NCBI RefSeq assembly: GCF_003325355.1
Contig: NZ_CP030851.1
Location: 1 to 64,000 of the forward strand
Length of the DNA stretch: 64,000 bases
Direction of reading: 5' to 3'
Origin: Runella rosea
Lineage (GTDB): Bacteria > Bacteroidota > Bacteroidia > Cytophagales > Spirosomataceae
The notes beneath the pieces are model-generated. The model ran no database searches. It was given only the letters and a program-made list of their open reading frames with translations, and was not told where the DNA came from. The translations under genes and the position numbers were made by a program. This document shows, one piece after another, positions 1 to 64,000 of the stretch; positions within the stretch are counted from its first letter, which is position 1; every line of letters begins with the position of its first letter.

Positions 1-1457
1 ATGGAAGGCTGCAAACAAAAAGAACCGCTACCAGAGCCAATCGCTGATTTTTCGTACACTCCGAGTCAGGATCTTGAAGCACCAGTCACCATTACGTTTA
101 TCAATAATTCGCAGAATGCAGATTCTTTTGAGTGGGATTTTGATGATGGGACCAGTTCAACGCAGCGAAATCCAGTAAAGCGATTTACCAAGGGTGGAAG
201 CTATACCGTTACTCTAACTGCAAAAGGGGCAGGAGGAACACAAACTGTATTTGCTACAATCGTAATCGATGAAAATCTATACGGTGGGAATAACGGAAAA
301 ATTGGATTTTGGTCTAAAATCAGTGATGAAGGTTTTACGTCCATTACCATCAACACGGCCAATCAGACTCTAAAAAATTATTGGACAGGTACGCCAGACT
401 GCGCGAGTAGCAGTTTGGCGAGTTTTGCACTTCCTGCGGGTGATTACAATTTTGTTGCAGTCAATGATGACGGTCGTCGTTGGAAAGGGTCAATAAAAGT
501 AATGAGGGGGCAGTGTGCTGTGTGGGAATTAAAGAAAGAAGACGGCGTTGTCTCATTACCGTCGGGAGCAGTTATTCGTTCAACGGCATCTTCACGTAAT
601 GGCCAGACTATTCGATTCACCCTTGACATTGCGATGGTAAATGGTGATAACTCATTGAGTAGCAATTTATCCAAATCAGATTTTTCGATTGGTGGATTTT
701 CAAGCAATGGGGTGAATTATTCATTTGTCAATGATGGGATTCAGGTGGTATCGGGAGGCCCGAATGTGCCCTATTCTGCCTCAATGCTGTTAGACCAAAG
801 CGGCAGTATTTCAGGAACCGACCCCCAAAACCACCGTATTGAAGCCGCTAAGGTTTTTTGTCAATCACTAGGACAGGGCGATAATGTTCATCTAAGTGCT
901 TTTGCAAGTGGAGGTTCAATTCCGTATGAATTAACGGTTTATGGAAACGGATTTAATGCAAATGGCAGTATTTATTTGGGGACGTTGGACAACTTAAAAA
1001 ATCAAACAGGGGAGGAACACCTCTTTATAAGTCTACCTATTCAATGATTGATTATGTCAGTAAAAATGCTCCCAATCAAAATAAGGCATTGGTTGTTTTT
1101 ACGGATGGAGAAGATACAGGCGGAGGTAGAACCCCTGATGATATTATTAAATTCGCTAAGCAGTTGAATATAAAGGTGTTTATGATGGGCCTAGGTAGTG
1201 CCGAAGTTCAAAACCTGGCCTATATCGCTAATCAGACTGGTGGTGCTTTTATGTTTGCTAGGGAAGCACCACAGTTAATGACTATGTTTGGCTCTCTTGG
1301 CAAATTACTGAATGGTACAGCTAATTATTACCGTACTTCGTGGACAATGACCCGTAGCCCTGGCGTAGGTACATCGGGTACATATTGGGTCACGAGTTCG
1401 GTGCAGGTTAAAATTGGTGGGCGAACTGTCTACGTTCCATTTAGAGTAGATTATTAA
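1..1457 (+). CDS. PKD + von Willebrand A domain lipoprotein (5'-partial, frameshifted)
   Basis: Probable surface lipoprotein that binds ligands through a metal-dependent VWA domain. The first residues read MEGCKQKE; the early Cys followed by a charged stretch looks like the end of a lipobox, so the true start and signal peptide probably lie left of the window. Residues ~15-85 form a PKD/Ig-like fold (EWDFDDG). The VWA MIDAS starts at DQSGSIS near residue 265 and its second half contains VVFTDGEDTGG. The frame breaks at the four Gs at 1009-1012; a fifth G joins both parts into about 485 residues reading TGGGTPLYKSTYS across the junction. It is followed after 28 bp by an FHA-domain gene in the same direction. 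Domain calls come from visible motifs; ligand and partner are unknown. Confidence 0.8.
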
Positions 1458-1485
1458 AAAATGAATGTAATTTCTAGAGGTATTT

Positions 1486-2220
1486 ATGAGTAGTCAGGCC
1501 AAGCGTGTGACAGTCGGGCGGAAGCCGGGAAATACGATTGTATTAACCAATGCAGACGTAAGCGGCGACCATGCCATATTAACCCTTATTGATGCTCTAA
1601 CCAATCGGTGGGAAATTCAGGATGTTGGGTCAAGGAACGGCACGTTTGTGGACGGGCAACGTATTTTGCGTAAAGAAGTGACCCCTCAAAATAAAATCAC
1701 CTTTGGTCAAACCCCTCTCATTTGGGATCAACTTGCTATTGTCTCTCACAAACCTGCTGCAAAAAAACAATCCATTGCTGATGAGTCCAAAACGCAGGAA
1801 TTGAAGATTGAATTTTTTGAGTTGCCAATCGGCGAAAAATTGAAGAATGTCTACGAGGATTTTATGGACAAAAAAAGCCGTATAGAAGAGATACAGAAGC
1901 AGGAAGCGTTAAATGCCCGGTATCAATCTTTAGGTATTCCGATTGCAGCTTTGTTCGGGGCTTCCGTAGGATTCTTACCCCCAGAATACCGTTATATTTC
2001 AATTGTTGGGACTGTGATTTCCTTAACTATTGCGGTTTGGTCTTTCGTGAAATCAAAGAAGTTTACTGTGGAGAAAAAAAAGCTCAATATGACAAAATTA
2101 ACAGAGCAGTACGATATTAATTACCGCTGCCCTTATTGCCAAGTTAGAATCAATGACCCTTATCCCGTACTTCGGCAAATTAAAAATTGCCGAAGCTGCA
2201 AAAAAACACTTATTTCTTAA
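1486..2220 (+). CDS. FHA-domain membrane protein with C-terminal zinc ribbon
   Basis: The N-terminus (residues ~8-85) is a forkhead-associated domain, which reads phosphothreonine: it has VGRKPGN, the SGDHA motif and SRNGTFVDG. A charged linker follows, then two hydrophobic segments (about residues 148-185) likely to form a membrane hairpin, and a C-terminal zinc ribbon with CPYC and CRSC pairs. Start chosen at the ATG before MSSQAKRV. It lies in a same-strand run with a second FHA protein, a PP2C phosphatase and a caspase-like protein, so it probably docks a phosphorylated partner at the membrane. The kinase at 19441-20922 is the only kinase of that type seen here and is a candidate partner by inference. 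Confidence 0.8.
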   Translation: MSSQAKRVTVGRKPGNTIVLTNADVSGDHAILTLIDALTNRWEIQDVGSRNGTFVDGQRILRKEVTPQNKITFGQTPLIWDQLAIVSHKPAAKKQSIADESKTQELKIEFFELPIGEKLKNVYEDFMDKKSRIEEIQKQEALNARYQSLGIPIAALFGASVGFLPPEYRYISIVGTVISLTIAVWSFVKSKKFTVEKKKLNMTKLTEQYDINYRCPYCQVRINDPYPVLRQIKNCRSCKKTLIS

Positions 2221-2236
2221 ACCCGATTTAAAATAT

Positions 2237-3604
2237 ATGAACCCTATTGATTTCGAGAAAACACAGATATTTGCCAATAAAGCAAAAGCTGCAGCAACGC
2301 CTCCGTCACCTCCGCTGGTACCCCAAATGCCCTCCGTACCGCAGGTAGCAGCCGCTAAATCAAAACCAAATGTAAAAAAGCTCACTAAAGAAGAAAAAAT
2401 TCTTTTGGCTACTGGAGGTGTTTTGTCAATAGGGCTGGGTGCTATTGTATTTGCAAGCTTCTCGGACTCCGTCGTTGCTGTTCCTGTAGTTGCAACCACC
2501 ACCACTTTGCCAGATACGGCACCAGTGATAGAAACGGAACCGACAAAAACACCAGATAAGCCGATAACGACTCCTGCGCCTCATCATACTGTTCCTACTC
2601 ACCATACGGCCCATTCAAACAGTACTGCTAACGGCACAGCACATTCACTGATTGATATTCCCGAAGAACCGCAGGTTTCGGATAAAGTTTCGGACGAAAT
2701 GTCTTTTGACGAAGCGTTTAAGGCCGCGAGGAATGACGTAGGTCCAGGAGGGCTTTTTGTCTGGAATGAAACGTATTATGGCACTTTCAGCGAAAGTGAA
2801 TGGGAGAGTCTCCCAGAAGCTAAAAAAGAACAGTGGATTACAGCAGTTGAACCCGTAATTGACCCGATAGTTCCAGTGGAAGATCCTATTGCCAAAGATG
2901 AACATGTAGTAATAGCCGACAGAGGAGAGATTACTTGGACGGGTATTGATAAAAACGGAGACGGATTTGCTGAAGTGTTGACTGCCCGTGTGCAGGGACA
3001 ACCTCCCATAGTGATGATGGATGCTGACAATGACGGTATGCTCGACACGCGCTATTTTTTGGATACAACAACAGGGCAAGTTGCCTCGGCGCCTATGGAG
3101 CAAACTGTGATGGAAATGAGCGATGTCAATGACATTCCTCAAATAGAAGCAGGAAGCTCTTTTCATAACGCACATTATGAAAACACCCGCGGGAACGAAG
3201 ATATTGCAGTGTCAATTTTTGAAAAAGACGGGATCTACCTTGTTGCGATTGATATGGATGGAGATGCGTTAATGGATATTTTTTCTTTGAACGCGGATGG
3301 TGAACAACCTTTTGTAGCAATGGATATGGATAATGACGGGCAGGTAGAAACGGGCTATGTATATAGTTCAGAGCATAACATGGTAGTATCGAGTGAAAAC
3401 GAGCCGATGGAGCCTTTTGCCATACCTCCACAAGAGCTTTTTGGAGAAGAAACATACACCGCAGATGCTGATATTGACATGGATGATGATACCAATGATG
3501 ATGACGATTCGGCAGACCAATATGCCCAATCTGACACACACGGTAATACGGAGGAAAATTATTTCAACAACCAGTCGGATGCAGCTGACGATTTTGTGGC
3601 TTAA
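2237..3604 (+). CDS. Single-pass membrane protein with Asp-rich calcium-loop-like repeats
   Basis: No named family recognised. From the ATG at 2237 it gives 455 residues; an upstream in-frame start at 2153 would overlap the previous gene and is rejected. It has a Pro/Ala-rich cytoplasmic stretch, one transmembrane segment near residues 80-105, a Thr/Pro/His-rich linker, then repeats resembling EF-hand or dockerin loops (DKNGDGFAEV, DADNDGML, DMDGDALMDI, DMDNDGQVET). The tail is very acidic (DMDDDTNDDDDSAD). The paired DxDxDG loops suggest calcium binding outside the inner membrane. It sits between two FHA-domain genes, 16 bp before the next start, so it is probably part of that operon. Confidence 0.7.
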   Translation: MNPIDFEKTQIFANKAKAAATPPSPPLVPQMPSVPQVAAAKSKPNVKKLTKEEKILLATGGVLSIGLGAIVFASFSDSVVAVPVVATTTTLPDTAPVIETEPTKTPDKPITTPAPHHTVPTHHTAHSNSTANGTAHSLIDIPEEPQVSDKVSDEMSFDEAFKAARNDVGPGGLFVWNETYYGTFSESEWESLPEAKKEQWITAVEPVIDPIVPVEDPIAKDEHVVIADRGEITWTGIDKNGDGFAEVLTARVQGQPPIVMMDADNDGMLDTRYFLDTTTGQVASAPMEQTVMEMSDVNDIPQIEAGSSFHNAHYENTRGNEDIAVSIFEKDGIYLVAIDMDGDALMDIFSLNADGEQPFVAMDMDNDGQVETGYVYSSEHNMVVSSENEPMEPFAIPPQELFGEETYTADADIDMDDDTNDDDDSADQYAQSDTHGNTEENYFNNQSDAADDFVA

Positions 3605-3619
3605 TGCTCAATAGATTTT

Positions 3620-4327
3620 ATGGAAATTACGTGTAAAAAGTGTAAGTCAAGGCTGAAAATTGTCAATAGCAGCAGTCCAATCGTAAAATGTGGCAACTGT
3701 GGTTATCCTAATCCAGTTGTTGTGAGTCCTCCAAAAGCTGGAGAAGAAAATATACCGCCCGTACCACCCACGGCCAAAGCGGTCCCCACACCAGCTCCTT
3801 TTTCGCCTTCTAATCCAACCCCAAGACCTATTGTTGGGGGGGGCTTACCTAGTCAGTCTGCTAATTCAGTAAACCCTCCAAAGCAGGAACTTGGGTGGCT
3901 GGTCGTACACGACGAAAATGCTCCAGAGCAAACCCACACGCTTCGAGTGGGAAGGCAAGTGATTGGGAGGCAAAATACCACGGCTCCCTGTGATATTATG
4001 ATTACTACTCAAGATGTTTATATGAGTCGTAATCATTGTATTCTGGAAGTAAAGCCCAGCCGAACAGGTGGTTTTGAGTATTTGCTCTCAGATCGAAAAA
4101 TGACTAATGGAATACCCGAATTAATGAGCGCAAACGGCACATTTGTCAATGCATTTGAAAATCCGCTTCAACCCAATGATATGGTGTATCTGAATGATGG
4201 TGATACAATTCAATTAGGCCAAACTAAGGTGGTTATTAAAACAATCAGAACCGTGACCAATGCCGATGACGCCACTCGCTTGGTAAGGGATACCGAATAT
4301 ACTCCGACCGTATTTATTAAAAACTAA
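3620..4327 (+). CDS. Zinc-ribbon + FHA-domain protein
   Basis: Cytosolic phosphothreonine-reader. The N-terminus is a zinc ribbon (CKKCKSRL and CGNCGYPN), followed by a Pro-rich linker (residues ~35-90) and a C-terminal FHA domain (residues ~95-225) with VGRQVIGR, SRNHC and ANGTFVN. The order is the reverse of the gene at 1486. No membrane segment is visible. The next gene, a PP2C phosphatase, begins 8 bp after the stop, which suggests co-translation. FHA proteins next to Ser/Thr phosphatases are typical of threonine-phosphorylation switches, such as the Fha/PppA pair of some T6SS clusters; that role here is inferred. Confidence 0.82.
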   Translation: MEITCKKCKSRLKIVNSSSPIVKCGNCGYPNPVVVSPPKAGEENIPPVPPTAKAVPTPAPFSPSNPTPRPIVGGGLPSQSANSVNPPKQELGWLVVHDENAPEQTHTLRVGRQVIGRQNTTAPCDIMITTQDVYMSRNHCILEVKPSRTGGFEYLLSDRKMTNGIPELMSANGTFVNAFENPLQPNDMVYLNDGDTIQLGQTKVVIKTIRTVTNADDATRLVRDTEYTPTVFIKN

Positions 4328-4335
4328 GTAATCAA

Positions 4336-5928
4336 ATGAAAGTTAATATTTGTCAGCCCGTAGGGTTCACAGAACTTGGAGGACGTACTAATAATGAAGA
4401 CAGCGTGTACCCTGAACTTCTTGAGGTATCTTCTAAACAACGATTATTCCTGGTATGCGATGGAGTGGGAGGGCAACATAAAGGGGAAGTAGCTAGTGAA
4501 TTGGCTTGTGCATCTATTGCTCGTTTTTTTGAACAAAATCTGGTTGAGGTTCCTGATGAAAAATATATTCTATCGGCTCTAAAATACACTGCCGAACAGT
4601 TTGCCCAAAAAGAACTCGAAGATCCTGAAACCCATGGAATGGCTACCACTTTTACCTTGTTGCATTTCAATGAAGCAGGTGCCACCATTGCTCATTTAGG
4701 AGATAGTCGTATTTACCAAATCAGAGAAGGGGCGGTTATACGGGTTTCGGAAGACCATAAATTGGTCAATGAATTGGTTCGTGATGGTCATATTACGGCC
4801 GATGAAGCATTGACTCATACTCAACGTAACGTTATTACAAAGGTGATTGCCGCTGACCGTTTTGATATTCCAGACGTAAAAATCATTAACGACGTGCAGG
4901 CTGGAGATTATTTTTTCCTTTGCACCGACGGAGTACTGGAGCAGATATATGATGATCTGTTGATTTACCATCTGCACACAACCGACGATAATACCCTTAG
5001 CAATGCTGAAAAGCTAGAAAATCTCCGTCAGGAATGTGTTGGAAAAACACGGGATAACTTTACTGCTTATTTGATTCAGATAGAATCTGTTACGGGCGAA
5101 TTAAAGCCAGAATATAAAGTTGATCTGCCGATTTTGAACGCCATTTCCGAAACTCCGGTGGCGATGCCCATTGAATCATTGAAAGGTAAAATACACTACG
5201 AAGAAGATTCTCCGACCGAATTTACCCGACCTGCAGTACGAAGTATTCATTCGTCGGAAATATACTTAGCTCCTGAACAACCGCCTTTGGAAGAACTCAA
5301 GCCCGCGTCCAAAAAACCAAAAGAACTCAACCTTATTCAATTTGCGATTGGCATTCTGATAGGTATAGTGGCCGCAGGAGGAGGGGTTTGGTATTGGATG
5401 AATAAAAATGGAAAAACAGATGAAAAGAAGATAGATATTGTTGAGGTTTTAAAGTCCTCAAAAGATACTTTAAGTGTAAAGGTTGATAAGACGACCACAA
5501 AGCCGATTTCGAGTCCTCCTGTTAATAAACAAAAAATGGACTCTAAGGAGGAATCTTTCAAAGAAGAATCAATTGTAACTTCAAAAAAATATAAGTTTTC
5601 GATTATTAAAGTTAATGGAAAATACTATGCCAAAGAGAAAACAAACAAAAAAGAAATTATTTACGATGAATTGGTTAATCAGGTAGACAATGTAGCTTAT
5701 ATGTATTCATTTCCCAATTCAAATAAAAAATCATATCTCTATCTGGTTAAGCCTGACAAAAGAATTGAAAATGTTGATAGGGTTCTGTCAATATTAGCGC
5801 ATGAAGTTACCTATGAGGTGAGCGGTAAAACGCGGAAAGTTGACCCAAGAGATGGGAAAGAAATAAGCCCTTCTGCCAAAGAAATGCTCGAAAAAGAAGG
5901 AGAAAAGAAAAAGGTTGACCCCGTGTAG
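4336..5928 (+). CDS. PP2C-family Ser/Thr phosphatase, membrane-anchored
   Basis: Metal-dependent protein phosphatase that removes phosphate from Ser/Thr. Motifs of the PPM/PP2C fold are in order: RTNNEDS near residue 16, CDGVGGQHKGE (~40-50), HLGDSR (~120) and CTDGVLE (~196), all holding the aspartates that bind the two metals. The phosphatase domain is followed by a linker, one transmembrane helix near residues 333-355 and a ~175-residue C-terminal domain with no recognised family, presumably periplasmic. This layout is like bacterial PrpC/Stp enzymes with an added sensor tail. It lies 8 bp after a FHA-domain gene and before a caspase-like gene. It is likely to oppose the Ser/Thr kinase at 19441. 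Confidence 0.88.
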   Translation: MKVNICQPVGFTELGGRTNNEDSVYPELLEVSSKQRLFLVCDGVGGQHKGEVASELACASIARFFEQNLVEVPDEKYILSALKYTAEQFAQKELEDPETHGMATTFTLLHFNEAGATIAHLGDSRIYQIREGAVIRVSEDHKLVNELVRDGHITADEALTHTQRNVITKVIAADRFDIPDVKIINDVQAGDYFFLCTDGVLEQIYDDLLIYHLHTTDDNTLSNAEKLENLRQECVGKTRDNFTAYLIQIESVTGELKPEYKVDLPILNAISETPVAMPIESLKGKIHYEEDSPTEFTRPAVRSIHSSEIYLAPEQPPLEELKPASKKPKELNLIQFAIGILIGIVAAGGGVWYWMNKNGKTDEKKIDIVEVLKSSKDTLSVKVDKTTTKPISSPPVNKQKMDSKEESFKEESIVTSKKYKFSIIKVNGKYYAKEKTNKKEIIYDELVNQVDNVAYMYSFPNSNKKSYLYLVKPDKRIENVDRVLSILAHEVTYEVSGKTRKVDPRDGKEISPSAKEMLEKEGEKKKVDPV

Positions 5929-5983
5929 ATTTCGCAGATAGTTGACTCACTTTAGCTACGGGCACTATACAAATTACTATTTC

Positions 5984-6775
5984 ATGTCGACCTATTTAAA
6001 ATTTTTTGTTCTTATATCTGGCATTTTAGGGCTTTATTTGAACGTACAAGCAGGAACAACCTATGCCGTAGTCGTTGGTATTTCTGACTATCAAAAATTT
6101 CAGCCTAGCAAGGGAGACCTGCTTTTTGCAAGTAGGGATGCTGAATTATTTTATCGTTACCTCACCGACCCACAGGGAAGAAATGTACCTCGTGAAAATG
6201 TCATTCTGCTTACTGAAGAAGAAGCAACAAAATCCAATATTCTTGCAGCATTAGAAATTTTTGCGCAAGCTAAACCAGAAGATCAGGTTATCTTTTTCTT
6301 CTCTGGTCACGGCAATTCAGGCGTTTTTCTGCCCTATGAAAGCAGCGGAATCAAACCGTTATTGACCCACCGTGAAATAAAACAGGCATTTCGGAATTCC
6401 CACGCTCGCCTTAAACTTTGTTTAGTCGATGCCTGTAAATCAGGAACAATTGAGATTAAAAGCTTGCCACCGAGTGAATACAAAGAAGAATTGTCCGCTA
6501 CCAATGTTATTGTATTTTTATCTTCGTTGTCGGACGAACTTTCGGTAGAATATGGGCGACTTGGGCAGGGTGTTTTTACCTATTTTTTATTGAAAGCACT
6601 TCGTGGAAAAGCAGATAGAGACCAAGATAAAGCAATTACGGCCTTTGAGTTGTATCAATATGTCAGCAAGAATGTGCGTAACTACTCTGTGAAATTCAAC
6701 TTTCAGCATAAAGAACAACACCCAACGATGTACGGAAAATTTCCAAAAGACCTGCCGCTTGCCGAATATCGTTAA
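5984..6775 (+). CDS. Caspase-like (peptidase C14) exported protein
   Basis: Caspase/metacaspase-fold cysteine peptidase. The start at 5984 gives a signal peptide (MSTYLKFFVLISGILGLYL...); an earlier TTG at 5942 is less likely. The p20-like domain begins at YAVVVGISDY; the catalytic His is in FFSGHGN (~residue 107) and the catalytic Cys in VDACKSG (~149). Family members cleave after Arg/Lys or Asp; specificity cannot be read from this sequence. It is the last plus-strand gene of the FHA/PP2C run and ends 3 bp before the convergent gene's stop, with no visible terminator hairpin. It may process a partner within the envelope complex; this is inference. Confidence 0.85.
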   Translation: MSTYLKFFVLISGILGLYLNVQAGTTYAVVVGISDYQKFQPSKGDLLFASRDAELFYRYLTDPQGRNVPRENVILLTEEEATKSNILAALEIFAQAKPEDQVIFFFSGHGNSGVFLPYESSGIKPLLTHREIKQAFRNSHARLKLCLVDACKSGTIEIKSLPPSEYKEELSATNVIVFLSSLSDELSVEYGRLGQGVFTYFLLKALRGKADRDQDKAITAFELYQYVSKNVRNYSVKFNFQHKEQHPTMYGKFPKDLPLAEYR

Positions 6776-6778
6776 GTG

Positions 6779-7864
6779 TTATCTTATTTCTCTCCCAGTA
6801 GTGTCGATAGTTAGTTTTTTCATTCCCAATTCAACTTTGGCTTTCCCTTTTTTAAATTCTCCCGCTTTCGAATATTGGAATGGAATAACCAACGTGCCTT
6901 GTCTGTCAATATATCCCCAAATCCCTACTCCATCCTGACATACAGGGGCCAGGCCTTCTTGATCAGAAAACAAGCCTATATCACAGAAAGAAGGTTGGAC
7001 GAGTATGCGTTTATCATTGTCGGCATCTTTTAAAAGCCCCCATTTTTCATCCACATAAAATTTTTTTAAAATTCGATCAGAACTTACTGCCTTTTGCTGA
7101 GCTTTTACTACATCGGGGCTGTAATAATCCAGTACTTGTGTTGATTCGGCAATATCATTGATGATTGTGATATTATTGGAATCATCCAAGTCTGTGATTT
7201 CATTATAAAATTTTATTAATTTGATATACACTTTCCAATTTTTCTTTGCTCTCTCAATTTGTAATAAAGCTACCCGCTTTTTCTCTTTTGGTGTGGTGAA
7301 TACAAAGCCATTGCGAGCAACTCCGTCATAGTTGATTGTAAAGAACACCTTTATGGTTAAGGAATCTTTGGGTGAGACCTGCATTATTTTTGTAAGTCCA
7401 ATATCGGTTAACGTAACCTTTTTGTTTGCATTGGGCTCATCACCGTTATCGCTTAATCCAAAAGCAACCGCTAAGTCTCTGAAATATTTCTCTACAAGTA
7501 TATCCCGCTTATCAGGTGGCAAATCGGCTAATTCTTCAATGGCAAAATCATTCTCAATGATGACCGAATCATTTACAAATTTTCTTGCTTCAAATATAGG
7601 ACTGACCAAGTTCTCCTGTATTCTTTTACGATCATCGGAGGTTGAGGTCAAAATTGCGTTATAATCACTCTCCAGACTGCGAATTACTTCCAGAGCTTTA
7701 TCTCTGATTATTTTTTCATCTGATTTAGTAATTACCCTTTTTGATTGACCAAAAACGAATCCACTCCCCATAATGTATATGCTGGCGAGAAAAAAAATAA
7801 ATCTAATGCACATGGGTAGTTCTATGTGATTACGAGAAAATATCCTTTTTAATTTTTTTTTCAT
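6779..7864 (-). CDS. Exported WG-repeat protein
   Basis: An N-terminal hydrophobic segment (after the second Met, MCIRFIFFLASIY) predicts export; the start at 7864 leaves a basic leader and an internal start at codon 18 is possible. The middle (~residues 50-260) is alpha/beta rich without a recognised family. The C-terminal ~90 residues are WG/KWG-type repeats (EKWGLL, GIWGYIDRQGT, LVIPFQY). These beta-hairpin repeats are common in Bacteroidota surface proteins and probably mediate protein binding. It overlaps the OmpA-like gene upstream by 4 bp (ATGA), so the two are translationally coupled. Function unknown. Confidence 0.72.
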   Translation of the reverse strand: MKKKLKRIFSRNHIELPMCIRFIFFLASIYIMGSGFVFGQSKRVITKSDEKIIRDKALEVIRSLESDYNAILTSTSDDRKRIQENLVSPIFEARKFVNDSVIIENDFAIEELADLPPDKRDILVEKYFRDLAVAFGLSDNGDEPNANKKVTLTDIGLTKIMQVSPKDSLTIKVFFTINYDGVARNGFVFTTPKEKKRVALLQIERAKKNWKVYIKLIKFYNEITDLDDSNNITIINDIAESTQVLDYYSPDVVKAQQKAVSSDRILKKFYVDEKWGLLKDADNDKRILVQPSFCDIGLFSDQEGLAPVCQDGVGIWGYIDRQGTLVIPFQYSKAGEFKKGKAKVELGMKKLTIDTTGREIR

Positions 7865-9183
7865 TTTGATAGACTAACAGTGTCCACTAAAAACTTTATT
7901 TCGACCCGCCGGTTTAACGCCTTTGTATTTTCTTTGTCGTTGGCAGCAGCGGGGGAGTTTTCGCCCATGGCATACCACTTCAACTGGGTTTCTGCTACTC
8001 CGCGGGAAACCAAATAATGAACCGTAACTTTTGCCCGAAATTCTGAAAGAGTTTTATTCAAGAAACTATCACCTACATTGTCAGTGAATCCAGTGATTTG
8101 GGCGGTAACCGTAGGATACGACACCAAAAAATTGGCGATGGAGTCCAAGGATGCCTTCGCTTTCGGTAATAGTTCATAATGACTTTGTTCAAAGTAAATG
8201 ATCTGAAACGGCGGTACCGACATCGGCTGTATGGACGTGGGCTTTTGAACAGGATGTGGTATTATAGGGGGAGGGACGATAGCCTGTGAAATCTGCAAAT
8301 GAATGAAATTAAGCCCATCAGAAGGCTTAATTTTTTGTTCAAAAAATTGGGAGTTTAAGGTTCCTTTAAGGTTGTATATTTCATTAGGACTCAGGGCTAC
8401 CACCGCATATCTGTTATTTATTACCGAGGGCAGTATCTTAGCACCCGTTTTAGTGAAAATTTCTACCTTCAGTGCTCCCGTTGCGTCATGGCTATCGGCC
8501 GAAAATGCTACGAACGTCAGCATCTTACTCAGCGAAATTTCGTATACCGAGCTTTTATTGTCGAGTTGGTCAATGATAAGGTTGCCGTTGTAGGTTTGAT
8601 AACCATTGGCATTTACAATAACTGCAATAATGTCCTCCTGATCAAAAACTACTTTTTCGCCTTTTGAAGCTTGGGTTAAAGAAAGACACTTTTTTTTATC
8701 ACTTTTTGTGTAAATCAGGCAAATTTCGCCTTTTACTGGATTCTTGGTTTGTACATCTACCAACTTAAAATACCGGGTTGCTATACCTGTCGATTGTGAT
8801 TCGGCATTATTTAAGACCAACTGTGTTTGCTCGGACTGAAAATAAGGCCGGTCGTTGGTTTGCTTATCAACTGCGTAAAGGTCTAGGTTTAAGAAGTAGG
8901 TTTGCGTTTCGGTATTGCCCGAAAGAGGCATTGTCACTGTTCTGAACCCCTCTTTTTCCACTGACAGCGACGTAGCAGTGCAGGGAAGCTGCACCGAAAA
9001 AAAACCATCCTGATTACTGTTTCCTATGTTTTTGCGATTTCCTTCCAGTTTTACCGAAAGCCGGACTGAAAGTGGTTTTTTAGTTAACGCATCTAAAATT
9101 GTCCCCTTTAATGTTACACATTGCCCCAGAATGATTTGGGGTAGGCATACCATCATACTCAAAAGGAGAGATTTCCTATCCAT
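7861..9183 (-). CDS. OmpA-family protein with carboxypeptidase-regulatory-like domain
   Basis: Signal peptide (MDRKSLLLSMMVC...ILGQ), then a carboxypeptidase-regulatory/Cna-B-like beta domain (~residues 20-105; LKGTILDALTKKPL), a long beta-rich middle, and a C-terminal OmpA-like peptidoglycan-binding domain (~residues 325-440). The OmpA domain has FTDNVGDSFLN, LSEFRAKVTVHYLV and ALNRRVEIKF. It should anchor an outer-membrane or periplasmic assembly to the cell wall. Similar modules are used by gliding/T9SS and T6SS systems. It overlaps the WG-repeat gene by 4 bp and follows the next upstream gene after 11 bp, so 18.1-6.8 kb probably forms one operon or a few coupled ones. Confidence 0.85.
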   Translation of the reverse strand: MDRKSLLLSMMVCLPQIILGQCVTLKGTILDALTKKPLSVRLSVKLEGNRKNIGNSNQDGFFSVQLPCTATSLSVEKEGFRTVTMPLSGNTETQTYFLNLDLYAVDKQTNDRPYFQSEQTQLVLNNAESQSTGIATRYFKLVDVQTKNPVKGEICLIYTKSDKKKCLSLTQASKGEKVVFDQEDIIAVIVNANGYQTYNGNLIIDQLDNKSSVYEISLSKMLTFVAFSADSHDATGALKVEIFTKTGAKILPSVINNRYAVVALSPNEIYNLKGTLNSQFFEQKIKPSDGLNFIHLQISQAIVPPPIIPHPVQKPTSIQPMSVPPFQIIYFEQSHYELLPKAKASLDSIANFLVSYPTVTAQITGFTDNVGDSFLNKTLSEFRAKVTVHYLVSRGVAETQLKWYAMGENSPAAANDKENTKALNRRVEIKFLVDTVSLSK

Positions 9184-9194
9184 AAGTTGTCAAT

Positions 9195-10337
9195 TTATTG
9201 GCTTACCACGACACTTACACTTCCGATAAGTACTTGATAATTTCGCTCATTTTCTTTTTCAGCTTTTTTATAAGGTTGAAGCTTTATCTTGTAATTTTTT
9301 TTGGTCACATCCCTGAATACTCCAGCATCAAAAACTTGCTCTCCCGTTACGATTCCCCAGTGATTTCCCTTGTCATCGGATTCGAAATCTTCAACCATTG
9401 CCAAATTGGCCGTGGTTATTTCAATTTTCGGATAGTTTAATTTACTCAACCTTGTTAAATAATCTTCAACACTGCGAGAGGCCAATTTGACAGGGTTGTT
9501 GACTGAACTTACTTCCATTTGCGAGCCAGGTACGAATATCTTCAAGGCTTCTTTAATAGCCTCGTCTTTCTCCGATTTGCTCTTTGTTTTATCAACAATG
9601 TCATTGAGCAGCTTTGTAAGCTCAGTCACTTTTGCTATGGATCTGGCTTTGTATAATTTTTGCTCTTCGGGTGTCAGTTTTTTCTTTTCTTTACTTGGTG
9701 CAGCAGCTTCAATTTCAGGTTTGGGTGCTTGTGCTACGGAAGTTTGTGGTGAAGGCGCTGTTGTGGGTTTGAATGGCTCAGGGGTAGTTTTTTTCAACGT
9801 TCTGAGTTGCTGAAACTTTGCATAATTGGTTCGGAGGTTAACAACAACTTCGGTGGCATCTTTCAATAATTGATGACTTCCGTCCCGTTTGATAATTGCT
9901 AAAAGATCATCTCTATTAATAGCGGCCGAATTTCCGTCGGTAGTTCGATAATTTATGGCATCTCCATCACTGGTAATGGTACACGCAATGATTTCAAAAG
10001 GCGCAGCTTTTATTAAAATATCGTTCACAATTTTAGACCCACCTGCCTCATTATAAAATGAATTGATTTGCTCGAGCGCCTGAGCTTCATCTTTGGAAAG
10101 ATCTTCTACAATTAAATAGTTGCCGACTTGATTGAATGCCATTATTACCCGGTCTCTTCCCGTATTCCAAGACTTTGAACCTTCCAAAAGCATTCCTACT
10201 TTCTCCTCATTGGCCGATACCAATTTGCCTGCTCCTCCTGAACCAGTATTGAAATATAAATATTCCTGGGCCTGACTTTGCAGGCAGAGGGCGATGCCAA
10301 CTAAAAGCCCTATGCCTAATCGCTGTAAAAATTTCAT
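9195..10337 (-). CDS. Exported protein of unknown function
   Basis: Start set at 10337 because it gives a clean signal peptide (MKFLQRLGIGLLVG...QSQAQ); the longer frame from 10394 has no support. The mature protein has an N-terminal beta-rich domain (YLYFNTGSGGAGK) with long Ala/Glu-rich helices, a Pro/Thr-rich low-complexity linker (~residues 200-230), a Lys/Glu-rich helical stretch and a C-terminal beta domain ending GSVSVVVSQ. No family recognised. Its place between the OmpA-like and PD40 genes suggests a periplasmic or outer-membrane part of the same assembly. Confidence 0.6.
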   Translation of the reverse strand: MKFLQRLGIGLLVGIALCLQSQAQEYLYFNTGSGGAGKLVSANEEKVGMLLEGSKSWNTGRDRVIMAFNQVGNYLIVEDLSKDEAQALEQINSFYNEAGGSKIVNDILIKAAPFEIIACTITSDGDAINYRTTDGNSAAINRDDLLAIIKRDGSHQLLKDATEVVVNLRTNYAKFQQLRTLKKTTPEPFKPTTAPSPQTSVAQAPKPEIEAAAPSKEKKKLTPEEQKLYKARSIAKVTELTKLLNDIVDKTKSKSEKDEAIKEALKIFVPGSQMEVSSVNNPVKLASRSVEDYLTRLSKLNYPKIEITTANLAMVEDFESDDKGNHWGIVTGEQVFDAGVFRDVTKKNYKIKLQPYKKAEKENERNYQVLIGSVSVVVSQ

Positions 10338-10369
10338 GATGCTTAATGTTAGTGGTTTCAATAGGTTAG

Positions 10370-11348
10370 CTATTTTTTCATTTTGAAGCGCCATATCTGG
10401 TATTTTGAGGCTTTGGCTCCTCGATCTGAGCTGAAATAGATATAGTCGTCAATCGACCAATAAGGTGCAAAATCGTTTGATTTATTGACGGTATATTGGC
10501 GCAGATTTTCCCCGTTGACATCTATTACATAGATGTCGGCATCTGTTTTGTTTTTCTTAGTCAATTGAAAGATGAGATTTTTACTATCAGGGCTCCAGTT
10601 GGGGTTAGTGGCATACCCAAGATTGACGTCCGTGATTTGGCGAGGCGAGTCTCCTTCAATCGACATGATCCAGAGCGTACCAGTTTCTCTGGATTTACTT
10701 TTGTCCAAATCATATTTTACAAAAGTGATGTTTTTGCCATCAGGTGAAACCTTTGGAAAACTGCCCTCACCAATCATTTTTAGCTCTTTACTCTTGAGGT
10801 CTTTCAGCCAAATTTGGTTTTTTTTCACAGCGACTCCATCATACACTTTAGACGATTTTTGGGAAGCTACAGCGTAGGTTTTTGGGGTGGCACCTTTTTC
10901 AAAAAACAATTAGATTCCCATCTGGCGACCAGGATGGATTGTATTCATCATCATCGGTATTGGTCACTTGGGTGATGGCTTTGCCTTTACCTGCTTCGAT
11001 ATAATAGATATCGAAATTGTTTTTATCAAAGTATTGAAAGACAATTCGATTATTAGCATTGCAAAAAGCAGGAGCAAGATTTACATTTTTTCCAGAGGTT
11101 TTCTGTACAACGGCTTTTGTCAGTACTTTCTCTTTCATGTATAGATTGAAAGAACCGTCTTCTTCGCGGGAAACATACACTAGATTTTCTCCCAGATCTC
11201 CTCCGTAGGGGTATAAACAGGGTTTATCGGAGTCGCTGATTTGGGTAAGTGCATCAAAGTTCTCACCTTCAGAGGTCATTAGGAAGGCTTTAGGCGCACA
11301 TCCTCCCAATACTGCAGATGCCAAAATAAGGGATAATATCTTTTTCAT
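10370..11348 (-). CDS. PD40/TolB-like beta-propeller lipoprotein (frameshifted)
   Basis: Lipoprotein signal with lipobox (MKKILSLILASAVLGGC) followed by WD40-like PD40 blades: repeated NPSWSPDG / PNWSPDSKN / PYWSIDD motifs, as in TolB and PorE-type beta-propellers. The frame breaks in the six As (plus strand) at 10901-10906; with five, the reading is SPDGNLIVFEKGATPK and the product is 325 residues. The second part ends IWRFKMKK. Such propellers scaffold partner binding in the periplasm; combined with the OmpA-domain neighbour this resembles split-up PorE-like architecture, an inference only. The break is probably a sequencing error. Confidence 0.78.
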
Positions 11349-11405
11349 AGGTAATCGGTTGAAAATTTGAAAAAATTTGATTGAAGACTTAGGGTATTGT
11401 AAGGG

Positions 11406-13175
11406 TCATAATAATTTGATTTCCAAGTGTTTTAAGATGATAGATTCGTTGGAAGTAGAGGCTTTAAAATAGAATCCTATGTTCCAGGTTTTGGAATCTC
11501 TTTCGAGACGCGGAAATTTAACTTTTGCAAAGGGGAGTGCTTGGTCATTGACTAAGTAAAAAAAATCATCCCCCACCTTTTTTAGGGTCAACTTTACCTG
11601 ATTGTCAGTCAACTCTGGTAATTGGTTTTTAACTCCTTTCATCAAATCGTCAGGAGTATCTTCTTCGATGTCGTTGATTTCAAAAATCTTTTTGGCGGTA
11701 TTGATTTTAAAATAAGCGTAGTTTTTGGGGTCCATGTATTGCCACACAATGCCCAGTTCGGGCATTGAACGTAAATCGGATAACTCAAAAATGGCCTCTA
11801 TTTCGAAGGGCTTTTTATAAAAATCGTGAGATACTGGCGTATGTAAAAACCCAGCCTGTGCCTGCGGGCTTGGTGTACTTCTTACCGAAAAACTATTTTT
11901 GTCTTTGAAATGAGTAGTTGTAAAATTACTACTGTTGGAGAATTTCCATAACTTGTCATTATCAGGACTACAGGTAAAGTCTTGAAAAACAGCATTATAT
12001 TTAACCCCAGTTTCACTCATGAATTCGCCTTGGTTACTGGGGCAACCTCCTATGTACTCAATAGCAGAATGGAATTTGTCATTGAGAAAAAGTTGTTGAG
12101 TAGCTTTTTCCAACCCAGAGCCAGGATCAATGCCGCCAATTAATGTACCTATTTGTTTGCCATTTTTATCAAAGATATATTCTGTAAAACTTTTCCGCCG
12201 TCCATCAAAAGCATATTGTGCTTGGGAAATCGTTTGCCCCTCTTTATTAAATTTAGACTCTGATTCTAAACGACCTTTGTTGTATTTACAAATTCGTTTT
12301 GCACCGTCTTCCTCGTAAAATTCACAGGTACCGTCAAACTTATTATTGTTGGCTTCGTCATCGTTGTTGTAACGATCATACTGGCCCTTAAACTTGGGCT
12401 TATTGCTATCTGTATAGAAGTCTTCGACCCATCCTTTGGGTTGTCGTGAACTAGGGTCAAATTGAGCTACTCGGTAGAAGTACGCTTTCTCTTTACTCGT
12501 ATACCGGTTTTGTTTACTGAAATACATTTTTTCTGACCCTCCCAACGGCTTTAGGTCGGCTTTGACGCCCTCCACGGGCTGAAAGGAAAGGGTATTGTCG
12601 GTGACTATGTTATCCACTTTCGGCTTGGGTTCAGGCGTCTTTTTTTTGGGGGGTACTGTAGCTTCAGTTTTTTTGGGGGCTGATACAGGTTTGGTTTCGG
12701 TACTTGCGATTTCTTTGGGTTCAGTTGGTTTTTTCTCCCTTTTTTTACTTCTCGAAACTGCTACTGATTCATTTTCAAGGGATTCTGTTTCTGTAGATAC
12801 TTCTTTTGGAGGAATGAATGAATTTTTCTTACTCTTTATATCTGATGCAATGGTCTGTTCGGTAAGGGTATCGGGTTCTCCCTTTTTGGGCTTTTTATTT
12901 CGTTTGCTTCTTTTGGAATTAGTCTCAGGTACTGCTGTTTCAGAAGAATTTGCCACAACAGTTGTTGGTTGATTATCAATAGGTTTAATAGTAGGAATGT
13001 CTTTTTTTACCTCGGCCACTGCTTTTTCGAGCTCAGGAGTAGTTTCAAACAACGTCAAGGTATTGACTCTCTTCCACGCACTGATTGCCACTAGTGTTTT
13101 CAGCTTCTCCTGACTTTGGGCAGTGAAACTGAAAAGAAGAAAAACAAAAGCTATTTTGTAAAGGTATTTCATCAT
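11406..13175 (-). CDS. Exported protein with Lys/Pro-rich linker and LamG-like C-terminal domain
   Basis: Signal peptide (MMKYLYKIAFVFLLF...AQSQ). Residues ~60-200 are a low-complexity, highly charged linker (KRSKRNKKPKKG, KKREKKP, PKKKTPEPK). Residues ~220-330 contain MORN/YwqK-like short strands (FYEEDGAKRICKYNKG). The last ~150 residues look like a concanavalin-like sandwich (NYAYFKIN, WNIGFYFKAS). No definite family. It overlaps the formylglycine-enzyme-like gene upstream by 4 bp (ATGA), so the two are co-translated. It probably belongs to the same exported complex as its neighbours; function unknown. Confidence 0.62.
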   Translation of the reverse strand: MMKYLYKIAFVFLLFSFTAQSQEKLKTLVAISAWKRVNTLTLFETTPELEKAVAEVKKDIPTIKPIDNQPTTVVANSSETAVPETNSKRSKRNKKPKKGEPDTLTEQTIASDIKSKKNSFIPPKEVSTETESLENESVAVSRSKKREKKPTEPKEIASTETKPVSAPKKTEATVPPKKKTPEPKPKVDNIVTDNTLSFQPVEGVKADLKPLGGSEKMYFSKQNRYTSKEKAYFYRVAQFDPSSRQPKGWVEDFYTDSNKPKFKGQYDRYNNDDEANNNKFDGTCEFYEEDGAKRICKYNKGRLESESKFNKEGQTISQAQYAFDGRRKSFTEYIFDKNGKQIGTLIGGIDPGSGLEKATQQLFLNDKFHSAIEYIGGCPSNQGEFMSETGVKYNAVFQDFTCSPDNDKLWKFSNSSNFTTTHFKDKNSFSVRSTPSPQAQAGFLHTPVSHDFYKKPFEIEAIFELSDLRSMPELGIVWQYMDPKNYAYFKINTAKKIFEINDIEEDTPDDLMKGVKNQLPELTDNQVKLTLKKVGDDFFYLVNDQALPFAKVKFPRLERDSKTWNIGFYFKASTSNESIILKHLEIKLL

Positions 13176-13962
13176 TTTTCTATAATTTCCATGACAACTC
13201 TAAAACCTACGCGCGGGTCGGGCAGTGGATAGTTTTGCGATTTCTCCACGGTGCTATCTTCTAGATAATCCGCCCAACTTCCCCCTTTGATTATCCCTGA
13301 ATCCGTCATTTCTGCAACATTCCCTATTACATGGTAAAGTCCGAGTTTATTGGAGGGTATTCTTTGACAGGTGCCTGAAATGGGTAGCCGTCACAATCAT
13401 AGCACACATCGATTCCGTGCCAATGAAACTTAATATTACATAGTACAGGCTTGCCTTTAGGATTTGTATAAGGCATATTGCCCTGCCATGGTAAATTGTG
13501 ATTGGGTAAAGGGGAAGCAAAACGGAGCCATTCCAACTCAGTTGGCAACCGAAATACAACTTTCTTAAATTTACGCGAAAGTTGAGCATGATAAGTTTTC
13601 GTTTGCCAGTTGCAATAAGCTTGGGCTGCCTCCTTTGTGATATTCACAATGGGGTACTGATCAAAGGCAGGATGAGAAGAATAGTATTCAAGCATTGGAT
13701 CTCCCCCATTCGTCTTGAAAGCACGCCTCCAAGCCAATGAATCATACAAACACAAGTTGTATTTTTCGGTTTGGCCCATTGTTAGCAGCGATTTCAGAAA
13801 TTGACGATATTGACCATTGCTTACTTCGTATTTACATACAAAAATAAGCTTGGTCTGCTCTTTCATTTGATTGTGTACAAGCGGTACAAAGTCTTTATCC
13901 TTCTGAGCACGTAAAAACAAAGCATTCAAAAGCGACAGTAAAATCATCAAATGAATTTTCAT
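13172..13962 (-). CDS. Formylglycine-generating-enzyme (SUMF1)-fold exported protein (frameshifted)
   Basis: SUMF1/FGE-sulfatase fold. The first part reads FVCKYEVSNGQYRQF, PIVNITKEAAQAYCNW and FRLPTELEWLRFA, which are the signature blocks of the family. The frame then breaks near 13350-13351; one added base gives NKLGLYHVIGNVAEMT, KGGSWADY and RVGFRVV, the classic C-terminal blocks, and a 263-residue protein. In Bacteroidota this fold is often non-catalytic and used as a gliding/secretion component (GldJ/GldK-like); this copy is too divergent to assign. Signal peptide present (MKIHLMILLSLLNALFLRAQ). It overlaps both neighbours by 4 bp. Confidence 0.78.
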
Positions 13963-16900
13963 TGTTTTACAATTTTTTTGGTGATTGTTTTTGAACCTTC
14001 CTTAATTTCTAAATAATAAACCCCACTGGGTAAATGGCCCAACTGATAGTTTTCTTGAGGCCTGTTCAGATTAAAACTTTGCAATTGTTGACCGCTGCTG
14101 TTCCAAAGTGCTACCGTGGCAGAAACTGTCGAACTCGCTTTGTTTTCTACCGTTATTCCGTTGCTGACGGGATTGGGATATACGTTCCATTCGTCATTGA
14201 GCAGTGGATTGAGGGCCGTTGCTATGGTTACGGCATAGGCAAACGAATATTTGGTGCCGCATCCGTTACGGTTGGCTCTTACCATATAAGTTCCCAGTTT
14301 GGCTCCCAACAGGATTCGGCCCGTAGCATTGGCTTCTAGGGCATAGCCTGCCGAGTCTGCTAATGAGCCAGCATTGCCTGCTTTATAGTACCATTCATAT
14401 TTGCCATCACTGCTTTCGGTGGCTTCCAATGTGTTGTAATCCAGTACAATAATGCCCGAACGGGCGGGTTTGAGGGTTAGCTTGCTGACGGGTGAAGTGG
14501 CCTTGCAGCCATCCTTGACAATGCTGACTGTGTAGTTGGATTCATTCCCCAACACTAGGGTATTTCCAGTATATTCGACAACTTTTCCAGTATTGAGTGT
14601 ATTGGCACCGATTCCCGTTTTGACCGAGCGCGTATCCTGTATCCATTCGTAGTTGTACAACCCTGTATAGCGCGTATCCGAAGCGGTCGCCGTGAGCGGG
14701 ATGGGACGGTCGTCACACAGTGCAGGGGGATTATTGGGTGTGATGTTGACGGCAAAATTGCTTAGAGCTTCAATGGCTATCCTTTGAGGGGAGGTAGCCG
14801 TGCAGATATTATTGAAATTGGCTACGGCGTAGTATTGCCCAGTTTGGGTGGGCGTGTAGCTATTGCCCGTATTAGTACCCGAAGCATCGCCATTATCGCG
14901 TTTCCAAGTAATGACTGCTGTGCTTAAATTGGAAACAGCCTGCAGCACCATCGGTATGCTATTGGCGCCATTGCACACAATGATGGGGTTGGACATATTG
15001 GGGGGTTACGGTCACTTTTAATTCTTCTTCGCGGGGACTTACACTTGCCTCGGCATAACAGGCACCGCGCGATAGAAAGACGGTATAAGTACCCGCATTG
15101 TCTACCACGTATTTGGAGGGGTCACCGTTTATTTTTCCGCCCCCACTCCAGCGGTAGCTAGTGCCCGCGCTGCTATCGCTCAGTGCTGCGATTTCAAGAC
15201 CTGTAGCTTTATTACAGATAATGGCAGGATTGGGGGTTATTTTAACATTTTTAAAAGCGGGGTCAACCGCTATTTTGATTTGTTGTGCGGTCTTTTTCTC
15301 GGCGCATCCACTACCGGTCAGCGTTACTTCCAACCGATAGAGCCCAGGTGTTGTCACTTGGAGTGTATTGCCTTTTTGGGCGGTGAGTTCTGTCCTGCTT
15401 TCCGCTCCACCAAACCATTTATAGGTAAAATTTTCGGGTGTGTTAGGAATACTGGTACCGTCAAGGGCTGCCGTAATGGTAGAGAATTCACCGCTACAAA
15501 TGCGAATATCGGAAGGAGAGGTAATGATGGTGCCTGTTGAACTGATGTTGGGCACAAAAAAACCAGATTCTACTTTTACGGTTGATTCCTTACTACACAC
15601 CCCCGGTTGAAGATGACCTTATATTCTCCTGCCTGACTTACTTTCCCAACGGCAGCAGAGGCGGTTACCGCGGGTCCCTGCCATTGGAAGGTAATACCAT
15701 CGAGAGGGGTATCGGCTACCGCTGACAGGTCAATGGCTGTTTCTTCAGGCGCACCGCAAATGATAGCGCGCATTTTACCGGTTGGTAAGGTTATTTTTTG
15801 CCCTGTAATAGCTCGATCTACCCTGACGGCAACTTCGGATGATATTTTAGCACTGCAACCAGTTCCTTTGGCCGTGATTTCCACTTTATATTTAAAGGGG
15901 CCAAGTTCATTGGGGAGTGTGAGCGTAGGCGTGTTGGTGCCGATATCTAGCCCTTCGCGTTTCCATTTATAATCAAAACGACCGGGGTCGTTGGAGTTGG
16001 CCGTAAGCGTAATGGGGGCATCGGAGCAAAAGGCTGCGGGAGCTGGAGCAATGTTTTGATCGTAGGTGTTAAATTCTACATTGATGTCTTTCTGTTTGGA
16101 ACATGCACCCCTGTTCATATTAATGACATAACGTCCCGCCTGACTGACGGTCAACGTTTTATCGTTAGCATTGCTCACACCAGGGCCTTCCCAACGATAA
16201 CTGACATTGGTTTGTAAAGCGCTAAGAACAATAGACGGTTCTTCTGGAGCACCGCATATAATTGGGCGTGACTTGTTTGCGGGAAGTGCAATGGCTTCAT
16301 CACTTATGGGCACACTGGCTTCTATGCGTTTGGTCTCCGAGGTTTTTGGCGAGCAGCCCGTTCCCTTGGATTTGATGGACACTGTAAAGTTCCATGCTCC
16401 CGTTTCGCCGGAAGTGAGGTTCAGGGAGGAGGAATTGCCGCCAATCGTAACACCCTCCCGTTTCCATTCGTAGTCAAAGCGGTTACCATCGTCGGAGTTG
16501 GCGCGTAAAGTAATGGGTGCATCGGCGCAATAGGCCGCTGGAACTGATGCAATGTTGGGGTCGTAGTTGTTGTCCTGTACCTCAATGGATTTTTGGCGGT
16601 TGCAAGCCCCACGTGTCATAGTAACAACGTACTTGCCCGATTGGTTGATCGTTGCCGACTGGCTGTTAGCGTTGAATCCTCCACCTTCGCGTTGCCATTG
16701 GTAATTGATTCCGCCTTCTCCCGGTTGAGCGGTGAGGGTGAGGGTCGTCGGGTCTGGAGCACCGCAGATGATGGGGCGTTCTTTGGAAAGGGTAATATTC
16801 TGATCTGGAATGGGAGTATCAAAGTTAAATCGTACGGGGCCAGCATTTTTAGCAGGACAGGCGGCGGCAGCACCCGTTGGTTTGATGCTGACGCTGTAAT

Positions 16901-18071
16901 TGCCGGTTTCGCGGGCGTCAATTTGTTGCCCGTTTCCTGCCCCTTGTCCGTCGCGGGTCCACGTATAATCAAAAGAGCCGTTCCCGTTAGGTTCTGCTCT
17001 TACACTGATAGCATCGCCATAACATTTACTTTGAGAAGCCGTTGGGATTGAGGGATTGAATGTAAAGACCTGAACGGATTGACTTTTCTGCACACTTGCA
17101 CAAACTCTGTCACTGCCATTTCCTCTTCTTTGAACAGTTACTGTATATGTTGTACTGCTTTGCGGGGTAGGGTTATAGGTGGTACTGTTGGAAGGCCAAC
17201 CATTGTTGCCATCTACAAAGAGGTTTCCACTGACCCCCGTTATTTGTAAAGCGATTTGTTTGGCGCTGCAAAGTAAGGTTTCGCTGATTGTTAAGTTGGG
17301 ATTAACGGGGCTAAACGCAGAAAAAGTGCTGGATTGAGTAACTGATAAAGCGGCAACTCGAAAATAGATTTGAGTACCGTTTGCAATACCTGCCGGTACG
17401 GTCCAATTAATGGTTCCCCAAGTATCAAAATCATTATCTGAGGTAACGGTACCGATTTGTGTTTGTGAACCTCCGATATTTGCTACCACCACGGCCGTTG
17501 TAGGTGCACTGCCCCGAATGGTAAGCGAAAGCGTAGTGCCAGCGCAGACGGAACTGCCTGTGATGCCGCTTGTGCTTTGTACAAAAGAAGGGGAGCCGAA
17601 GTCAGTAAAATTTAAAGAAACACCTTTAGCCCCCGATGTACCTGAACCTGAACCGGCAGCAGAAATAGTAAGATTACAGGAAATAGGGGAAGCACCAGTG
17701 AAATTAATGCTTAGAGTAGCACGAAGATAGGTTTTTGTATTAGGATTACTATTGCAAAAATAGGAAAACCCTGATTGATCAAAAGTTACGCTTCCCCCTG
17801 AGATTGATCCTGATTCGCTATAATCGTAAGTATTTCCCCCGCTAGTGCAATTCAGGCAAGTAGATGAGAATTCAACATAAGCAAATGTTTTAGATCTAAC
17901 TGTAACTGTAATATTTGAAATCCTGATTTGGTGTTGACTGCAACTTCCTACTGCTTGAAGTTGCATAGTAAAATCACTAATACTTCCAGTATATACTCCT
18001 GCAATTGCTTTAGCGATAGCTGTAGTGCAAAGAAAAATAGATAAGAATGTTCTGGTAAAAGTTTTCATCAT
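13959..18071 (-). CDS. Giant multi-Ig surface protein with T9SS sorting domain (two frameshifts)
   Basis: About 1,370 residues once two compensating one-base shifts are corrected. Start at 18071 (two tandem ATGs) gives a signal peptide (MKTFTRTFLSIFLC...IAG). The N-terminal ~300 residues are beta-rich. They are followed by several near-identical Ig-like repeats of roughly 95 residues with RYVINMNRGAC, RFDYEWKREG and ICGAPEE motifs. The last ~75 residues form a type A T9SS C-terminal domain (WNVYPNPVSNG ... GVYYLEIKEGSKTITKKIVKQ). Breaks: five Gs in coding sense at 15600-15604 (six expected) and six Cs at 15000-15005 (five expected). It should be exported by the type IX system and attached to the surface, probably as an adhesin or filament. 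Confidence 0.82.
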
Positions 18072-18150
18072 AACCACATGTTTCAAAGCGAGTAAATGAG
18101 TAAAGAGCACTAATCATTTTATGATACAAGATTAGAGAAAAAGGAAAGGC

Positions 18151-18180
18151 CAAAAAATACGTCATTTGACGTATTTTTTG
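18151..18180. promoter_or_regulatory. Palindromic operator candidate in divergent promoter region
   Basis: A 30-bp palindrome with 14-bp arms (CAAAAAATACGTCA) around a 2-nt centre lies between the divergent genes starting at 18071 (-) and 18245 (+). The core ATACGTCA-TT-TGACGTAT is repeated at 28272-28313 next to a two-component pair. It has no GC-rich stem followed by a one-sided T-tract, so a binding site for a dimeric regulator fits better than a terminator. Binding is not shown. Confidence 0.6.
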
Positions 18181-18244
18181 TTTTTAGGGATTTCTCGTAT
18201 TTGCATTGCATTTATCATTGAGTATTAAACAATGAACATTTATC

Positions 18245-18619
18245 ATGGAGTGGCACCCTAGTTTAGGTAAGTTGATTGGTATTTATAAATTATTGATTTT
18301 TTGTGGTTTAAGTGGGTTGATGGGGTGCGAGACATTTCAAAAAGTGGACTTTCAGGAAGAACGCTGTAAGCAAGCTCCCGAAGGAACCGTTGCGGCTATT
18401 AAAGGGCAAAGCCTACGCTGGGAATTTGGTCTGACTGGAATCAGCAATACTGTAGAGACCGAGGCCATCCGGGTGGTATGGACCATTGAAGGCAAAGCTT
18501 TTGCCGCTCAGCGGGTATCGTATCAGTTTGATAAGCGCGGCGAACAAAAAATAACTGTTGTACTGACCAATCGGTGCTTGATGCAGACGATCAAAGAAAC
18601 TACCATAACCGTAAATTGA
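18245..18619 (+). CDS. Small lipoprotein with PKD-like fold
   Basis: 124 residues with a hydrophobic leader and lipobox (CGLSGLMGC, Cys at residue 28), then a beta-rich domain resembling one PKD/Ig unit (GISNTVETEAIRVVWTIEG, KRGEQKITVVLTN). First gene of a plus-strand run with a membrane protein, a Ser/Thr kinase and a muramidase; the next gene starts 2 bp after its stop. Probably anchored in the outer or inner membrane by the lipid; function unknown. The palindrome at 18151-18180 lies 65 bp upstream. Confidence 0.65.
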   Translation: MEWHPSLGKLIGIYKLLIFCGLSGLMGCETFQKVDFQEERCKQAPEGTVAAIKGQSLRWEFGLTGISNTVETEAIRVVWTIEGKAFAAQRVSYQFDKRGEQKITVVLTNRCLMQTIKETTITVN

Positions 18620-18621
18620 AC

Positions 18622-19425
18622 ATGAAAAAGTGGCTGTTTATGGGGGCTGGATTGTGGCTGCTAACGATTGTGGCGGTTGTGGCTCAGCCGCGCATTAGTA
18701 AGGTACGGTTTGAGGTAAACCCTAAAGCAAAAATCGTTGAAATCAAATATGATGTATTTGGGATAAAAATGAATGATTCTATTTATGTCACCGTAACGGG
18801 CAAAGTATCGGGTAATATCGTTCCTCGCGCCCTAAGCGGAGCCGTCGGTCGGCGGGTGAAGCCTGGTTCAGATCGCCAGATTTTTTGGGATGTAGTGGCT
18901 GATGGCGTGAAAATAGACGAGGAAATCGAAATAAAAGTCTTATTGGAGCTGTCGGACGCTTTAACATTGGCCGCCCGTGATACCAGCAAACGTCCGAACA
19001 AACCTGTTGTAAAAAAAGACCGAAAAAGTATTAATGGAGGCGCATTATTGGTCTTGGGGGGAGGTTTAGCCGCGGGAGGAGGTTTGTACTATTGGAGTAC
19101 ATTAATGAAAGCAAAAAGCCTTGAGTCGTATGACTTGTATAAACTCCGGAATTGGAACCACAAAGGGGACATAACCGTAGGGACAGACACCGAGCTGCAA
19201 CGTCGGCTGACGGCTTCTATTGAACAATCCAATGCTGATTTTAAGAAAGCGAAAACCCAACTGACGCTTTCGAAGGTCATGCTGGTGGGAGGGATAGCCA
19301 TTGCCGTGGCTGATGCTTTTTTTACCATCCCATCCCTAATGAAAAATAATAATAACAGGGTAGGAGTGCATTTGGACGTGAGCTCTTGGGGAGTGGCATC
19401 AGCAGGGGTAAAAGTTAAATTTTAA
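18622..19425 (+). CDS. Exported membrane protein of unknown function
   Basis: Start at 18622 (MKKWLFMGAGLWLLT) gives a signal sequence and a position just after the previous stop; an upstream start at 18574 overlaps that gene. The N-terminal half is beta-rich (ISKVRFEVNPKAKIVEIKYDVFG; GRRVKPGSDRQIFWDV), like the conserved N-terminal domain of many Bacteroidota kinase-linked proteins that rephrase fibronectin-like modules. A Gly-rich hydrophobic segment (~residues 140-160, GGALLVLGGGLAAGGG) and a second one (~220-238) are probable transmembrane helices. It lies 15 bp before the kinase gene. No family assigned. Confidence 0.6.
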   Translation: MKKWLFMGAGLWLLTIVAVVAQPRISKVRFEVNPKAKIVEIKYDVFGIKMNDSIYVTVTGKVSGNIVPRALSGAVGRRVKPGSDRQIFWDVVADGVKIDEEIEIKVLLELSDALTLAARDTSKRPNKPVVKKDRKSINGGALLVLGGGLAAGGGLYYWSTLMKAKSLESYDLYKLRNWNHKGDITVGTDTELQRRLTASIEQSNADFKKAKTQLTLSKVMLVGGIAIAVADAFFTIPSLMKNNNNRVGVHLDVSSWGVASAGVKVKF

Positions 19426-19440
19426 GTAGATATCAAATCC

Positions 19441-20922
19441 ATGACTGCTGAAGAATTTTATAATCGCTTTGAATTTGACCCATCAATGTCGGGCAGTTTG
19501 CTTGGGCGTGGTGGGTTTAGCAGCGTACATAAGGTATACGACAAAGTACGAAGACGGTACGTAGCCGTTAAAAGGAGTGAAGTAGGCGCTTTCCAAAAAT
19601 TCGATTTAGAACGCGAGGTTAAATTAGCGCATGAGATTGATATTCATCCAAATATCATTCGTTACGAAAATGTATATCGAATTGCCGACCGGGCAGGGGC
19701 ATTTGATTATGCTATTATGAAGTATTATGCCGAGGGAAATTTGGATGATGTTTTGAGAAAACATGAACTAAACGATGCGGCTAGAAGGCAAATTTTATCG
19801 GGTATTTTACGGGGATTAGCGCACCTGCACCAAGTGCCGATCATCCACCGCGATTTCAAAACGGCCAATATTCTGATGGATCGGGATGAAAAAGGGAATT
19901 GGATACCCGTCATTGCTGATTTTGGTCTTAGTCGTTTAATTGACGCCGATATGAGTTTTGTGTTGAATAACTCACAGATTGCGCACACACCGAGTTATGC
20001 TGCTCCTGAACAATTGCTTGATAATGTGGCTATTCGGCCAAATACTGACCTTTGGGCGTTTGGAGTGATGACCTACAAGATGGTGATGGGCAGTTTGCCA
20101 TTTCGGATAGATGGTGCAAAAGGAGAATGGGATACTTCCAATAAAATTCGCAGTTTAATTTTAGAGGGAAAGCTTCCTACAGATATCAGTACCATTCAGG
20201 AGCCATACAAAAGTATCATTCGGCGATGTTTGGTGTCCGATCCAGATAAACGGGTGAAAAAGGCGGAAGAATTATTAAAATTGTTGGATAAAGGTCATAC
20301 TGCCACTACACCACCACCGTCCCCAGGACCTTCCCCTTCGTTTGATGGTAAAACAAAAGTTTATTCGGCTCCTAAACCGACCGTTGAACCGCCAAAGCCG
20401 TCCCATATTGAGCCAAAACCACCTGTTAAAAAACATTTCCCTTGGGAAATGCTTGCTTTGATTGCTTCTGTGGTATTGGTTGGATGGATTTTCTATTGGT
20501 TGGCTACAAGATCAACCCCTCAACCAGTAGTGAAGAATACTGTAGAAATAATGACAGATACCACCATAGTGTCAGATACAAGCTCTGTTTCGATAGCTAG
20601 TGTGAGCATGCCTAATAAAAATTCTAACGAAAATCAATCGGTTGCAGCTCTCCCAGCAAGGCCAACAAATAAACCTGTATATAAGTCGCCTCCTACAGGT
20701 TATCTGACCATTGAGACTATGCACGATATGTACGTATACATTGATGGGCAACTTCAATCTAAAAGAGCAATTGCGGGACAAACAAATAACTATGTATTGC
20801 CAGCTACGGGACAAGGGACTATACTGAAAGTAGAAAGAATGGATTTGCCAGTAAGTCGTTCCGAAAGCATCACAATTATTGAGGGAAAAGTAACATTAAG
20901 AAGGTATGATATTGATAATTAG
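19441..20922 (+). CDS. Membrane-anchored Ser/Thr protein kinase
   Basis: Eukaryotic-like (Hanks-type) protein kinase. The catalytic domain covers ~residues 15-280 with LGRGGFSSVHKV (P-loop), VAVK lysine (~44), HRDFKTAN catalytic loop (~137), DFG (~160) and APEQL. It is followed by a Pro-rich linker, one transmembrane helix (~335-357, ALIASVVLVGWIFYWL) and a periplasmic tail ending in a PEGA-like beta domain (GYLTIETMHDMYVYIDGQ). All catalytic residues are present. Together with FHA proteins and a PP2C phosphatase at 1.5-5.9 kb it forms a complete write/read/erase set for threonine phosphorylation. Substrates are unknown. Confidence 0.9.
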   Translation: MTAEEFYNRFEFDPSMSGSLLGRGGFSSVHKVYDKVRRRYVAVKRSEVGAFQKFDLEREVKLAHEIDIHPNIIRYENVYRIADRAGAFDYAIMKYYAEGNLDDVLRKHELNDAARRQILSGILRGLAHLHQVPIIHRDFKTANILMDRDEKGNWIPVIADFGLSRLIDADMSFVLNNSQIAHTPSYAAPEQLLDNVAIRPNTDLWAFGVMTYKMVMGSLPFRIDGAKGEWDTSNKIRSLILEGKLPTDISTIQEPYKSIIRRCLVSDPDKRVKKAEELLKLLDKGHTATTPPPSPGPSPSFDGKTKVYSAPKPTVEPPKPSHIEPKPPVKKHFPWEMLALIASVVLVGWIFYWLATRSTPQPVVKNTVEIMTDTTIVSDTSSVSIASVSMPNKNSNENQSVAALPARPTNKPVYKSPPTGYLTIETMHDMYVYIDGQLQSKRAIAGQTNNYVLPATGQGTILKVERMDLPVSRSESITIIEGKVTLRRYDIDN

Positions 20923-20939
20923 ACCTAAATTTTGGAGCT

Positions 20940-21665
20940 ATGACACGTTACGAGTTTACTTATAATCAGGAAATTGGCCATCAGGGACAAAGTTTGGTGC
21001 CTCATTTTCCAGGAGGAGATTCAGGGGTAACGATTGGCCCAGGCTATGACATGGGCGGGCGCAGTCCAGAAGAAATATACGCTGATCTTACACGCGTAGG
21101 GGTTGATACCGAAATTGCCCAAGTTCTGGCTCAAGCCGCCTATAAAACTGGCGATGATGCCAGTCGATGGATTAGTCAACACGGTGGGCTTTATATTACG
21201 GAAGAGCAACAGAGGGCGTTGTATGAAGAAGTTTTAGTGCCCGAATACGAACAGCGGATGCAATCCCAACTTATTCATTTTGCTGAAAATCACGAAAGTA
21301 TTACGCCCGATATGGTAGAAGTTGACCATCTATCAGCCCGACAAAAACATATTTTATTTGATTATACTTACAACGCAGGCCTTAGCAAGTTTCCGACACT
21401 TGTAGAAGCTGTTCTAAGAGAAGATTGGGACGAAGTAAGCCGTCATTATGAGCGGTTCTCGGCCGGAGAGCCGCTTTTCTATCGCAATGAGATGTTTTAT
21501 CAAACATTTTTAGATCCCGAGGCTGTTGACCAATTTGAAAAATCCGTTGAAATAAATCGAGAGATAATAGCTATCGAGGGGATGTTAGACGATATTGCTG
21601 CTAACGATATTGAAGAAGATGCACAGCGTTTGCAGGACGAAGATAGCCGACTGAGTGCTGATTGA
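20940..21665 (+). CDS. T4-lysozyme/pesticin-like muramidase
   Basis: Peptidoglycan hydrolase of the lysozyme superfamily, judging by the active-site region: a Glu in YNQEIGHQG (~residue 11) followed by SGVTIGPGYDMGG (~28-40), matching the G-x-TIG-x-G-x-D pattern of pesticin/T4-type muramidases, and YNAGLSKFPTL further on. The C-terminal ~60 residues are acidic and helical. No signal peptide is visible, which fits an effector delivered by a secretion machine or a phage-type lysin. It starts 17 bp after the kinase gene. Its presence on the same contig as a T6SS cluster makes an effector role possible but unproven; no obvious immunity gene follows. Confidence 0.7.
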   Translation: MTRYEFTYNQEIGHQGQSLVPHFPGGDSGVTIGPGYDMGGRSPEEIYADLTRVGVDTEIAQVLAQAAYKTGDDASRWISQHGGLYITEEQQRALYEEVLVPEYEQRMQSQLIHFAENHESITPDMVEVDHLSARQKHILFDYTYNAGLSKFPTLVEAVLREDWDEVSRHYERFSAGEPLFYRNEMFYQTFLDPEAVDQFEKSVEINREIIAIEGMLDDIAANDIEEDAQRLQDEDSRLSAD

Positions 21666-21859
21666 CACAGTATTTAGCATTAAATTAAATGCATACCTTA
21701 TTGCTCGAACCGCCATGGGGCGCCCCGCTTACTATTGGGGCTTTAACACGAATTTCCATGGCTCGGGCCACCCCTTTGAGCTTTGACAAGCATAATAGAG
21801 TGGGGCTTACCGTGACGGCGGGTCGTTCCGAACATACATCAATATCTTGGCCGCACCTT
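21666..21859. other. GC-rich remnant left of IS3 element
   Basis: No convincing gene. Both strands are open for ~55-75 codons but neither translation resembles a known domain. The stretch is more GC-rich than its surroundings and holds a 10-bp palindrome (GGGGCGCCCC, 21719-21728). A segment at 21769-21784 (GGCTCGGGCCACCCCT) resembles the 16-bp insertion at 22034-22049. It may be the tail of a gene cut off by the IS element. Confidence 0.4.
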
Positions 21860-21922
21860 TGTAAGTGTCCCTATAAGACAGACAGTTTAAAATTAGATAA
21901 ATTTGCTTATTTTTGAACTGAC

Positions 21923-22229
21923 ATAAAAAAAACGAAGTTTACCGAAACACAGATCGTCACCATTCTCAAACAACAGGAGAACGGCATCCCAACTAAGGAG
22001 ATTTGTCGCCAAAACGGCATTTCTGAGGCCACGGCACGGGCCGCCCCGTTTTTATAATTGGAAGAGCAAGTATGGAGGCATGGAGTCATCGGATGTAAAG
22101 CGCTTAAAGGAGCTAGAAGAGGAGAACAGTCGACTCAAAAAGATGTATGCGGATTTGGCGATGGATAATCAGATTCTCAAAGAGCTATTCGTAAAAAAGG
22201 GTTGGGCTCTGCCGCCAAAAGGCAATTAA
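21923..22229 (+). pseudogene. IS3 OrfA (helix-turn-helix), disrupted
   Basis: DNA-binding subunit of the IS3 transposase: KFTETQIVTILKQQENG and TKEICRQNGISEAT form the HTH, and later KRLKELEEENSRLKKMYADL is the leucine zipper. The expected start codon reads ATA. At 22034-22049 a 16-bp GC-rich segment interrupts the gene; removing it restores SEATFYNWKSKYGGM and an open frame to 22229. The stretch GTAAAAAAGGG near 22190 is a standard A6G slippery site that would yield the OrfAB fusion by -1 frameshifting. Confidence 0.75.
22034..22049 (+). other. 16-bp GC-rich insertion in IS3 OrfA
   Basis: GCACGGGCCGCCCCGT separates codons that are contiguous in related OrfA proteins (EAT | FYNW). It has the same length as the four insertions in the IS3 element at 39.4-40.8 kb and shares the short core CGGNCCGCC with three of them, but its overall match is weaker. 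Confidence 0.55.
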
Positions 22230-23293
22230 CCATGGAGTTAATTGAAGATCACAAAATTGCGGTGAGCAGAGCCTGTAAGATACTCAGTTTGAATCGTTCT
22301 CAGTTCTATTATACTACTCAAAGAGATGATAGTGAGACCATTGAAGCATTACAGGAGTTGGCATTTAAGCATCCGACCTATGGCTTTCGAAAGCTGTTTG
22401 CCTATCTAAGAAAATCAGGGAAGCCCTGGAATCACAAACGGGTTTACCGCGTTTATAAACTCCTGCAATTGAACAAAAAACGAAAAGGTAAGCGCAGACT
22501 TCCTGACAGAGTCAAGCAACCGCTACTGCAACCAACAGCAATAAATATCAGTTGGAGTATGGACTTTATGAGTGACAGTATGGTGGGAAATAGGAAATTC
22601 AGGACATTCAATGTCATGGATGATTATTCAAGAGAAGCGCTGGCAATCGAAATTGACACCTCGCTGTCTTCCAAAAGAATCATCCGAACCTTAGAAGCGG
22701 TAATTGCAGAGCGAGGGGTACCTAAATCAATCAGAACCGATAATGGACCCGAGTTTACGTCTAAAGAATTCGAGCTATGGTGTCAGGAGAAGCAAATAAC
22801 AGTGCACTATATTCAGCCGGGCAAACCCACACAAAATGGGTATATTGAACGATTTAACCGTATTTATCGAGAAGCCATATTAGATACTTATTTGTTTTTT
22901 GATTTAGATCAAGTCAGAACATTGACCCGGGAGTGGATCGAAGAATACAATTTCACACGCCCACACGAAAGTTTGGGAAACCTTACGCCCGAAGAATGGA
23001 AAAACAGGCCGCTAGAAGAAAAAAATACTCCAATTACTGCTGTCTGGCAAACGGGGTACTTACATCTGCAATTGAATAATTCGTCTTATCTGGTACATCT
23101 GAGTAAGTTTGTTAGCCATCGCTTGCTCGAATGCGGGGTTTATCAGCGTATTCAAAAACAAAAGATGGATTCTCTAACAGACTTATCCACACCTGCGCAA
23201 TTTCAATCGGAATTACCCGGTCAATTTAAATCACAGGAGCCTGATCAATTTCATCGGAATAATCATAAATGTATTGAAGTTAAGAATAATTGA
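22202..23293 (+). CDS. IS3-family transposase OrfB (DDE integrase)
   Basis: Catalytic subunit with an rve-type integrase core. DDE residues: WSMDFM (first Asp), DDYSREALAIEI, RTDNGPEF (second Asp) and NGYIERFNR (Glu), followed by HESLGNLTPEEW. An N-terminal HTH_21-like region (HPTYGFRKLFAYLRK) precedes it. The frame from 22202 opens in the -1 frame relative to OrfA, as expected for frameshift-expressed OrfAB. The C-terminus is ~70 residues longer than in most relatives. The gene itself is intact. Confidence 0.9.
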   Translation: MGSAAKRQLTMELIEDHKIAVSRACKILSLNRSQFYYTTQRDDSETIEALQELAFKHPTYGFRKLFAYLRKSGKPWNHKRVYRVYKLLQLNKKRKGKRRLPDRVKQPLLQPTAINISWSMDFMSDSMVGNRKFRTFNVMDDYSREALAIEIDTSLSSKRIIRTLEAVIAERGVPKSIRTDNGPEFTSKEFELWCQEKQITVHYIQPGKPTQNGYIERFNRIYREAILDTYLFFDLDQVRTLTREWIEEYNFTRPHESLGNLTPEEWKNRPLEEKNTPITAVWQTGYLHLQLNNSSYLVHLSKFVSHRLLECGVYQRIQKQKMDSLTDLSTPAQFQSELPGQFKSQEPDQFHRNNHKCIEVKNN

Positions 23294-23349
23294 CCTCTAT
23301 CGTCCTTACAAATTTTGGGCAACCCAAATTGGAGAAGAAGTTAAAGTTA

Positions 23350-24831
23350 TCAATATTGGTATTCAAACTCATTTTTAGTTGGATTCCACACCAGTTCATG
23401 AATATCCCAATCACCGCGAGAAGCAGGTTTCTCCAGTTTTTGGGCAATAATGATTTTTTCGCCATCGGTACGAACGTTGATCATGCCGTAAACAGTTACT
23501 GCACGCTCTTTGGCTCGTTCGGACAGTTGGGGAGCTACTTCCACAAATTCTTTGCTAGAGCGTGCGAGTTCAGTCGAGAAAATTAACGAGCGATCCCCTC
23601 GGCTATGTTTGCCAATAGTACCAAGTGTATCAGGTCGAGGATGAACATGTGGTTCATTGTCCCCACTCGAAATGATTGTAGCTAAAGGATTGATGGCCTG
23701 CATAAATTCACTTGTAAAGTCAGCACTCCCATGATGGCAAGACTTGGCCACTTCGACTTGGAAAATTGTTCGTGCCTGCATGATGGCATTCATGATCTGT
23801 TGGTGAATGAAAACTCTATCTGCTGGATTAGCATTGCGAAGTTGTTGCCTTAGTCGAAGTAAGTTAGTATTGGTATAGTGATGCATTAAGTAGTCTTCGG
23901 CGGGTTCATTAAGATCACCTCCTAGTAGCATCCGTACCTTACCGATGGTCAGTTTCAAAATAACCGAATGACCGTTTTTAGTTTTGCCTTTATTACCTTT
24001 AAAAACGGGCAAAGCTGCTTTATCATTCACAATTTCTGCTACTGGGCCTAGAACTTCGATACGTAAGTTATCTTGATCATAAATTGGTGGACTGCCAAGG
24101 CGCAGAGATTCTTTAGGAGCCTTTGTTTTAGAAAGAGTTTTTATATAATTGCCTATTTTCGCTGGTGTATTAGCACGTTGTTGAAAATCATCATTATTAT
24201 CGCAGAGGTCAGTAATATAATCTACCGAGTTGTGGATAACAGTAGTACCGAGGGAATTAACTGAAATACCTGTAAATTCGACTAGGCCATTATGGTACAC
24301 TTTTTCGATTTCAAAATGTTGTTGGGTATCGTTAGCTGGCGTAAAAATGGCGTTAAAGCCGCCATAATGATCTTCATCTGAATGAGATACTACTACTGTA
24401 AACGGTGGAGGAGCAATATTTGCCCGTTTAAGATTAAAACGCCATTTCAGAAAACGATACATATTGTCTCCTGGGCCCGCATCCACAAGAAAATGCTCGT
24501 CTGTAGGTGTAACAATATGACAGCCATCTCCCTGTCCCACATCAATAAAATTTACCTCAAGAATACGGTCAGGTTGAATATTGGATAGCTGCACAAATCC
24601 ACTGGCGTTTCTGGCTTTTACATGCACATAATCTTTTCCTTCAATAGTTTGCAAGTCAGGCGTTCCTGCGGGAGTAGGTTTTAGACCAATCCAGTCTCCA
24701 AAAAGTAACTGTTTCACCCTGCCAAATTTTTGTTCACCAGTATCTTCATCGGTTTTGAAATCATATAGGAAAACAGAGGGGTAAGTTGCAAAGCCGTGGC
24801 CCTGCTGAATAACGGTTTCATTAAGTGGCAT
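23350..24831 (-). CDS. Metallo-beta-lactamase-fold hydrolase (ComEC-C-terminal type)
   Basis: MBL-fold hydrolase related to the C-terminal hydrolase domain of ComEC/Rec2. Motifs: NFIDVGQGDGCHIV (~residue 95), LVDAGPG, and the metal site SHSDEDHYGG (HxHxDH-like, ~150); later LLGGDLNEPAE and KSCHHGSADF. The N-terminal ~90 residues form a beta-rich domain with no assignment. No signal peptide. Stand-alone MBL proteins of this kind act on nucleic acids or in defence islands. It is convergent with the IS3 element and lies 70 bp downstream of the next minus-strand gene. Confidence 0.8.
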   Translation of the reverse strand: MPLNETVIQQGHGFATYPSVFLYDFKTDEDTGEQKFGRVKQLLFGDWIGLKPTPAGTPDLQTIEGKDYVHVKARNASGFVQLSNIQPDRILEVNFIDVGQGDGCHIVTPTDEHFLVDAGPGDNMYRFLKWRFNLKRANIAPPPFTVVVSHSDEDHYGGFNAIFTPANDTQQHFEIEKVYHNGLVEFTGISVNSLGTTVIHNSVDYITDLCDNNDDFQQRANTPAKIGNYIKTLSKTKAPKESLRLGSPPIYDQDNLRIEVLGPVAEIVNDKAALPVFKGNKGKTKNGHSVILKLTIGKVRMLLGGDLNEPAEDYLMHHYTNTNLLRLRQQLRNANPADRVFIHQQIMNAIMQARTIFQVEVAKSCHHGSADFTSEFMQAINPLATIISSGDNEPHVHPRPDTLGTIGKHSRGDRSLIFSTELARSSKEFVEVAPQLSERAKERAVTVYGMINVRTDGEKIIIAQKLEKPASRGDWDIHELVWNPTKNEFEYQY

Positions 24832-24908
24832 AATAATAAATAGAGTTTAGGGATACTTTTGAATTAAGCATAATTATTTACCCGATAACTGGTCGTTTCT
24901 TCGGCCAT

Positions 24909-26597
24909 TTAAATTCCTATTTGCAAACCAAAGTAAAATCCGGGTTTAGTAATAAATCTATATTCCAGATTCTTTTTTAATTCTGTATCATCAGAGATTA
25001 GGCTGTTTTCCTGTTTGCCATTTATTAGTTTTTGTTGCCAATGCCAGATAGCACCACCAGTGATAATGATTGGCATTTTCCAGCTTAACCGAAATCCTGC
25101 TCCAGATAGTAAAGTAGGGCGATTTTTGCCTGTACCTACCCCAATTTGAACCAATGGATGTGCTAGTCCTTCAATAGCGTTCAGCGTTAAATTGAGCATC
25201 CCTGCAACTCCTACTGAGTAATCCTCCTCAGCCCTGCCAATGACCGATTGTCCATTTATAACTTTTACATTGTAGGAAGGGAATGAAAGACTTGTGTAAA
25301 ATCCGCCCATCGAAAACTCGGGTACGAATGTTTGAGCAGCCCGAAGCCTCAACTTACCTTCAAAATGTTTGTCTGTTTTATCAATTGAAGGTGGAGAGGC
25401 CGTAAGATTTAGTTTACGCTCCTGAACACTTATTCTGATATCCCTCATTTTTTCAAGCTGAATATCATATTGGTTTAAAATAAAGGCATTTTCTAAATCT
25501 TTAACTCCATTTGGCGGGCGTATTGCTTTGGTCATTAAATCATCAACTTCTCTACTTATTTTTTTTGCTAAATCAAGCATTTGGTTTCTTTTTTCCTGAA
25601 ATTCGGCCCGAGCGCGTACGAAGCGCTTAAATACAATTTGGGAATAATTGACGAAACTGTTACAAGAAGCTTCATTAGTACTATCAACATCTTTTCTCAA
25701 AAGATCTTTTGAGATGTCATCAGAAATCAAATCATTGAAAGAAAGAAGTAGTTTTATATTGTTCTGATTAACTTTATCAAGACTATCAATTGCAGCCTTA
25801 AACCGCTCATTAACCTTTTGAAAATCAATTATATTGTCTGGTTGACTTAATTTGGTTAGGTATTCCTTCATCACTCCTCTGATGGATGTATTAAAATATC
25901 GATCGTCCAAAATTTTAAGATCCTTCAATACTTTGCTGGTGGTATCTATACATCTGATGTTACCTTGCAAGGAAAAAAATTTCCATTCGGCTAATTCTTC
26001 GGCCCTCAGGCTATTTATTCGCTTGACCCAATTTAGAGACTCTTTTGAATCAATTTTATGAAGAGTATTCAAGGTTTTTTGATTGTTAGCAATCTGAACC
26101 GTGAATGGTTCAAATTTTCCTGCGGGGAAAACAGCTAATATATCCTGCTGGCTTGCTTTAAGTGAAGCATTACTTGTTGCAAAAGATGCGGCAGTACCAG
26201 GTACATCGGATAAATTTGGTGTAGGAGCGGCATTAGGTAAGGTTCCGAGTAGGCTGGTTAGTGCTGAGGCAAATTGTCCTATACTTTGATAACTGGGATC
26301 AATCATCATAGTGTCACTTGTCTTAATAGAATAACGTAAAGGATTATAAAATCGAATCGTTAAAGCTACCTCTTTACTTTTCTTTGGAACTCCAACTGTT
26401 AGATTCTTCAAAGTCTTAGCCTTACTTGAAGGGCCATCACTATCAATCGTATAGGTGAATTTATTGTTGAGAAAATCAGGCCATAATTGAATAAAATAAA
26501 ATGCTTTTGGAGCACCCAGCATTTCATCAGTGTTACTTTGTGAGTAGACACTTGTGCAAAAAATCAACATAAATATAAAATAGACAATTCGTTTCAT
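24909..26597 (-). CDS. Exported helical + beta-barrel-like protein of unknown function
   Basis: Signal peptide (MKRIVYFIFMLIFCTSVYSQ), a beta domain (~residues 25-110), a long helical middle with many Lys/Glu/Asn, and a C-terminal ~170 residues of alternating hydrophobic strands ending in Phe-Gly-Leu-Gln-Ile-Gly-Ile, typical of an outer-membrane barrel (SGAGFRLSWKMPIIITGGAIWH). No family recognised. The protein at 45841-47582 has the same layout and a matching strand (GLGIRLGNAVRITAGGMWYF), so the two may be distant paralogues. Both start ~100 bp from intergenic AT-rich DNA. Function unknown. Confidence 0.6.
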   Translation of the reverse strand: MKRIVYFIFMLIFCTSVYSQSNTDEMLGAPKAFYFIQLWPDFLNNKFTYTIDSDGPSSKAKTLKNLTVGVPKKSKEVALTIRFYNPLRYSIKTSDTMMIDPSYQSIGQFASALTSLLGTLPNAAPTPNLSDVPGTAASFATSNASLKASQQDILAVFPAGKFEPFTVQIANNQKTLNTLHKIDSKESLNWVKRINSLRAEELAEWKFFSLQGNIRCIDTTSKVLKDLKILDDRYFNTSIRGVMKEYLTKLSQPDNIIDFQKVNERFKAAIDSLDKVNQNNIKLLLSFNDLISDDISKDLLRKDVDSTNEASCNSFVNYSQIVFKRFVRARAEFQEKRNQMLDLAKKISREVDDLMTKAIRPPNGVKDLENAFILNQYDIQLEKMRDIRISVQERKLNLTASPPSIDKTDKHFEGKLRLRAAQTFVPEFSMGGFYTSLSFPSYNVKVINGQSVIGRAEEDYSVGVAGMLNLTLNAIEGLAHPLVQIGVGTGKNRPTLLSGAGFRLSWKMPIIITGGAIWHWQQKLINGKQENSLISDDTELKKNLEYRFITKPGFYFGLQIGI

Positions 26598-26775
26598 AAT
26601 AAATTATGGTAAAATGGTTGCTTTAAAAAAGGAGATTTTTAATTATTGTATTAATTGCATTTTTGCTTGATGGTACGTTAGTTTACAAATTTTGTAATTA
26701 TCAAATTACAAAAAGTTATTCTATTCTTACAAATAGAAATTTAATAGAGTTAAAGCAAGCTCATACTTATTTTTA

Positions 26776-26785
26776 CTAATAATTC
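26776..26785 (+). repeat. Target-site duplication, left copy
   Basis: CTAATAATTC, repeated exactly at 27454-27463 on the other side of the IS903-type element. A 9-bp duplication is the rule for the IS903 group of IS5; the tenth matching base is probably chance. Confidence 0.75.
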
Positions 26786-27453
26786 GGCTTTGTTGCATTG
26801 CTATGTTAATTTCTTGCGAACTATCCTGGACCTGCCCGACTGCGTGAACCGATTCAGACAGGCTGCTTTTATTCTCACCTCACATTGCTGATTGGTCAGC
26901 TTAGACTTTGCAAGCGCTCTCCAAAGGTAGACTTCCAGCGGAACATCAGTGTTTCAGCTAAACTGCGTTGATGATACCTACTGTGCTGGTTCCAACCCCA
27001 TAACCCCAACTCGTCAATCGCTTTAAGGTCCTCATTACGAGGGTATTCTAAGTCTATATCCGCTTCGTCAATCCACACTATAGCATTCCTACGGGGTGGA
27101 ATTATGGGCGTGATCGCTCTTTCCTGCAGTGCATCGTACACCTGTAATTGGTGATAGGCATCGTCACCACCAAACGTAGTGATGGAGGCTGTAATCTGAT
27201 CTAAAAGAGGCTTAACCGCTTGAGCATCAGTAATACTATTGTTAGTCAGTTCTACCGCTTCAATCATCCCGGTTGCTACATCGTCGGCCAGGTGCAGTTT
27301 GCACCACACGCGTCGTTTTGATGCTCCATGCTTCCGCACCATCCATTCCCCCTCGCCATACACCTTTAAGCCTGTACTGTCGACAACGATGTGTAACACT
27401 TCATCCCCTTGAACAGAACATGGCAAAGGCTTAATATCAGTACTTAACGGAGC
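26786..27453 (-). mobile_element. IS5-family, IS903-group element with internal deletion
   Basis: 668 bp bounded by GGCTTTGTTGCA on the left and, inverted, GGCTCCGTTAAG on the right, flanked by a 9-10 bp direct repeat. The left end matches the known IS903 end sequence. The right end runs almost straight into the middle of the transposase gene, so the 5' part has been deleted while the terminal sequence was kept. Confidence 0.75.
26801..27426 (-). pseudogene. IS5/IS903-type transposase fragment
   Basis: Central and C-terminal part of a DDE transposase: HIVVDSTGLKVYGEG (first Asp), TFGGDDAYH (second Asp) and QRSLAETLMFRWK (Glu, Y-R-E-K region). The N-terminal ~100 residues are missing. One base is lost near 26905: the frame ends ERLQSLS, but the next frame continues SKLTNQQCEVRIKAACLNRF to a stop at 26801. 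The element cannot make an active transposase. Confidence 0.85.
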
Positions 27454-27463
27454 CTAATAATTC
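27454..27463 (+). repeat. Target-site duplication, right copy
   Basis: CTAATAATTC, identical to 26776-26785 and directly abutting the right end of the IS903-type element. Confidence 0.75.
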
Positions 27464-27589
27464 TATGTTTTTTACTACTCTATATTATAATCAATATTAC
27501 AGGCTAGCAAAATATAAGTAAGTTAAAATGTTAATCTACGTTTACAAAAAAAGTTATCAGGCAGTAGTTGTTTGATTGACACAGCTCTG

Positions 27590-28231
27590 TTATTTGACTG
27601 GTCGTTTCACAAATTTAGCAATTGCTTCCCGACTTCCTTTTACCTGCAATTTTTGATAAATATGTTCAAGATGTTTTCGCACTGTTTTATCAGAGACAAA
27701 TAGTGTATCACTTATTTGTCTCACACTCATCCCTTTTACCAGTAAATCCAACACGTCATTTTCGCGTGGAGATAATTGAGCGGTTACATTTTTTTGTTTG
27801 GAAGTATCCCCTTGCAATAGCAGCGCCAAGGCTTTGGAAGCAATAGATGGGGACATCGGAATACCACCGTCAAGGGTTTCGGAAATAGCGTTGATTAATC
27901 GGGAAGGTTTTACATCTTTAAGCAAATATCCAGAGGCGCCTGCTTTAAATGCTTCAAACAATTTGTCATCATCATCCAACACTGTAATCATCAATACTTT
28001 AATGGATGGATAGAGTCTTTTAAGCTCGCGGGTTGCTGTAATACCATCCATTTTGTCCATTTCTATATCCATCAGGATGATTTCTGGTAAATGCTCTTGT
28101 TCCAGATATTCAAAGAGTGCCTTCCCATTATGTACATGAAAGTCCAGCGTAAGATCTTCGCTTAAAGCTATTTTGTCTTTTATTCCCTGCGCCAGAAGGT
28201 GATTATCTTCGACTAATCCTACGTTTATCAT
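27590..28231 (-). CDS. LuxR/NarL-family response regulator
   Basis: Receiver domain (~residues 1-120) with acidic pocket GLVEDN, phospho-Asp in ILMDIEMDKMDG, Thr in MITVLDD and Lys in YLLKDVKPS; C-terminal LuxR HTH (~150-213) with LSPRENDVLDLLVKGMS and DKTVRKHLEHIYQKL. Start set at 28231 (MINVGLVED); the longer frame to 28252 has no family support. The histidine kinase gene ends 70 bp upstream and is the likely partner. A long palindrome lies between them, 40 bp before the start, and may be the regulator's own operator. The same palindrome core occurs at 18151-18180. Confidence 0.92.
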   Translation of the reverse strand: MINVGLVEDNHLLAQGIKDKIALSEDLTLDFHVHNGKALFEYLEQEHLPEIILMDIEMDKMDGITATRELKRLYPSIKVLMITVLDDDDKLFEAFKAGASGYLLKDVKPSRLINAISETLDGGIPMSPSIASKALALLLQGDTSKQKNVTAQLSPRENDVLDLLVKGMSVRQISDTLFVSDKTVRKHLEHIYQKLQVKGSREAIAKFVKRPVK

Positions 28232-28271
28232 TGTTGGTTTATAAAGGTACAAACAAATATAGGCTGCGTTT

Positions 28272-28313
28272 ATATGCTTTAAAATACGTCATTTGACGTA
28301 TTTTAAAGCATAT
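28272..28313. promoter_or_regulatory. Long palindrome between kinase and regulator genes
   Basis: 20-bp arms (ATATGCTTTAAAATACGTCA) around a TT centre. It overlaps the last codons of the kinase gene (stop at 28303-28305) and ends 40 bp before the response-regulator start. The inner 18 bp, ATACGTCATTTGACGTAT, equal the core at 18151-18180. A weak intrinsic terminator is possible but the stem is AT-rich; a shared operator fits better. Confidence 0.6.
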
Positions 28314-29667
28314 TTGATTCGGTGGGTGGGAGCTCAACAATTACAATCGTACCGTTGGAGGAAGAGCATAAATGTAATTCTCCACCCAGTTCATTACACC
28401 TTTTTTTGATATTATCAAGACCGTAACCCTTTCTGACTTTTTGAGTGTCAAAACCTCGCCCATTATCCCCCATCTCTACAACAATTGTGTTTGTTCTTTG
28501 GCGAAAAAGTATTTCAATACAATCCGCATGGGAATATTTCAGCGCATTATTAATCACTTCTTGTCCAATCCTAAAAATAGTCATGGCAACAATAGGCGAA
28601 ATGAGTAAGTTTGAGTTTTCTGTCATTGAGATTTTTAGCTCTGGCTGATCTCTTTCTTCCCATATACGGGTTAAAAACCCCGACATGCGCTGTTGAAATA
28701 AGGTATATTCAATGAACTCATGGTTTAGTACCCATATTGTTTCTCTGAGAATTTGATTGGTTTCGCGGGCAAAATCACTCAACATCCCTAATTGTCGAGC
28801 TTGCTCCGATTTAATGGCGAGCATATCTAATTTTGTAATTATGTGAGTCAATTGGGAGCCAATTCCATCGTGCAAATCGCGGGCGAGCCTTTCGCGTTGT
28901 AACTGTAACTCATTTTGCAGGCCTATTGTAGTTGATTTAACCTTCCGGTTTTGTTGTTGAGTCCAGTAAAAATTCGCAGGCTGATTTTCGGTAATTGGTT
29001 GAAGATACTTTAGGGCTTCTAGGTCTATTTTAGTCCTGTAAATCAGGCCAATAGTTGTAATGAAAATATTGGTAATTAATGCGAATTTGAACACAGAGCT
29101 GGCAGAGAGGAGTCCGCTTACTACCTTTGTTTCTGTAAGTAATTCTTTAGTGAAGAAAGTTGTTAAAATGATAAATATACTTAATAAATAAACCCAACTT
29201 TTTTGAGGATTATGCTGAAGGATCTCTTTGATATAACATATCCATAAAATAAAATATCCAAGCCCAGTCAAGTACCCCATTTGAGATGCCCAAATATTGG
29301 AGTTTTTTTGATTAATATTGCCTGAGAAGTTTATAAATAAAAATGCGATATTAAAAAATAAATTTAACCATATAGGATTTAGTTTTAACCACCATTTAGG
29401 AGAAGTGTCATCTATGTTTAGGTATTGTATAATAAATAATGTAAAAAATAATAAACCTAAATTTAAAGAAAATAAAATCCCTAAATCTTTATAAGTATGC
29501 AAAAATAATCCGTGAATATATTGACCTAGTTCACTGTGAAAAAAGGCATAAAAAGTAGTAGAAAAAATGTATCCACTATAGTAAATATAGATATAACGTT
29601 GGTGATGCCAGAAGTTTACAAGGCCAATTAAAGTTGCCATAAATACAACCCCGATAAAAAAATCCAT
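28303..29667 (-). CDS. Membrane sensor histidine kinase (HisKA_3 type)
   Basis: Six to seven hydrophobic helices fill residues ~1-210, then a short linker leads to the dimerisation/phosphoacceptor domain with the phospho-His in RERLARDLHDGIGSQ and a HATPase domain with NNALKYSHA and GDNGRGFD. This is the NarX/DesK class of kinases that pairs with LuxR-type regulators; the regulator gene at 27590-28231 lies directly downstream. No extracytoplasmic sensor domain is visible, so the signal is probably sensed in the membrane. Intact over 454 residues. Confidence 0.9.
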   Translation of the reverse strand: MDFFIGVVFMATLIGLVNFWHHQRYIYIYYSGYIFSTTFYAFFHSELGQYIHGLFLHTYKDLGILFSLNLGLLFFTLFIIQYLNIDDTSPKWWLKLNPIWLNLFFNIAFLFINFSGNINQKNSNIWASQMGYLTGLGYFILWICYIKEILQHNPQKSWVYLLSIFIILTTFFTKELLTETKVVSGLLSASSVFKFALITNIFITTIGLIYRTKIDLEALKYLQPITENQPANFYWTQQQNRKVKSTTIGLQNELQLQRERLARDLHDGIGSQLTHIITKLDMLAIKSEQARQLGMLSDFARETNQILRETIWVLNHEFIEYTLFQQRMSGFLTRIWEERDQPELKISMTENSNLLISPIVAMTIFRIGQEVINNALKYSHADCIEILFRQRTNTIVVEMGDNGRGFDTQKVRKGYGLDNIKKRCNELGGELHLCSSSNGTIVIVELPPTESNML

Positions 29668-29970
29668 ATTTATTTTGGTAATTTTTTTGAAAATACGGTG
29701 TTTTATTGAATAAAAAATCCATTATAGATAAGAGTCGTACTTTGTAAATACCCTTAAAATACACGTTAAAAAGAATGACTAATAGTTTTGTATTTTTTAA
29801 TAAGAATTAATTTTAGAGATACAATTATCCTGTTTTAACTTAAATGAGATTTTTTGTTAAACTAATAATTTAAAATACTTATGTATTTCAGGCTTTGCAA
29901 AGGTGATCAAAAAATAAGTAATGGGTTACGGGAAATTTCCCGTATCTAATATCGCATTTAACCCTTTTTT
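29668..29970. other. AT-rich intergenic stretch
   Basis: About 300 bp without a gene between the kinase start and the LytTR gene stop. It must hold the promoter of the kinase/regulator pair, but no Bacteroidota-type -7 box (TAnnTTTG) could be placed with confidence. No repeats seen. Confidence 0.5.
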
Positions 29971-30315
29971 CTAGATGATTTTAGACGTCGTAGTTCCTCC
30001 TAAGACATTGTTAAATTGGTTTAGCCAGATCTTGATTATTTTATATTTTTTTCTACTCACACGTACTTGCACTCCATCCTGCATTTGGATGATAATTTTG
30101 TTGCCTAATTGCTCAATGCTACGCATATAAGTAGGATTGAGTAGATACGATTTATTTACCCGGATAAAATACAACAAGTTGTGGTGAAATTCGTAAAGAC
30201 GAAGCGTTCTGGAAAAAATTAACTTTCGACCATTGCTCAAGTGAAAAAAAGTGTAGTTACGGTCTCCGCGGAGATAAGCTACCTCTTCATGTTTAGGGAT
30301 TTTATGAGTTGACAT
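29971..30315 (-). CDS. LytTR DNA-binding domain protein
   Basis: 114 residues consisting almost only of a LytTR domain: EEVAYLRGDRNYTFFHLSNG, FSRTLRLYEF, FIRVNKSYLLNP and VRVSRKKYK match the order of conserved blocks. There is no receiver domain, so it is a stand-alone transcription factor or the output half of a split regulator. It lies 33 bp downstream of the LuxR-type gene on the same strand. Targets unknown. Confidence 0.88.
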   Translation of the reverse strand: MSTHKIPKHEEVAYLRGDRNYTFFHLSNGRKLIFSRTLRLYEFHHNLLYFIRVNKSYLLNPTYMRSIEQLGNKIIIQMQDGVQVRVSRKKYKIIKIWLNQFNNVLGGTTTSKII

Positions 30316-30348
30316 GGGGGATAAAAGTTCAATATTCTGTAATAGATT

Positions 30349-31002
30349 TCAAACAAGCTGCCAGCGATGGGCAAAATTTACGATGCCCGCTACATTGCGG
30401 ACATTGAGTTTTTTTGTAATGTTTTTGCGATAGGTATCTACCGTATGTTCACTCACGCACAATTTTTGAGCAATTTCTACCGATAAGAACTCCAATGCAA
30501 TGAGTCTTATTACTTCTACTTCACGGGGTGTGAGCTCGTATCGACTTACCAATTCTTGCTGAAAAGTACTATTCAAAGATGCGAAAAGGGAGCCCTTAAT
30601 TTGCTTAATGAAGCGCCCCTCAACTACTGCAAGGATACTATCACACAGTTGGTGGCGTGAGGCAGTTTTTGATAAAAAACCATCGGCTAATGAGGTAATT
30701 TTTTTTAGGCAACTTACAGATATTGCATCATGTAGCACCAGGATTTTACCTCTGTGCACTTCTCGCAGGTGTTGGCCGAACGTGCAATGCCCTTGAAAGA
30801 AAAAGTTGGCATCAACCAATATGATGTCGTTTTGGACTTGTTGTACTTGATGAAGTGTTTCAGAGGCATTGCGTGTCATACCCGCTAGCTCAAAATCTGC
30901 GATTGTAGAGAGCATTACTGAGAGCCCTTCAATAAAGAGAAAATTAGCATCGGCTAGGAAAATTTTAATAGGAGGTGTCATTGCAACCGCTTGATGGGAC
31001 AT
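30349..31002 (-). CDS. LuxR-family response regulator
   Basis: Receiver domain with FLADAN (acidic pocket) and phospho-Asp in IILVDANFFF; the conserved Thr is weakly kept and the Lys is in FLSKTASR, so phosphorylation is plausible but the domain is divergent. C-terminal LuxR HTH with LTPREVEVIRLIA and EHTVDTYRKNITKKL. Start at 31002, or the ATG at codon 8 (MTPPIKIF), which fits the family better. It ends 33 bp before the LytTR gene and follows the HopA1/kinase operon, which it may control. Confidence 0.88.
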   Translation of the reverse strand: MSHQAVAMTPPIKIFLADANFLFIEGLSVMLSTIADFELAGMTRNASETLHQVQQVQNDIILVDANFFFQGHCTFGQHLREVHRGKILVLHDAISVSCLKKITSLADGFLSKTASRHQLCDSILAVVEGRFIKQIKGSLFASLNSTFQQELVSRYELTPREVEVIRLIALEFLSVEIAQKLCVSEHTVDTYRKNITKKLNVRNVAGIVNFAHRWQLV

Positions 31003-31127
31003 TAAATTGTTGATACAAATGTCCTACAGGCAGCGATGGGGTACAATACTGACTTTCTATGATTTTATCTACCGGAAAGGCAGTAGATGGCACTCAAAAT
31101 GCATGTTTTCAGGTGTCAAAAAATCAA

Positions 31128-32079
31128 TTACTCAAAATAATAGTGAGATCTTGAGTGGGGATTTAAGTAGAACTTGTCGAGTTGATACCCTTGTTTTTCA
31201 ATATGCCTGATGACATATTCCGACCATTCTTCATCAGGGAGTTGGTTTTGGTAAGCTTCCCAAATCCCTTCGGCGATCAATCGACAGCGGCAAGTACCAA
31301 AACTTTCATTGGGGTTGGGGGATTTTCGGCAAATCCGATTCCGGCACGAAGTGGAAGAGTGAATAGTGGTATGGATTGACGGATATATGGCTTCAATCTC
31401 TCATATATATTTACTAACAATGGGCTGAAATCATGGAAGTATCTTTTATCCAGATATAGGACACCTGTGTCAGGCCTTTGATATATTGATGAGTCTTTTA
31501 AGCATTTGAAATGAAAGGGAATTTTAAGTTTATTGAGTTCTTTGGTTAGAATATAAACTATTTCGATAGTTCCTTTAGGGGACAGATTGAAATAGAACCT
31601 GACCATCGCTTCATAAAAGCGTTCATCTAAATATTCACCGAAAACGTGGTAAAAAATGTCTTTTTCGTCTAAAAACTCTCTGCTCTGATAGAGAGCAACA
31701 GAAGCATTAAGAAATGGATAATTAGTATGAGAAGACATGATTAGATAGCTTCCTGGGAGTACGTCTAACCTTTGATGTTTCCGCTTAGCTATGATACTTC
31801 CATCGTGATTGACGTGTTCTATGAACCAGTTACGGTGAAGTTTATTACGAGATAGATTTGATTTACGGAGCGAAGAGATAAAGTTATCAACATAAGTTTG
31901 TTTATAACTCAAATATGATGTCTCGTTTTGCAAATAAAACGCTTATATATAAAGTCTTTTATTTCCTCCACAGGATGTGTCTTTATAAAATAATCAGCGT
32001 AATGGTTTATAAATAACGTTCGCTTGTGCTTAAGCTCTTCTTGTAACGTATAAACTATTTTTTCTATAGCAGGCTTCAT
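31128..32079 (-). CDS. HopA1-domain protein, class V lanthipeptide lyase-like (frameshifted)
   Basis: Resembles the HopA1 effector-domain family (PF17914), which supplies the lyase in class V lanthipeptide synthesis and also occurs in type III effectors. Three pieces in different frames join into ~317 residues: N-terminal MKPAIEKIVYTLQEELK from 32079, the middle with IPFHFKCL, YQRPDTGVLY and RAGIGFAENPP, and a C-terminal part reading PNESFGTCRCRLIAEGIW. Breaks lie near 31930 and 31317; both need one added base. The start overlaps the stop of the APH-fold kinase gene by 4 bp (ATGA), so the two are co-translated. Family assignment is from remembered motifs. Confidence 0.65.
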
Positions 32080-33080
32080 TTGATGATGGAGATATATGTA
32101 TGTGGCTCAGAAATCATGCGTTTAGCCAGACCTACAAGCTCTTTGCTTTTCAAGCCTAAATTCTTGTATTTAATTGTTTCGAGCACATATATGATGATAT
32201 TTACTGCTGTAAATAAGTTTAATTTGACAAATTGAGACTCCGACAAATCGTAGGACTTGAGCAGGCTTCGGACATCTCGTAGGAGTAGCCCATTATCCAG
32301 AAAAGAATCAAGTGGAATAAATCGTCCTAAAAGAATTAGTTTATTTTCAATAACGTAGCTAGTAATTAGTTGCGACAGTAAGAAGGATAAGTCCCAAAGT
32401 GCATCTCCCATACCAAACGTTTCCCAATCGGTTAGGTATATTTTTTTTGAAGTTCTTTGGAATAATATATTGTCCAACTTCAAATCCCCGTGTACGTAGC
32501 AGTTGTTCTGCCAGATATGCTCGCATGATCTGATGATTTCAAAGAAGTTGAAATCATCAAAATCATCCAATATAGGCGTTTGATTCAGGTCTTTCAGTAG
32601 CAGTTCAGTCCTAAATTTATCCTTTTCTGTAAAAAACCAAGGAACAAAAGAACTATACTTAGTTCTTTCCGACATTGGTAGTTGATGAAGGACAGTTAGT
32701 AAGAATCCCACTTCTGAAAACAAGACACTTAAGTGCGATTTACCAATCAAATTTTTGAAGGAGATAGAATTGGCTTTGTATTCAGTAATAATAATTTGAT
32801 TAGTAGCGTCATAGGCATAAAACTTGGGAATAGAGTCGCAGATACTGCCGAAGTTGTGATAAGAAAAGACATCCTCCAGAAACAGCACCTCATTGTGAAA
32901 ATATACCTTATCTTGATCCGTTGTATTTCAGCTGTTTGAGAAAAAAAGAATCGTAAAATAGGGTATAATTCCTGGAATCGCGGAGTTGTTTTACTTTTCG
33001 GGGTAGTTTTTTCCTTCAAAGGTATCAATCAATCCTTTTTCATATAGATAAAAACTTACATTACCGGGAGAAAGTAGCAT
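32076..33080 (-). CDS. APH-fold phosphotransferase, class V lanthipeptide kinase-like (frameshifted)
   Basis: Aminoglycoside-phosphotransferase fold. The N-terminus from 33080 reads MLLSPGNVSFYLYEKGLID; a second frame continues RNYTLFYDSFFLKQLKYNG (nucleotide-binding strands) and a third YFHNEVLFLEDVF. Two opposite one-base shifts, near 33008 and 32910, link them into ~334 residues. Catalytic loop NCYVHGDLKLDNI and the metal-binding YLTDWETFG are present. APH kinases paired with HopA1-domain proteins are the marker of class V lanthipeptide clusters, where the kinase phosphorylates Ser/Thr of the precursor. It starts 17 bp after the glutamine-deamidase-like gene. No precursor peptide gene was found nearby. 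Confidence 0.72.
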
Positions 33081-33097
33081 AATACGCAAATGGAATT

Positions 33098-33943
33098 TTA
33101 ATTAAACCCTGTTTTTGCCATAAGGTCGGCCATAATTTTTAATGCTTCAGTAGTAGAAAACGTCCCTTGGTCAAGTTTACTTTGAATATCATTGACTATA
33201 TAGCTGCCTTTTAAATTTATTATATGTCCCGAAACAATGCTGATGGCATTGATTGTCGAGTCTTGCCCGGTTGTAAGTATATCAAGCCACTGCGTCAGCG
33301 TTACGTAATTGTTACTATCAAAGAATGGATCAAGAACAAACATTTTTTCTCGAATACCATTTCTGACCGTAATCATTACCCCAACATGATTCTGAAATCC
33401 TTTTGTATCTTGCACTAAGCTTCTGGTCTTTAAATGCTGTCCTATTACAAATATTTTTTTACAATTAATGTTATTTTTTTTTAAAGATTTTTGAATTTCA
33501 TCCGCTCTTAGTGTACAGTCACCTTTGTCAGTCTCGGGCTTATCAAGGAATGTAATCTTAGTGCCATTTCGTCTCTTCACCGACGTTTTTCCTAAATTTG
33601 TAAACAGTAACTTATAAAGTTTTATCACCTCTTTAAGCTGGCTTTTCTCTAAAACACTTATTGTTGGGGGTTTTTCATCTTCAAACGTCATAGATGGATT
33701 TGGGGCGCTTTTCGTGATTTTCACTACTTCCGTTTCTTTAAATTCAACTTTGAAGCGATTTTTAAATTGATTTCCCTCTTGTTCAAGTGGTACATCCAGT
33801 TCTTCTAATATTTTAAGATTGTCATGTTCAACATAAAATAAATTTGAATTTTCGCTAAAAATAAGCTTTATATTCCCTGAATCCTTATCTTTAAACTTAA
33901 AAATAAGAGATAGTTCTTTGGTGGTTACATCACGTGTTGTCAT
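33098..33943 (-). CDS. Protein-glutamine-deamidase-like protein
   Basis: The C-terminal half fits a papain-like protein glutaminase domain: Cys in KGDCTLRADEI, His in FQNHVGVMI and Asp in MFVLDPFF, in the right order for a Cys-His-Asp triad. The N-terminal ~120 residues are beta-rich and unassigned. The ATG at 33941-33943 is preferred over a GTG at 33994, which would read further into the divergent kinase gene. It heads the three-gene set with the APH-fold kinase and HopA1-domain protein. Family members deamidate glutamine side chains; in this operon it may act on a peptide or on a host or competitor protein (inference). Confidence 0.65.
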   Translation of the reverse strand: MTTRDVTTKELSLIFKFKDKDSGNIKLIFSENSNLFYVEHDNLKILEELDVPLEQEGNQFKNRFKVEFKETEVVKITKSAPNPSMTFEDEKPPTISVLEKSQLKEVIKLYKLLFTNLGKTSVKRRNGTKITFLDKPETDKGDCTLRADEIQKSLKKNNINCKKIFVIGQHLKTRSLVQDTKGFQNHVGVMITVRNGIREKMFVLDPFFDSNNYVTLTQWLDILTTGQDSTINAISIVSGHIINLKGSYIVNDIQSKLDQGTFSTTEALKIMADLMAKTGFN

Positions 33944-33950
33944 TCGTTTT

Positions 33951-35867
33951 ATGCGTTTATCTAAATGGATATATAGTTGTTTCGGTTTGAGCACTGTAGG
34001 AATCGTGGTACTGACTACATTTCTTTTCTTTCATAAAGGACTGGCGCAGAGAAAAAGCCTTACTGACTTGAAATCAGAGCTACAGAAGGCTAAAACCGAC
34101 ACCGCCTTAACAAAAAGCTATTATGGGTTGGCAATGGACTATTATTTTCCTCTGGCTCGTACCGATTCTTTGAAACGTATATCAAAAGAAATCAGCGCGT
34201 TAAATCAAAAAACCAATTGGCCCAATGGCCTTTATTTGGAACATTTGTTGAATGGAGCCATTGCAAAGCTTAATGGCAATTTTTATGAAGCCACCCAACT
34301 GTATTTTCAAGCGCTCCGGATAGCCGAGCAGAGAAAAGATAATGCCCAACTTGCCAGATGTAATTATGAGCTGGGCAACTGTTATTCTCTACTGGAGCAG
34401 CTTCGTGTTTCTACGATTCACTATCAACGTGCTATCAAATTATCAAAACTTGTTAATAATCAAGAGCTGCTTGGTTGGTGTTGTAACAATATAGCACAAG
34501 ATTATGCTGCACAAAAAAAATTCACTCCTGCATTAGAGTATTATAGGGAGGCATTGAGTGTATTCGAAAAAATTGACCTGTTGACTGGTAAAGCTAATGT
34601 TTTGGAAAATTTAGGCACTCTTTTTTACCTGCAATCTAACTATCCTAAGGCTGAAGAATATTTATTAAGATCGAATAAAATGTTCATCCAACTCAATCGC
34701 AGCAAGTACATGATCGCAAACAATTATGTGCGCCTTGCCGAAACAAATCTGGCTCTGAATAAAACAATAAAATCAATACAATATGCCAACAAGTCTATTG
34801 AAATTGCCTCCGAAAATACCTATTCGGAGTTGTTGATGCAAGCCCATGATATACTTTACTTATCCTATAAAAAGCTGAGCCGAAACGCTGAAGCACTTAC
34901 CCATTTTGAGAAAAAGATATATTATCAAAACCTGAAAAATCAAGATGAAAAAACACGTATGATTAATGCTTTAAAGCTTGATTATGAAAATAAAAAACAT
35001 CTGGAAATCAATCAATTGCAAAAAAAAGAACTTACCCTTGAAAAGAAAGTAAATTTTATTTTGAAGGCAGGAGTAATAACTTTTATCATATTTGTTTTGG
35101 CACTGCTTATCGTAATCAATAAAATTAAGAAACAAAACAGGCTTATTGTTTTCCAACGGGATGAAATCAAAGATCTGAATGTTTCCTTGGAAAAAAAGGT
35201 ATTGGAACGTACTCATGAACTTTCAATAGCTAATCAGGAACTGATTAAGAAAAATGCGGAGATTGAAGATGCAATCTTCAACGGACAAAAAATTGAGCGT
35301 AAGCGATTTGCATCGGAACTCCATGACAATTTGGGCGCTACACTAACCAGCGTAAAGTGGCGTTTGGAGGCTATCAACAAACATAATCTTCCGCCGAAAG
35401 AGCAGAGAAACTATGAAAGTATCGTGGAATCTCTCAAAAATGTGTACTCTGACGTTAGGTTTATTTCCCACAATCTACTGCCTACTGAGCTGGAACGGGA
35501 GGGTTTGATAGGTGCTCTTTCCAAACTTGTCAGCGATATTAATAATAGCGGAAAAATATTGATTCACATCCAAAACGACGGGATAGAATTGGATAAAAAA
35601 GTGGCGTTTGAGGTGTACAATATTTTAATGGAAATACTTGGCAATATCCTGAAACATGCGGATGCAACGTTCGTTAAAATCAGTTTAATAAAAATGAACG
35701 AACGATTTAAGGTAACTGTAAAAGATAATGGCCGTGGTTTTGACATTGATCATACGAGCAATGGGGTAGGAATACAGAATATCAAAGAACGAGCCAAATC
35801 AATCAGTGCCGATATCACTTTTATAAGTAAAACAGACAAAGGCACTGAAATTATCATGATTGTTTGA
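33951..35867 (+). CDS. TPR-domain sensor histidine kinase
   Basis: Signal/anchor segment (WIYSCFGLSTVGIVVLTTFLFF), then six or so tetratricopeptide repeats (~residues 40-330), a transmembrane helix (~375-395), a coiled coil and the kinase core: phospho-His in ERKRFASELHDNLGATL and HATPase motifs GNILKHADA and KDNGRGFD. This TPR-HK layout is very common in Bacteroidota. Start at 33951 gives the signal segment. The start codon lies only 7 bp from the divergent gene's start codon, so its promoter must sit inside that gene. The LuxR regulator at 36219-36866 is the likely partner. Confidence 0.9.
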   Translation: MRLSKWIYSCFGLSTVGIVVLTTFLFFHKGLAQRKSLTDLKSELQKAKTDTALTKSYYGLAMDYYFPLARTDSLKRISKEISALNQKTNWPNGLYLEHLLNGAIAKLNGNFYEATQLYFQALRIAEQRKDNAQLARCNYELGNCYSLLEQLRVSTIHYQRAIKLSKLVNNQELLGWCCNNIAQDYAAQKKFTPALEYYREALSVFEKIDLLTGKANVLENLGTLFYLQSNYPKAEEYLLRSNKMFIQLNRSKYMIANNYVRLAETNLALNKTIKSIQYANKSIEIASENTYSELLMQAHDILYLSYKKLSRNAEALTHFEKKIYYQNLKNQDEKTRMINALKLDYENKKHLEINQLQKKELTLEKKVNFILKAGVITFIIFVLALLIVINKIKKQNRLIVFQRDEIKDLNVSLEKKVLERTHELSIANQELIKKNAEIEDAIFNGQKIERKRFASELHDNLGATLTSVKWRLEAINKHNLPPKEQRNYESIVESLKNVYSDVRFISHNLLPTELEREGLIGALSKLVSDINNSGKILIHIQNDGIELDKKVAFEVYNILMEILGNILKHADATFVKISLIKMNERFKVTVKDNGRGFDIDHTSNGVGIQNIKERAKSISADITFISKTDKGTEIIMIV

Positions 35868-36186
35868 AAATGACATCTTTGAAGACTATTTCTGATCCAT
35901 CAGTTTCTACCTTTGATAATTTTCTGCTGCAACTTACCCTACTTTGTTCTGTAGATTCCTCCACTTTGTTAGTTTCTATAAGAAACAACTGTTCTACCGA
36001 GGTACTTATAGGAGCAAATCTGTTCTTAATGTCAGCTCTAGAAATGGTAATAGTGCCTTGTTCTCCTACACAAAGGACTTTAATCTCGGTATTTGTGACT
36101 TCAATAACGCGGCCATAGATAGCAACGTAAGAGCCTAAATCTTGTTGATTTTGATCTAAGTAGGCTTTCATTTCAGTGGTGGTCAT
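35854..36186 (-). CDS. Small conserved-looking protein of unknown function
   Basis: 110 residues. The first ~70 residues form a small beta-barrel-like run (SYVAIYGRVIEVTNTEIKV, GTITISRADIK), reminiscent of OB or SH3 folds; the rest is Ser/Thr/Glu-rich. Its 3' end overlaps the end of the convergent kinase gene by 14 bp. It sits 32 bp downstream of the LuxR regulator gene on the same strand, so it is probably co-transcribed. No family recognised. Confidence 0.6.
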   Translation of the reverse strand: MTTTEMKAYLDQNQQDLGSYVAIYGRVIEVTNTEIKVLCVGEQGTITISRADIKNRFAPISTSVEQLFLIETNKVEESTEQSRVSCSRKLSKVETDGSEIVFKDVIFKQS

Positions 36187-36218
36187 AAGTTTTGCTTTAG
36201 GGTTAAAGTTGATACAAT

Positions 36219-36866
36219 TTATTTCTCAAATCCATTTTTAATAGCCCAGCGCATAATACCGATGGCTGAGTTGGCACCTATTTTTTTCATGAGGTTGCGG
36301 CGGTGCGTTTCTACTGTGGTAGGGTTAATAAAAATCTTAGCCGCTATCTCATTGTTGCTCATATCTTGGATGATCAGGCGCATCACTTCTATCTCTCTAG
36401 GTGTAAGTGATACGTGTTCACTTGGATTATCCTTTCCATTGGTGGTATTTAAGTTGGGTACTTGTGCCAAGCGCATGACCACCGCTTCGCTAAAGTACTT
36501 TTGACCGCTGGCTACGGTCCTGATAGCTCGCTCAAGTTCTTTGCGTTCGGCACTTTTCATGATATAGCCATCCACGCCCGCCACAAGCGCTTCTTTGATG
36601 ACTGCTACTTCTTCCGACATGGTAAGTAGCAAAATCTGTGTATTCAACTGCTTCTCGCGCACCCGAATGGTGGTTTCAATACCGTTCATCAATGGCATGT
36701 GAAGGTCGGTCAACACAACATCTACCTCGTTTTTTTCTAAAAAAGAAAGCACCTCCCATCCGTTTTTAACCATACCAACGGTAGTTATATTGTCTATCGT
36801 ATCAATCAGGATACCGAGACTTTCAGCTACGATGACGTGATCGTCGGCAATAAGTACGCGAATCAT
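36219..36866 (-). CDS. LuxR/NarL-family response regulator
   Basis: Receiver with VLIADDH, phospho-Asp in VVLTDLHMPLMNG, Thr in LLLTMSEE and Lys in YIMKSAERKE; LuxR HTH with LTPREIEVMRLII and PTTVETHRRNLMKKI. 215 residues, intact. A complete set of catalytic residues makes it an ordinary phosphorylated regulator. It lies close to the TPR histidine kinase (33951-35867), its likely partner, and upstream of a small gene of unknown function. Confidence 0.93.
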   Translation of the reverse strand: MIRVLIADDHVIVAESLGILIDTIDNITTVGMVKNGWEVLSFLEKNEVDVVLTDLHMPLMNGIETTIRVREKQLNTQILLLTMSEEVAVIKEALVAGVDGYIMKSAERKELERAIRTVASGQKYFSEAVVMRLAQVPNLNTTNGKDNPSEHVSLTPREIEVMRLIIQDMSNNEIAAKIFINPTTVETHRRNLMKKIGANSAIGIMRWAIKNGFEK

Positions 36867-37199
36867 TCAGTGGTCAAATTAAAAAAAACGGTTAGTTACC
36901 AACGATATTTTTACTACAAAAAAACCGATGAACTTTTTAGGTTGTGAGCACTTTTCAAGGTGAGGTTTCAAACCTGAGGTTTTAGAGTAGTTTATTGTCT
37001 GCTATTCTAAATACTTTGGTTGTCAAAACCAATTTTTATCCCTGTTTTTTAAGAAACAAATATATTAAGTGGATTGTACCAAAAAAATACCTACTTGTAG
37101 TGGATTTTCGGGATATTTTTTACTAAAAAAAGTGCAACACCCTTTAATGGCGTTTTATAAACGGTCATTTGTAAAAGGCCACAAATACTCTGAGGAATG
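36867..37199. other. Intergenic region without a gene
   Basis: About 330 AT-rich bases between the regulator start and the GGTAACC-rich arm. No ORF or RNA gene recognised. A 13-bp palindrome (GGAATGTCATTCC) sits at its right edge. Confidence 0.5.
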
Positions 37200-37575
37200 T
37201 CATTCCTTCTAGGTTACCTTTCGAAAGGTAACCTAAACGTATAGTCTGGTAACCTTTTCTACCTCAATTTCAGGTAACCATAGGTTACCACTGGGTTACC
37301 TAAAGGTTACCAAGGTAACCTGAGGTTGCCTGAAGAACCGGATCAGTTAGGTAACCTGATTTTTCAGTGTACTGGTAAATCTTATGATACCTACAGGTTA
37401 CCTTAGGATACGTATAGGTTACCTAAGGTTTCGGATGGCAGGTAACCTACATTAACATACCTTTTTCTGCCTCCTGTTTTCCTCGTCAGTATTACGTTAC
37501 CTTACGTATCATTACGTTTCCTTACGTTACATCCATGTTACATTACGTATCATTACGTTACATTACATCGGAGAT
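37200..37575 (+). repeat. Left arm of inverted repeat, GGTAACC/GGTTACC and TTACG arrays
   Basis: Outer part (37210-37450) holds about a dozen irregularly spaced GGTAACC/GGTTACC motifs, beginning with a perfect 26-bp palindrome at 37210-37235. The inner part (37485-37570) has repeated TTACGTTACC / ATTACGTATC words. The order is mirrored at 39118-39385 on the other side of the serine recombinase; for example, GGATGGCAGGTAACCT here matches, inverted, AGGTTACC...GCCATCC there. Could serve as recombination sites, an origin, or protein-binding arrays. Confidence 0.75.
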
Positions 37576-37739
37576 CAACTGTTGCCGCAGTAATGCTTCC
37601 ACCGCTGCCATATCTATTTTTCAGGGCACTATAAATAATACAATTCGGCTAAACCGAAGAAAGAAACCAGAACCGAATTCGGACTGAGAAGAAACCGGTA
37701 AACATTTCAGGACGATACATCAGGACGAGACAGTACAAG

Positions 37740-37866
37740 AAAACGCGGGTTTGATACCTGTCTGATTCCATACTGATTTTACCTTAAAAAAGAGGGGAAA
37801 ATCAGTATGGAATGGCTATTCAACAGGTCTATCAATCAATGTATAGACCTTATCCATTTTAAATGC
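37740..37866 (+). repeat. 127-bp tandem repeat, copy 1
   Basis: Unit starting AAAACGCGGGTTTGATACC, repeated without spacer at 37867. Each unit contains a strong hairpin: TTCCATACTGATTTT pairs with AAAATCAGTATGGAA around a short A-rich loop, plus GGTCTAT...ATAGACC. No ORF. Confidence 0.9.
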
Positions 37867-37993
37867 AAAACGCGGGTTTGATACCTGTCTGATTCCATAC
37901 TGATTTTACCTTAAAAAAGAGGGGAAAATCAGTATGGAATGGCTATTCAACAGGTCTATCAATCAATGTATAGACCTTATCCATTTTAAATGC
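37867..37993 (+). repeat. 127-bp tandem repeat, copy 2
   Basis: Second copy, apparently identical to 37740-37866. The first 13 bases (AAAACGCGGGTTT) occur again, inverted, at about 39028-39040 beyond the recombinase gene, linking this repeat to the inverted-arm structure. Confidence 0.9.
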
Positions 37994-38128
37994 AGATTCA
38001 AAATTAATAACAAGGCAGAATACCACGTTTTAAGAATATTTTAACCCGTTTTAATTATATTTTAATTAGGAATAATCACAAATATCCTCTACTTTTATTT
38101 CACTTCTTCTTCAATAGGATTTTCAAAC

Positions 38129-38266
38129 ATGAAAATGAAAGAAAATAATAAAGAAGAAAAGTCTCAGAATCCTTGTTCCCGAACATTCGAAAGAAAATCG
38201 CCGAACAGGGATTTTTTGTATCCTTCCAATGCCACATTATGTGGCACTGAAACTAAGCGGCAATAG
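38129..38266 (+). CDS. Small basic/polar ORF of unknown function
   Basis: 45 codons from an ATG at 38129 (MKMKENNKEEKSQNPCSRT) to TAG at 38264-38266. It is Lys/Asn/Glu-rich with two cysteines and no recognised family. Its DNA holds an imperfect hairpin (AATCC..GTTC / GAAC..GGATT, 38160-38215) and a perfect 17-bp palindrome (TGCCACATTATGTGGCA, 38230-38246), so the region may be structural rather than coding. It lies immediately downstream of and convergent with the recombinase gene. Confidence 0.3.
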   Translation: MKMKENNKEEKSQNPCSRTFERKSPNRDFLYPSNATLCGTETKRQ

Positions 38267-38298
38267 AATAAGATTGTAGATTTATTGGGACTGTCAAC

Positions 38299-38901
38299 TT
38301 ATTTGCTTACTTCTCCTTTCTGATACGCACTGATTTTTACGCCCCGCAGTCGCAGATATTTGTACAGCGTCATTTTGGAAATGCCCACCGTTTTGGCAAT
38401 TTCATCCACGCCTAATTTTTCCTCTTTGTAATACATTTCGGCCAACATCGCTTTTTTCTGCGCTTCGGCCGATAGCCCGCTGCGTCGTCCGCCCTTTCGC
38501 CCCCGGGCGCGGGCAGCTTCCAATCCCGCCTTGGTTCGCTCCCGAATCAGGTCTCTTTCAAACTCGGCCAATGATGCAAAAATATTGAGCACCAATCGCC
38601 CCTGAGGCGTAGTGGTATCAATGGAGTCGGTCAGGCTGCGCAGACCCACTCCCCGTTTTTCAAATTCAGCCACCAGCTCCAGCAGATTTTTCAGGGAGCG
38701 ACCCAACCTGTCGAGCTTGTAAATACAAATCACATCTCCTTTCCGAAGTTGACTCATCATCTTTTCCAACTCAGGTCGGTCGGCTTTGATGCCCGAGGCT
38801 TTTTCCTGAAAGATCATTTCGCAGCCCGCTTTGGTGAGGGCATCCCATTGTAATTCTAAATTTTGGTCTTTGGTGGAGACTCTGGCGTAACCGATCAGCA
38901 T
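38299..38901 (-). CDS. Serine recombinase (resolvase/invertase, Pin family)
   Basis: Small serine recombinase. Resolvase domain: IGYARVSTKDQN with the nucleophilic Ser, ASGIKADRPEL, YKLDRLGRSLKNLL and FERDLIRERTKAGLEAA; C-terminal HTH with VDEIAKTVGISKMTLYKYL. The ATG at 38901 (MLIGYARVS) is chosen over 38919. About 200 residues, the usual length for Hin/Pin/Tn3-resolvase proteins. It lies inside a ~2.2-kb inverted-repeat structure, so it may invert or resolve this segment. GC content is higher than in the surrounding repeats. Confidence 0.93.
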   Translation of the reverse strand: MLIGYARVSTKDQNLELQWDALTKAGCEMIFQEKASGIKADRPELEKMMSQLRKGDVICIYKLDRLGRSLKNLLELVAEFEKRGVGLRSLTDSIDTTTPQGRLVLNIFASLAEFERDLIRERTKAGLEAARARGRKGGRRSGLSAEAQKKAMLAEMYYKEEKLGVDEIAKTVGISKMTLYKYLRLRGVKISAYQKGEVSK

Positions 38902-39117
38902 TTGTATAGGTTTAATCAACGATTTTTAAAATTAATTATACTTTGATCACTATACAAGTTTTATTGACGGAAACGGCTGATTATTGACAATTTTCAGGAG
39001 TTGCTGGGTAAAGCAGAAAAAGTTTGAATAAACCCGCGTTTTTATGTACTCTAAAAACAGTGTGTGTTGTCCTAAAAAATCCGGCTGGGTCGGAAAGCAC
39101 TCCTGTTTCAGCAGCTA

Positions 39118-39385
39118 CTTTCCAATGTAATGATACTGTAATGAAACGTAATGATACCGCAAGGATACGTAAGTATGAAAACGTGATGGCGACTCCCGAA
39201 AAACAGAACGCAGGGGTTCGAAAAAAAGGTAGGTTGATCCAGGTTACCTATTGGTTACCTGCCATCCGAAACCTAAGGTAACCTATACGTATCATAAGGT
39301 AACCTATAGGTATCATAAGATTTTCCAGAACACTAAAAAGGAAGGTTACCTAACCTGCTCATTTCTTCAGGTAACCTCAGGTTGT
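39118..39385 (-). repeat. Right arm of inverted repeat (truncated by IS3)
   Basis: Mirror image of 37200-37575: GTAATGAAACGTAATG-type words at 39125-39170, then six GGTAACC/GGTTACC motifs at 39233-39385. Divergence from the left arm is noticeable (about one mismatch per 8-10 bases by eye). The match stops at CAGGTTG, where the IS3 left end begins; the outermost ~110 bp present in the left arm are missing here and do not resume beyond the IS, so sequence was lost. Confidence 0.75.
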
Positions 39386-39532
39386 GCTGACCGATAAAAA
39401 CTGGACAAAAAACCGTCCCTTATTTTAGAGAATGGGAACTCGGTTAATGGGATTGTTTTTCATGTCGATTCCTTTTTGAAGTAGGAACTCGGCAGGACTC
39501 AGAAAATTGATTCCGCTATGAATTCTTTCAAA

Positions 39533-39548
39533 TCGGAGCGCCGAAGCG
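39533..39548 (+). other. 16-bp GC-rich insertion A
   Basis: TCGGAGCGCCGAAGCG. Leaving it out joins DFYN and FERIHSGIN of the transposase. It differs from insertion D (inverted) at two positions. Confidence 0.85.
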
Positions 39549-39746
39549 ATTATAGAAATCACGGAATTGATTCATTATTTCTTTTGCATTGCTTATATTA
39601 CTAAACTCAAACTTCTGACAGACAGCGCTTTCCATAATGGAATGATACGATTCAATATGGCTGTTCTGCTGAGGTGTGGCAGGTTTTGTAAATTCCTGAA
39701 CAACCTGTTTGTCTTTGAAATACTTTTGGACCATTTCCGCAATGAA

Positions 39747-39762
39747 GCGGTCCGCCGCCGCG
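39747..39762 (+). other. 16-bp GC-rich insertion B
   Basis: GCGGTCCGCCGCCGCG, identical to insertion C. It interrupts the codons for the DNG-A-H-F block that holds the second catalytic Asp. The next two bases (GT) are also shared with C. Confidence 0.88.
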
Positions 39763-39960
39763 GTGTGCCCCGTTATCACATCGTACATACATTTTTTCAG
39801 GAATTATCATGTGTACAAATATTCTTTCGAATAGGTCAATAACATCTTGATATTTAATGGAATAGCTAATGTGATGGCTGATATTCCAACGTGAATAAAC
39901 ATCTAGAACGGTCAAAACCTGCATATTTCTGTTTTGTCCTGCAACCCATACAAATTTAAT

Positions 39961-39976
39961 GCGGTCCGCCGCCGCG
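39961..39976 (+). other. 16-bp GC-rich insertion C
   Basis: GCGGTCCGCCGCCGCG, identical to insertion B 214 bp away. It falls directly after the first catalytic Asp codon (LEFD | IKFVW). Confidence 0.88.
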
Positions 39977-40030
39977 GTCAAATTCAAGGTAGCAGAAGGC
40001 GGCTTCCACCTGTGGTAACAAATCTTTGAC

Positions 40031-40046
40031 CGCATCGGCGGTCCGA
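40031..40046 (-). other. 16-bp GC-rich insertion D (inverted orientation)
   Basis: Minus-strand reading TCGGACCGCCGATGCG; 12 of 16 positions equal B/C and 14 of 16 equal A. It separates RNW from VKDLLPQ in the transposase. Confidence 0.85.
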
Positions 40047-40402
40047 CCAGTTGCGTTTAGACTTTTTCGAGGTGTTAACATATTGACTCCTGAGTAATTG
40101 ATGGCTTTTCATGAGCCTATAAACCAAATGTTTACTGATTTTCAACTGCTTCTTTCTTCGCAAGTAGATGTAGGTTTTGTAATAACCGTAATCAACAAAT
40201 GGGTGATCGAAAAGCTGATGAATATATTCAATAATAATCTCATTAGCAACAATTTCCCCATTCTTATCAACTGCTTTTGCATAAGGCTTACAACCCTGTT
40301 TTCCTTCAGAAGGCCGGTAGTAATAACTGCTTCGAGCAATATAGCATAGGGCCAACACTTTATTCTTAGGAAAGTGAGTTTCAATGAATTCCTGTGCTAC
40401 TA

Positions 40403-40708
40403 TCAACCGCTCTTGTTGAGTGGGGAAGTTTTTTTTAACAGGGCATCTTTTATACGAATTTCAAGTTCTTTCTCGGCTACCAGTTCTTTAAGTGCTTGAT
40501 TCTCCCGTAAAAGACGATGATACTCTTTGCTTGAAATAGAGGTCTCAACCTCTTTTACTGAGGCTGAAGAGGAGTCACAGGCCCATCGGTAAATCATAGA
40601 GGTCGAAACCTCAAATTGACGGGAAGCAGAGGTGACTCCGTGTTCTTGATAATACTGGAGGATGGCTTTTTTGTCGCTTTCGCTCCAATGTCTGCGGTGT
40701 TTGCTCAT
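40403..40708 (-). CDS. IS3-family transposase OrfA
   Basis: 101 residues: an HTH (SESDKKAILQYYQEHGVTSA, FEVSTSMIYRW) followed by a leucine zipper-like helix (YHRLLRENQALKELVAEKE). It ends just after a run of eight As in coding sense, a slippery site whose -1 frame leads into OrfB (KKNFPTQQERLIVAQEF). Intact and free of 16-bp insertions. Confidence 0.88.
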   Translation of the reverse strand: MSKHRRHWSESDKKAILQYYQEHGVTSASRQFEVSTSMIYRWACDSSSASVKEVETSISSKEYHRLLRENQALKELVAEKELEIRIKDALLKKTSPLNKSG

Positions 40709-40763
40709 TGGACTACAAGTTAAGAGATTCCCTTAGCTTTGTGTCCAAACTTTTATCGGGCTG

Positions 40764-40919
40764 GAAAGAAATCACGGCTTTTTAAGTCCTTTGTATCGCC
40801 AACTTTTCGGGCGAATGTGTCTGTACAATTTTCGGTAGCCTTAGCGTGGCAACTACAACTATGCCCCTCTGAAAGAACAGTAAAATTCATACTTATGTCC
40901 AGCGTTTGTTTATAAAAGT
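40764..40919. other. Short intergenic stretch
   Basis: About 155 bp between the IS3 right end and the first GC-rich island. No gene, repeat or continuation of the inverted-repeat arm recognised. Confidence 0.5.
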
Positions 40920-40954
40920 AAAAAGGTTGCCGTTCTACGCAACCTTGTAGAGAA

Positions 40955-41165
40955 TCTATGAAAAACTAAACATTCAAGTCGTTTCCCTTGTCGCCAAGAA
41001 CCTGCCCTGCAAGCCAAAACCTGCCTAACCGGGGCGTTCAAGCTGTCAACCGAAACCCGCCGAACGAGCAAAAAGCCTGACCTCTGCGGCCTGCAATCTG
41101 TCGCTGGGACGCTGCCCCGCAAGCACTTTATTGGCAAACACCCAACGACCCCATGTGAAATTTGA
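40955..41165. repeat. GC-rich island 1 with attC-like half-site
   Basis: Degenerate ~57-bp units (CTTGTCGCCAAGAACC..., GGGGCGTTCAAGCTGTC..., GCGGCCTGCAATCTGTCGC...) followed by ACCCAAC (41140-41146) and CCATGTG (41151-41157), the left half of the 61-bp palindrome found complete in islands 2 and 3. The right half is missing. GC content is far above that of the adjacent modules. No convincing gene. Confidence 0.7.
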
Positions 41166-41396
41166 GTGATTACCGGGCGACGTTCGCCAAGCAAAAATGT
41201 CGAAGTATCGCTCAGGTTAGAAAGATTTAAAGCTGTTATATTGGTACTTACCGTGTTGCAAACACTCTATTTGTTTTTAGTTCGGGGTTGTCTTTCAGAA
41301 CATCCCGAACAACGGGGGCTTATCAACCAGAGCTTTATCATGCCGAGCGGAAAGATAATAACAATCAAATTACTAATTTCTGAATCTTTAAAGGCC
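41166..41396. other. Spacer right of island 1
   Basis: About 230 bp with no gene recognised; leads to the 3' end of the TPR-like gene. A short plus-strand frame exists but has no family resemblance. Confidence 0.45.
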
Positions 41397-41918
41397 TTAA
41401 TTAATTGATAAACCGTCACCTGATATTTTCTTTAATAATCTATCTTTATCATTTGGAAATATTTCAAGTAGATATTTCCAAACCTGTAGAGCCTCTTCTT
41501 TCTTACTTATTCTATGTAAGAATTGTGCTTTATATATGTTAGCTTGCATAGTGTATATATTATTTTTGTTTATCTTTTCCAAAACATTTATAGCTTGATT
41601 AATTGCATTTAACGCTTCTTGATTTTTACCCTGTTTCTCATAGGCTTGAGACAGAGAAACGTATGTATTAATTAAAATAGGGTTGTTAGAGTCTACAGTT
41701 TTTACGATATTAAGATAGTTGTTAATTATGTTATCCATGTCACTTTGTGAACCATCACGTCCGTATCGTTCATTTTCTTTAAGATGATTATATTCTGAAA
41801 TTGTTTCTGTGTAATTGTTTTCATATGCTCTGCTAAACTTCTCTATTAGCTTCTTAAAAACATAAAAAACAATTCCACACAACACTGTTACAGTCGTTAT
41901 AATAAGTAAAGTGTTCAT
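41397..41918 (-). CDS. Membrane-anchored TPR protein
   Basis: An N-terminal transmembrane segment (LLIITTVTVLCGIVFYVF) is followed by a helical region with two to three tetratricopeptide repeats (NPILINTYVSLSQAYEKQGK, NQEALNAINQAINVLEK, ANIYKAQFLHRISKKEEAL). 173 residues, intact. Last gene of a minus-strand set with a four-helix membrane protein, a stand-alone receiver and a histidine kinase. Probably a protein-binding scaffold for that signalling set; specific function unknown. Confidence 0.7.
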   Translation of the reverse strand: MNTLLIITTVTVLCGIVFYVFKKLIEKFSRAYENNYTETISEYNHLKENERYGRDGSQSDMDNIINNYLNIVKTVDSNNPILINTYVSLSQAYEKQGKNQEALNAINQAINVLEKINKNNIYTMQANIYKAQFLHRISKKEEALQVWKYLLEIFPNDKDRLLKKISGDGLSIN

Positions 41919-41930
41919 AAAAAATTTTGT

Positions 41931-42392
41931 TTAATGATGATCGTACCAAAACACAGTAATTAAAATCAAGTACAAAGCGAAAAGCAAATGACCAAATGCA
42001 ACTAACCTAACAAAACTGGTAATATTCTTTTGAGGTATCGTTACCGTAGCAGTGCCACTTATGCTATCACTACTTTTTACTCTAAATTTATGTTTATCTG
42101 TAGAGAAAGTCTTTGCAATCAAACAGCAAACAATATAAAAAATTGCCATTAAGAATGTAAGTAACATGATATCAATTGCTCTACCATTATATGAACTACT
42201 ATCTGCATACACTCTAATAGCGAAGGCAATAATTAAGGAAGAATCTGTAGCTAACAATTCAAAAGAAAACTCATCGTATAATATTGGAATTGGCGTTCTA
42301 CTTCTCTCATTTATTTTATTTAAAAATAAAATAAACGGAACTATAAGTGGTACAACCGTAAATTCTAAAATTACCAAAGTAGTGTGTAACAT
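41931..42392 (-). CDS. Four-helix membrane protein of unknown function
   Basis: 153 residues with hydrophobic segments at ~3-23, ~45-62, ~73-95 and ~127-148, consistent with four transmembrane helices, and a polar, Ser/Thr-rich cytoplasmic or periplasmic loop between the last two (FSTDKHKFRVKSSDSIS). No family recognised. It lies between the receiver gene (16 bp) and the TPR gene (12 bp) on the same strand, so all are probably co-transcribed. Confidence 0.6.
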   Translation of the reverse strand: MLHTTLVILEFTVVPLIVPFILFLNKINERSRTPIPILYDEFSFELLATDSSLIIAFAIRVYADSSSYNGRAIDIMLLTFLMAIFYIVCCLIAKTFSTDKHKFRVKSSDSISGTATVTIPQKNITSFVRLVAFGHLLFALYLILITVFWYDHH

Positions 42393-42408
42393 ATAAAAAG
42401 CTTTTTTC

Positions 42409-42816
42409 TTAAATCAAAACTGCATTGATAGATTTGAACAAGTCATCAAAACTTGTCTCCGTTAGCTTACAAACATAAGTAGCCTTATAAGAGTCTATCT
42501 GTTTTTGAACTTTAGGACTTTCAATAACTGTGTAACAGATTATCGGTAATGTATTATTGTCAAACAATTGCCTTATTAGTCTCAAAATAAAAACGCCATA
42601 CATTAGGTCAGGTTCGTTATTAGGAAGCTTCAGATCACCTCCCAGTGGTAACATCATGTCTAGTATGACTACGTCAAATTTAGTCGTACGCAACTTAGCC
42701 AAACCGTCTGCTCCGTTGTCTGCATAATCGTAACTACCTTCTCCGTGTTCATAAACCAATCTATCAAAGATAGCATCAGCCAGCCAAATTTCCTCGTCTA
42801 TAAGAAGTACTTTCAT
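42409..42816 (-). CDS. Stand-alone receiver (CheY-like) protein
   Basis: 135 residues, a receiver domain only: VLLIDEEIW (acidic pocket), phospho-Asp in VVILDMMLPLGG, Thr in ICYTVIES and Lys in YVCKLTETSFDDL. An insertion of ~12 residues after the phospho-Asp (DLKLPNNEPDLMYG) is unusual and close to the active site. No output domain, so it works by binding a partner. The histidine kinase upstream (28 bp) is its likely donor. Confidence 0.82.
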   Translation of the reverse strand: MKVLLIDEEIWLADAIFDRLVYEHGEGSYDYADNGADGLAKLRTTKFDVVILDMMLPLGGDLKLPNNEPDLMYGVFILRLIRQLFDNNTLPIICYTVIESPKVQKQIDSYKATYVCKLTETSFDDLFKSINAVLI

Positions 42817-42844
42817 GTGAAATTAGTTTTGTGAAAAAATAAAA

Positions 42845-44993
42845 CTACTTTTTAAATTTTACAAAAAAAGTAGCTTTATTTTTTTCTGTTAATACTTCAA
42901 TTTTACCATTTAACGCTTCAACTATTTTTTTTACTAAATATAATCCTAAACCAGAACCTAATGGAGAAAATTCGTTCGCATAGCTTCCTCTAAAATGACG
43001 CTGAAATATTTTTGTCTTTTCATCTTCTAAAATTTGACACCCCCAATTTGTAACTGAAAAAGTGAGTTCAGAAAAATTATTATTCGGATCGATTAATATG
43101 TTTCCGTCACTTCCATAATACGAAGGATCAAATTTGATCTTATTTCTTGCTAAATCAGTTGATTTAAAAGAATATTTCACAGCATTATCTAAAAGACATG
43201 TTAAAACTTCATCTAATAATTTCTCGTCAGTATAAAAATTGTCGAATTTCTCATTAGAAACGTTATTTTTGACGCGAATATGTATCCCTTTTGACTCTGC
43301 CATAGCTCGAAATGCCATGCTCTTATAAATTAAATACGATGTAAAATTTTCAATTGGCGCAATAACAGGAATGATTGGCTTTACATCAAGTTCTAGTATT
43401 CTTTGGAAACTTGTTAACTGACGTTTTGAATACGCAATTTGATGCCCTATCGCAACTGATCTTTTACTTATAAGTTCTTGCGGTATTCTACCTTTTGCTA
43501 AATTATCTAGTTGATTATGAATTGCTGCTAAAGGTGCTCCAACTTGATGTACTACTGTGCGCATACCTTCAGCCAGAGCGAAAGCATGCTCCTGCTCTTT
43601 TATCTTTTTCTCATCTTCAAAATGTTTTAATTCCAAACCGATTCTTTTTACAGATAACAATATCATTTCGATATCTGCAAATGTGAAATCTCTATTCTTT
43701 GTGTTAGTAAATATGATAAACGAATCTTTTTCTACAAAAGGTATTGGCACAACTACAACATATATCATTGCGTTTTTTTCAAGCTGTTTTAAGTAATTAT
43801 CTGTAAAATCAGGCAATAAAATATCTTCTTGTGTTTCTTTTAAATTTTTCTCAATGTCAAAATAAAATTTACTTATAGTGGAGCTAAGGTTTTTTGTATT
43901 TTTAGGACAGAAATGAATAGCTTCAATTTTTTGTTTTTTATCACTAAGAGCCTTTACTATAGCCTCACTAAATTCATTATTCTCAGGCTTGGGATCACTT
44001 TGTGTTTTGCGAATTTATAATAATGTTCTAAAGTTTTTGTGTAACCTTTAATGTCAATTTTTTTTATCCTCATTGTATAACCTCATGAATACGCCATTGC
44101 AGTTCAGAACATTACTCATTATTTCACATACATTATCATGATTGTTTACATTAATGTCAAACAAATTTAATTTTTTTAACCTTCTAAATAATAGTTCGTT
44201 TCCATGTGTAATGAAACCACTTGAGATATAAAATTTAATCTCTCTTGAAATGATTTTTCTAACCTATATTTTTCATCACTAGAAATTACAAAATCTGGTT
44301 TAGCTGAAAATATAAAACGTAATACACCAAAATACCTTTCTGTCGCATATAGAGGTAAGGCTAAATAAAAAGCTGATTTGTCTATACTCACCGATAGTTT
44401 TTCCTTAAGTAAATAGATGCAGTTTAACCTTGAATCGTCGATATTGTTTTAAACTTTCAAGAACAATTTCATCCGTTAATGTTGAACCAAATTCAAGTAA
44501 TTTTCTATAATACTGACCAGTGAGAGTAAATCCGTCTATAGAATGTTTCTCAAACTCTGGATATTTTTTATGTGATTGATATGTAGTCTGATATTCTCTC
44601 CAGTTGGAACTGATATTATCGAACATTAATTTATCAACGTCATTTTCACATATACGATTAAATAATGAATTTGCATAAACTTTAAAATCTGGTGAAAGCT
44701 CCTTTTTTGTTGACTTTAAATAATCAAAAACACTAATATTTTTTGCAACTGTTTTTGGTTTTACTATCGTTTGTGTTAAGACTTACTTTATTTGTATTAA
44801 AATAGTTTCCACTGCATATTAGTTTATCTTCTTTACTACCATAAATCAATATTGAAACTACAGATGCTTGTAATCTGCTACACAGTAACATACATATCAT
44901 GTCATATTTTGTATTGTCGGTATAGGGACCGTTAAATATCTCTGTTACATCTTTAGAGAAGTCTGATAAGTCAACCTTGTAATTATTTTCCAT
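42845..44993 (-). CDS. Tandem-GAF-like sensor histidine kinase (several frameshifts)
   Basis: Kinase C-terminus intact: H-box EGMRTVVHQVGAPLAA with a variant HQVGAPL instead of HELRxPL, N-box LLDNAVKYSF, G-boxes LGSGLGLYLVKKI. Upstream, frames at 44733-44993, 44405-44626, 44176-44391 and to 43817 read through as one polypeptide of ~715 residues after four or five one-base corrections; it contains two GAF-like sensor stretches (DMICMLLCSRLQASVVSILIY; NVCEIMSNVLNCNGVFMRLY). Cytosolic, no transmembrane helices. Directly upstream of the stand-alone receiver. The frame breaks are probably sequencing errors, but decay cannot be excluded. Confidence 0.72.
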
Positions 44994-45224
44994 GATGATT
45001 ACAGTAAGTGTTTAAAACAAAAATTATAGTGTTTTTACTTAAGTAATTGTGCAAAATTAAACGAGATCATGTTAGTTTATAACTTTTTGATTATCAAGAA
45101 TTTATTCACTAAATCACTCAATTACTAATTCGCACATTTACTTATTGCTTCGTTCTAATTTCAGTATAATCGTTTAGCATAACCCACTAACCCTAAACTT
45201 GGCTTGTTGGGGACGATTAACCTG

Positions 45225-45425
45225 TTACTGATCGTATTGAGTTATCCTAACCAACAGCATCCTGTCGAACGAAACCCGCCCCGCAAGCCCATTTTGGCCG
45301 ATGCGCCCAACTCCTCCATGTGCTGATGGTGAGGGACGAGCCTTTACACACATGGCCGGTTGGGCTGCAAACCTTACTTCGGGGACGTGCAACCTGTCGC
45401 TGGAAAGCTGGCCCACACAGAGCGA
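45225..45425. repeat. GC-rich island 2 with complete 61-bp attC-like site
   Basis: Contains one ~57-bp-type unit (AGCATCCTGTCGAACGAAACC...), the 61-bp palindromic site at 45305-45365, and a second unit (GTGCAACCTGTCGCTGGAAAGC...). Flanked by AT-rich DNA on both sides; separates the kinase module from the barrel-protein module. No convincing gene. Confidence 0.7.
45305..45365. other. attC-like palindromic site, copy 1
   Basis: GCCCAAC at the left end and GTTGGGC at the right end fit the integron R''/R' consensus RYYYAAC/GTTRRRY. Inner boxes CCATGTG and CACATGG pair next to them; the centre is unpaired. Total length 61 bp. The last 26 bp are identical to copy 2 at 47977-48037. Whether an integrase uses it is not known. 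Confidence 0.6.
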
Positions 45426-45587
45426 CTCAGAATAAACAACGCGCAATAATCATTTCATAAAGTCAATTTTACCTTGACATACAGCGATGGTTGCTTTAGC
45501 GGCCATAACCTGCTTTGCTATATCACATATAAGCTGTCAGCGCGGTTAGCAAACCAATCGCACCTTTGAAGCAGTTTGAAATTCGAT

Positions 45588-45821
45588 TTAGGATTTACAC
45601 TGATCGCAGGGTCGCCATTTAAAATTGTTATCACCTACACCTCTACACCGGCATAATCTCACCTGCGCTCTTACAGCCTCAGTTCCAGTCATTGTTAACG
45701 TAAGCCTAAATGGTTGCTCATCACCATCAGGAATGTTATTCAAGGATTCGTTTAATGTGGCAAGAATTGAATCCAGTCCGGAGTTGAGATGGTTTTTTAA
45801 TTCCTCTTTTGTAGTGGCCAT
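45588..45821 (-). CDS. Small protein with zinc-binding-like Cys pairs
   Basis: 77 residues (MATTKEELKNHLNSGLDSIL...). Helical N-terminus, then a beta-rich part (PFRLTLTMTGTEAV) and a Cys-rich end (RLCRCRG, CDQCKS) that could bind zinc. Downstream of the barrel-like protein gene by 19 bp, same strand. No family recognised. Confidence 0.5.
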   Translation of the reverse strand: MATTKEELKNHLNSGLDSILATLNESLNNIPDGDEQPFRLTLTMTGTEAVRAQVRLCRCRGVGDNNFKWRPCDQCKS

Positions 45822-45840
45822 TGGACAGAATGTTATTGGG

Positions 45841-47582
45841 TTAATTAGAAGTAATTATTTGTGTTGGTGGCTGGAAGGCTCGTGGCGTTCCAGTGAAAAC
45901 ATCTGAAATACCATTTAATAGATCTTTTAAGCTAAGATCAAGCGATATTCCCACAAACGGCCACGCTTGCAGGTTACGTCTATCATGCTTGGTCTTAGTA
46001 GGATCCATCGCATTTTTAGCGAGGTCTATTTCATTTGGAAAGTATTTAAAATACCACATTCCCCCAGCGGTTATTCTAACAGCATTGCCTAAGCGGATGC
46101 CTAAACCAGTTAATAAAAGTTCCTTTTCCTTTGGAAAAAAAGCTGGCTACTGAATCTGCCCCCGCAGACTGTTTAGGACCATTATCTATTGAAACTAAGC
46201 TCCAGCCTATAAATAGTGAGCCATAATGAAAAGGCTTATGGTTATACGATTTAAATGGAACGTCTCGATTAATTGGACGAAAATTTACATGAAAGCCAAA
46301 ATATGGAACAAAGCCATAGGGATTACTTCCATCATTTCCTATTCGGGTAGTGACAAGGCCAAAATCTGGTGCAAGACTTAATTTATTTCTCGTTTCGAAG
46401 CTAAATATAAATGTGCTACCACCAAGAGCAAATACTGGCCCAAGGCCGATCTCAAAAATATTATCCTTGATTGCTTTACGTGCTGCTGATATATCAGCGA
46501 AATCCGTAATTAAGTCAAGTAACTCGTTTCTAAATGATTTTAGGCCGTCGACTGCACTTTGTAAATTAGGTTGACCTTTAACTAAAGATTCTGAAACTAT
46601 GTATAATTCCTCAACTGCCGCCAAAGAAGTTTTAAGGTTTTCCGCCCTTTCATCATACAAATCAGACTCTGTCAATTTACACTTGTTACAATCTAAATTC
46701 TGTAAACCTAAAATTATGTTTTTATATGTCACGTTATCCATTGAAAACAAGCTAATGACTCTTTGAGAAGATTGACGAATATCCTTTAAGTAAGAAGATT
46801 TAATTTCACTGTCAAAATTGTTAGATTTTTGAGAAAATTCCTGTAAAATTATTCTGAGAGATCCATTTCCTCTAAGCTGATTATCAGTACTTAATCCTGT
46901 TATTTCTGTTATAAGCATCTATTCTGCTCTCAAGAGTTGTATACTTAGTGGGAAAATCAAGAGACGAATCATTGTAGTGTGAATCAATACTACCTGGACC
47001 TTTTAATGTTGCACTCAGACTTGATGGGAATCCTAAGTCAACTCCTATATTATCTATATTAGCTTGAGCTAACTGATTATATATATTTTGAGCTTTGGCG
47101 AAAGCCCCTGCTACTCCTTTTTTTGAGCACGGTACTGGTCAAAAAGCCTAACTACAGGATCACTTTCCTGTACCCAAACAACGTATATTGCTTTCCTGGA
47201 TCAAGTAGATTAGGATTTTTGAAGTCAATAAGTATGTGATTTTTTCCGTCAAGTTTTTTTACCCTGTAATCTTTAGAATCAAGTTCGACAATTTTGTAAT
47301 CATTTATTGTCGGTTGTAGTCCTGGATTGTTACTACGAAATCATTGTCTCGGTGTTCAAGCGATTCCTTAAAAGTCTTCCGGCCAACATGGGGCATGAAA
47401 GCTATGGCTGTAACCCTTGCGGCTTTTGTTGGTATCTTCAGTACAAAAGCTTGATCAAAAGGTAATGTCTCACTCGGAACGCCTGAGACAGTATCCACTG
47501 AGATCACCTTTGTTTGAGCAAAACTCCCCCTAGATAATAAAAATAGAAAAGTAGTCAGGATTAAATACAAGTAAGATTTCAT
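45841..47582 (-). CDS. Exported helical + beta-barrel-like protein (several frameshifts)
   Basis: Start 47582 gives a signal peptide (MKSYLYLILTTFLFLLSRG..FAQ). Segments in different frames (47304-47582, ~47140-47300, 46076-46918, 45841-46059) join into about 580 residues: a beta domain (PFDQAFVLKIPTKAARV), a helical middle, and a C-terminal barrel-like region (LAPDFGLVTTRIG, GLGIRLGNAVRITAGG, WPFVGISLDLSLKDLL). The layout equals that of the protein at 24909-26597. It fills the module between islands 2 and 3. Three or more one-base corrections are needed. Function unknown. Confidence 0.62.
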
Positions 47583-47779
47583 AAAACTATATTTATCGTA
47601 GAACAATCATTCGTTAATGCGGATGGCTATCTCCAAAAATCTCATTTCCTAAAACTTATATCAATGGGAAATTTCCCGTAATTCATCCCGTATTTCCTAG
47701 AACACTTCTCTTGAAACCGAGCCTAATAGGATTTGCTTGTTGAGAAACGCGCTGTCAGACACACGCAACTCCGCTAAGC

Positions 47780-48075
47780 GGCAAACTCACTTTTCAGCTT
47801 GCCCAATCGGGGCGTTCAACCTGTCGCAAGTAACCCAGAAATGTAAACCCTAAATCTGACTTGTCGGGGCGTTCACCCTGTCATCCGAAACCCAGAAATG
47901 GAGACCCAAAACCTGACCGCTGCGGCCTGCAACCTGTCGACCGGAACCCGGAAATGCAGACACTTTATGGACACTCACCCAACGTCCCCATGTGTTGATG
48001 GCGACGTTGGAGCCTTTACACACATGGCCGGTTGGGCTGCGAACATTGAACTTGCGGCCTGCCTCCTGTCCCCGA
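47780..48075. repeat. GC-rich island 3: three tandem ~57-bp units plus attC-like site
   Basis: The clearest tandem array: units begin CGGGGCGTTCAACCTGTCGC (47817), CGGGGCGTTCACCCTGTCAT (47873) and GCGGCCTGCAACCTGTCGAC (~47930), each followed by xxAACCCxGAAATG and ending in a CTGAC-like word; spacing 56-57 bp. The third leads into the 61-bp palindromic site. A plus-strand frame across it (47898-48140) is Cys/His-rich but follows the repeats and is unlikely to be a gene. Confidence 0.75.
47977..48037. other. attC-like palindromic site, copy 2
   Basis: ACCCAAC (left) and GTTGGGC (right) fit RYYYAAC/GTTRRRY; the inner boxes CCATGTGT and ACACATGG are perfectly complementary. 61 bp, the same as copy 1. 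An additional pairing CCAACGTC/GACGTTGG lies within the left two thirds. Order R''-spacer-L''-loop-L'-spacer-R' is that of a 59-base element. Confidence 0.62.
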
Positions 48076-48095
48076 AATTTGGCAGACCGAATATT

Positions 48096-50831
48096 TTATT
48101 TTCTGTCCTTATTCATCGCATCTTTAAGTTTTTCGCCTAAGTCCGAAACTTGTCCAGCAGATGTATGATTTTGATTTACACTGGGACGGTACGAATTGTT
48201 TGTTCGTTTATGTAAAATATTTTTAAGCCAATCCTGCTTGAACTTGAATTGTTGGTGGAAATTTTTGGGCGCACAGTATAATACAAATTCGCATACTTTT
48301 AGGGCTAATTCAATTTTGTCTAACCTGATTAATACCTCCAGAAAACTGTACAAACCAGCAATAACGTTTTGCCTTGCTCCTGAGGATACTTCGTCGAGCT
48401 TTCTGCTGACAACACTATTGTATAAAAAAATACCTTGCTTATCATGAATATCTTTACAGACTTGCTTTTGTTTGTCTCTAATTTGCCCGAAGTCTGCAAA
48501 CGATATCTCGTTGTATTACTTTTTTCTTTTAAATCTTGCCAATCAGCTATGATCAAGATTGATCTATATTGCAACAACATTCCTGCTAATTCCAAGTCTA
48601 AATCTTTCTCCATAGTTGAATCCTGATGTAGCATAAGTAAGTAGACTCTCTATAGCTTTTTCCTTTTGGTCTCTTGTACCGTTAGCCCAATAGTAGGTAG
48701 CCCACATTTTTTGTAAATGTTGCATAATATATCTTTTCGTTAGAGCCTTTTATACTATTTTTATTAAAGTGGTAACTGTACTCGTCTAAATACCTGAGTG
48801 CTAATTCTTTTTTACCTCGATCAACTAAATACGCAGCTAAATTTAGTATAGCTGGTAGTTTTACCTCTAAGGGGCTTGTAGTTCTATTGATAATCTGCTT
48901 ATAACTATCTATAACTTCAATCTCATTTTTTGCCAAGCGGTTAGCATTTGCTGTAAGCAATAATGAATGTTCAACATCTAATGTCTTATCTCTATTTACT
49001 TGATTTCTCCTACTTACACAATTGCCTTTATAGTGCTTGGCCTCTTTTCAAAATAATCACTCATTATTTGAAATATCTCTTTTGAGTATATTTCAAAAAA
49101 CTTATGTTCTTCATCAATTTTTTATAATTTTAATTTAACTAATTCATTGACGGCAGAATTGAAAATATCAGGTTCATGCTCAAGATTAAGAATATACTGC
49201 GCTTTTTCAATAACGTTACTTAAATCGTCCAGCAAACTTAATACCACAAAAAGATCTTTCGCCTTTGGAGATAGGTATTCATAAATACGACCAAATAAAA
49301 AACTGATTGCTGTGTCACCTTCCTTGATTTTATAATTAATTGCATCTGCAAAACCTTTCTGTCCCAGAATAAAAGCAAATTGAAAAATAAACAAGGGTCT
49401 GCCACTTGTTATCTCAAATACCATATGACTTTTTTCAGTAGTCTCCAACTGCTGTTTTATGGTAATTTCATTACCGAGTTCCTCATTTTTAATGACTTCC
49501 AGTAGGAACCTCGTAGTTTCATTTTCAGTAAGTTCATTGGTCTGAAACTCTTGGCCAATGTTAATATTAGCAGCTCTCGTTGTGATAATTACTTTATGAT
49601 TATTTGTATTGAGTTCGGAGATAAATAAATCTATCTTGTCTTTCTCTTCTTTAGGAAAGGTCTCGAAATCATCAATCACTAAAAGTAGTTTTTTGCCTTT
49701 AATATCAACAATGGCACTTGGGTCGTCATCATCATCGTTATTAAATAAAACTTTATTAATACCTTTGATTAACTCTGGTAGTGTTGCAATTTTATCACTT
49801 ATTTCTTCAATGTTACCCGTATAGTAATCGTACTTTCTATCTTTTGCCGACAGAAATACAATGTAGTCAAAAAACTTACGCTCATCATTCGCTAAGTCTT
49901 CGCATAGACTTTGAATCGTAGCGGTTTTACCGACACCACCATGCCCCCACACTGTGGCGCAAACCGAAGATTTATTTTTAAGAAGAAAATCTTTGAGCCT
50001 CCTCTTAATACCTATGTCTATATATTTCTTGTAGTTATTCTCATAGACATTGCGAATAGTACCGTTATGACTTTTAATTTTTATGCCGTCATTTGTTATA
50101 TCTAATTCGCAAAACTCTTCCCATTCCTTATATAGTATTCCTGTTTCAAGTAGTCTATTATACTTTACATTACCTGTTAGTTTTTCGTCAATGCTATTGA
50201 AAAAATATATTTCTCGGCCAAAGGCTGACATTTCTACGAAAGGAGATAATCTAAAATATTGATTTAAGCCATAACTTCCATATAAACTATTAGTTTTGAA
50301 TTCATGAATGTTTTTGGGGCAACTCCAAGGACTGTAATTAGTGCCATCACTTTTGTATGAAATTCCTTTGTAAATATTGGAATCAAAGGAAGTTACAAAT
50401 ATTAGATCTACATTTTCAATAAGTATAGGTAAGTTAGAGTATGAAATAGAATCGTACAATTCCTGAAGTGCTGTGAGTACTTTCTCTGGAGCATCTTCAT
50501 ATACAAAACCATGCCCCAATAACTCATTCCTAACTGACGGATACTTCTCAAAAGCTTGATTTAATTTGCCACTCTTAAAGATTTCTTTGTCTATATCAAG
50601 TTTTCGACAGATTGATACAATACTACCTATTGTAGGTTTGATAATGTTTTGAAATACATATTCTTTGTCTTCATAATCAAGCTTATCAATATTTTTATTC
50701 CATAAATATCCCACCAAATAAACCAAAATATATTCAAATCGAGCTTGATAGTGAATCTTCAATGCTGATTTCTCACCCATAGATTGAAGAAATTCTATCC
50801 GTTGTTGTACTTGCTTTCTGATGTAATCCAT
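48096..50831 (-). CDS. STAND NTPase (NB-ARC-like) with C-terminal TPRs (frameshifted)
   Basis: Signal-transducing ATPase with a ~280-residue N-terminal region of unknown fold, an NB-ARC-like core (Walker A VWGHGGVGKTA; Walker B KLLLVIDDFE; sensor KVIITTRAA) and a winged-helix part. The frame stops at 49122 (TAA), but the same frame continues KIDEEHKFFEIYSKEIFQIM and, after one-base shifts near 49010, 48680 and 48350, TPR-like helices (LDVEHSLLLTANAN, KKELALRYLDEY, LIRLDKIELALKVCEF) to 48096, giving ~911 residues. Bacterial STAND proteins of this layout act as antiphage sensors. Located between islands 3 and 4. Confidence 0.72.
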
Positions 50832-50859
50832 AATTTTACTGTTTCATTCATTAAATTGA

Positions 50860-51714
50860 TGAGAGCAATTTAGTTGATCAGACGTATACACACAACTATT
50901 TTTACCTTGACGCTTCTCGTGTCGCGCACAATCCGAACCATAAATAAGAAAATTACTTGCCGAGCTGCGCTATCTGTCTCACTTAAGCTAAGTCTTGTCT
51001 GTGGTGGCATTGGCCTGTTGGACGCAACCTGCCTAACTAACTAAAATCTGAACTTTAGGGCGTTTACCCTGTCACCAAGATGCTGGCCTGCAAACCAAAC
51101 GCTGCATGTCATGGCGGTTGGTCTGTCAGCCGAAAGCTGGAAATGGAAGCCCGAACTTGCCCACGCGGGGCGTTCAAACTGTCGCCCGAAACGCCGAAAT
51201 GCAAGCACGACTTGAATGGGCCACCCAACATATTATTGTACGCAATGTTACCCAATGGTTTTAAGCTGTTTATCAGGCAATTAACGTTGGAAAACGATGT
51301 TGGGCTTTCAACTCGTTTATCCTTTGACAAGGATAAGAACTTTGGCTTTCTTTGTCAACTAATTTGTTGAAAATTAATGAACATAGTTATCAAGCGGTAT
51401 CGTATAGTACGAAAATGGGAAATTACAGGCTTTCCCAATTATTTTTTGGAAGTGATAAAAATCTGTACAATGCCCAAACACTCCGAATCTTAAAACGCTG
51501 CCTGGTAGGATATACACAAGGATACTATCTCCACGGACGGTTTTATAGTCTGGTCGCTTTGCGGCCATTAATCAAAAAAGTGTAAGTGTGTCAATCATAA
51601 CTAGGGGTGACAAAACAAAAATGCTTATTTTTTTCGAACCCTCCCTTTAGGGTGAGGAGGGATTCGAAAAAAATAATTTTAATGAGTTACAAGAATCAAT
51701 TTTCGCGTAAAACT
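50860..51714. repeat. GC-rich island 4 and flanking non-coding DNA
   Basis: 51000-51235 holds units of the island repeat (GGGCGTTTACCCTGTCACC at 51058; GGGGCGTTCAAACTGTCGCC at ~51168) and ends in ACCCAAC (51223-51229), a left half-site without its partner. The rest, up to the IS481-type transposase gene, is AT-rich with no gene recognised; a 30-bp stretch at 51590-51680 has an imperfect hairpin (TTCGAACCCTCCCT / AGGAGGGATTCGAA) that could be a terminator. Confidence 0.6.
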
Positions 51715-52592
51715 TCATAAGGAGTCCGTCCTTGTAAAGCAGAGTGAGGTCGGTGGCAATTGTAAAAAAATCTCCCATTGCTCCAACCGCTGATTAATAT
51801 CTATATCATCTGTATAGTCAATTAATTGGTAAAATTCCTGTATATCAGTAAAATGGGATCGTTCTACCTTGCCATTCAAATGCGGACTTCTGGGCTTAAT
51901 ATACACATGTTGCATTCCTAAGTCTTCACAATGCCAATGGAATTTAGCCTGAAATTCATGCCCGTTATCAGTTTGAATTGTGTGGATTCTGAATGGAATC
52001 GTTCCCGTACATACATTTACAAATTCGATGGCTGACTCCTGATTATGCTTGGGATAAATTTTTAAGGCTCTTGCTCGCGTGGCATCATCAATAGCAGTGT
52101 ATTGATACATTTTTTTAAGTTTACCTGCTGGGTCTTTAAACGAAAGGAACTTTACATCGATTTGGATGCGATGCCCCGGCACCTTCTTTTCATAGCGCTT
52201 AAACGGTGGTAATGAGCGTTTTCGCTCATGTTTTGGCAGTTTATTAAGCCCGTTCCTTTTAAGAACGTAGTAGACAGCTCCTTCGGATATTTCAATGTCA
52301 TGATATCGTAACAGGTACCACATAATCCTTTTTTGACCTAAATGATAGGTAGTACGCAAATGAATGATAATGTCCTCTGTCGCTTTTGGGTTCTGAGCTT
52401 AGGATTTTCAGGACATGGTTTACTATTAATTAATCCCTGTTCACCTTTAGTTTCATACGCCTTTTTCCATTTATAAAATGTCTCCCTGGAAATGCCATAG
52501 TAGCGGCAAGCTATCGTAATGTTCTTAATTTCCTTCGCATAATTAAGCACCTTAAGCTTCCTGCGAATGTCTGAGTGAGCCTTGGCAGTCAT
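51715..52592 (-). CDS. IS481-type transposase (frameshifted)
   Basis: N-terminal HTH (KNITIACRYYGISRETFYKWKKAY) and integrase core with QIDVKFLSF (first Asp), IQTDNGHEFQ (second Asp) and NGKVERSHFTDIQEF (Glu). Two frames meet near 52385; one added A in AGAACCC gives RNPKATEDIIIHLRTTYHL and a product of ~292 residues. The C-terminus (PPTSLCFTRTDSL) seems slightly altered as well, because relatives continue GLTPYEVL; the sequence beyond 51735 reads LTPYEVLRE in the alternative frame. Terminal repeats were not found, so the element ends are undefined. Confidence 0.82.
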
Positions 52593-52631
52593 AGATCAGA
52601 AGTTTAATTGACTAATTTAGTAGATTATCAC

Positions 52632-54543
52632 TTAAACGTCAACCGTAGTCCTGATTTCTATATTCAGATAAATCAACACTTCGGCCATGCGTCGTTCCAG
52701 CGGGTCGTTGGCATTGATGGACGGTTCTTTGCCGTAGTTGATTTTTAAATTCCTTGATTTTGGGCCACAACAACACCGCTTCTTCGTCCGAAACCTGTAT
52801 TCTTGTGGCTTCAATCACTTCCTGAATTACTTTCAACACTTTGGTCGTGACCGACTTTGATAATATCTCAAGGCTTTCTGGAAAGGATTGATACGATCAA
52901 TGAGGTCAATGTGCAAATCGTCAATGTTGATAAACTTATCGGCCATTCGGATAAAACGCTTGTCGCCCACCTCTTTTATTTCACCGTATTTCACGGCCGA
53001 ATCCAGCACCACATATTGCCTTACTTCTTCTACCTCTTCCTCGGTCAATTCGGGGTATTGATTTGGATGATTTTCGGAATCAGCACTTTGTTGATGACCT
53101 CAGGGTCAATATTGCCGGGCATGGTTTTTAGCATCGTATTGTCCTGCAAAATCGTGGCTTTCAGGTCGTTCAAATTCTACAATGTCTTTCACGCGCTTGG
53201 AACTCGGCATTTTGAAGCCTCTGACTTTCAGCTCGCCCGGTTCGGCTTTGTCGTCTTCGGAGAGTTTGGTTTTGAATTTAAAATTGGGAGCTAATACCTG
53301 TCCATCAGCAAAGAAGCGGTGATGGCCTTTAGCATGTTATTGACCGAAAGTTTTACCAAATCGTCAGCAGCGTCGGGCAATGAGGTTGGTAAATTGGGCG
53401 TGGGTTTTGTTGGCGCTGTCGCGGGTACAGCGCCCGATAATCTGTATGATTTCGGTCAATGAACCCCGATAACCCACCGTGAGGCGTGCTCGCAGTAGGG
53501 CCAGTCAAACCCTTCTTTGGCCATGCCCAGGGCAATGATCAGGTCCATATCATCCACGTCTTTCATCTCAAGCAGATACGCGGCGATTCGTTCGCGGTCG
53601 CGGGGGTTATCATTAACCAGATCGGCCACTTTGAGCAGCTTACCGTCGGAGTGTCTTCTAACGTGGATAACGCCCGTTTCGGCGTCTACGTGGCTAATGT
53701 CGCCGATGGCGTCCAGTATCGTGTCCACTTCGCGATGTTTGTCTTTGGGACTCGCCAGAGTTGACATTGGGTATGTGCAAAATGGTCTTTTTGTCGGTAT
53801 CCAGTATTTCCAGAATGGCCGTAATGTATTTCCCCTGATAAAAATGATACCCGATGCCCAGCGATTTCAGATAGGTATAACCGTTGAGCTGCTCGTAATA
53901 GTTGTAGGTTACCTTTGTAAATTTCGCTTCATCTTCGGGGTTGAGTACGGGCACGCTGTCTCCTCTGAAATAAGAACCCGTCATGGCTACTACGTGCGCG
54001 TTGGAATGGGTCATAATGCTCCGCAGCAATTCACCCAAACGACTGTCACCGTCGGCGGAGACGTAGTGAAATTCATCAATGGCTACCAAAGTGTCGTTGA
54101 AGGCCGTTTCTTCCACTTCTTCAAAGGCAAACCGCAGCGTAGCATGGGTACAAATCAAGATTTTTTCGTCGTTGGCCAGAAAGTTTTTAAACGCCTGTAC
54201 CTTGCTTTTGCTGCCGTCGAGCCCCGGCGTTCAGAGGTTGTAGTTGGGATTGGGGACCCAATCGGCAAAGAAACCGTCAACCGTCAACAGAGTGGTACCA
54301 AACGACCCGCCAATGGATTTTTCGGGCACGGCCACGATCACTTTTTTTAGGCCCTGATGTACCAGCTTGTCCAACGCAATAAACATCAGTGCCCAGGATT
54401 TGCCCGAGGCGGGCGGCGCTTTCAGCAGCAGGAAGCGGGCATCGCGGGCCTGATACGTTTTTTCCTGCATTCGCGCATTCCAGTGGATTGGTGCGGGAAA
54501 TTTGCCCCGTTTGGGCATAACTGACGTGGACTAAATCGGGCAT
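52632..54543 (-). pseudogene. DEAD/DEAH-box helicase, heavily broken
   Basis: Superfamily 2 helicase by motif I (LLLKAPPASGKSWA), motif II (LVAIDEFHY), motif III (VVAMTGSYFRG) and motif VI (EIIQIIGRCTRDSA). Fragments in all three frames follow each other from MPDLVHVSYAQTGQ at 54543 to EVLIYLNIEIRTT near 52640, with an in-frame TGA at 54231-54233 and at least eight one-base shifts (for example near 53760, 53480, 53370, 53300, 53170, 53060, 52860). Restored length would be ~635 residues. It starts 1 bp after the DUF1016 nuclease gene's stop, a known restriction-like pairing. Density of breaks is higher than elsewhere. Confidence 0.75.
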
Positions 54544-54544
54544 T

Positions 54545-55570
54545 TTATTGACTGTTTTTAAGCTCGGTTTCGATTTCTTCGATGGTGGGCAAACTGCTTT
54601 TGAACTCTTCGGGAAAAAGGCGGGTCAATTGATATTCTGTGACGCCAATGGGCTGATTGATGTTTTTCAGGGAGTATTCCGCAATCACGTTGTTTTTGTT
54701 TTTACAAATCAACAGTCCTATCGTTGGGTTGTCGGTCGGATGGCGTAAAATATCGTTGGCTACCGACAGATAAAAACTGAGTTTGCCAGCGTATTCGGGA
54801 ATAAAGTCGGTTACTTTCAGTTCTATGACTACATACGCCCTGAGTTTGAGGTGATAAAACAACAAATCAATAAAATATTCCTGATCCCCTACCTGCATTG
54901 GCACCTGCTTGCCCACGTAGGCAAAACCTGTACCCAGTTCGAGCAAAAACTTGGTTACATTATCAATCAGGGCATTTTCCAATTCCCGTTCTTTGTAATT
55001 TTCGGTCATGGCCAAAAAATCAAAATTGTACGGGTCTTTGAGCAATTGCGTGGCTAAGTCTGACATAGGATTGGGCAGCGTGTCTTTGAAATTGGTGATG
55101 GCTTTGCCCTGCCGTTCGTACAGATTACTCTTGAGTTGCAAGCCGAGCACATCGCGGCTCCAACCGTTTTCAATGGTTTTTTGGATGTAAAAACCTGCTT
55201 CATCTGTGTCGCGTGACTTGCTGAAAATCAAAATGTTATGTCCCCAAGGAATTTGGTCAACAGGCTGTTGACCCATTGAGGATTGATAGAAAGTATAGAA
55301 CCGTTTACAGTATTTAAGGTTGGAATTTGACAAGCCAGCCATGTCCGGAAACTCTGTTTTTAAGTCTCTTGCCACTTGGTCAATTAACTTATCTCCCCAT
55401 TTTGTTTGGGATTGTTTCTCTGTAATCATTCGGCCCAATTCCCAATAAAATTCAATCAGCGCACTGTTGACTGCGATGGCCGCTTTCAACTGCATTGACC
55501 TGATTTTTGATTTCAGACCCATGAGCCATTCTTTGTATTCATCATCCAATATCATTTCCATACGCTGCAT
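54545..55570 (-). CDS. DUF1016/YhcG-family PD-(D/E)XK nuclease
   Basis: Typical two-part layout: an N-terminal DUF1016 helical domain (AAIAVNSALIEFYWELGRMI, LSNSNLKYCKRFY) and a C-terminal PD-(D/E)XK nuclease with GDQEYFIDLLFYH and AYVVIELKV. Start set at 55570 (MQRMEMILDD), matching the usual distance to the first conserved helix; the frame is open to 55642. About 341 residues, the family's usual length. Family members occur in phase with restriction-modification systems and defence islands. The adjacent helicase is its probable partner. Confidence 0.87.
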   Translation of the reverse strand: MQRMEMILDDEYKEWLMGLKSKIRSMQLKAAIAVNSALIEFYWELGRMITEKQSQTKWGDKLIDQVARDLKTEFPDMAGLSNSNLKYCKRFYTFYQSSMGQQPVDQIPWGHNILIFSKSRDTDEAGFYIQKTIENGWSRDVLGLQLKSNLYERQGKAITNFKDTLPNPMSDLATQLLKDPYNFDFLAMTENYKERELENALIDNVTKFLLELGTGFAYVGKQVPMQVGDQEYFIDLLFYHLKLRAYVVIELKVTDFIPEYAGKLSFYLSVANDILRHPTDNPTIGLLICKNKNNVIAEYSLKNINQPIGVTEYQLTRLFPEEFKSSLPTIEEIETELKNSQ

Positions 55571-55642
55571 TTTTCGGTTTTGTAAAACAGTTTCTTTCTC
55601 CCTTGACATTGGGCAACAGGCTGTTGACCAATTTGCCCTCAT

Positions 55643-56400
55643 TTTTTCTTCTTTTTGGCTTTGCTCTCGGACTCAAACACCGTACCGCGGGTTTGTTCTT
55701 CGGCGATCATAGTGTTAAAAGAGGTATTCCTGCGGCTGCTCGTCGCTCTCAAATGGGCGACTGCACAGCCTACGGCAGAAAGAAATCGAAATATTTGGGG
55801 AACTCGCACAGGGGTATGTCGTGAGCATCAGCTTTTTTGTGGTCGAGTTGGGCAATATTCATATGTTGATAATCAATTTCAAAAGCGAATTATTCTTAGA
55901 AAAGGGACTTTGCCCGAAGGTACAATTTTAAGTTGTTTTCCTGATTTTGGCAGTAAATAAACGCTCCCAAAACCTGAGGGAAAATTTTACGATTGATTTC
56001 TGGCTATGGAGTTGTTTTAAATTGTGGTCTTTATTTTAATTTTAAGCAAACTTATTTGTTAAATGACTTGGAGTTCGTGAGGTAGCAAATAAATTGCTGT
56101 ACGTGGCTAAAAATGGCTTTTTTTGGGCTTTGGTCGACACTTGTTGGATGTTGCAGTGTATTTTTCGTTAAAAACGTCGTTTTTAATGCCCATTTGGACA
56201 GCGATTGGCTTGAAATGTGGACGATTTGTAGGTCTGTTAAATTTGCTGGCATGGTGATTTCGTTGACAAGTTTTAGAATAAAACTAAATCACAATTTAGC
56301 GAATGGCCAAATTCGATTTTTACTAAGACCAAAACTTGAGTGAATTCTACCGAAAAATCCCCAGTTAGTTATCAAACGGTCGCAAGAATAGTTTTTAAGT
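55643..56400. other. Decayed coding remnants and AT-rich spacer
   Basis: On the minus strand between ~55870 and 55640 broken frames read MNIAQLDHKKADAHD, then after shifts ESDEQPQEYLFNTM and IAEEQTRGTVFES, ending in a Lys-rich tail. They look like the end of a larger gene upstream of the DUF1016 nuclease, perhaps a DNA-methyltransferase, but too little is left to say. The remaining 500 bp hold no gene. Confidence 0.45.
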
Positions 56401-56682
56401 TTGCGATTTTAAAAAAAAATAATAACGAAATAATAACGTTAAAAAATCAATAAACATGAAAAGCATTTTTTTCATCTTCGAGTCGACTGTTTTGATCTGC
56501 AAGCAAGTTTGGCAAAAATTTAATTTTTTTAGGGGAAATTGAACCTATTTTTTTCAAAAAACACACACAAAAAAATTTGTTTTTTCTTTGTGTGAAATTT
56601 GGATTTAAAGTTTGTAAAAAGTTTGTAATAGTTTGTAGTGGGGCGTAACCAACTGAAAACCAAATTTTTATAGCGATAAAGC

Positions 56683-56799
56683 GGGACAGATTTGGGAAGC
56701 AACGGGACAGATTTGGAAGCAAGGGACAGATTTGGGAAGCAAACGGGACAGATTTGGGAAGCAAGCGGGACAGATTTGGGAAGCAAACGGGACGCAAAA
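56683..56799 (+). repeat. Rep-binding iterons (plasmid origin)
   Basis: Five full and one partial direct repeats of GGGACAGATTTGGGAAGCAA starting at 56683, 56704, 56723, 56745, 56767 and 56789; spacing 19-22 bp, i.e. about two helical turns. They lie directly upstream of a Rep_3-type initiator gene with an AT-rich stretch on their left, the standard layout of an iteron-controlled theta origin. Confidence 0.9.
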
Positions 56800-56862
56800 T
56801 AATATTTGTCCCGCTTTTGTTTTTTTTATAGTTTTGTCCATCACTACCCTTTTTCCATTCCC

Positions 56863-58355
56863 ATGACCGATGATCGAGTGCTTGAGCCCTTTAAGGATGA
56901 TAATTTAGTTATTCTCAAAAATCCCATTGCCAATGCTCGCTTCGGGCTGTCTGTTATGCAGACCAAGGTGTTGTTTGAGGCCATTGCTTTTTTTAAATCC
57001 AATCAGGACCTCCGGACCATGCGGCTCTACATCAAAGAGTTTCTGAGAAATGTCGGAGCTGAAACCAACAATTACGAATACATCGCCAAAGAGATAGACC
57101 AAATGACTGAAATCCCCTTAAGGATTCAGCGCACGACCAAAAAAGGCAGGTTGGACTATTTGAAAGTCCAATTGTTTTCAAGTGCCGATTACAAAATTGA
57201 TGCTTCAGGTTTTGGTTTCGTAGAAATTGAAATTTCAGATAAGCTAAAGCCCTATTTTTTGGAAATTGCAGAGGGAGAGTTTTTCTATTACCACATTCTC
57301 AATACAAGGGTTCTAAAGAGTAAATATTCAATCAAGCTGTATCTGTTTCTCAAATCTTGGAAACGCAAAGGTCAGGTGGAGATAAGCGTCATGGATTTGC
57401 GCGCTTTAGTTGAGGTCGAGCCCAACGAATACACTGAGTACAGGTACTTCAAAAAACGGATTATTGAATCTGCGAAGAAAGAACTGAGCGAAAAATGTGA
57501 TATTACCTTCGAGTACCAAGAAATCAGGGCCATACCGGGCAACACCAAAAGTGAGGTAGTGAAAATCCGTTTTTTTATCCGTGAGAACAAAGAGACCTGG
57601 AACAAATTCCGAGAAAAACGGAGCTTGAAATCGGCAAGGCAGAGCCAGTAAAAAGGCAGATACCCATCAAGTCGGTAGCTGTACCTGCGATAAAGATTGA
57701 AACCGTTCCCCAAGAAATAGTACAAGATTTGGCGATTGATAAACGAATTTTTGAGCTGTTTAGACTCTTTGAACCCGAAGCGGAAGACAATGAAATTGGC
57801 ATTTATTTGGAAGGTATTCAAGCTGACCGCGCACGAGTATTGGATGTGTTGCTTTTCGCCAAACAGGAAAAAGCTAAGAACATTACTATCAAAAGCATTT
57901 ATTCCTACATCGTCTACGGGTTGAAAAATAATATAGGAGTTGGAATGGCAGCTAAGGAAAATAAAGCCAAAACCAAAGTTGCTCAAGCTGCTATGAACCG
58001 GCAGGCCCAGCAACTCAATAAGCAAATCAAACAATGGTTTGAGATTGATTTTGTCTATGTTTACAATCAGCACCTTATTGAGGTGGGCGCATCGGCCGAC
58101 AACGAACAAAAGAATGCCTATGTATCACAAATACAGCAACTTATATCCGATACGCCTTCTCTTAAATTTATGTACTACAACCCCGACCAAACCCTAAAAG
58201 CCGATGAGCTGCGTCGTGGGTTGGGAGCCGTGTTGACCACTCAAAGAGGCGAAACGATGGAAAGTCTTTTTGTGGAATGGGTACAAAAAGTCAAAGGAAT
58301 AAAGATTGAATTGGTTGAGGGAGTTTGGCGACAAGTATCTGAGCCGTTGTTTTAA
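56863..58355 (+). CDS. Plasmid replication initiator, RepB/Rep_3 family (frameshifted)
   Basis: Initiator protein with two winged-helix domains: first domain KNPIANARFGLSVMQTKVLF and SADYKIDASGFGFVEIEIS; second KSKYSIKLYLFLKSWKRKG and YRYFKKRIIESAKKELSEK. This is the arrangement of RepE/RepB proteins that bind iterons. Start at 56863 (MTDDRVLEPF). The frame breaks at the five As at 57614-57618; a sixth A gives FREKTELEIGKAEPV and a 497-residue product whose C-terminal third (helical, QADRARVLDVLLFAKQEK) is longer than in small plasmid Reps. Autoregulation through the upstream iterons is likely. Confidence 0.88.
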
Positions 58356-58477
58356 GTATTTAATCATTTATATAAATAATTTTTGCTTATGTAAGTATTT
58401 GCTCGTTTATGTATTTATATAAATAATCATTTAATTGAATAAGTATTTGATTTTTTATATAAATGATTAAATACTTA
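58354..58477. repeat. Centromere-like AT-rich inverted repeats upstream of parA
   Basis: AAGTATTTAATCATTTATAT (58354-) and its inverted copy (…ATGATTAAATACTTA, 58454-58477) bracket further related words (TAAGTATTTG, TTTATATAAATAATC). A similar word (AATCATTTACATAAATACTT) follows the RHH gene at 59347-59371. Sites of this type upstream of a parA/RHH operon usually act as partition site and operator. Confidence 0.65.
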
Positions 58478-58493
58478 TGTTTATTTTTGAGCC

Positions 58494-59092
58494 ATGAAAA
58501 TAATAACCGTCGCCCATCAAAAGGGAGGTGTTGGAAAAACCACCCTTGCCCTAAATATTGCCTACTGCCTTTCAGAAGACCTACGTGTGGGTATAACCGA
58601 CACCGATTTACAAGGGTCAATTTCGGAGATAGAATCATTTCTCTCTGGTATTGACTTGGTACCGCTCGATAAAGTTATCAAAGGAGAAGAGCTGCCCTAC
58701 GATGTCATTATCATTGACACCCCGCCCTACCTCACTGGAAGCCTGAATGAGATCTTTCAGATTTCTGATTATGTATTGATTCCCACCAAACCTTTTCTGG
58801 ATGCACTCGCCATCAAAGCAACCATTTTTCTTTTTAATAAGCTAAAAAGGATAGGCCAGAATTAAAGGGAGGGATTGTAATGAACATGCTCCAAGGACGA
58901 ACAAGCATTACCGAAGAAGTAAAGACCATTTTAAAGGAATATTCGATACCATTGTTGGAAACAACGATCTATCATCGAGTAAGTTTGACACGCTCACCCA
59001 TGACAGCGGGAGTGTTTACGGGAGAGGATACCAAAGCCAAAACAGAGATTACAAATCTGACTTACGAAATCTTAAACGATTTGAACCAATGA
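58494..59092 (+). CDS. ParA-family partition ATPase (frameshifted)
   Basis: Small ParA/ParF-type ATPase, ~199 residues, without N-terminal HTH. Deviant Walker A QKGGVGKTTLALN, A' motif ITDTDLQGS and Walker B VIIIDTPPYLT. The frame breaks near 58852; one added A turns KLKRIGQN-stop into KKDRPELKGGIVMNM and continues LLETTIYHRVSLTRS to 59092. It moves plasmid copies along the nucleoid together with a centromere-binding partner. Its stop overlaps the start of the RHH gene by 4 bp. Confidence 0.87.
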
Positions 59093-59345
59093 GCAAGGAG
59101 AAAGAGGGTTACGCCGAAAATCGGTCAAAGCTGGCCGAAATGATTAAGAAAACACCACCCAAAACGAACATTCAGGAAGTGCGACCCGTGGCTACTATCG
59201 CCCCAAAAAAAGAAGAAGAAAGTCACGTAAATATCTGGATACCCAAAACATTATTTATGAAGCTAAAAATGGAATCAGCCCGTACGGCAAAACCATCAAA
59301 CAGCTTACGATTGAGGCTTATGAAAAGCATCTTGGGGGTGATTAA
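59089..59345 (+). CDS. Ribbon-helix-helix partition partner (ParB-like, frameshifted)
   Basis: About 85 residues: a charged, disordered N-terminus (ENRSKLAEMIKKTPP) and a C-terminal ribbon-helix-helix (VNIWIPKTLFMKLKME). The frame shifts near 59288; an added G gives ARTGKTIKQLTIEAYEKHL, the second RHH helix, ending at 59345. This is the shape of ParG/ParR-type centromere-binding proteins that pair with ParF-like ATPases and also repress the operon. Overlaps parA by 4 bp. Confidence 0.78.
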
Positions 59346-59519
59346 ATAATCATTTACATAAATACTTAAATGATTATTTGTGTATCAGAAAAATATTATT
59401 GTACGTTATAAATTAAGTAATAGGTTGCTGAAAATGAGGGTATTGGTCTCATTAAGATGCATTGCTTTAGGCTATGCCATTATCATTTATTGAGATTTTT
59501 CTTTGCGTTAATTGTTGCT
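59346..59519. other. Spacer between partition genes and T6SS cluster
   Basis: About 170 bp, convergent genes on both sides. Begins with one copy of the centromere-like word; otherwise no gene, and no clear terminator hairpin. Confidence 0.5.
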
Positions 59520-59962
59520 TTAGGGTGCTATTTTGAATAAGTAATTCAGAAGTTTCAGCTTTGATAAGCTCATATTTTGACGTAATTTTAATAGTGAAGT
59601 GTCTTTTTGACGGGCACCTTGGATATCAGAAACCCGCATTAAATAGCTATTAAGTACGGATTGATAGAGAGGGGTTGGGTAGGTAGATTTTAGGGTATTC
59701 ATCCACACGTAGAAGGCAATCATTGATTTCTCTTTGACATTTTCCTTTGTTTGAATTTGGAGCACCAAAGTATCAACTTTGCAGTATTTTCTAAAAACTC
59801 ATTCAATTTGAGAGAAGCGAGTGCTTGTTCTTTTTGATAAGCTTTAGGAATTTTAACAAAAGCCCAGTAAAAAAAAAAGAACAAAACAGTATAAAAAACT
59901 AAGTATATGATGATAAACTGACGAATTTTTTGGGTTCTAATATCGATATTTTCAGCTTTCAT
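59520..59962 (-). CDS. tssO: TssO-like T6SS membrane protein (frameshifted)
   Basis: About 147 residues with a short cytoplasmic start (ENIDIRTQKIRQF), one transmembrane helix (IIIYLVFYTVLFFFFYWAFV) and a helical periplasmic part. This matches TssO, a membrane component specific to the Bacteroidota subtype-iii T6SS. The frame breaks near 59776; one added A gives TAKVDTLVLQIQTKENVKEK and continues to 59520. The family call rests on topology, size and position in the cluster rather than strong motifs. Confidence 0.6.
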
Positions 59963-59973
59963 AAGTGTTGGCC

Positions 59974-60453
59974 TTAAAGGGTGAGCAAAGCTTGTTTAAT
60001 CATTTGATTCTCGGTTTTTAATTCTGACTTTTTGACTTCTTCGGTTTGGATAGCCGATTTTAACTGTTCTGCTTCTGAGAGTGAAGCGGATTTTGTTCGG
60101 TAAATATCTTTAAGAACTTTTACTCTTTGACGGTAGTTGTTCAGCACTTGGTTTGACAATTTCGATAATATCGTATTAGACTTATAACTGGCCAGAAACT
60201 CATCCCTTTGTTTGTCCCAGCGTACGTTAACTTCAGCAGTCTTACTGATGTCTTTACTGTAAGCAGCTTTTTGCAATTGAGTATATAAAGTGTCTAAAGC
60301 ATTGACATTGGCTAGGAATTGCAATTCTTCAGAGGGAGATACGGTTAGAGGGTATGGTGAAGCGTCTGATTTTTTGCCTAAAACAAAAAAAAGCAGCGCA
60401 ATACACATGACCGATAAAATAGATATGCCGATAAATAAACCTGGTTTGTTCAT
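59974..60453 (-). CDS. Single-pass coiled-coil membrane protein in T6SS cluster
   Basis: 159 residues: an N-terminal transmembrane helix (LFIGISILSVMCIALLFFVLG), a short linker and a long helical periplasmic region that ends in a coiled coil (SEAEQLKSAIQTEEVKKSELK). Intact. It ends 11 bp before tssO-like and is probably another membrane-complex subunit of the T6SS; it could also be the true TssO or a TssP-like protein. No catalytic motif visible. Confidence 0.6.
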   Translation of the reverse strand: MNKPGLFIGISILSVMCIALLFFVLGKKSDASPYPLTVSPSEELQFLANVNALDTLYTQLQKAAYSKDISKTAEVNVRWDKQRDEFLASYKSNTILSKLSNQVLNNYRQRVKVLKDIYRTKSASLSEAEQLKSAIQTEEVKKSELKTENQMIKQALLTL

Positions 60454-60586
60454 TATTGCTTATTTTAAAATTGAATAATTCAGGCATTTAGGAGTAATGA
60501 GTTGATAGTCTCATTCTTACGCTTCTGATAGGTGGTCTAATTCATGAAGGGGGAATTAGCTTTTAAATAGTACAGCGATTTTGATA

Positions 60587-60886
60587 TCAGCCAATCAATA
60601 CCGTGGGTAAGCCCATTGCAATAATACCCCCATGGGCAGTCATATCGCCCATACGTACTGCTGGCGTGCCGCCGATCAATACCGAGGCCGAGCCCATGAC
60701 CGTTGAATCAGGGGGGCCTACACAAATACATGTATCACCTACGTGAGCAGCGGGCATTCCGCCAATTAAGACCGATGGCACGCCAGGACCCGCAATAGGT
60801 CCGCCAATGTGCGGTATAGGGGGCAATCCAGGAGTTAACATGGGACATGTGTGCATATCGCCCACACGGGCAGCAGGTTTTGGCAT
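60587..60886 (-). CDS. PAAR-motif spike-tip protein
   Basis: 99 residues with repeated Pro-Ala-Ala-Arg-type turns: KPAARVGDMHTCP, GMPAAHVGDTCIC and GTPAVRMGDMTAHGG, plus Gly-rich strands (SVLIGG). PAAR proteins cap the VgrG spike of the T6SS and bind zinc through His/Cys residues present here. There is no C-terminal toxin extension, so it is a core tip rather than an effector. It lies between tssK and the coiled-coil membrane protein. Confidence 0.93.
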   Translation of the reverse strand: MPKPAARVGDMHTCPMLTPGLPPIPHIGGPIAGPGVPSVLIGGMPAAHVGDTCICVGPPDSTVMGSASVLIGGTPAVRMGDMTAHGGIIAMGLPTVLIG

Positions 60887-60902
60887 TTTTTAGTCGTTTG
60901 AA

Positions 60903-62012
60903 TTATTTAGCATAAATATCCCATCCCCCTTTATTCTCAGCATAGTTGAGGGTAGTTAACTTTTGTAAAAAGAAATCCAAAAAGTCCAAAAACCGTACGA
61001 TGCTGTCAAACAGCAATGTACTGTCGTTATGATTGTACTGACTTACCAGTACATTGTCAATCATGGAATCTATAAATGATCTTGAAGCAGCAGTAATTGG
61101 GGTTTTAAATACGCTAGTGGTGCCCGCAATCGAGTTTTGGAAATAATTAAAAAGGACCGAAGAACTGGATTCGGGCAGGCTATCGAATGAGATACGAAGC
61201 ATTCGGGCCAACCGCATAAAGTACTCGGCAGTGTAAATTGGAGGAAGTTCTTTGACCACTATCCGATAGTAATCCATTGACTCGGCGCAATGAATCAACA
61301 CTTTTTCTAAAATACGATGAACATCTACCGCAATGCTGCTTCGGTTCTGCATTCCACCGATTTTTTTACAATCTGAACCGCTAATTGCTGCACATTATTC
61401 AATAAAGTACCGCAACTTTCGTAATACCATAGGAGCCCTTCTCCATGAATTGAGACCGATGGTGGAATATACTCATGGTCAATGGAAAATCGTTGGCTCT
61501 CAAATCGCACGCGACAAATGGGAAAACTGTATGCATCAGAAAGCATATCGTGCATCGACAGTAGATCCAAAGCAGGTTTAATGGTTAAATTAGGTCGGCG
61601 ATTCAAGCCTTCATCACTATTGTAGTCGCCGATTTCGACCGTTTTGAATGGATCTGCTTTGATTACGACATAAAATACCCCAGCCGAACCCAATTTCATT
61701 TTGTAATCAAGCAACGACAAACTAAGTACAGGTTGTCTTTGAAAGATTTCCACTCAATTCGAACTCCTCCGGAGTAATACCGCGACAAGCATTGATTTGT
61801 ATTACATCACCTGCTAAAACTGGCGAGGATAGACTCGATGTCATGCCATCATCTCCTGAAAGCAATCCATAATTAAAATTATTGATTTTGATGGCGGCAC
61901 TATCCCTGATGGCATCTTTGATCGCAAAATCATTTTCAGTAAAATGCTTCTGCGTGATTTTCATACCATCGCGCCAATTGACAAAATTGTACTTAATTTC
62001 GGGTAAAAGCAT
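60903..62012 (-). CDS. tssK: T6SS baseplate protein TssK (frameshifted)
   Basis: Baseplate subunit that links the T6SS baseplate to the membrane complex. N-terminal shell domain: NFVNWRDGMKITQKHF and AAIKINNFNYGLLS, typical of Bacteroidota TssK. Three consecutive frames (61722-62012, 61325-61753, 60903-61352) give one protein of ~369 residues after two one-base corrections near 61745 and 61350. C-terminal helices include PPIYTAEYFMRLARMLRIS. It is preceded by tssN after 5 bp. The breaks are probably sequencing errors because the rest of the sequence is conserved. Confidence 0.82.
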
Positions 62013-62017
62013 GGTCT

Positions 62018-62864
62018 TTAATTTGAATAACTTTGAGCAAAAATGGTTTCATTATTCATGATGTTATTTTGGGTCAACGAAAGGTCGGTATTTAAATAAA
62101 TGCGTTGTTCCAATGTATTTTGTTTATACAAAAGCCAACCCAGTTTTTTGCCGCCGGTTTCAACATGTATAGGGTCTTTTTTGTGCTCTCTGTGTCGATT
62201 ATTGTGAGAATATATGAAATAATGAAAAAGCGTTCCTAAGTCTTTTTCACTAGGTAATTCAACCCAATAGCCTTCAAATACAGGGTCTGATTCGTCGGGA
62301 ATTTTAGTGAATTGTATATTAACTTTAATAACATTGATTGGTTCTAATACAGGTAAAGATACCTGTGATTTATACTGCCATTTACGGTATTTTAACGGAG
62401 GGATATTTATCCAATAATCATATGATTTGATGAATAGATAGGGTAAAATTATTGGCAATATGCCGACAATTAAATAAGGTAAAAACGCAGTAGCCTTTGG
62501 AGAAAGCAGTCCATATACAAACGCAAACCCTGCGGCCGCCCAGCCACTCCATACGATCCGGTCATAAATTCGGAAGTAAAAGAGTCTTGGTTATACCACG
62601 AAAACAGCTTGCTGCCCCAAACTGCATAAAAAGTTCCAGACACTAATGATACTACGGAAAGCACAATAAAAGCTAATGGTAGTGACAGTGTTTTGGACAA
62701 CAGTAAGCCAGTTAGGCCAAATAACAGCACAAGCCCCAATACTCCCAAAAAAAGCCTGATTACGGTTAGTTTTGAAGTTTCTAAATAATATAAAAAAAGG
62801 TTGAAAGAACTGCGATTGAGACACAGCTGCTGAAAACAATTAAAGTAACCGTTGAAAAAAGCAT
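62018..62864 (-). CDS. tssN: T6SS membrane protein TssN (frameshifted)
   Basis: Inner-membrane subunit of the subtype-iii T6SS. The N-terminal half has four to five transmembrane helices read from three frames: STVTLIVFSSCVSIAVLS, GVLGLVLLFGLTGLLL, LAFIVLSVVSLVSGTFYAV and GFAFVYGLLSPKATAFLP. The cytoplasmic half (62018-62458) has PVFEGYWVELPSEKDL, LFHYFIYSHNNRHREHKK and KLGWLLYKQN, matching the C-terminal domain known for TssN. Shifts lie in the T7 run near 62790 and near 62600. About 282 residues, as usual for the family. Confidence 0.78.
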
Positions 62865-62888
62865 AGTGACATTCCTGATTAAGTTTGT

Positions 62889-63889
62889 TTATCCTAAGAC
62901 GGTGCTATACCCCAAAACCGCTTTTTGTGTATCTGCATTTAGATGAAAAGAGATCAATGTTTCTCGTTGTTTATCAAAAATTTCAATTTCACCGCTTTCC
63001 TCATTTTTGTCTTCAGATACTTTTGGAATAAGTTCCAAGCTCCAATCCAGCTCAACAGGGATGAGTAAATTGCACAAAAAATGAAATAGCTTTTCACCTT
63101 TCTCACAAGGAAAATAGTTGCTCATACGTTCGTAGGAAAGCGGGCCGATTTGTATTTTCAGGCGTCGCCATTTATTATATCCCTGGCAATTGAGAATTGA
63201 ATCAAAACCCATTATGGCCTCGCCTAAGAGGGAAAATTCCTTTTCAACGGGCAAGGTATACGGTTTGTCTTCGTAAAATATTCGTACGTTATCATTCAAC
63301 ATTTGCTCAAAACAATCCTGCATCCAGACTATATTTCCAGCGGCTTTATGTGCGATAATGGTTAGCTGAAATAGTATAAACTGTTGGTGTTCGCTTAGTT
63401 CAAGTTGTTGAGCATTTGGCCAGATAAATCTCAGAAACTCATCCAAAAATCCTTTTTCTTGCCCTGCCAACGTTTTTTTTTCAAACTGCTCAATCCGAAT
63501 TCGCTGATGGCCAAGGGTATTGTCAAAGGGGAGTAGAAATTGTCGGGCTTCCTGTTCCTGTTTGATTTCTTCTATTCGGATTTCTTCCCACTGCTCATTG
63601 TTTTTAACTCGCCTCGTAGGCCGGTGATAAAGCCTTTCTGGAAGCGACTCATACAACCCGTCGCGGGGCGTATTTACTTTGCACCAAGCGCTACCCGAAT
63701 ACGGATTATATACTTCTTCAATATCACTTATATCGCGTTCGTAATGGTAGGATGACGATCGTTCGGGGGCAATGATTATTTTTGTTGTTGATAGGCGCCA
63801 CTCACAATCAGTTCATCTACAATGGCTTCTACCCGTAACCGTTTGACAGGCAATTGTTCCAGTACTTTTCTTAGCTCCTCGCTGTTCAT
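62889..63889 (-). CDS. tssG: T6SS baseplate protein TssG (frameshifted)
   Basis: Baseplate wedge subunit that works with TssF and TssE. From the ATG at 63889 it starts MNSEELRKVLEQLPVKRLRVE, the usual beginning in Bacteroidota; at the five Ts (plus strand) at 63779-63783 the frame shifts, and one more T gives AYQQQKIIIAPER. Then NTPRDGLYESLPERLYHRP and ARQFLLPFDNTLGHQRI follow, which are signature blocks. Corrected length 333 residues. Ends at 62889, 24 bp before tssN. Confidence 0.82.
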
Positions 63890-63901
63890 CGCCTTGAATT
63901 T

Positions 63902-64000
63902 CTACAGTTCACCGTTTATAAAAATCTGAATGGGAAAAATTCCCGAAGATTGCTCTTCTAAAATGTTCAGCAAACGGGCCTTGTGCTCAGACCATTGCTC
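63902..64000 (-). CDS. C-terminal end of an upstream T6SS gene (partial)
   Basis: The last 32 codons of a minus-strand gene (…WSEHKARLLNILEEQ, ending FINGEL) are inside the window; its start is beyond the right edge. It stops 12 bp before the tssG start codon. Gene order in related clusters suggests tssF or another baseplate gene, but the fragment is too short to assign. Confidence 0.55.
   Translation of the reverse strand, partial: EQWSEHKARLLNILEEQSSGIFPIQIFINGEL

Follow-up and report, generated by a model that had tools for sequence, protein, structure and literature searches.

What are four 16-base GC-rich inserts doing inside a single transposase gene, and how could they have got there? 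The question was raised by an IS3-type insertion sequence (IS) in the window, the whole 64,000-nt stretch of DNA that was analyzed, which corresponds to bases 1-64000 of the 75,895-bp contig C2 of a Runella genome of 7.16 Mb (7 contigs). A preliminary description of this DNA had proposed several meanings for the inserts, among them a very small mobile sequence, a sequence that is excised or bypassed in expression, and a systematic assembly artefact. These were weighed by comparison with related genomes.

A transposase gene with four inserts

The features of the locus are as follows.

39383..40764, minus strand: IS3-type insertion sequence, host of the elements (right end approximate)
40403..40708, minus strand: orfA, HTH_Tnp_1 (Pfam E 2e-4, below cut-off)
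39425..40406, minus strand: orfB, with Pfam pieces HTH_21, rve (below cut-off) and rve_3, broken by four elements
39533..39549, plus strand: micro-element 1 (16-mer 39533-39548 plus base 17), at the YN/FERIH codons near the orfB end, common to the copy in genome G031
39747..39763, plus strand: micro-element 2, five codons past the D of DNG, base 17 unlike the empty site
39961..39977, plus strand: micro-element 3, identical to element 2, directly past the EFD codons
40030..40046, minus strand: micro-element 4 (16-mer 40031-40046), inverted, at RNW/VKD, its 16-mer also in the G128 copy from another genus

The sequence was checked and the four 16-mers were found where they had been described, those at 39747 and 39961 being identical and that at 40031-40046 inverted. 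Removal of exactly these 64 bases restored a single frame, a 323-codon stop-to-stop orfB with all four inserts between codons. The remaining orfB was, as had been claimed, free of defects, with no stop or other indel over the 292 codons that were aligned to a relative lacking interruptions. The EFD of orfB is presumably the first DDE motif, and the codon boundary that holds element 2 was also hit in a clearly different IS3 protein of R. slithyformis (L201).

The window contained 8 matches to the 16-mer pattern at up to three mismatches (shuffle mean 2.25; 0 of 100 shuffles reached 8), and the four exact matches fell within 514 bp. No second copy of the host IS was found by DNA search of the window genome, and window positions 38900-41200 gave no Rfam match at E up to 1. 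Elsewhere in the window, positions 33098-33994 encode a protein with a Gln_deamidase_2 (glutaminase) match, and 49122-50831 an NB-ARC/NACHT-like STAND protein.

One short family in many genomes

Exact matches to BCGGNNCGCCGVNGCG were counted in other genomes, with the reversed pattern as control. Counts were 19 in G000, 40 in G095 and 132 in G111 (taken as a Runella MAG), vs. control counts of 3, 0 and 2, and matches exceeded the control in 13 of 13 Runella genomes. In 395 genomes sampled from the phylum, it was in the same family that counts were high and controls nearly empty (e.g., G004, 50 vs. 1; G008, 92 vs. 4); elsewhere counts mostly tracked the control, with some excesses (G476, 17 vs. 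1; G527, 14 vs. 2; G347, 40 vs. 11; G163, 35 vs. 12). The 17-nt form of the family, N-CGG-NY-CG-CCG-N-N-GCG-R, was present in 117 of 150 Spirosomataceae genomes. Counts against control were highest in G121 (198 vs. 0), G056 (153 vs. 2) and G111 (127 vs. 1), followed by G054 (117 vs. 2), G131 (109 vs. 0) and G142 (107 vs. 0); G121, G056 and G131 belong to genera other than Runella. None of the 17 genomes tabulated for genus g13 in this 150-genome search had the form. As the search patterns fix 11 bases (with B at position 1, V at 12 and, in some searches, R at 17), decayed or diverged forms of the element were missed.

Copies exceeded the control in Runella and relatives, in support of a genuine 16-mer family. 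An assembly or sequencing artefact, or chance decay of the gene, is contradicted by the recurrence of the same family in many separate assemblies, including that of R. slithyformis, by sites shared between species and by covariation within the element, and its probability is practically negligible. Among the literature matches listed, no title pointed to these repeats. Short tandem arrays of the element were observed, with a 16-base period in G000 (L022) and a 32-base period in G032 (L385, G032:C3 about 3257-3337).

Sites for further analysis were taken from the matches listed for G095, G111, G121, G056 and G054, plus the search loci. Near-identical flanks were removed before covariation (197 sites reduced to 171), coding-frame and target-bias counts.

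What is gained at an insertion

The host IS was found in 26 of the 150 genomes, and the window copy was aligned with copies from seven other places. The closest relative, in G031, has insert 1 and lacks the other three of the window at clean empty sites; a fragment in G129 lacks insert 1 and ends inside insert 2. The copies in G095 (taken as R. slithyformis DSM 19594) and G103 (taken as R. defluvii) have none of the four window inserts, and share the 16-mer CCGGGTCGCCGGAGCG at one other site, the G103 copy having an additional insert in orfA (net 17 nt). The 16-mer of window element 4 lies at a different place of the IS in the G128 copy. A protein-query scan for further IS copies gave 6 loci, 3 of them in Runella. 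The relatives with empty sites bear out that the inserts are extra DNA. Fragments of the host IS that are rearranged or broken at or beside the positions of elements 1 and 2 were seen in L058 (pRUNSL01; about 1280-1660) and L033 (G129), which suggests recombination there.

When the collected loci were compared with one another, empty counterparts were found for 45 of 407 queries, representing 40 distinct insertions. Net gain was 16 nt in 30 of these, 15 in 5, 17 in 3 and another length in 2. At the 30 net-16 sites, base 17 differed from the empty site in 9, vs. 1-6 at each of fourteen neighboring positions. At 7 of these 9 sites the change gave a base 17 that pairs with base 6, which the old base would have done at none of them; of the 21 sites without a change, 19 had a target base able to pair with base 6 from the start. 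From this pairing at changed and unchanged sites, base 17 acts as part of the unit, one target base usually being overlapped or replaced. The proposed 16-base unit therefore needs amendment: the 16-mers are present, but the repeated unit is 17 nt long, and the base 3' of each 16-mer covaries with the sixth base. A target-site duplication of at least 2 bp, the mark of a classical insertion sequence or MITE, was not seen at the 40 insertions, where a 17-nt unit gave a net gain of 15-17 nt in 38.

Target flanks were weakly biased (G/A then A/G before the element, R then T after it). A long target motif was rejected; clear bias was confined to positions -1, 0, 17 and 18, and R at 17 was partly forced by some search patterns. 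A palindromic target was likewise rejected as a general rule, since arms of at least 10 were found at 19 of 296 sites vs. 3 of 751 random positions, a minority that is confounded by intergenic location.

Covariation and folding

Over the 171 non-redundant sites, the strongest covariation was between bases 1 and 12 (TA 65, GC 63, CG 16), then 1 and 5, then 6 and 17 (CG 101, TA 38). Watson-Crick pairs were formed by 1-12 in 146 sites (shuffle maximum 87) and by 6-17 in 142 (maximum 100), these maxima ignoring shared descent among sites; in a set of 313 sites the corresponding counts were 272 and at least 264. Pairs 1-5 (82 of 171, shuffle maximum 52) and 13-17 (75 of 171, maximum 68) were also above shuffles. 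They fall outside the stems proposed below and have no explanation in that model, and may reflect subfamilies.

The layout fits two overlapping 4-base stems, 1-4/9-12 and 6-9/14-17, which could be alternatives or form a tight pseudoknot. The evidence for this is in the covarying outer pairs, 1/12 and 6/17; the search pattern itself dictates the inner pairs, which carry no weight. The reverse complement of the element has the same layout, and the near-equal orientations within genes (11 and 13) fit with this. When five typed 17-mers were folded, four formed one or other stem and that of window elements 2 and 3 folded in another register; none of the five folded clearly better than its shuffles.

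Interrupted genes: frames and targets

A codon-usage frame test (threshold 12) placed coding flanks on one strand at 41 of the 171 sites, and at 222 of 399 random positions from the same loci. The reading frame was continuous only without the 16 nt in 24 of the 41, only with them in 14 and in neither case in 3; the 222 random positions gave 5, 215 and 2, respectively. At threshold 20 the counts were 10, 11 and 1 for sites, and 1, 140 and 3 for the control, so that the excess of frame-breaking sites was smaller at the stricter threshold. Four of the 24 frame-breaking sites (L023, L095, L097 and L162) precede the first ATG of the frame. From these counts against random positions, it follows that coding DNA is avoided, that most copies lie outside genes and that in-gene copies often break the frame. 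A strict codon-phase rule was rejected, the window having 4 of 4 inserts in phase 0 but the 24 frame-breaking sites being split 12:6:6.

Ten interrupted genes were scanned with Pfam; seven matched DDE_3, IS66, IS110, ISL3, DUF772 and two integrase types, and three had no match. Gene families were assigned partly by eye, and on this basis the ORF in L098 resembles a single-stranded-DNA-binding protein, a possible exception to the mobile-gene targets. Mobile genes were hit repeatedly, with 4 inserts in the window IS3 and 2-3 in each of L041, L092, L146, L198, L204 and L262, and in DDE-type genes 11 of 25 inserts were no more than five codons from a residue taken as catalytic (scored by eye after the fact, with known motifs as the guide). 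Repeated hits of this kind, often near such codons, are what would be expected of host-directed inactivation, in which transposase and integrase genes would be the preferred targets of a system that adds the frameshifting 17-mer; most copies, however, lie outside coding DNA, and this explanation is considered quite improbable.

Several other arrangements were observed. The IS3 gene of L047 contains, besides the element, two degenerate inserts that resemble hairpins but differ in sequence, and one of them adds a net 15 nt. Elements are also found in the T-arm region of tRNA-like copies (L135, 1430-1830; L383, 969-1190; L283, about 1490-1545; L417, about 200-240), three of these four loci having the corresponding intact tRNA gene alongside. 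In G121 (L244, L257, L259, L270 and L272), palindromes older than the elements have one in each arm, placed as mirror images, as though one arm had served as template for the other. Element pairs in this genome recur at set spacings, e.g., 61 and 77 bp.

Interrupted genes: selection

Rates of dN/dS were calculated for six of the eight aligned IS copies, the partial G128 and G129 copies being excluded. The G095 and G103 orfB genes, which share one insert, had a dN/dS of 0.056 (58 synonymous and 18 nonsynonymous changes) with no stops or other indels in 292 codons, and near the insert 17 of 52 synonymous vs. 1 of 239 nonsynonymous sites were changed. This insert falls in the codon of a glutamate that we take to be the third DDE residue. 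A short conversion tract is an unlikely source, because differences in the flanks begin only a few bases away on either side. The recombinase pair L092/L204 has a common 16-mer near the 3' end, just before a tyrosine that is presumably the catalytic residue, and gave the same dN/dS of 0.056 (101 synonymous and 33 nonsynonymous changes, dS 0.88, 0 stops). Two gene pairs with a common out-of-frame insert are thus under strong purifying selection, a result hard to reconcile with simple inactivation unless each gene gained its insert separately. Shared inserts could reflect descent under selection or repeated hits at hot spots, and both readings are compatible with the sequences. In G111, one IS is present as L404 and L419, and these two copies have different variants ahead of the same GAT codon, although the left flank of L404 is 19 bases only.

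These pairs bear most directly on the proposal that the element is silent, with interrupted genes still working because the ribosome passes over the 16 nt or the RNA loses them. The element would then be a bacterial counterpart of byp elements or of a minimal intron, 17 nt long with two stems and a strand-symmetric layout, set at conserved catalytic codons of transposases and recombinases; it is rather doubtful that this is what it is. Its being skipped or removed in expression, such that genes with several out-of-frame copies function and spread, is likewise unlikely. Besides the selection on both pairs, the proposal is favored by the window IS, where the compared part of orfB is free of stops and of indels apart from the four inserts, and by the 11 of 25 inserts scored by eye near presumed catalytic residues, a placement like that of inteins and introns. 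It is opposed by the avoidance of coding DNA (41 of 171 sites vs. 222 of 399 random positions) and by the targets, seven of the ten scanned genes being transposases or recombinases (three had no Pfam match, and L098 is a possible exception). Translational bypass (byp) uses matching take-off and landing codons, and no such match was present at the four window sites. Different variants do insert at the same site, and some carriers have other lesions, namely a single-base gap in the G128 copy and a 13-base gap near the start of L092; the gene downstream of the L204 recombinase breaks off, and L047 has its additional degenerate inserts. The window/G031 orfB pair had a raised dN/dS of 0.142 (0.056-0.101 in six other orfB pairs where estimable), which is what a recent loss of selection on one copy or both would give. 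The excision or bypass raised in the preliminary description is accordingly left with the purifying selection in two diverged pairs on its side, and with the missing codon match, the mostly non-coding sites and the damaged carriers against it. Should the interrupted genes prove functional, bacteria would have a new means of expressing genes of this kind.

Enzymes and comparable repeats

REP sequences and REPINs are short palindromes with many copies, some in inverted pairs (PMC3116915), and the Runella element is alike in all three respects. Movement of the element as such a repeat by a RAYT or other Y1 transposase was therefore considered. The 16-17-nt palindrome agrees with it, as do the frequent pairs in G121, where at least 22 opposite-strand pairs within 100 bp were counted by eye among the matches listed (198 elements in all; one pair overlaps). 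However, five examined pairs sit in palindrome arms with outer flanks that are also palindromic, the consensus has no GTAG/CGTC tag, and 20 of the 150 genomes had no Y1_Tnp match, including the element-rich G142 (107 elements), G080 (40, control 6) and G106 (32, control 3). A Y1/RAYT enzyme was rejected as a necessity on the last of these grounds. Compared with REP sequences and REPINs, the Runella element differs in needing no RAYT and in lacking the tetranucleotide tag. The extragenic location implied by the name REP is also departed from, as 24 of 41 coding-flanked sites break a frame, yet 130 of 171 sites are not coding-flanked. Altogether, a REP/REPIN-type origin is very improbable.

Two further candidates were rejected. 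Ku end joining is unsuitable, Ku being found in 0 of 29 genomes tested, and so is reverse transcriptase, as RVT_1 was missing from 10 of these 29, including the window genome, G054, G008 and G006, all with elements. Enzyme presence was scored in today's genomes, which may differ from those at the time of insertion.

Cyanobacteria have small dispersed repeats (SDR; Elhai et al. 2008), which brief mentions in other papers describe as about 20 bp long and possibly mobile. Like SDR, the Runella element is very short and dispersed, and comparison with empty sites shows it to be inserted. It differs in its 17-nt length, as against 21-27 nt for SDR, in its two overlapping stems and in its occurrence in Spirosomataceae rather than cyanobacteria. 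Yeast mitochondrial GC clusters and the byps of Magnusiomyces are likewise short inserts in otherwise intact genes; the Runella element is bacterial and without a landing-codon match.

Discussion

The 16-mers of the window probably belong to a mobile micro-element, non-autonomous and about 17 nt long, that is dispersed in the Spirosomataceae, mostly between genes, a reading drawn from comparative sequence evidence. Of the meanings proposed at the outset, it is the very small mobile sequence that gains support, from the empty sites, from copies at other sites and from dispersal through the family. Entry into the DNA would involve a folded single strand that is either copied or joined at sites with a weak preference for, roughly, GA in front and RT behind. 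The last base of the element would pair with base 6, and the element would overlap or replace one base of the target. An insertion within a gene would shift the frame, and because of this the element may survive mainly between genes and in dispensable mobile genes. The IS3 transposase of the window could be such a dispensable gene, hit four times.

To our knowledge, a 17-nt unit would be among the smallest mobile DNA units described. Its size, its paired last base and the dispensability of the candidate enzymes tried make it a new variety among very small mobile repeats. Genomes that are rich in the element and have no transposase of the type that serves REP sequences indicate that another route exists, and with so uneven a spread in one family, the enzyme should be findable by comparing element-rich with element-free relatives.
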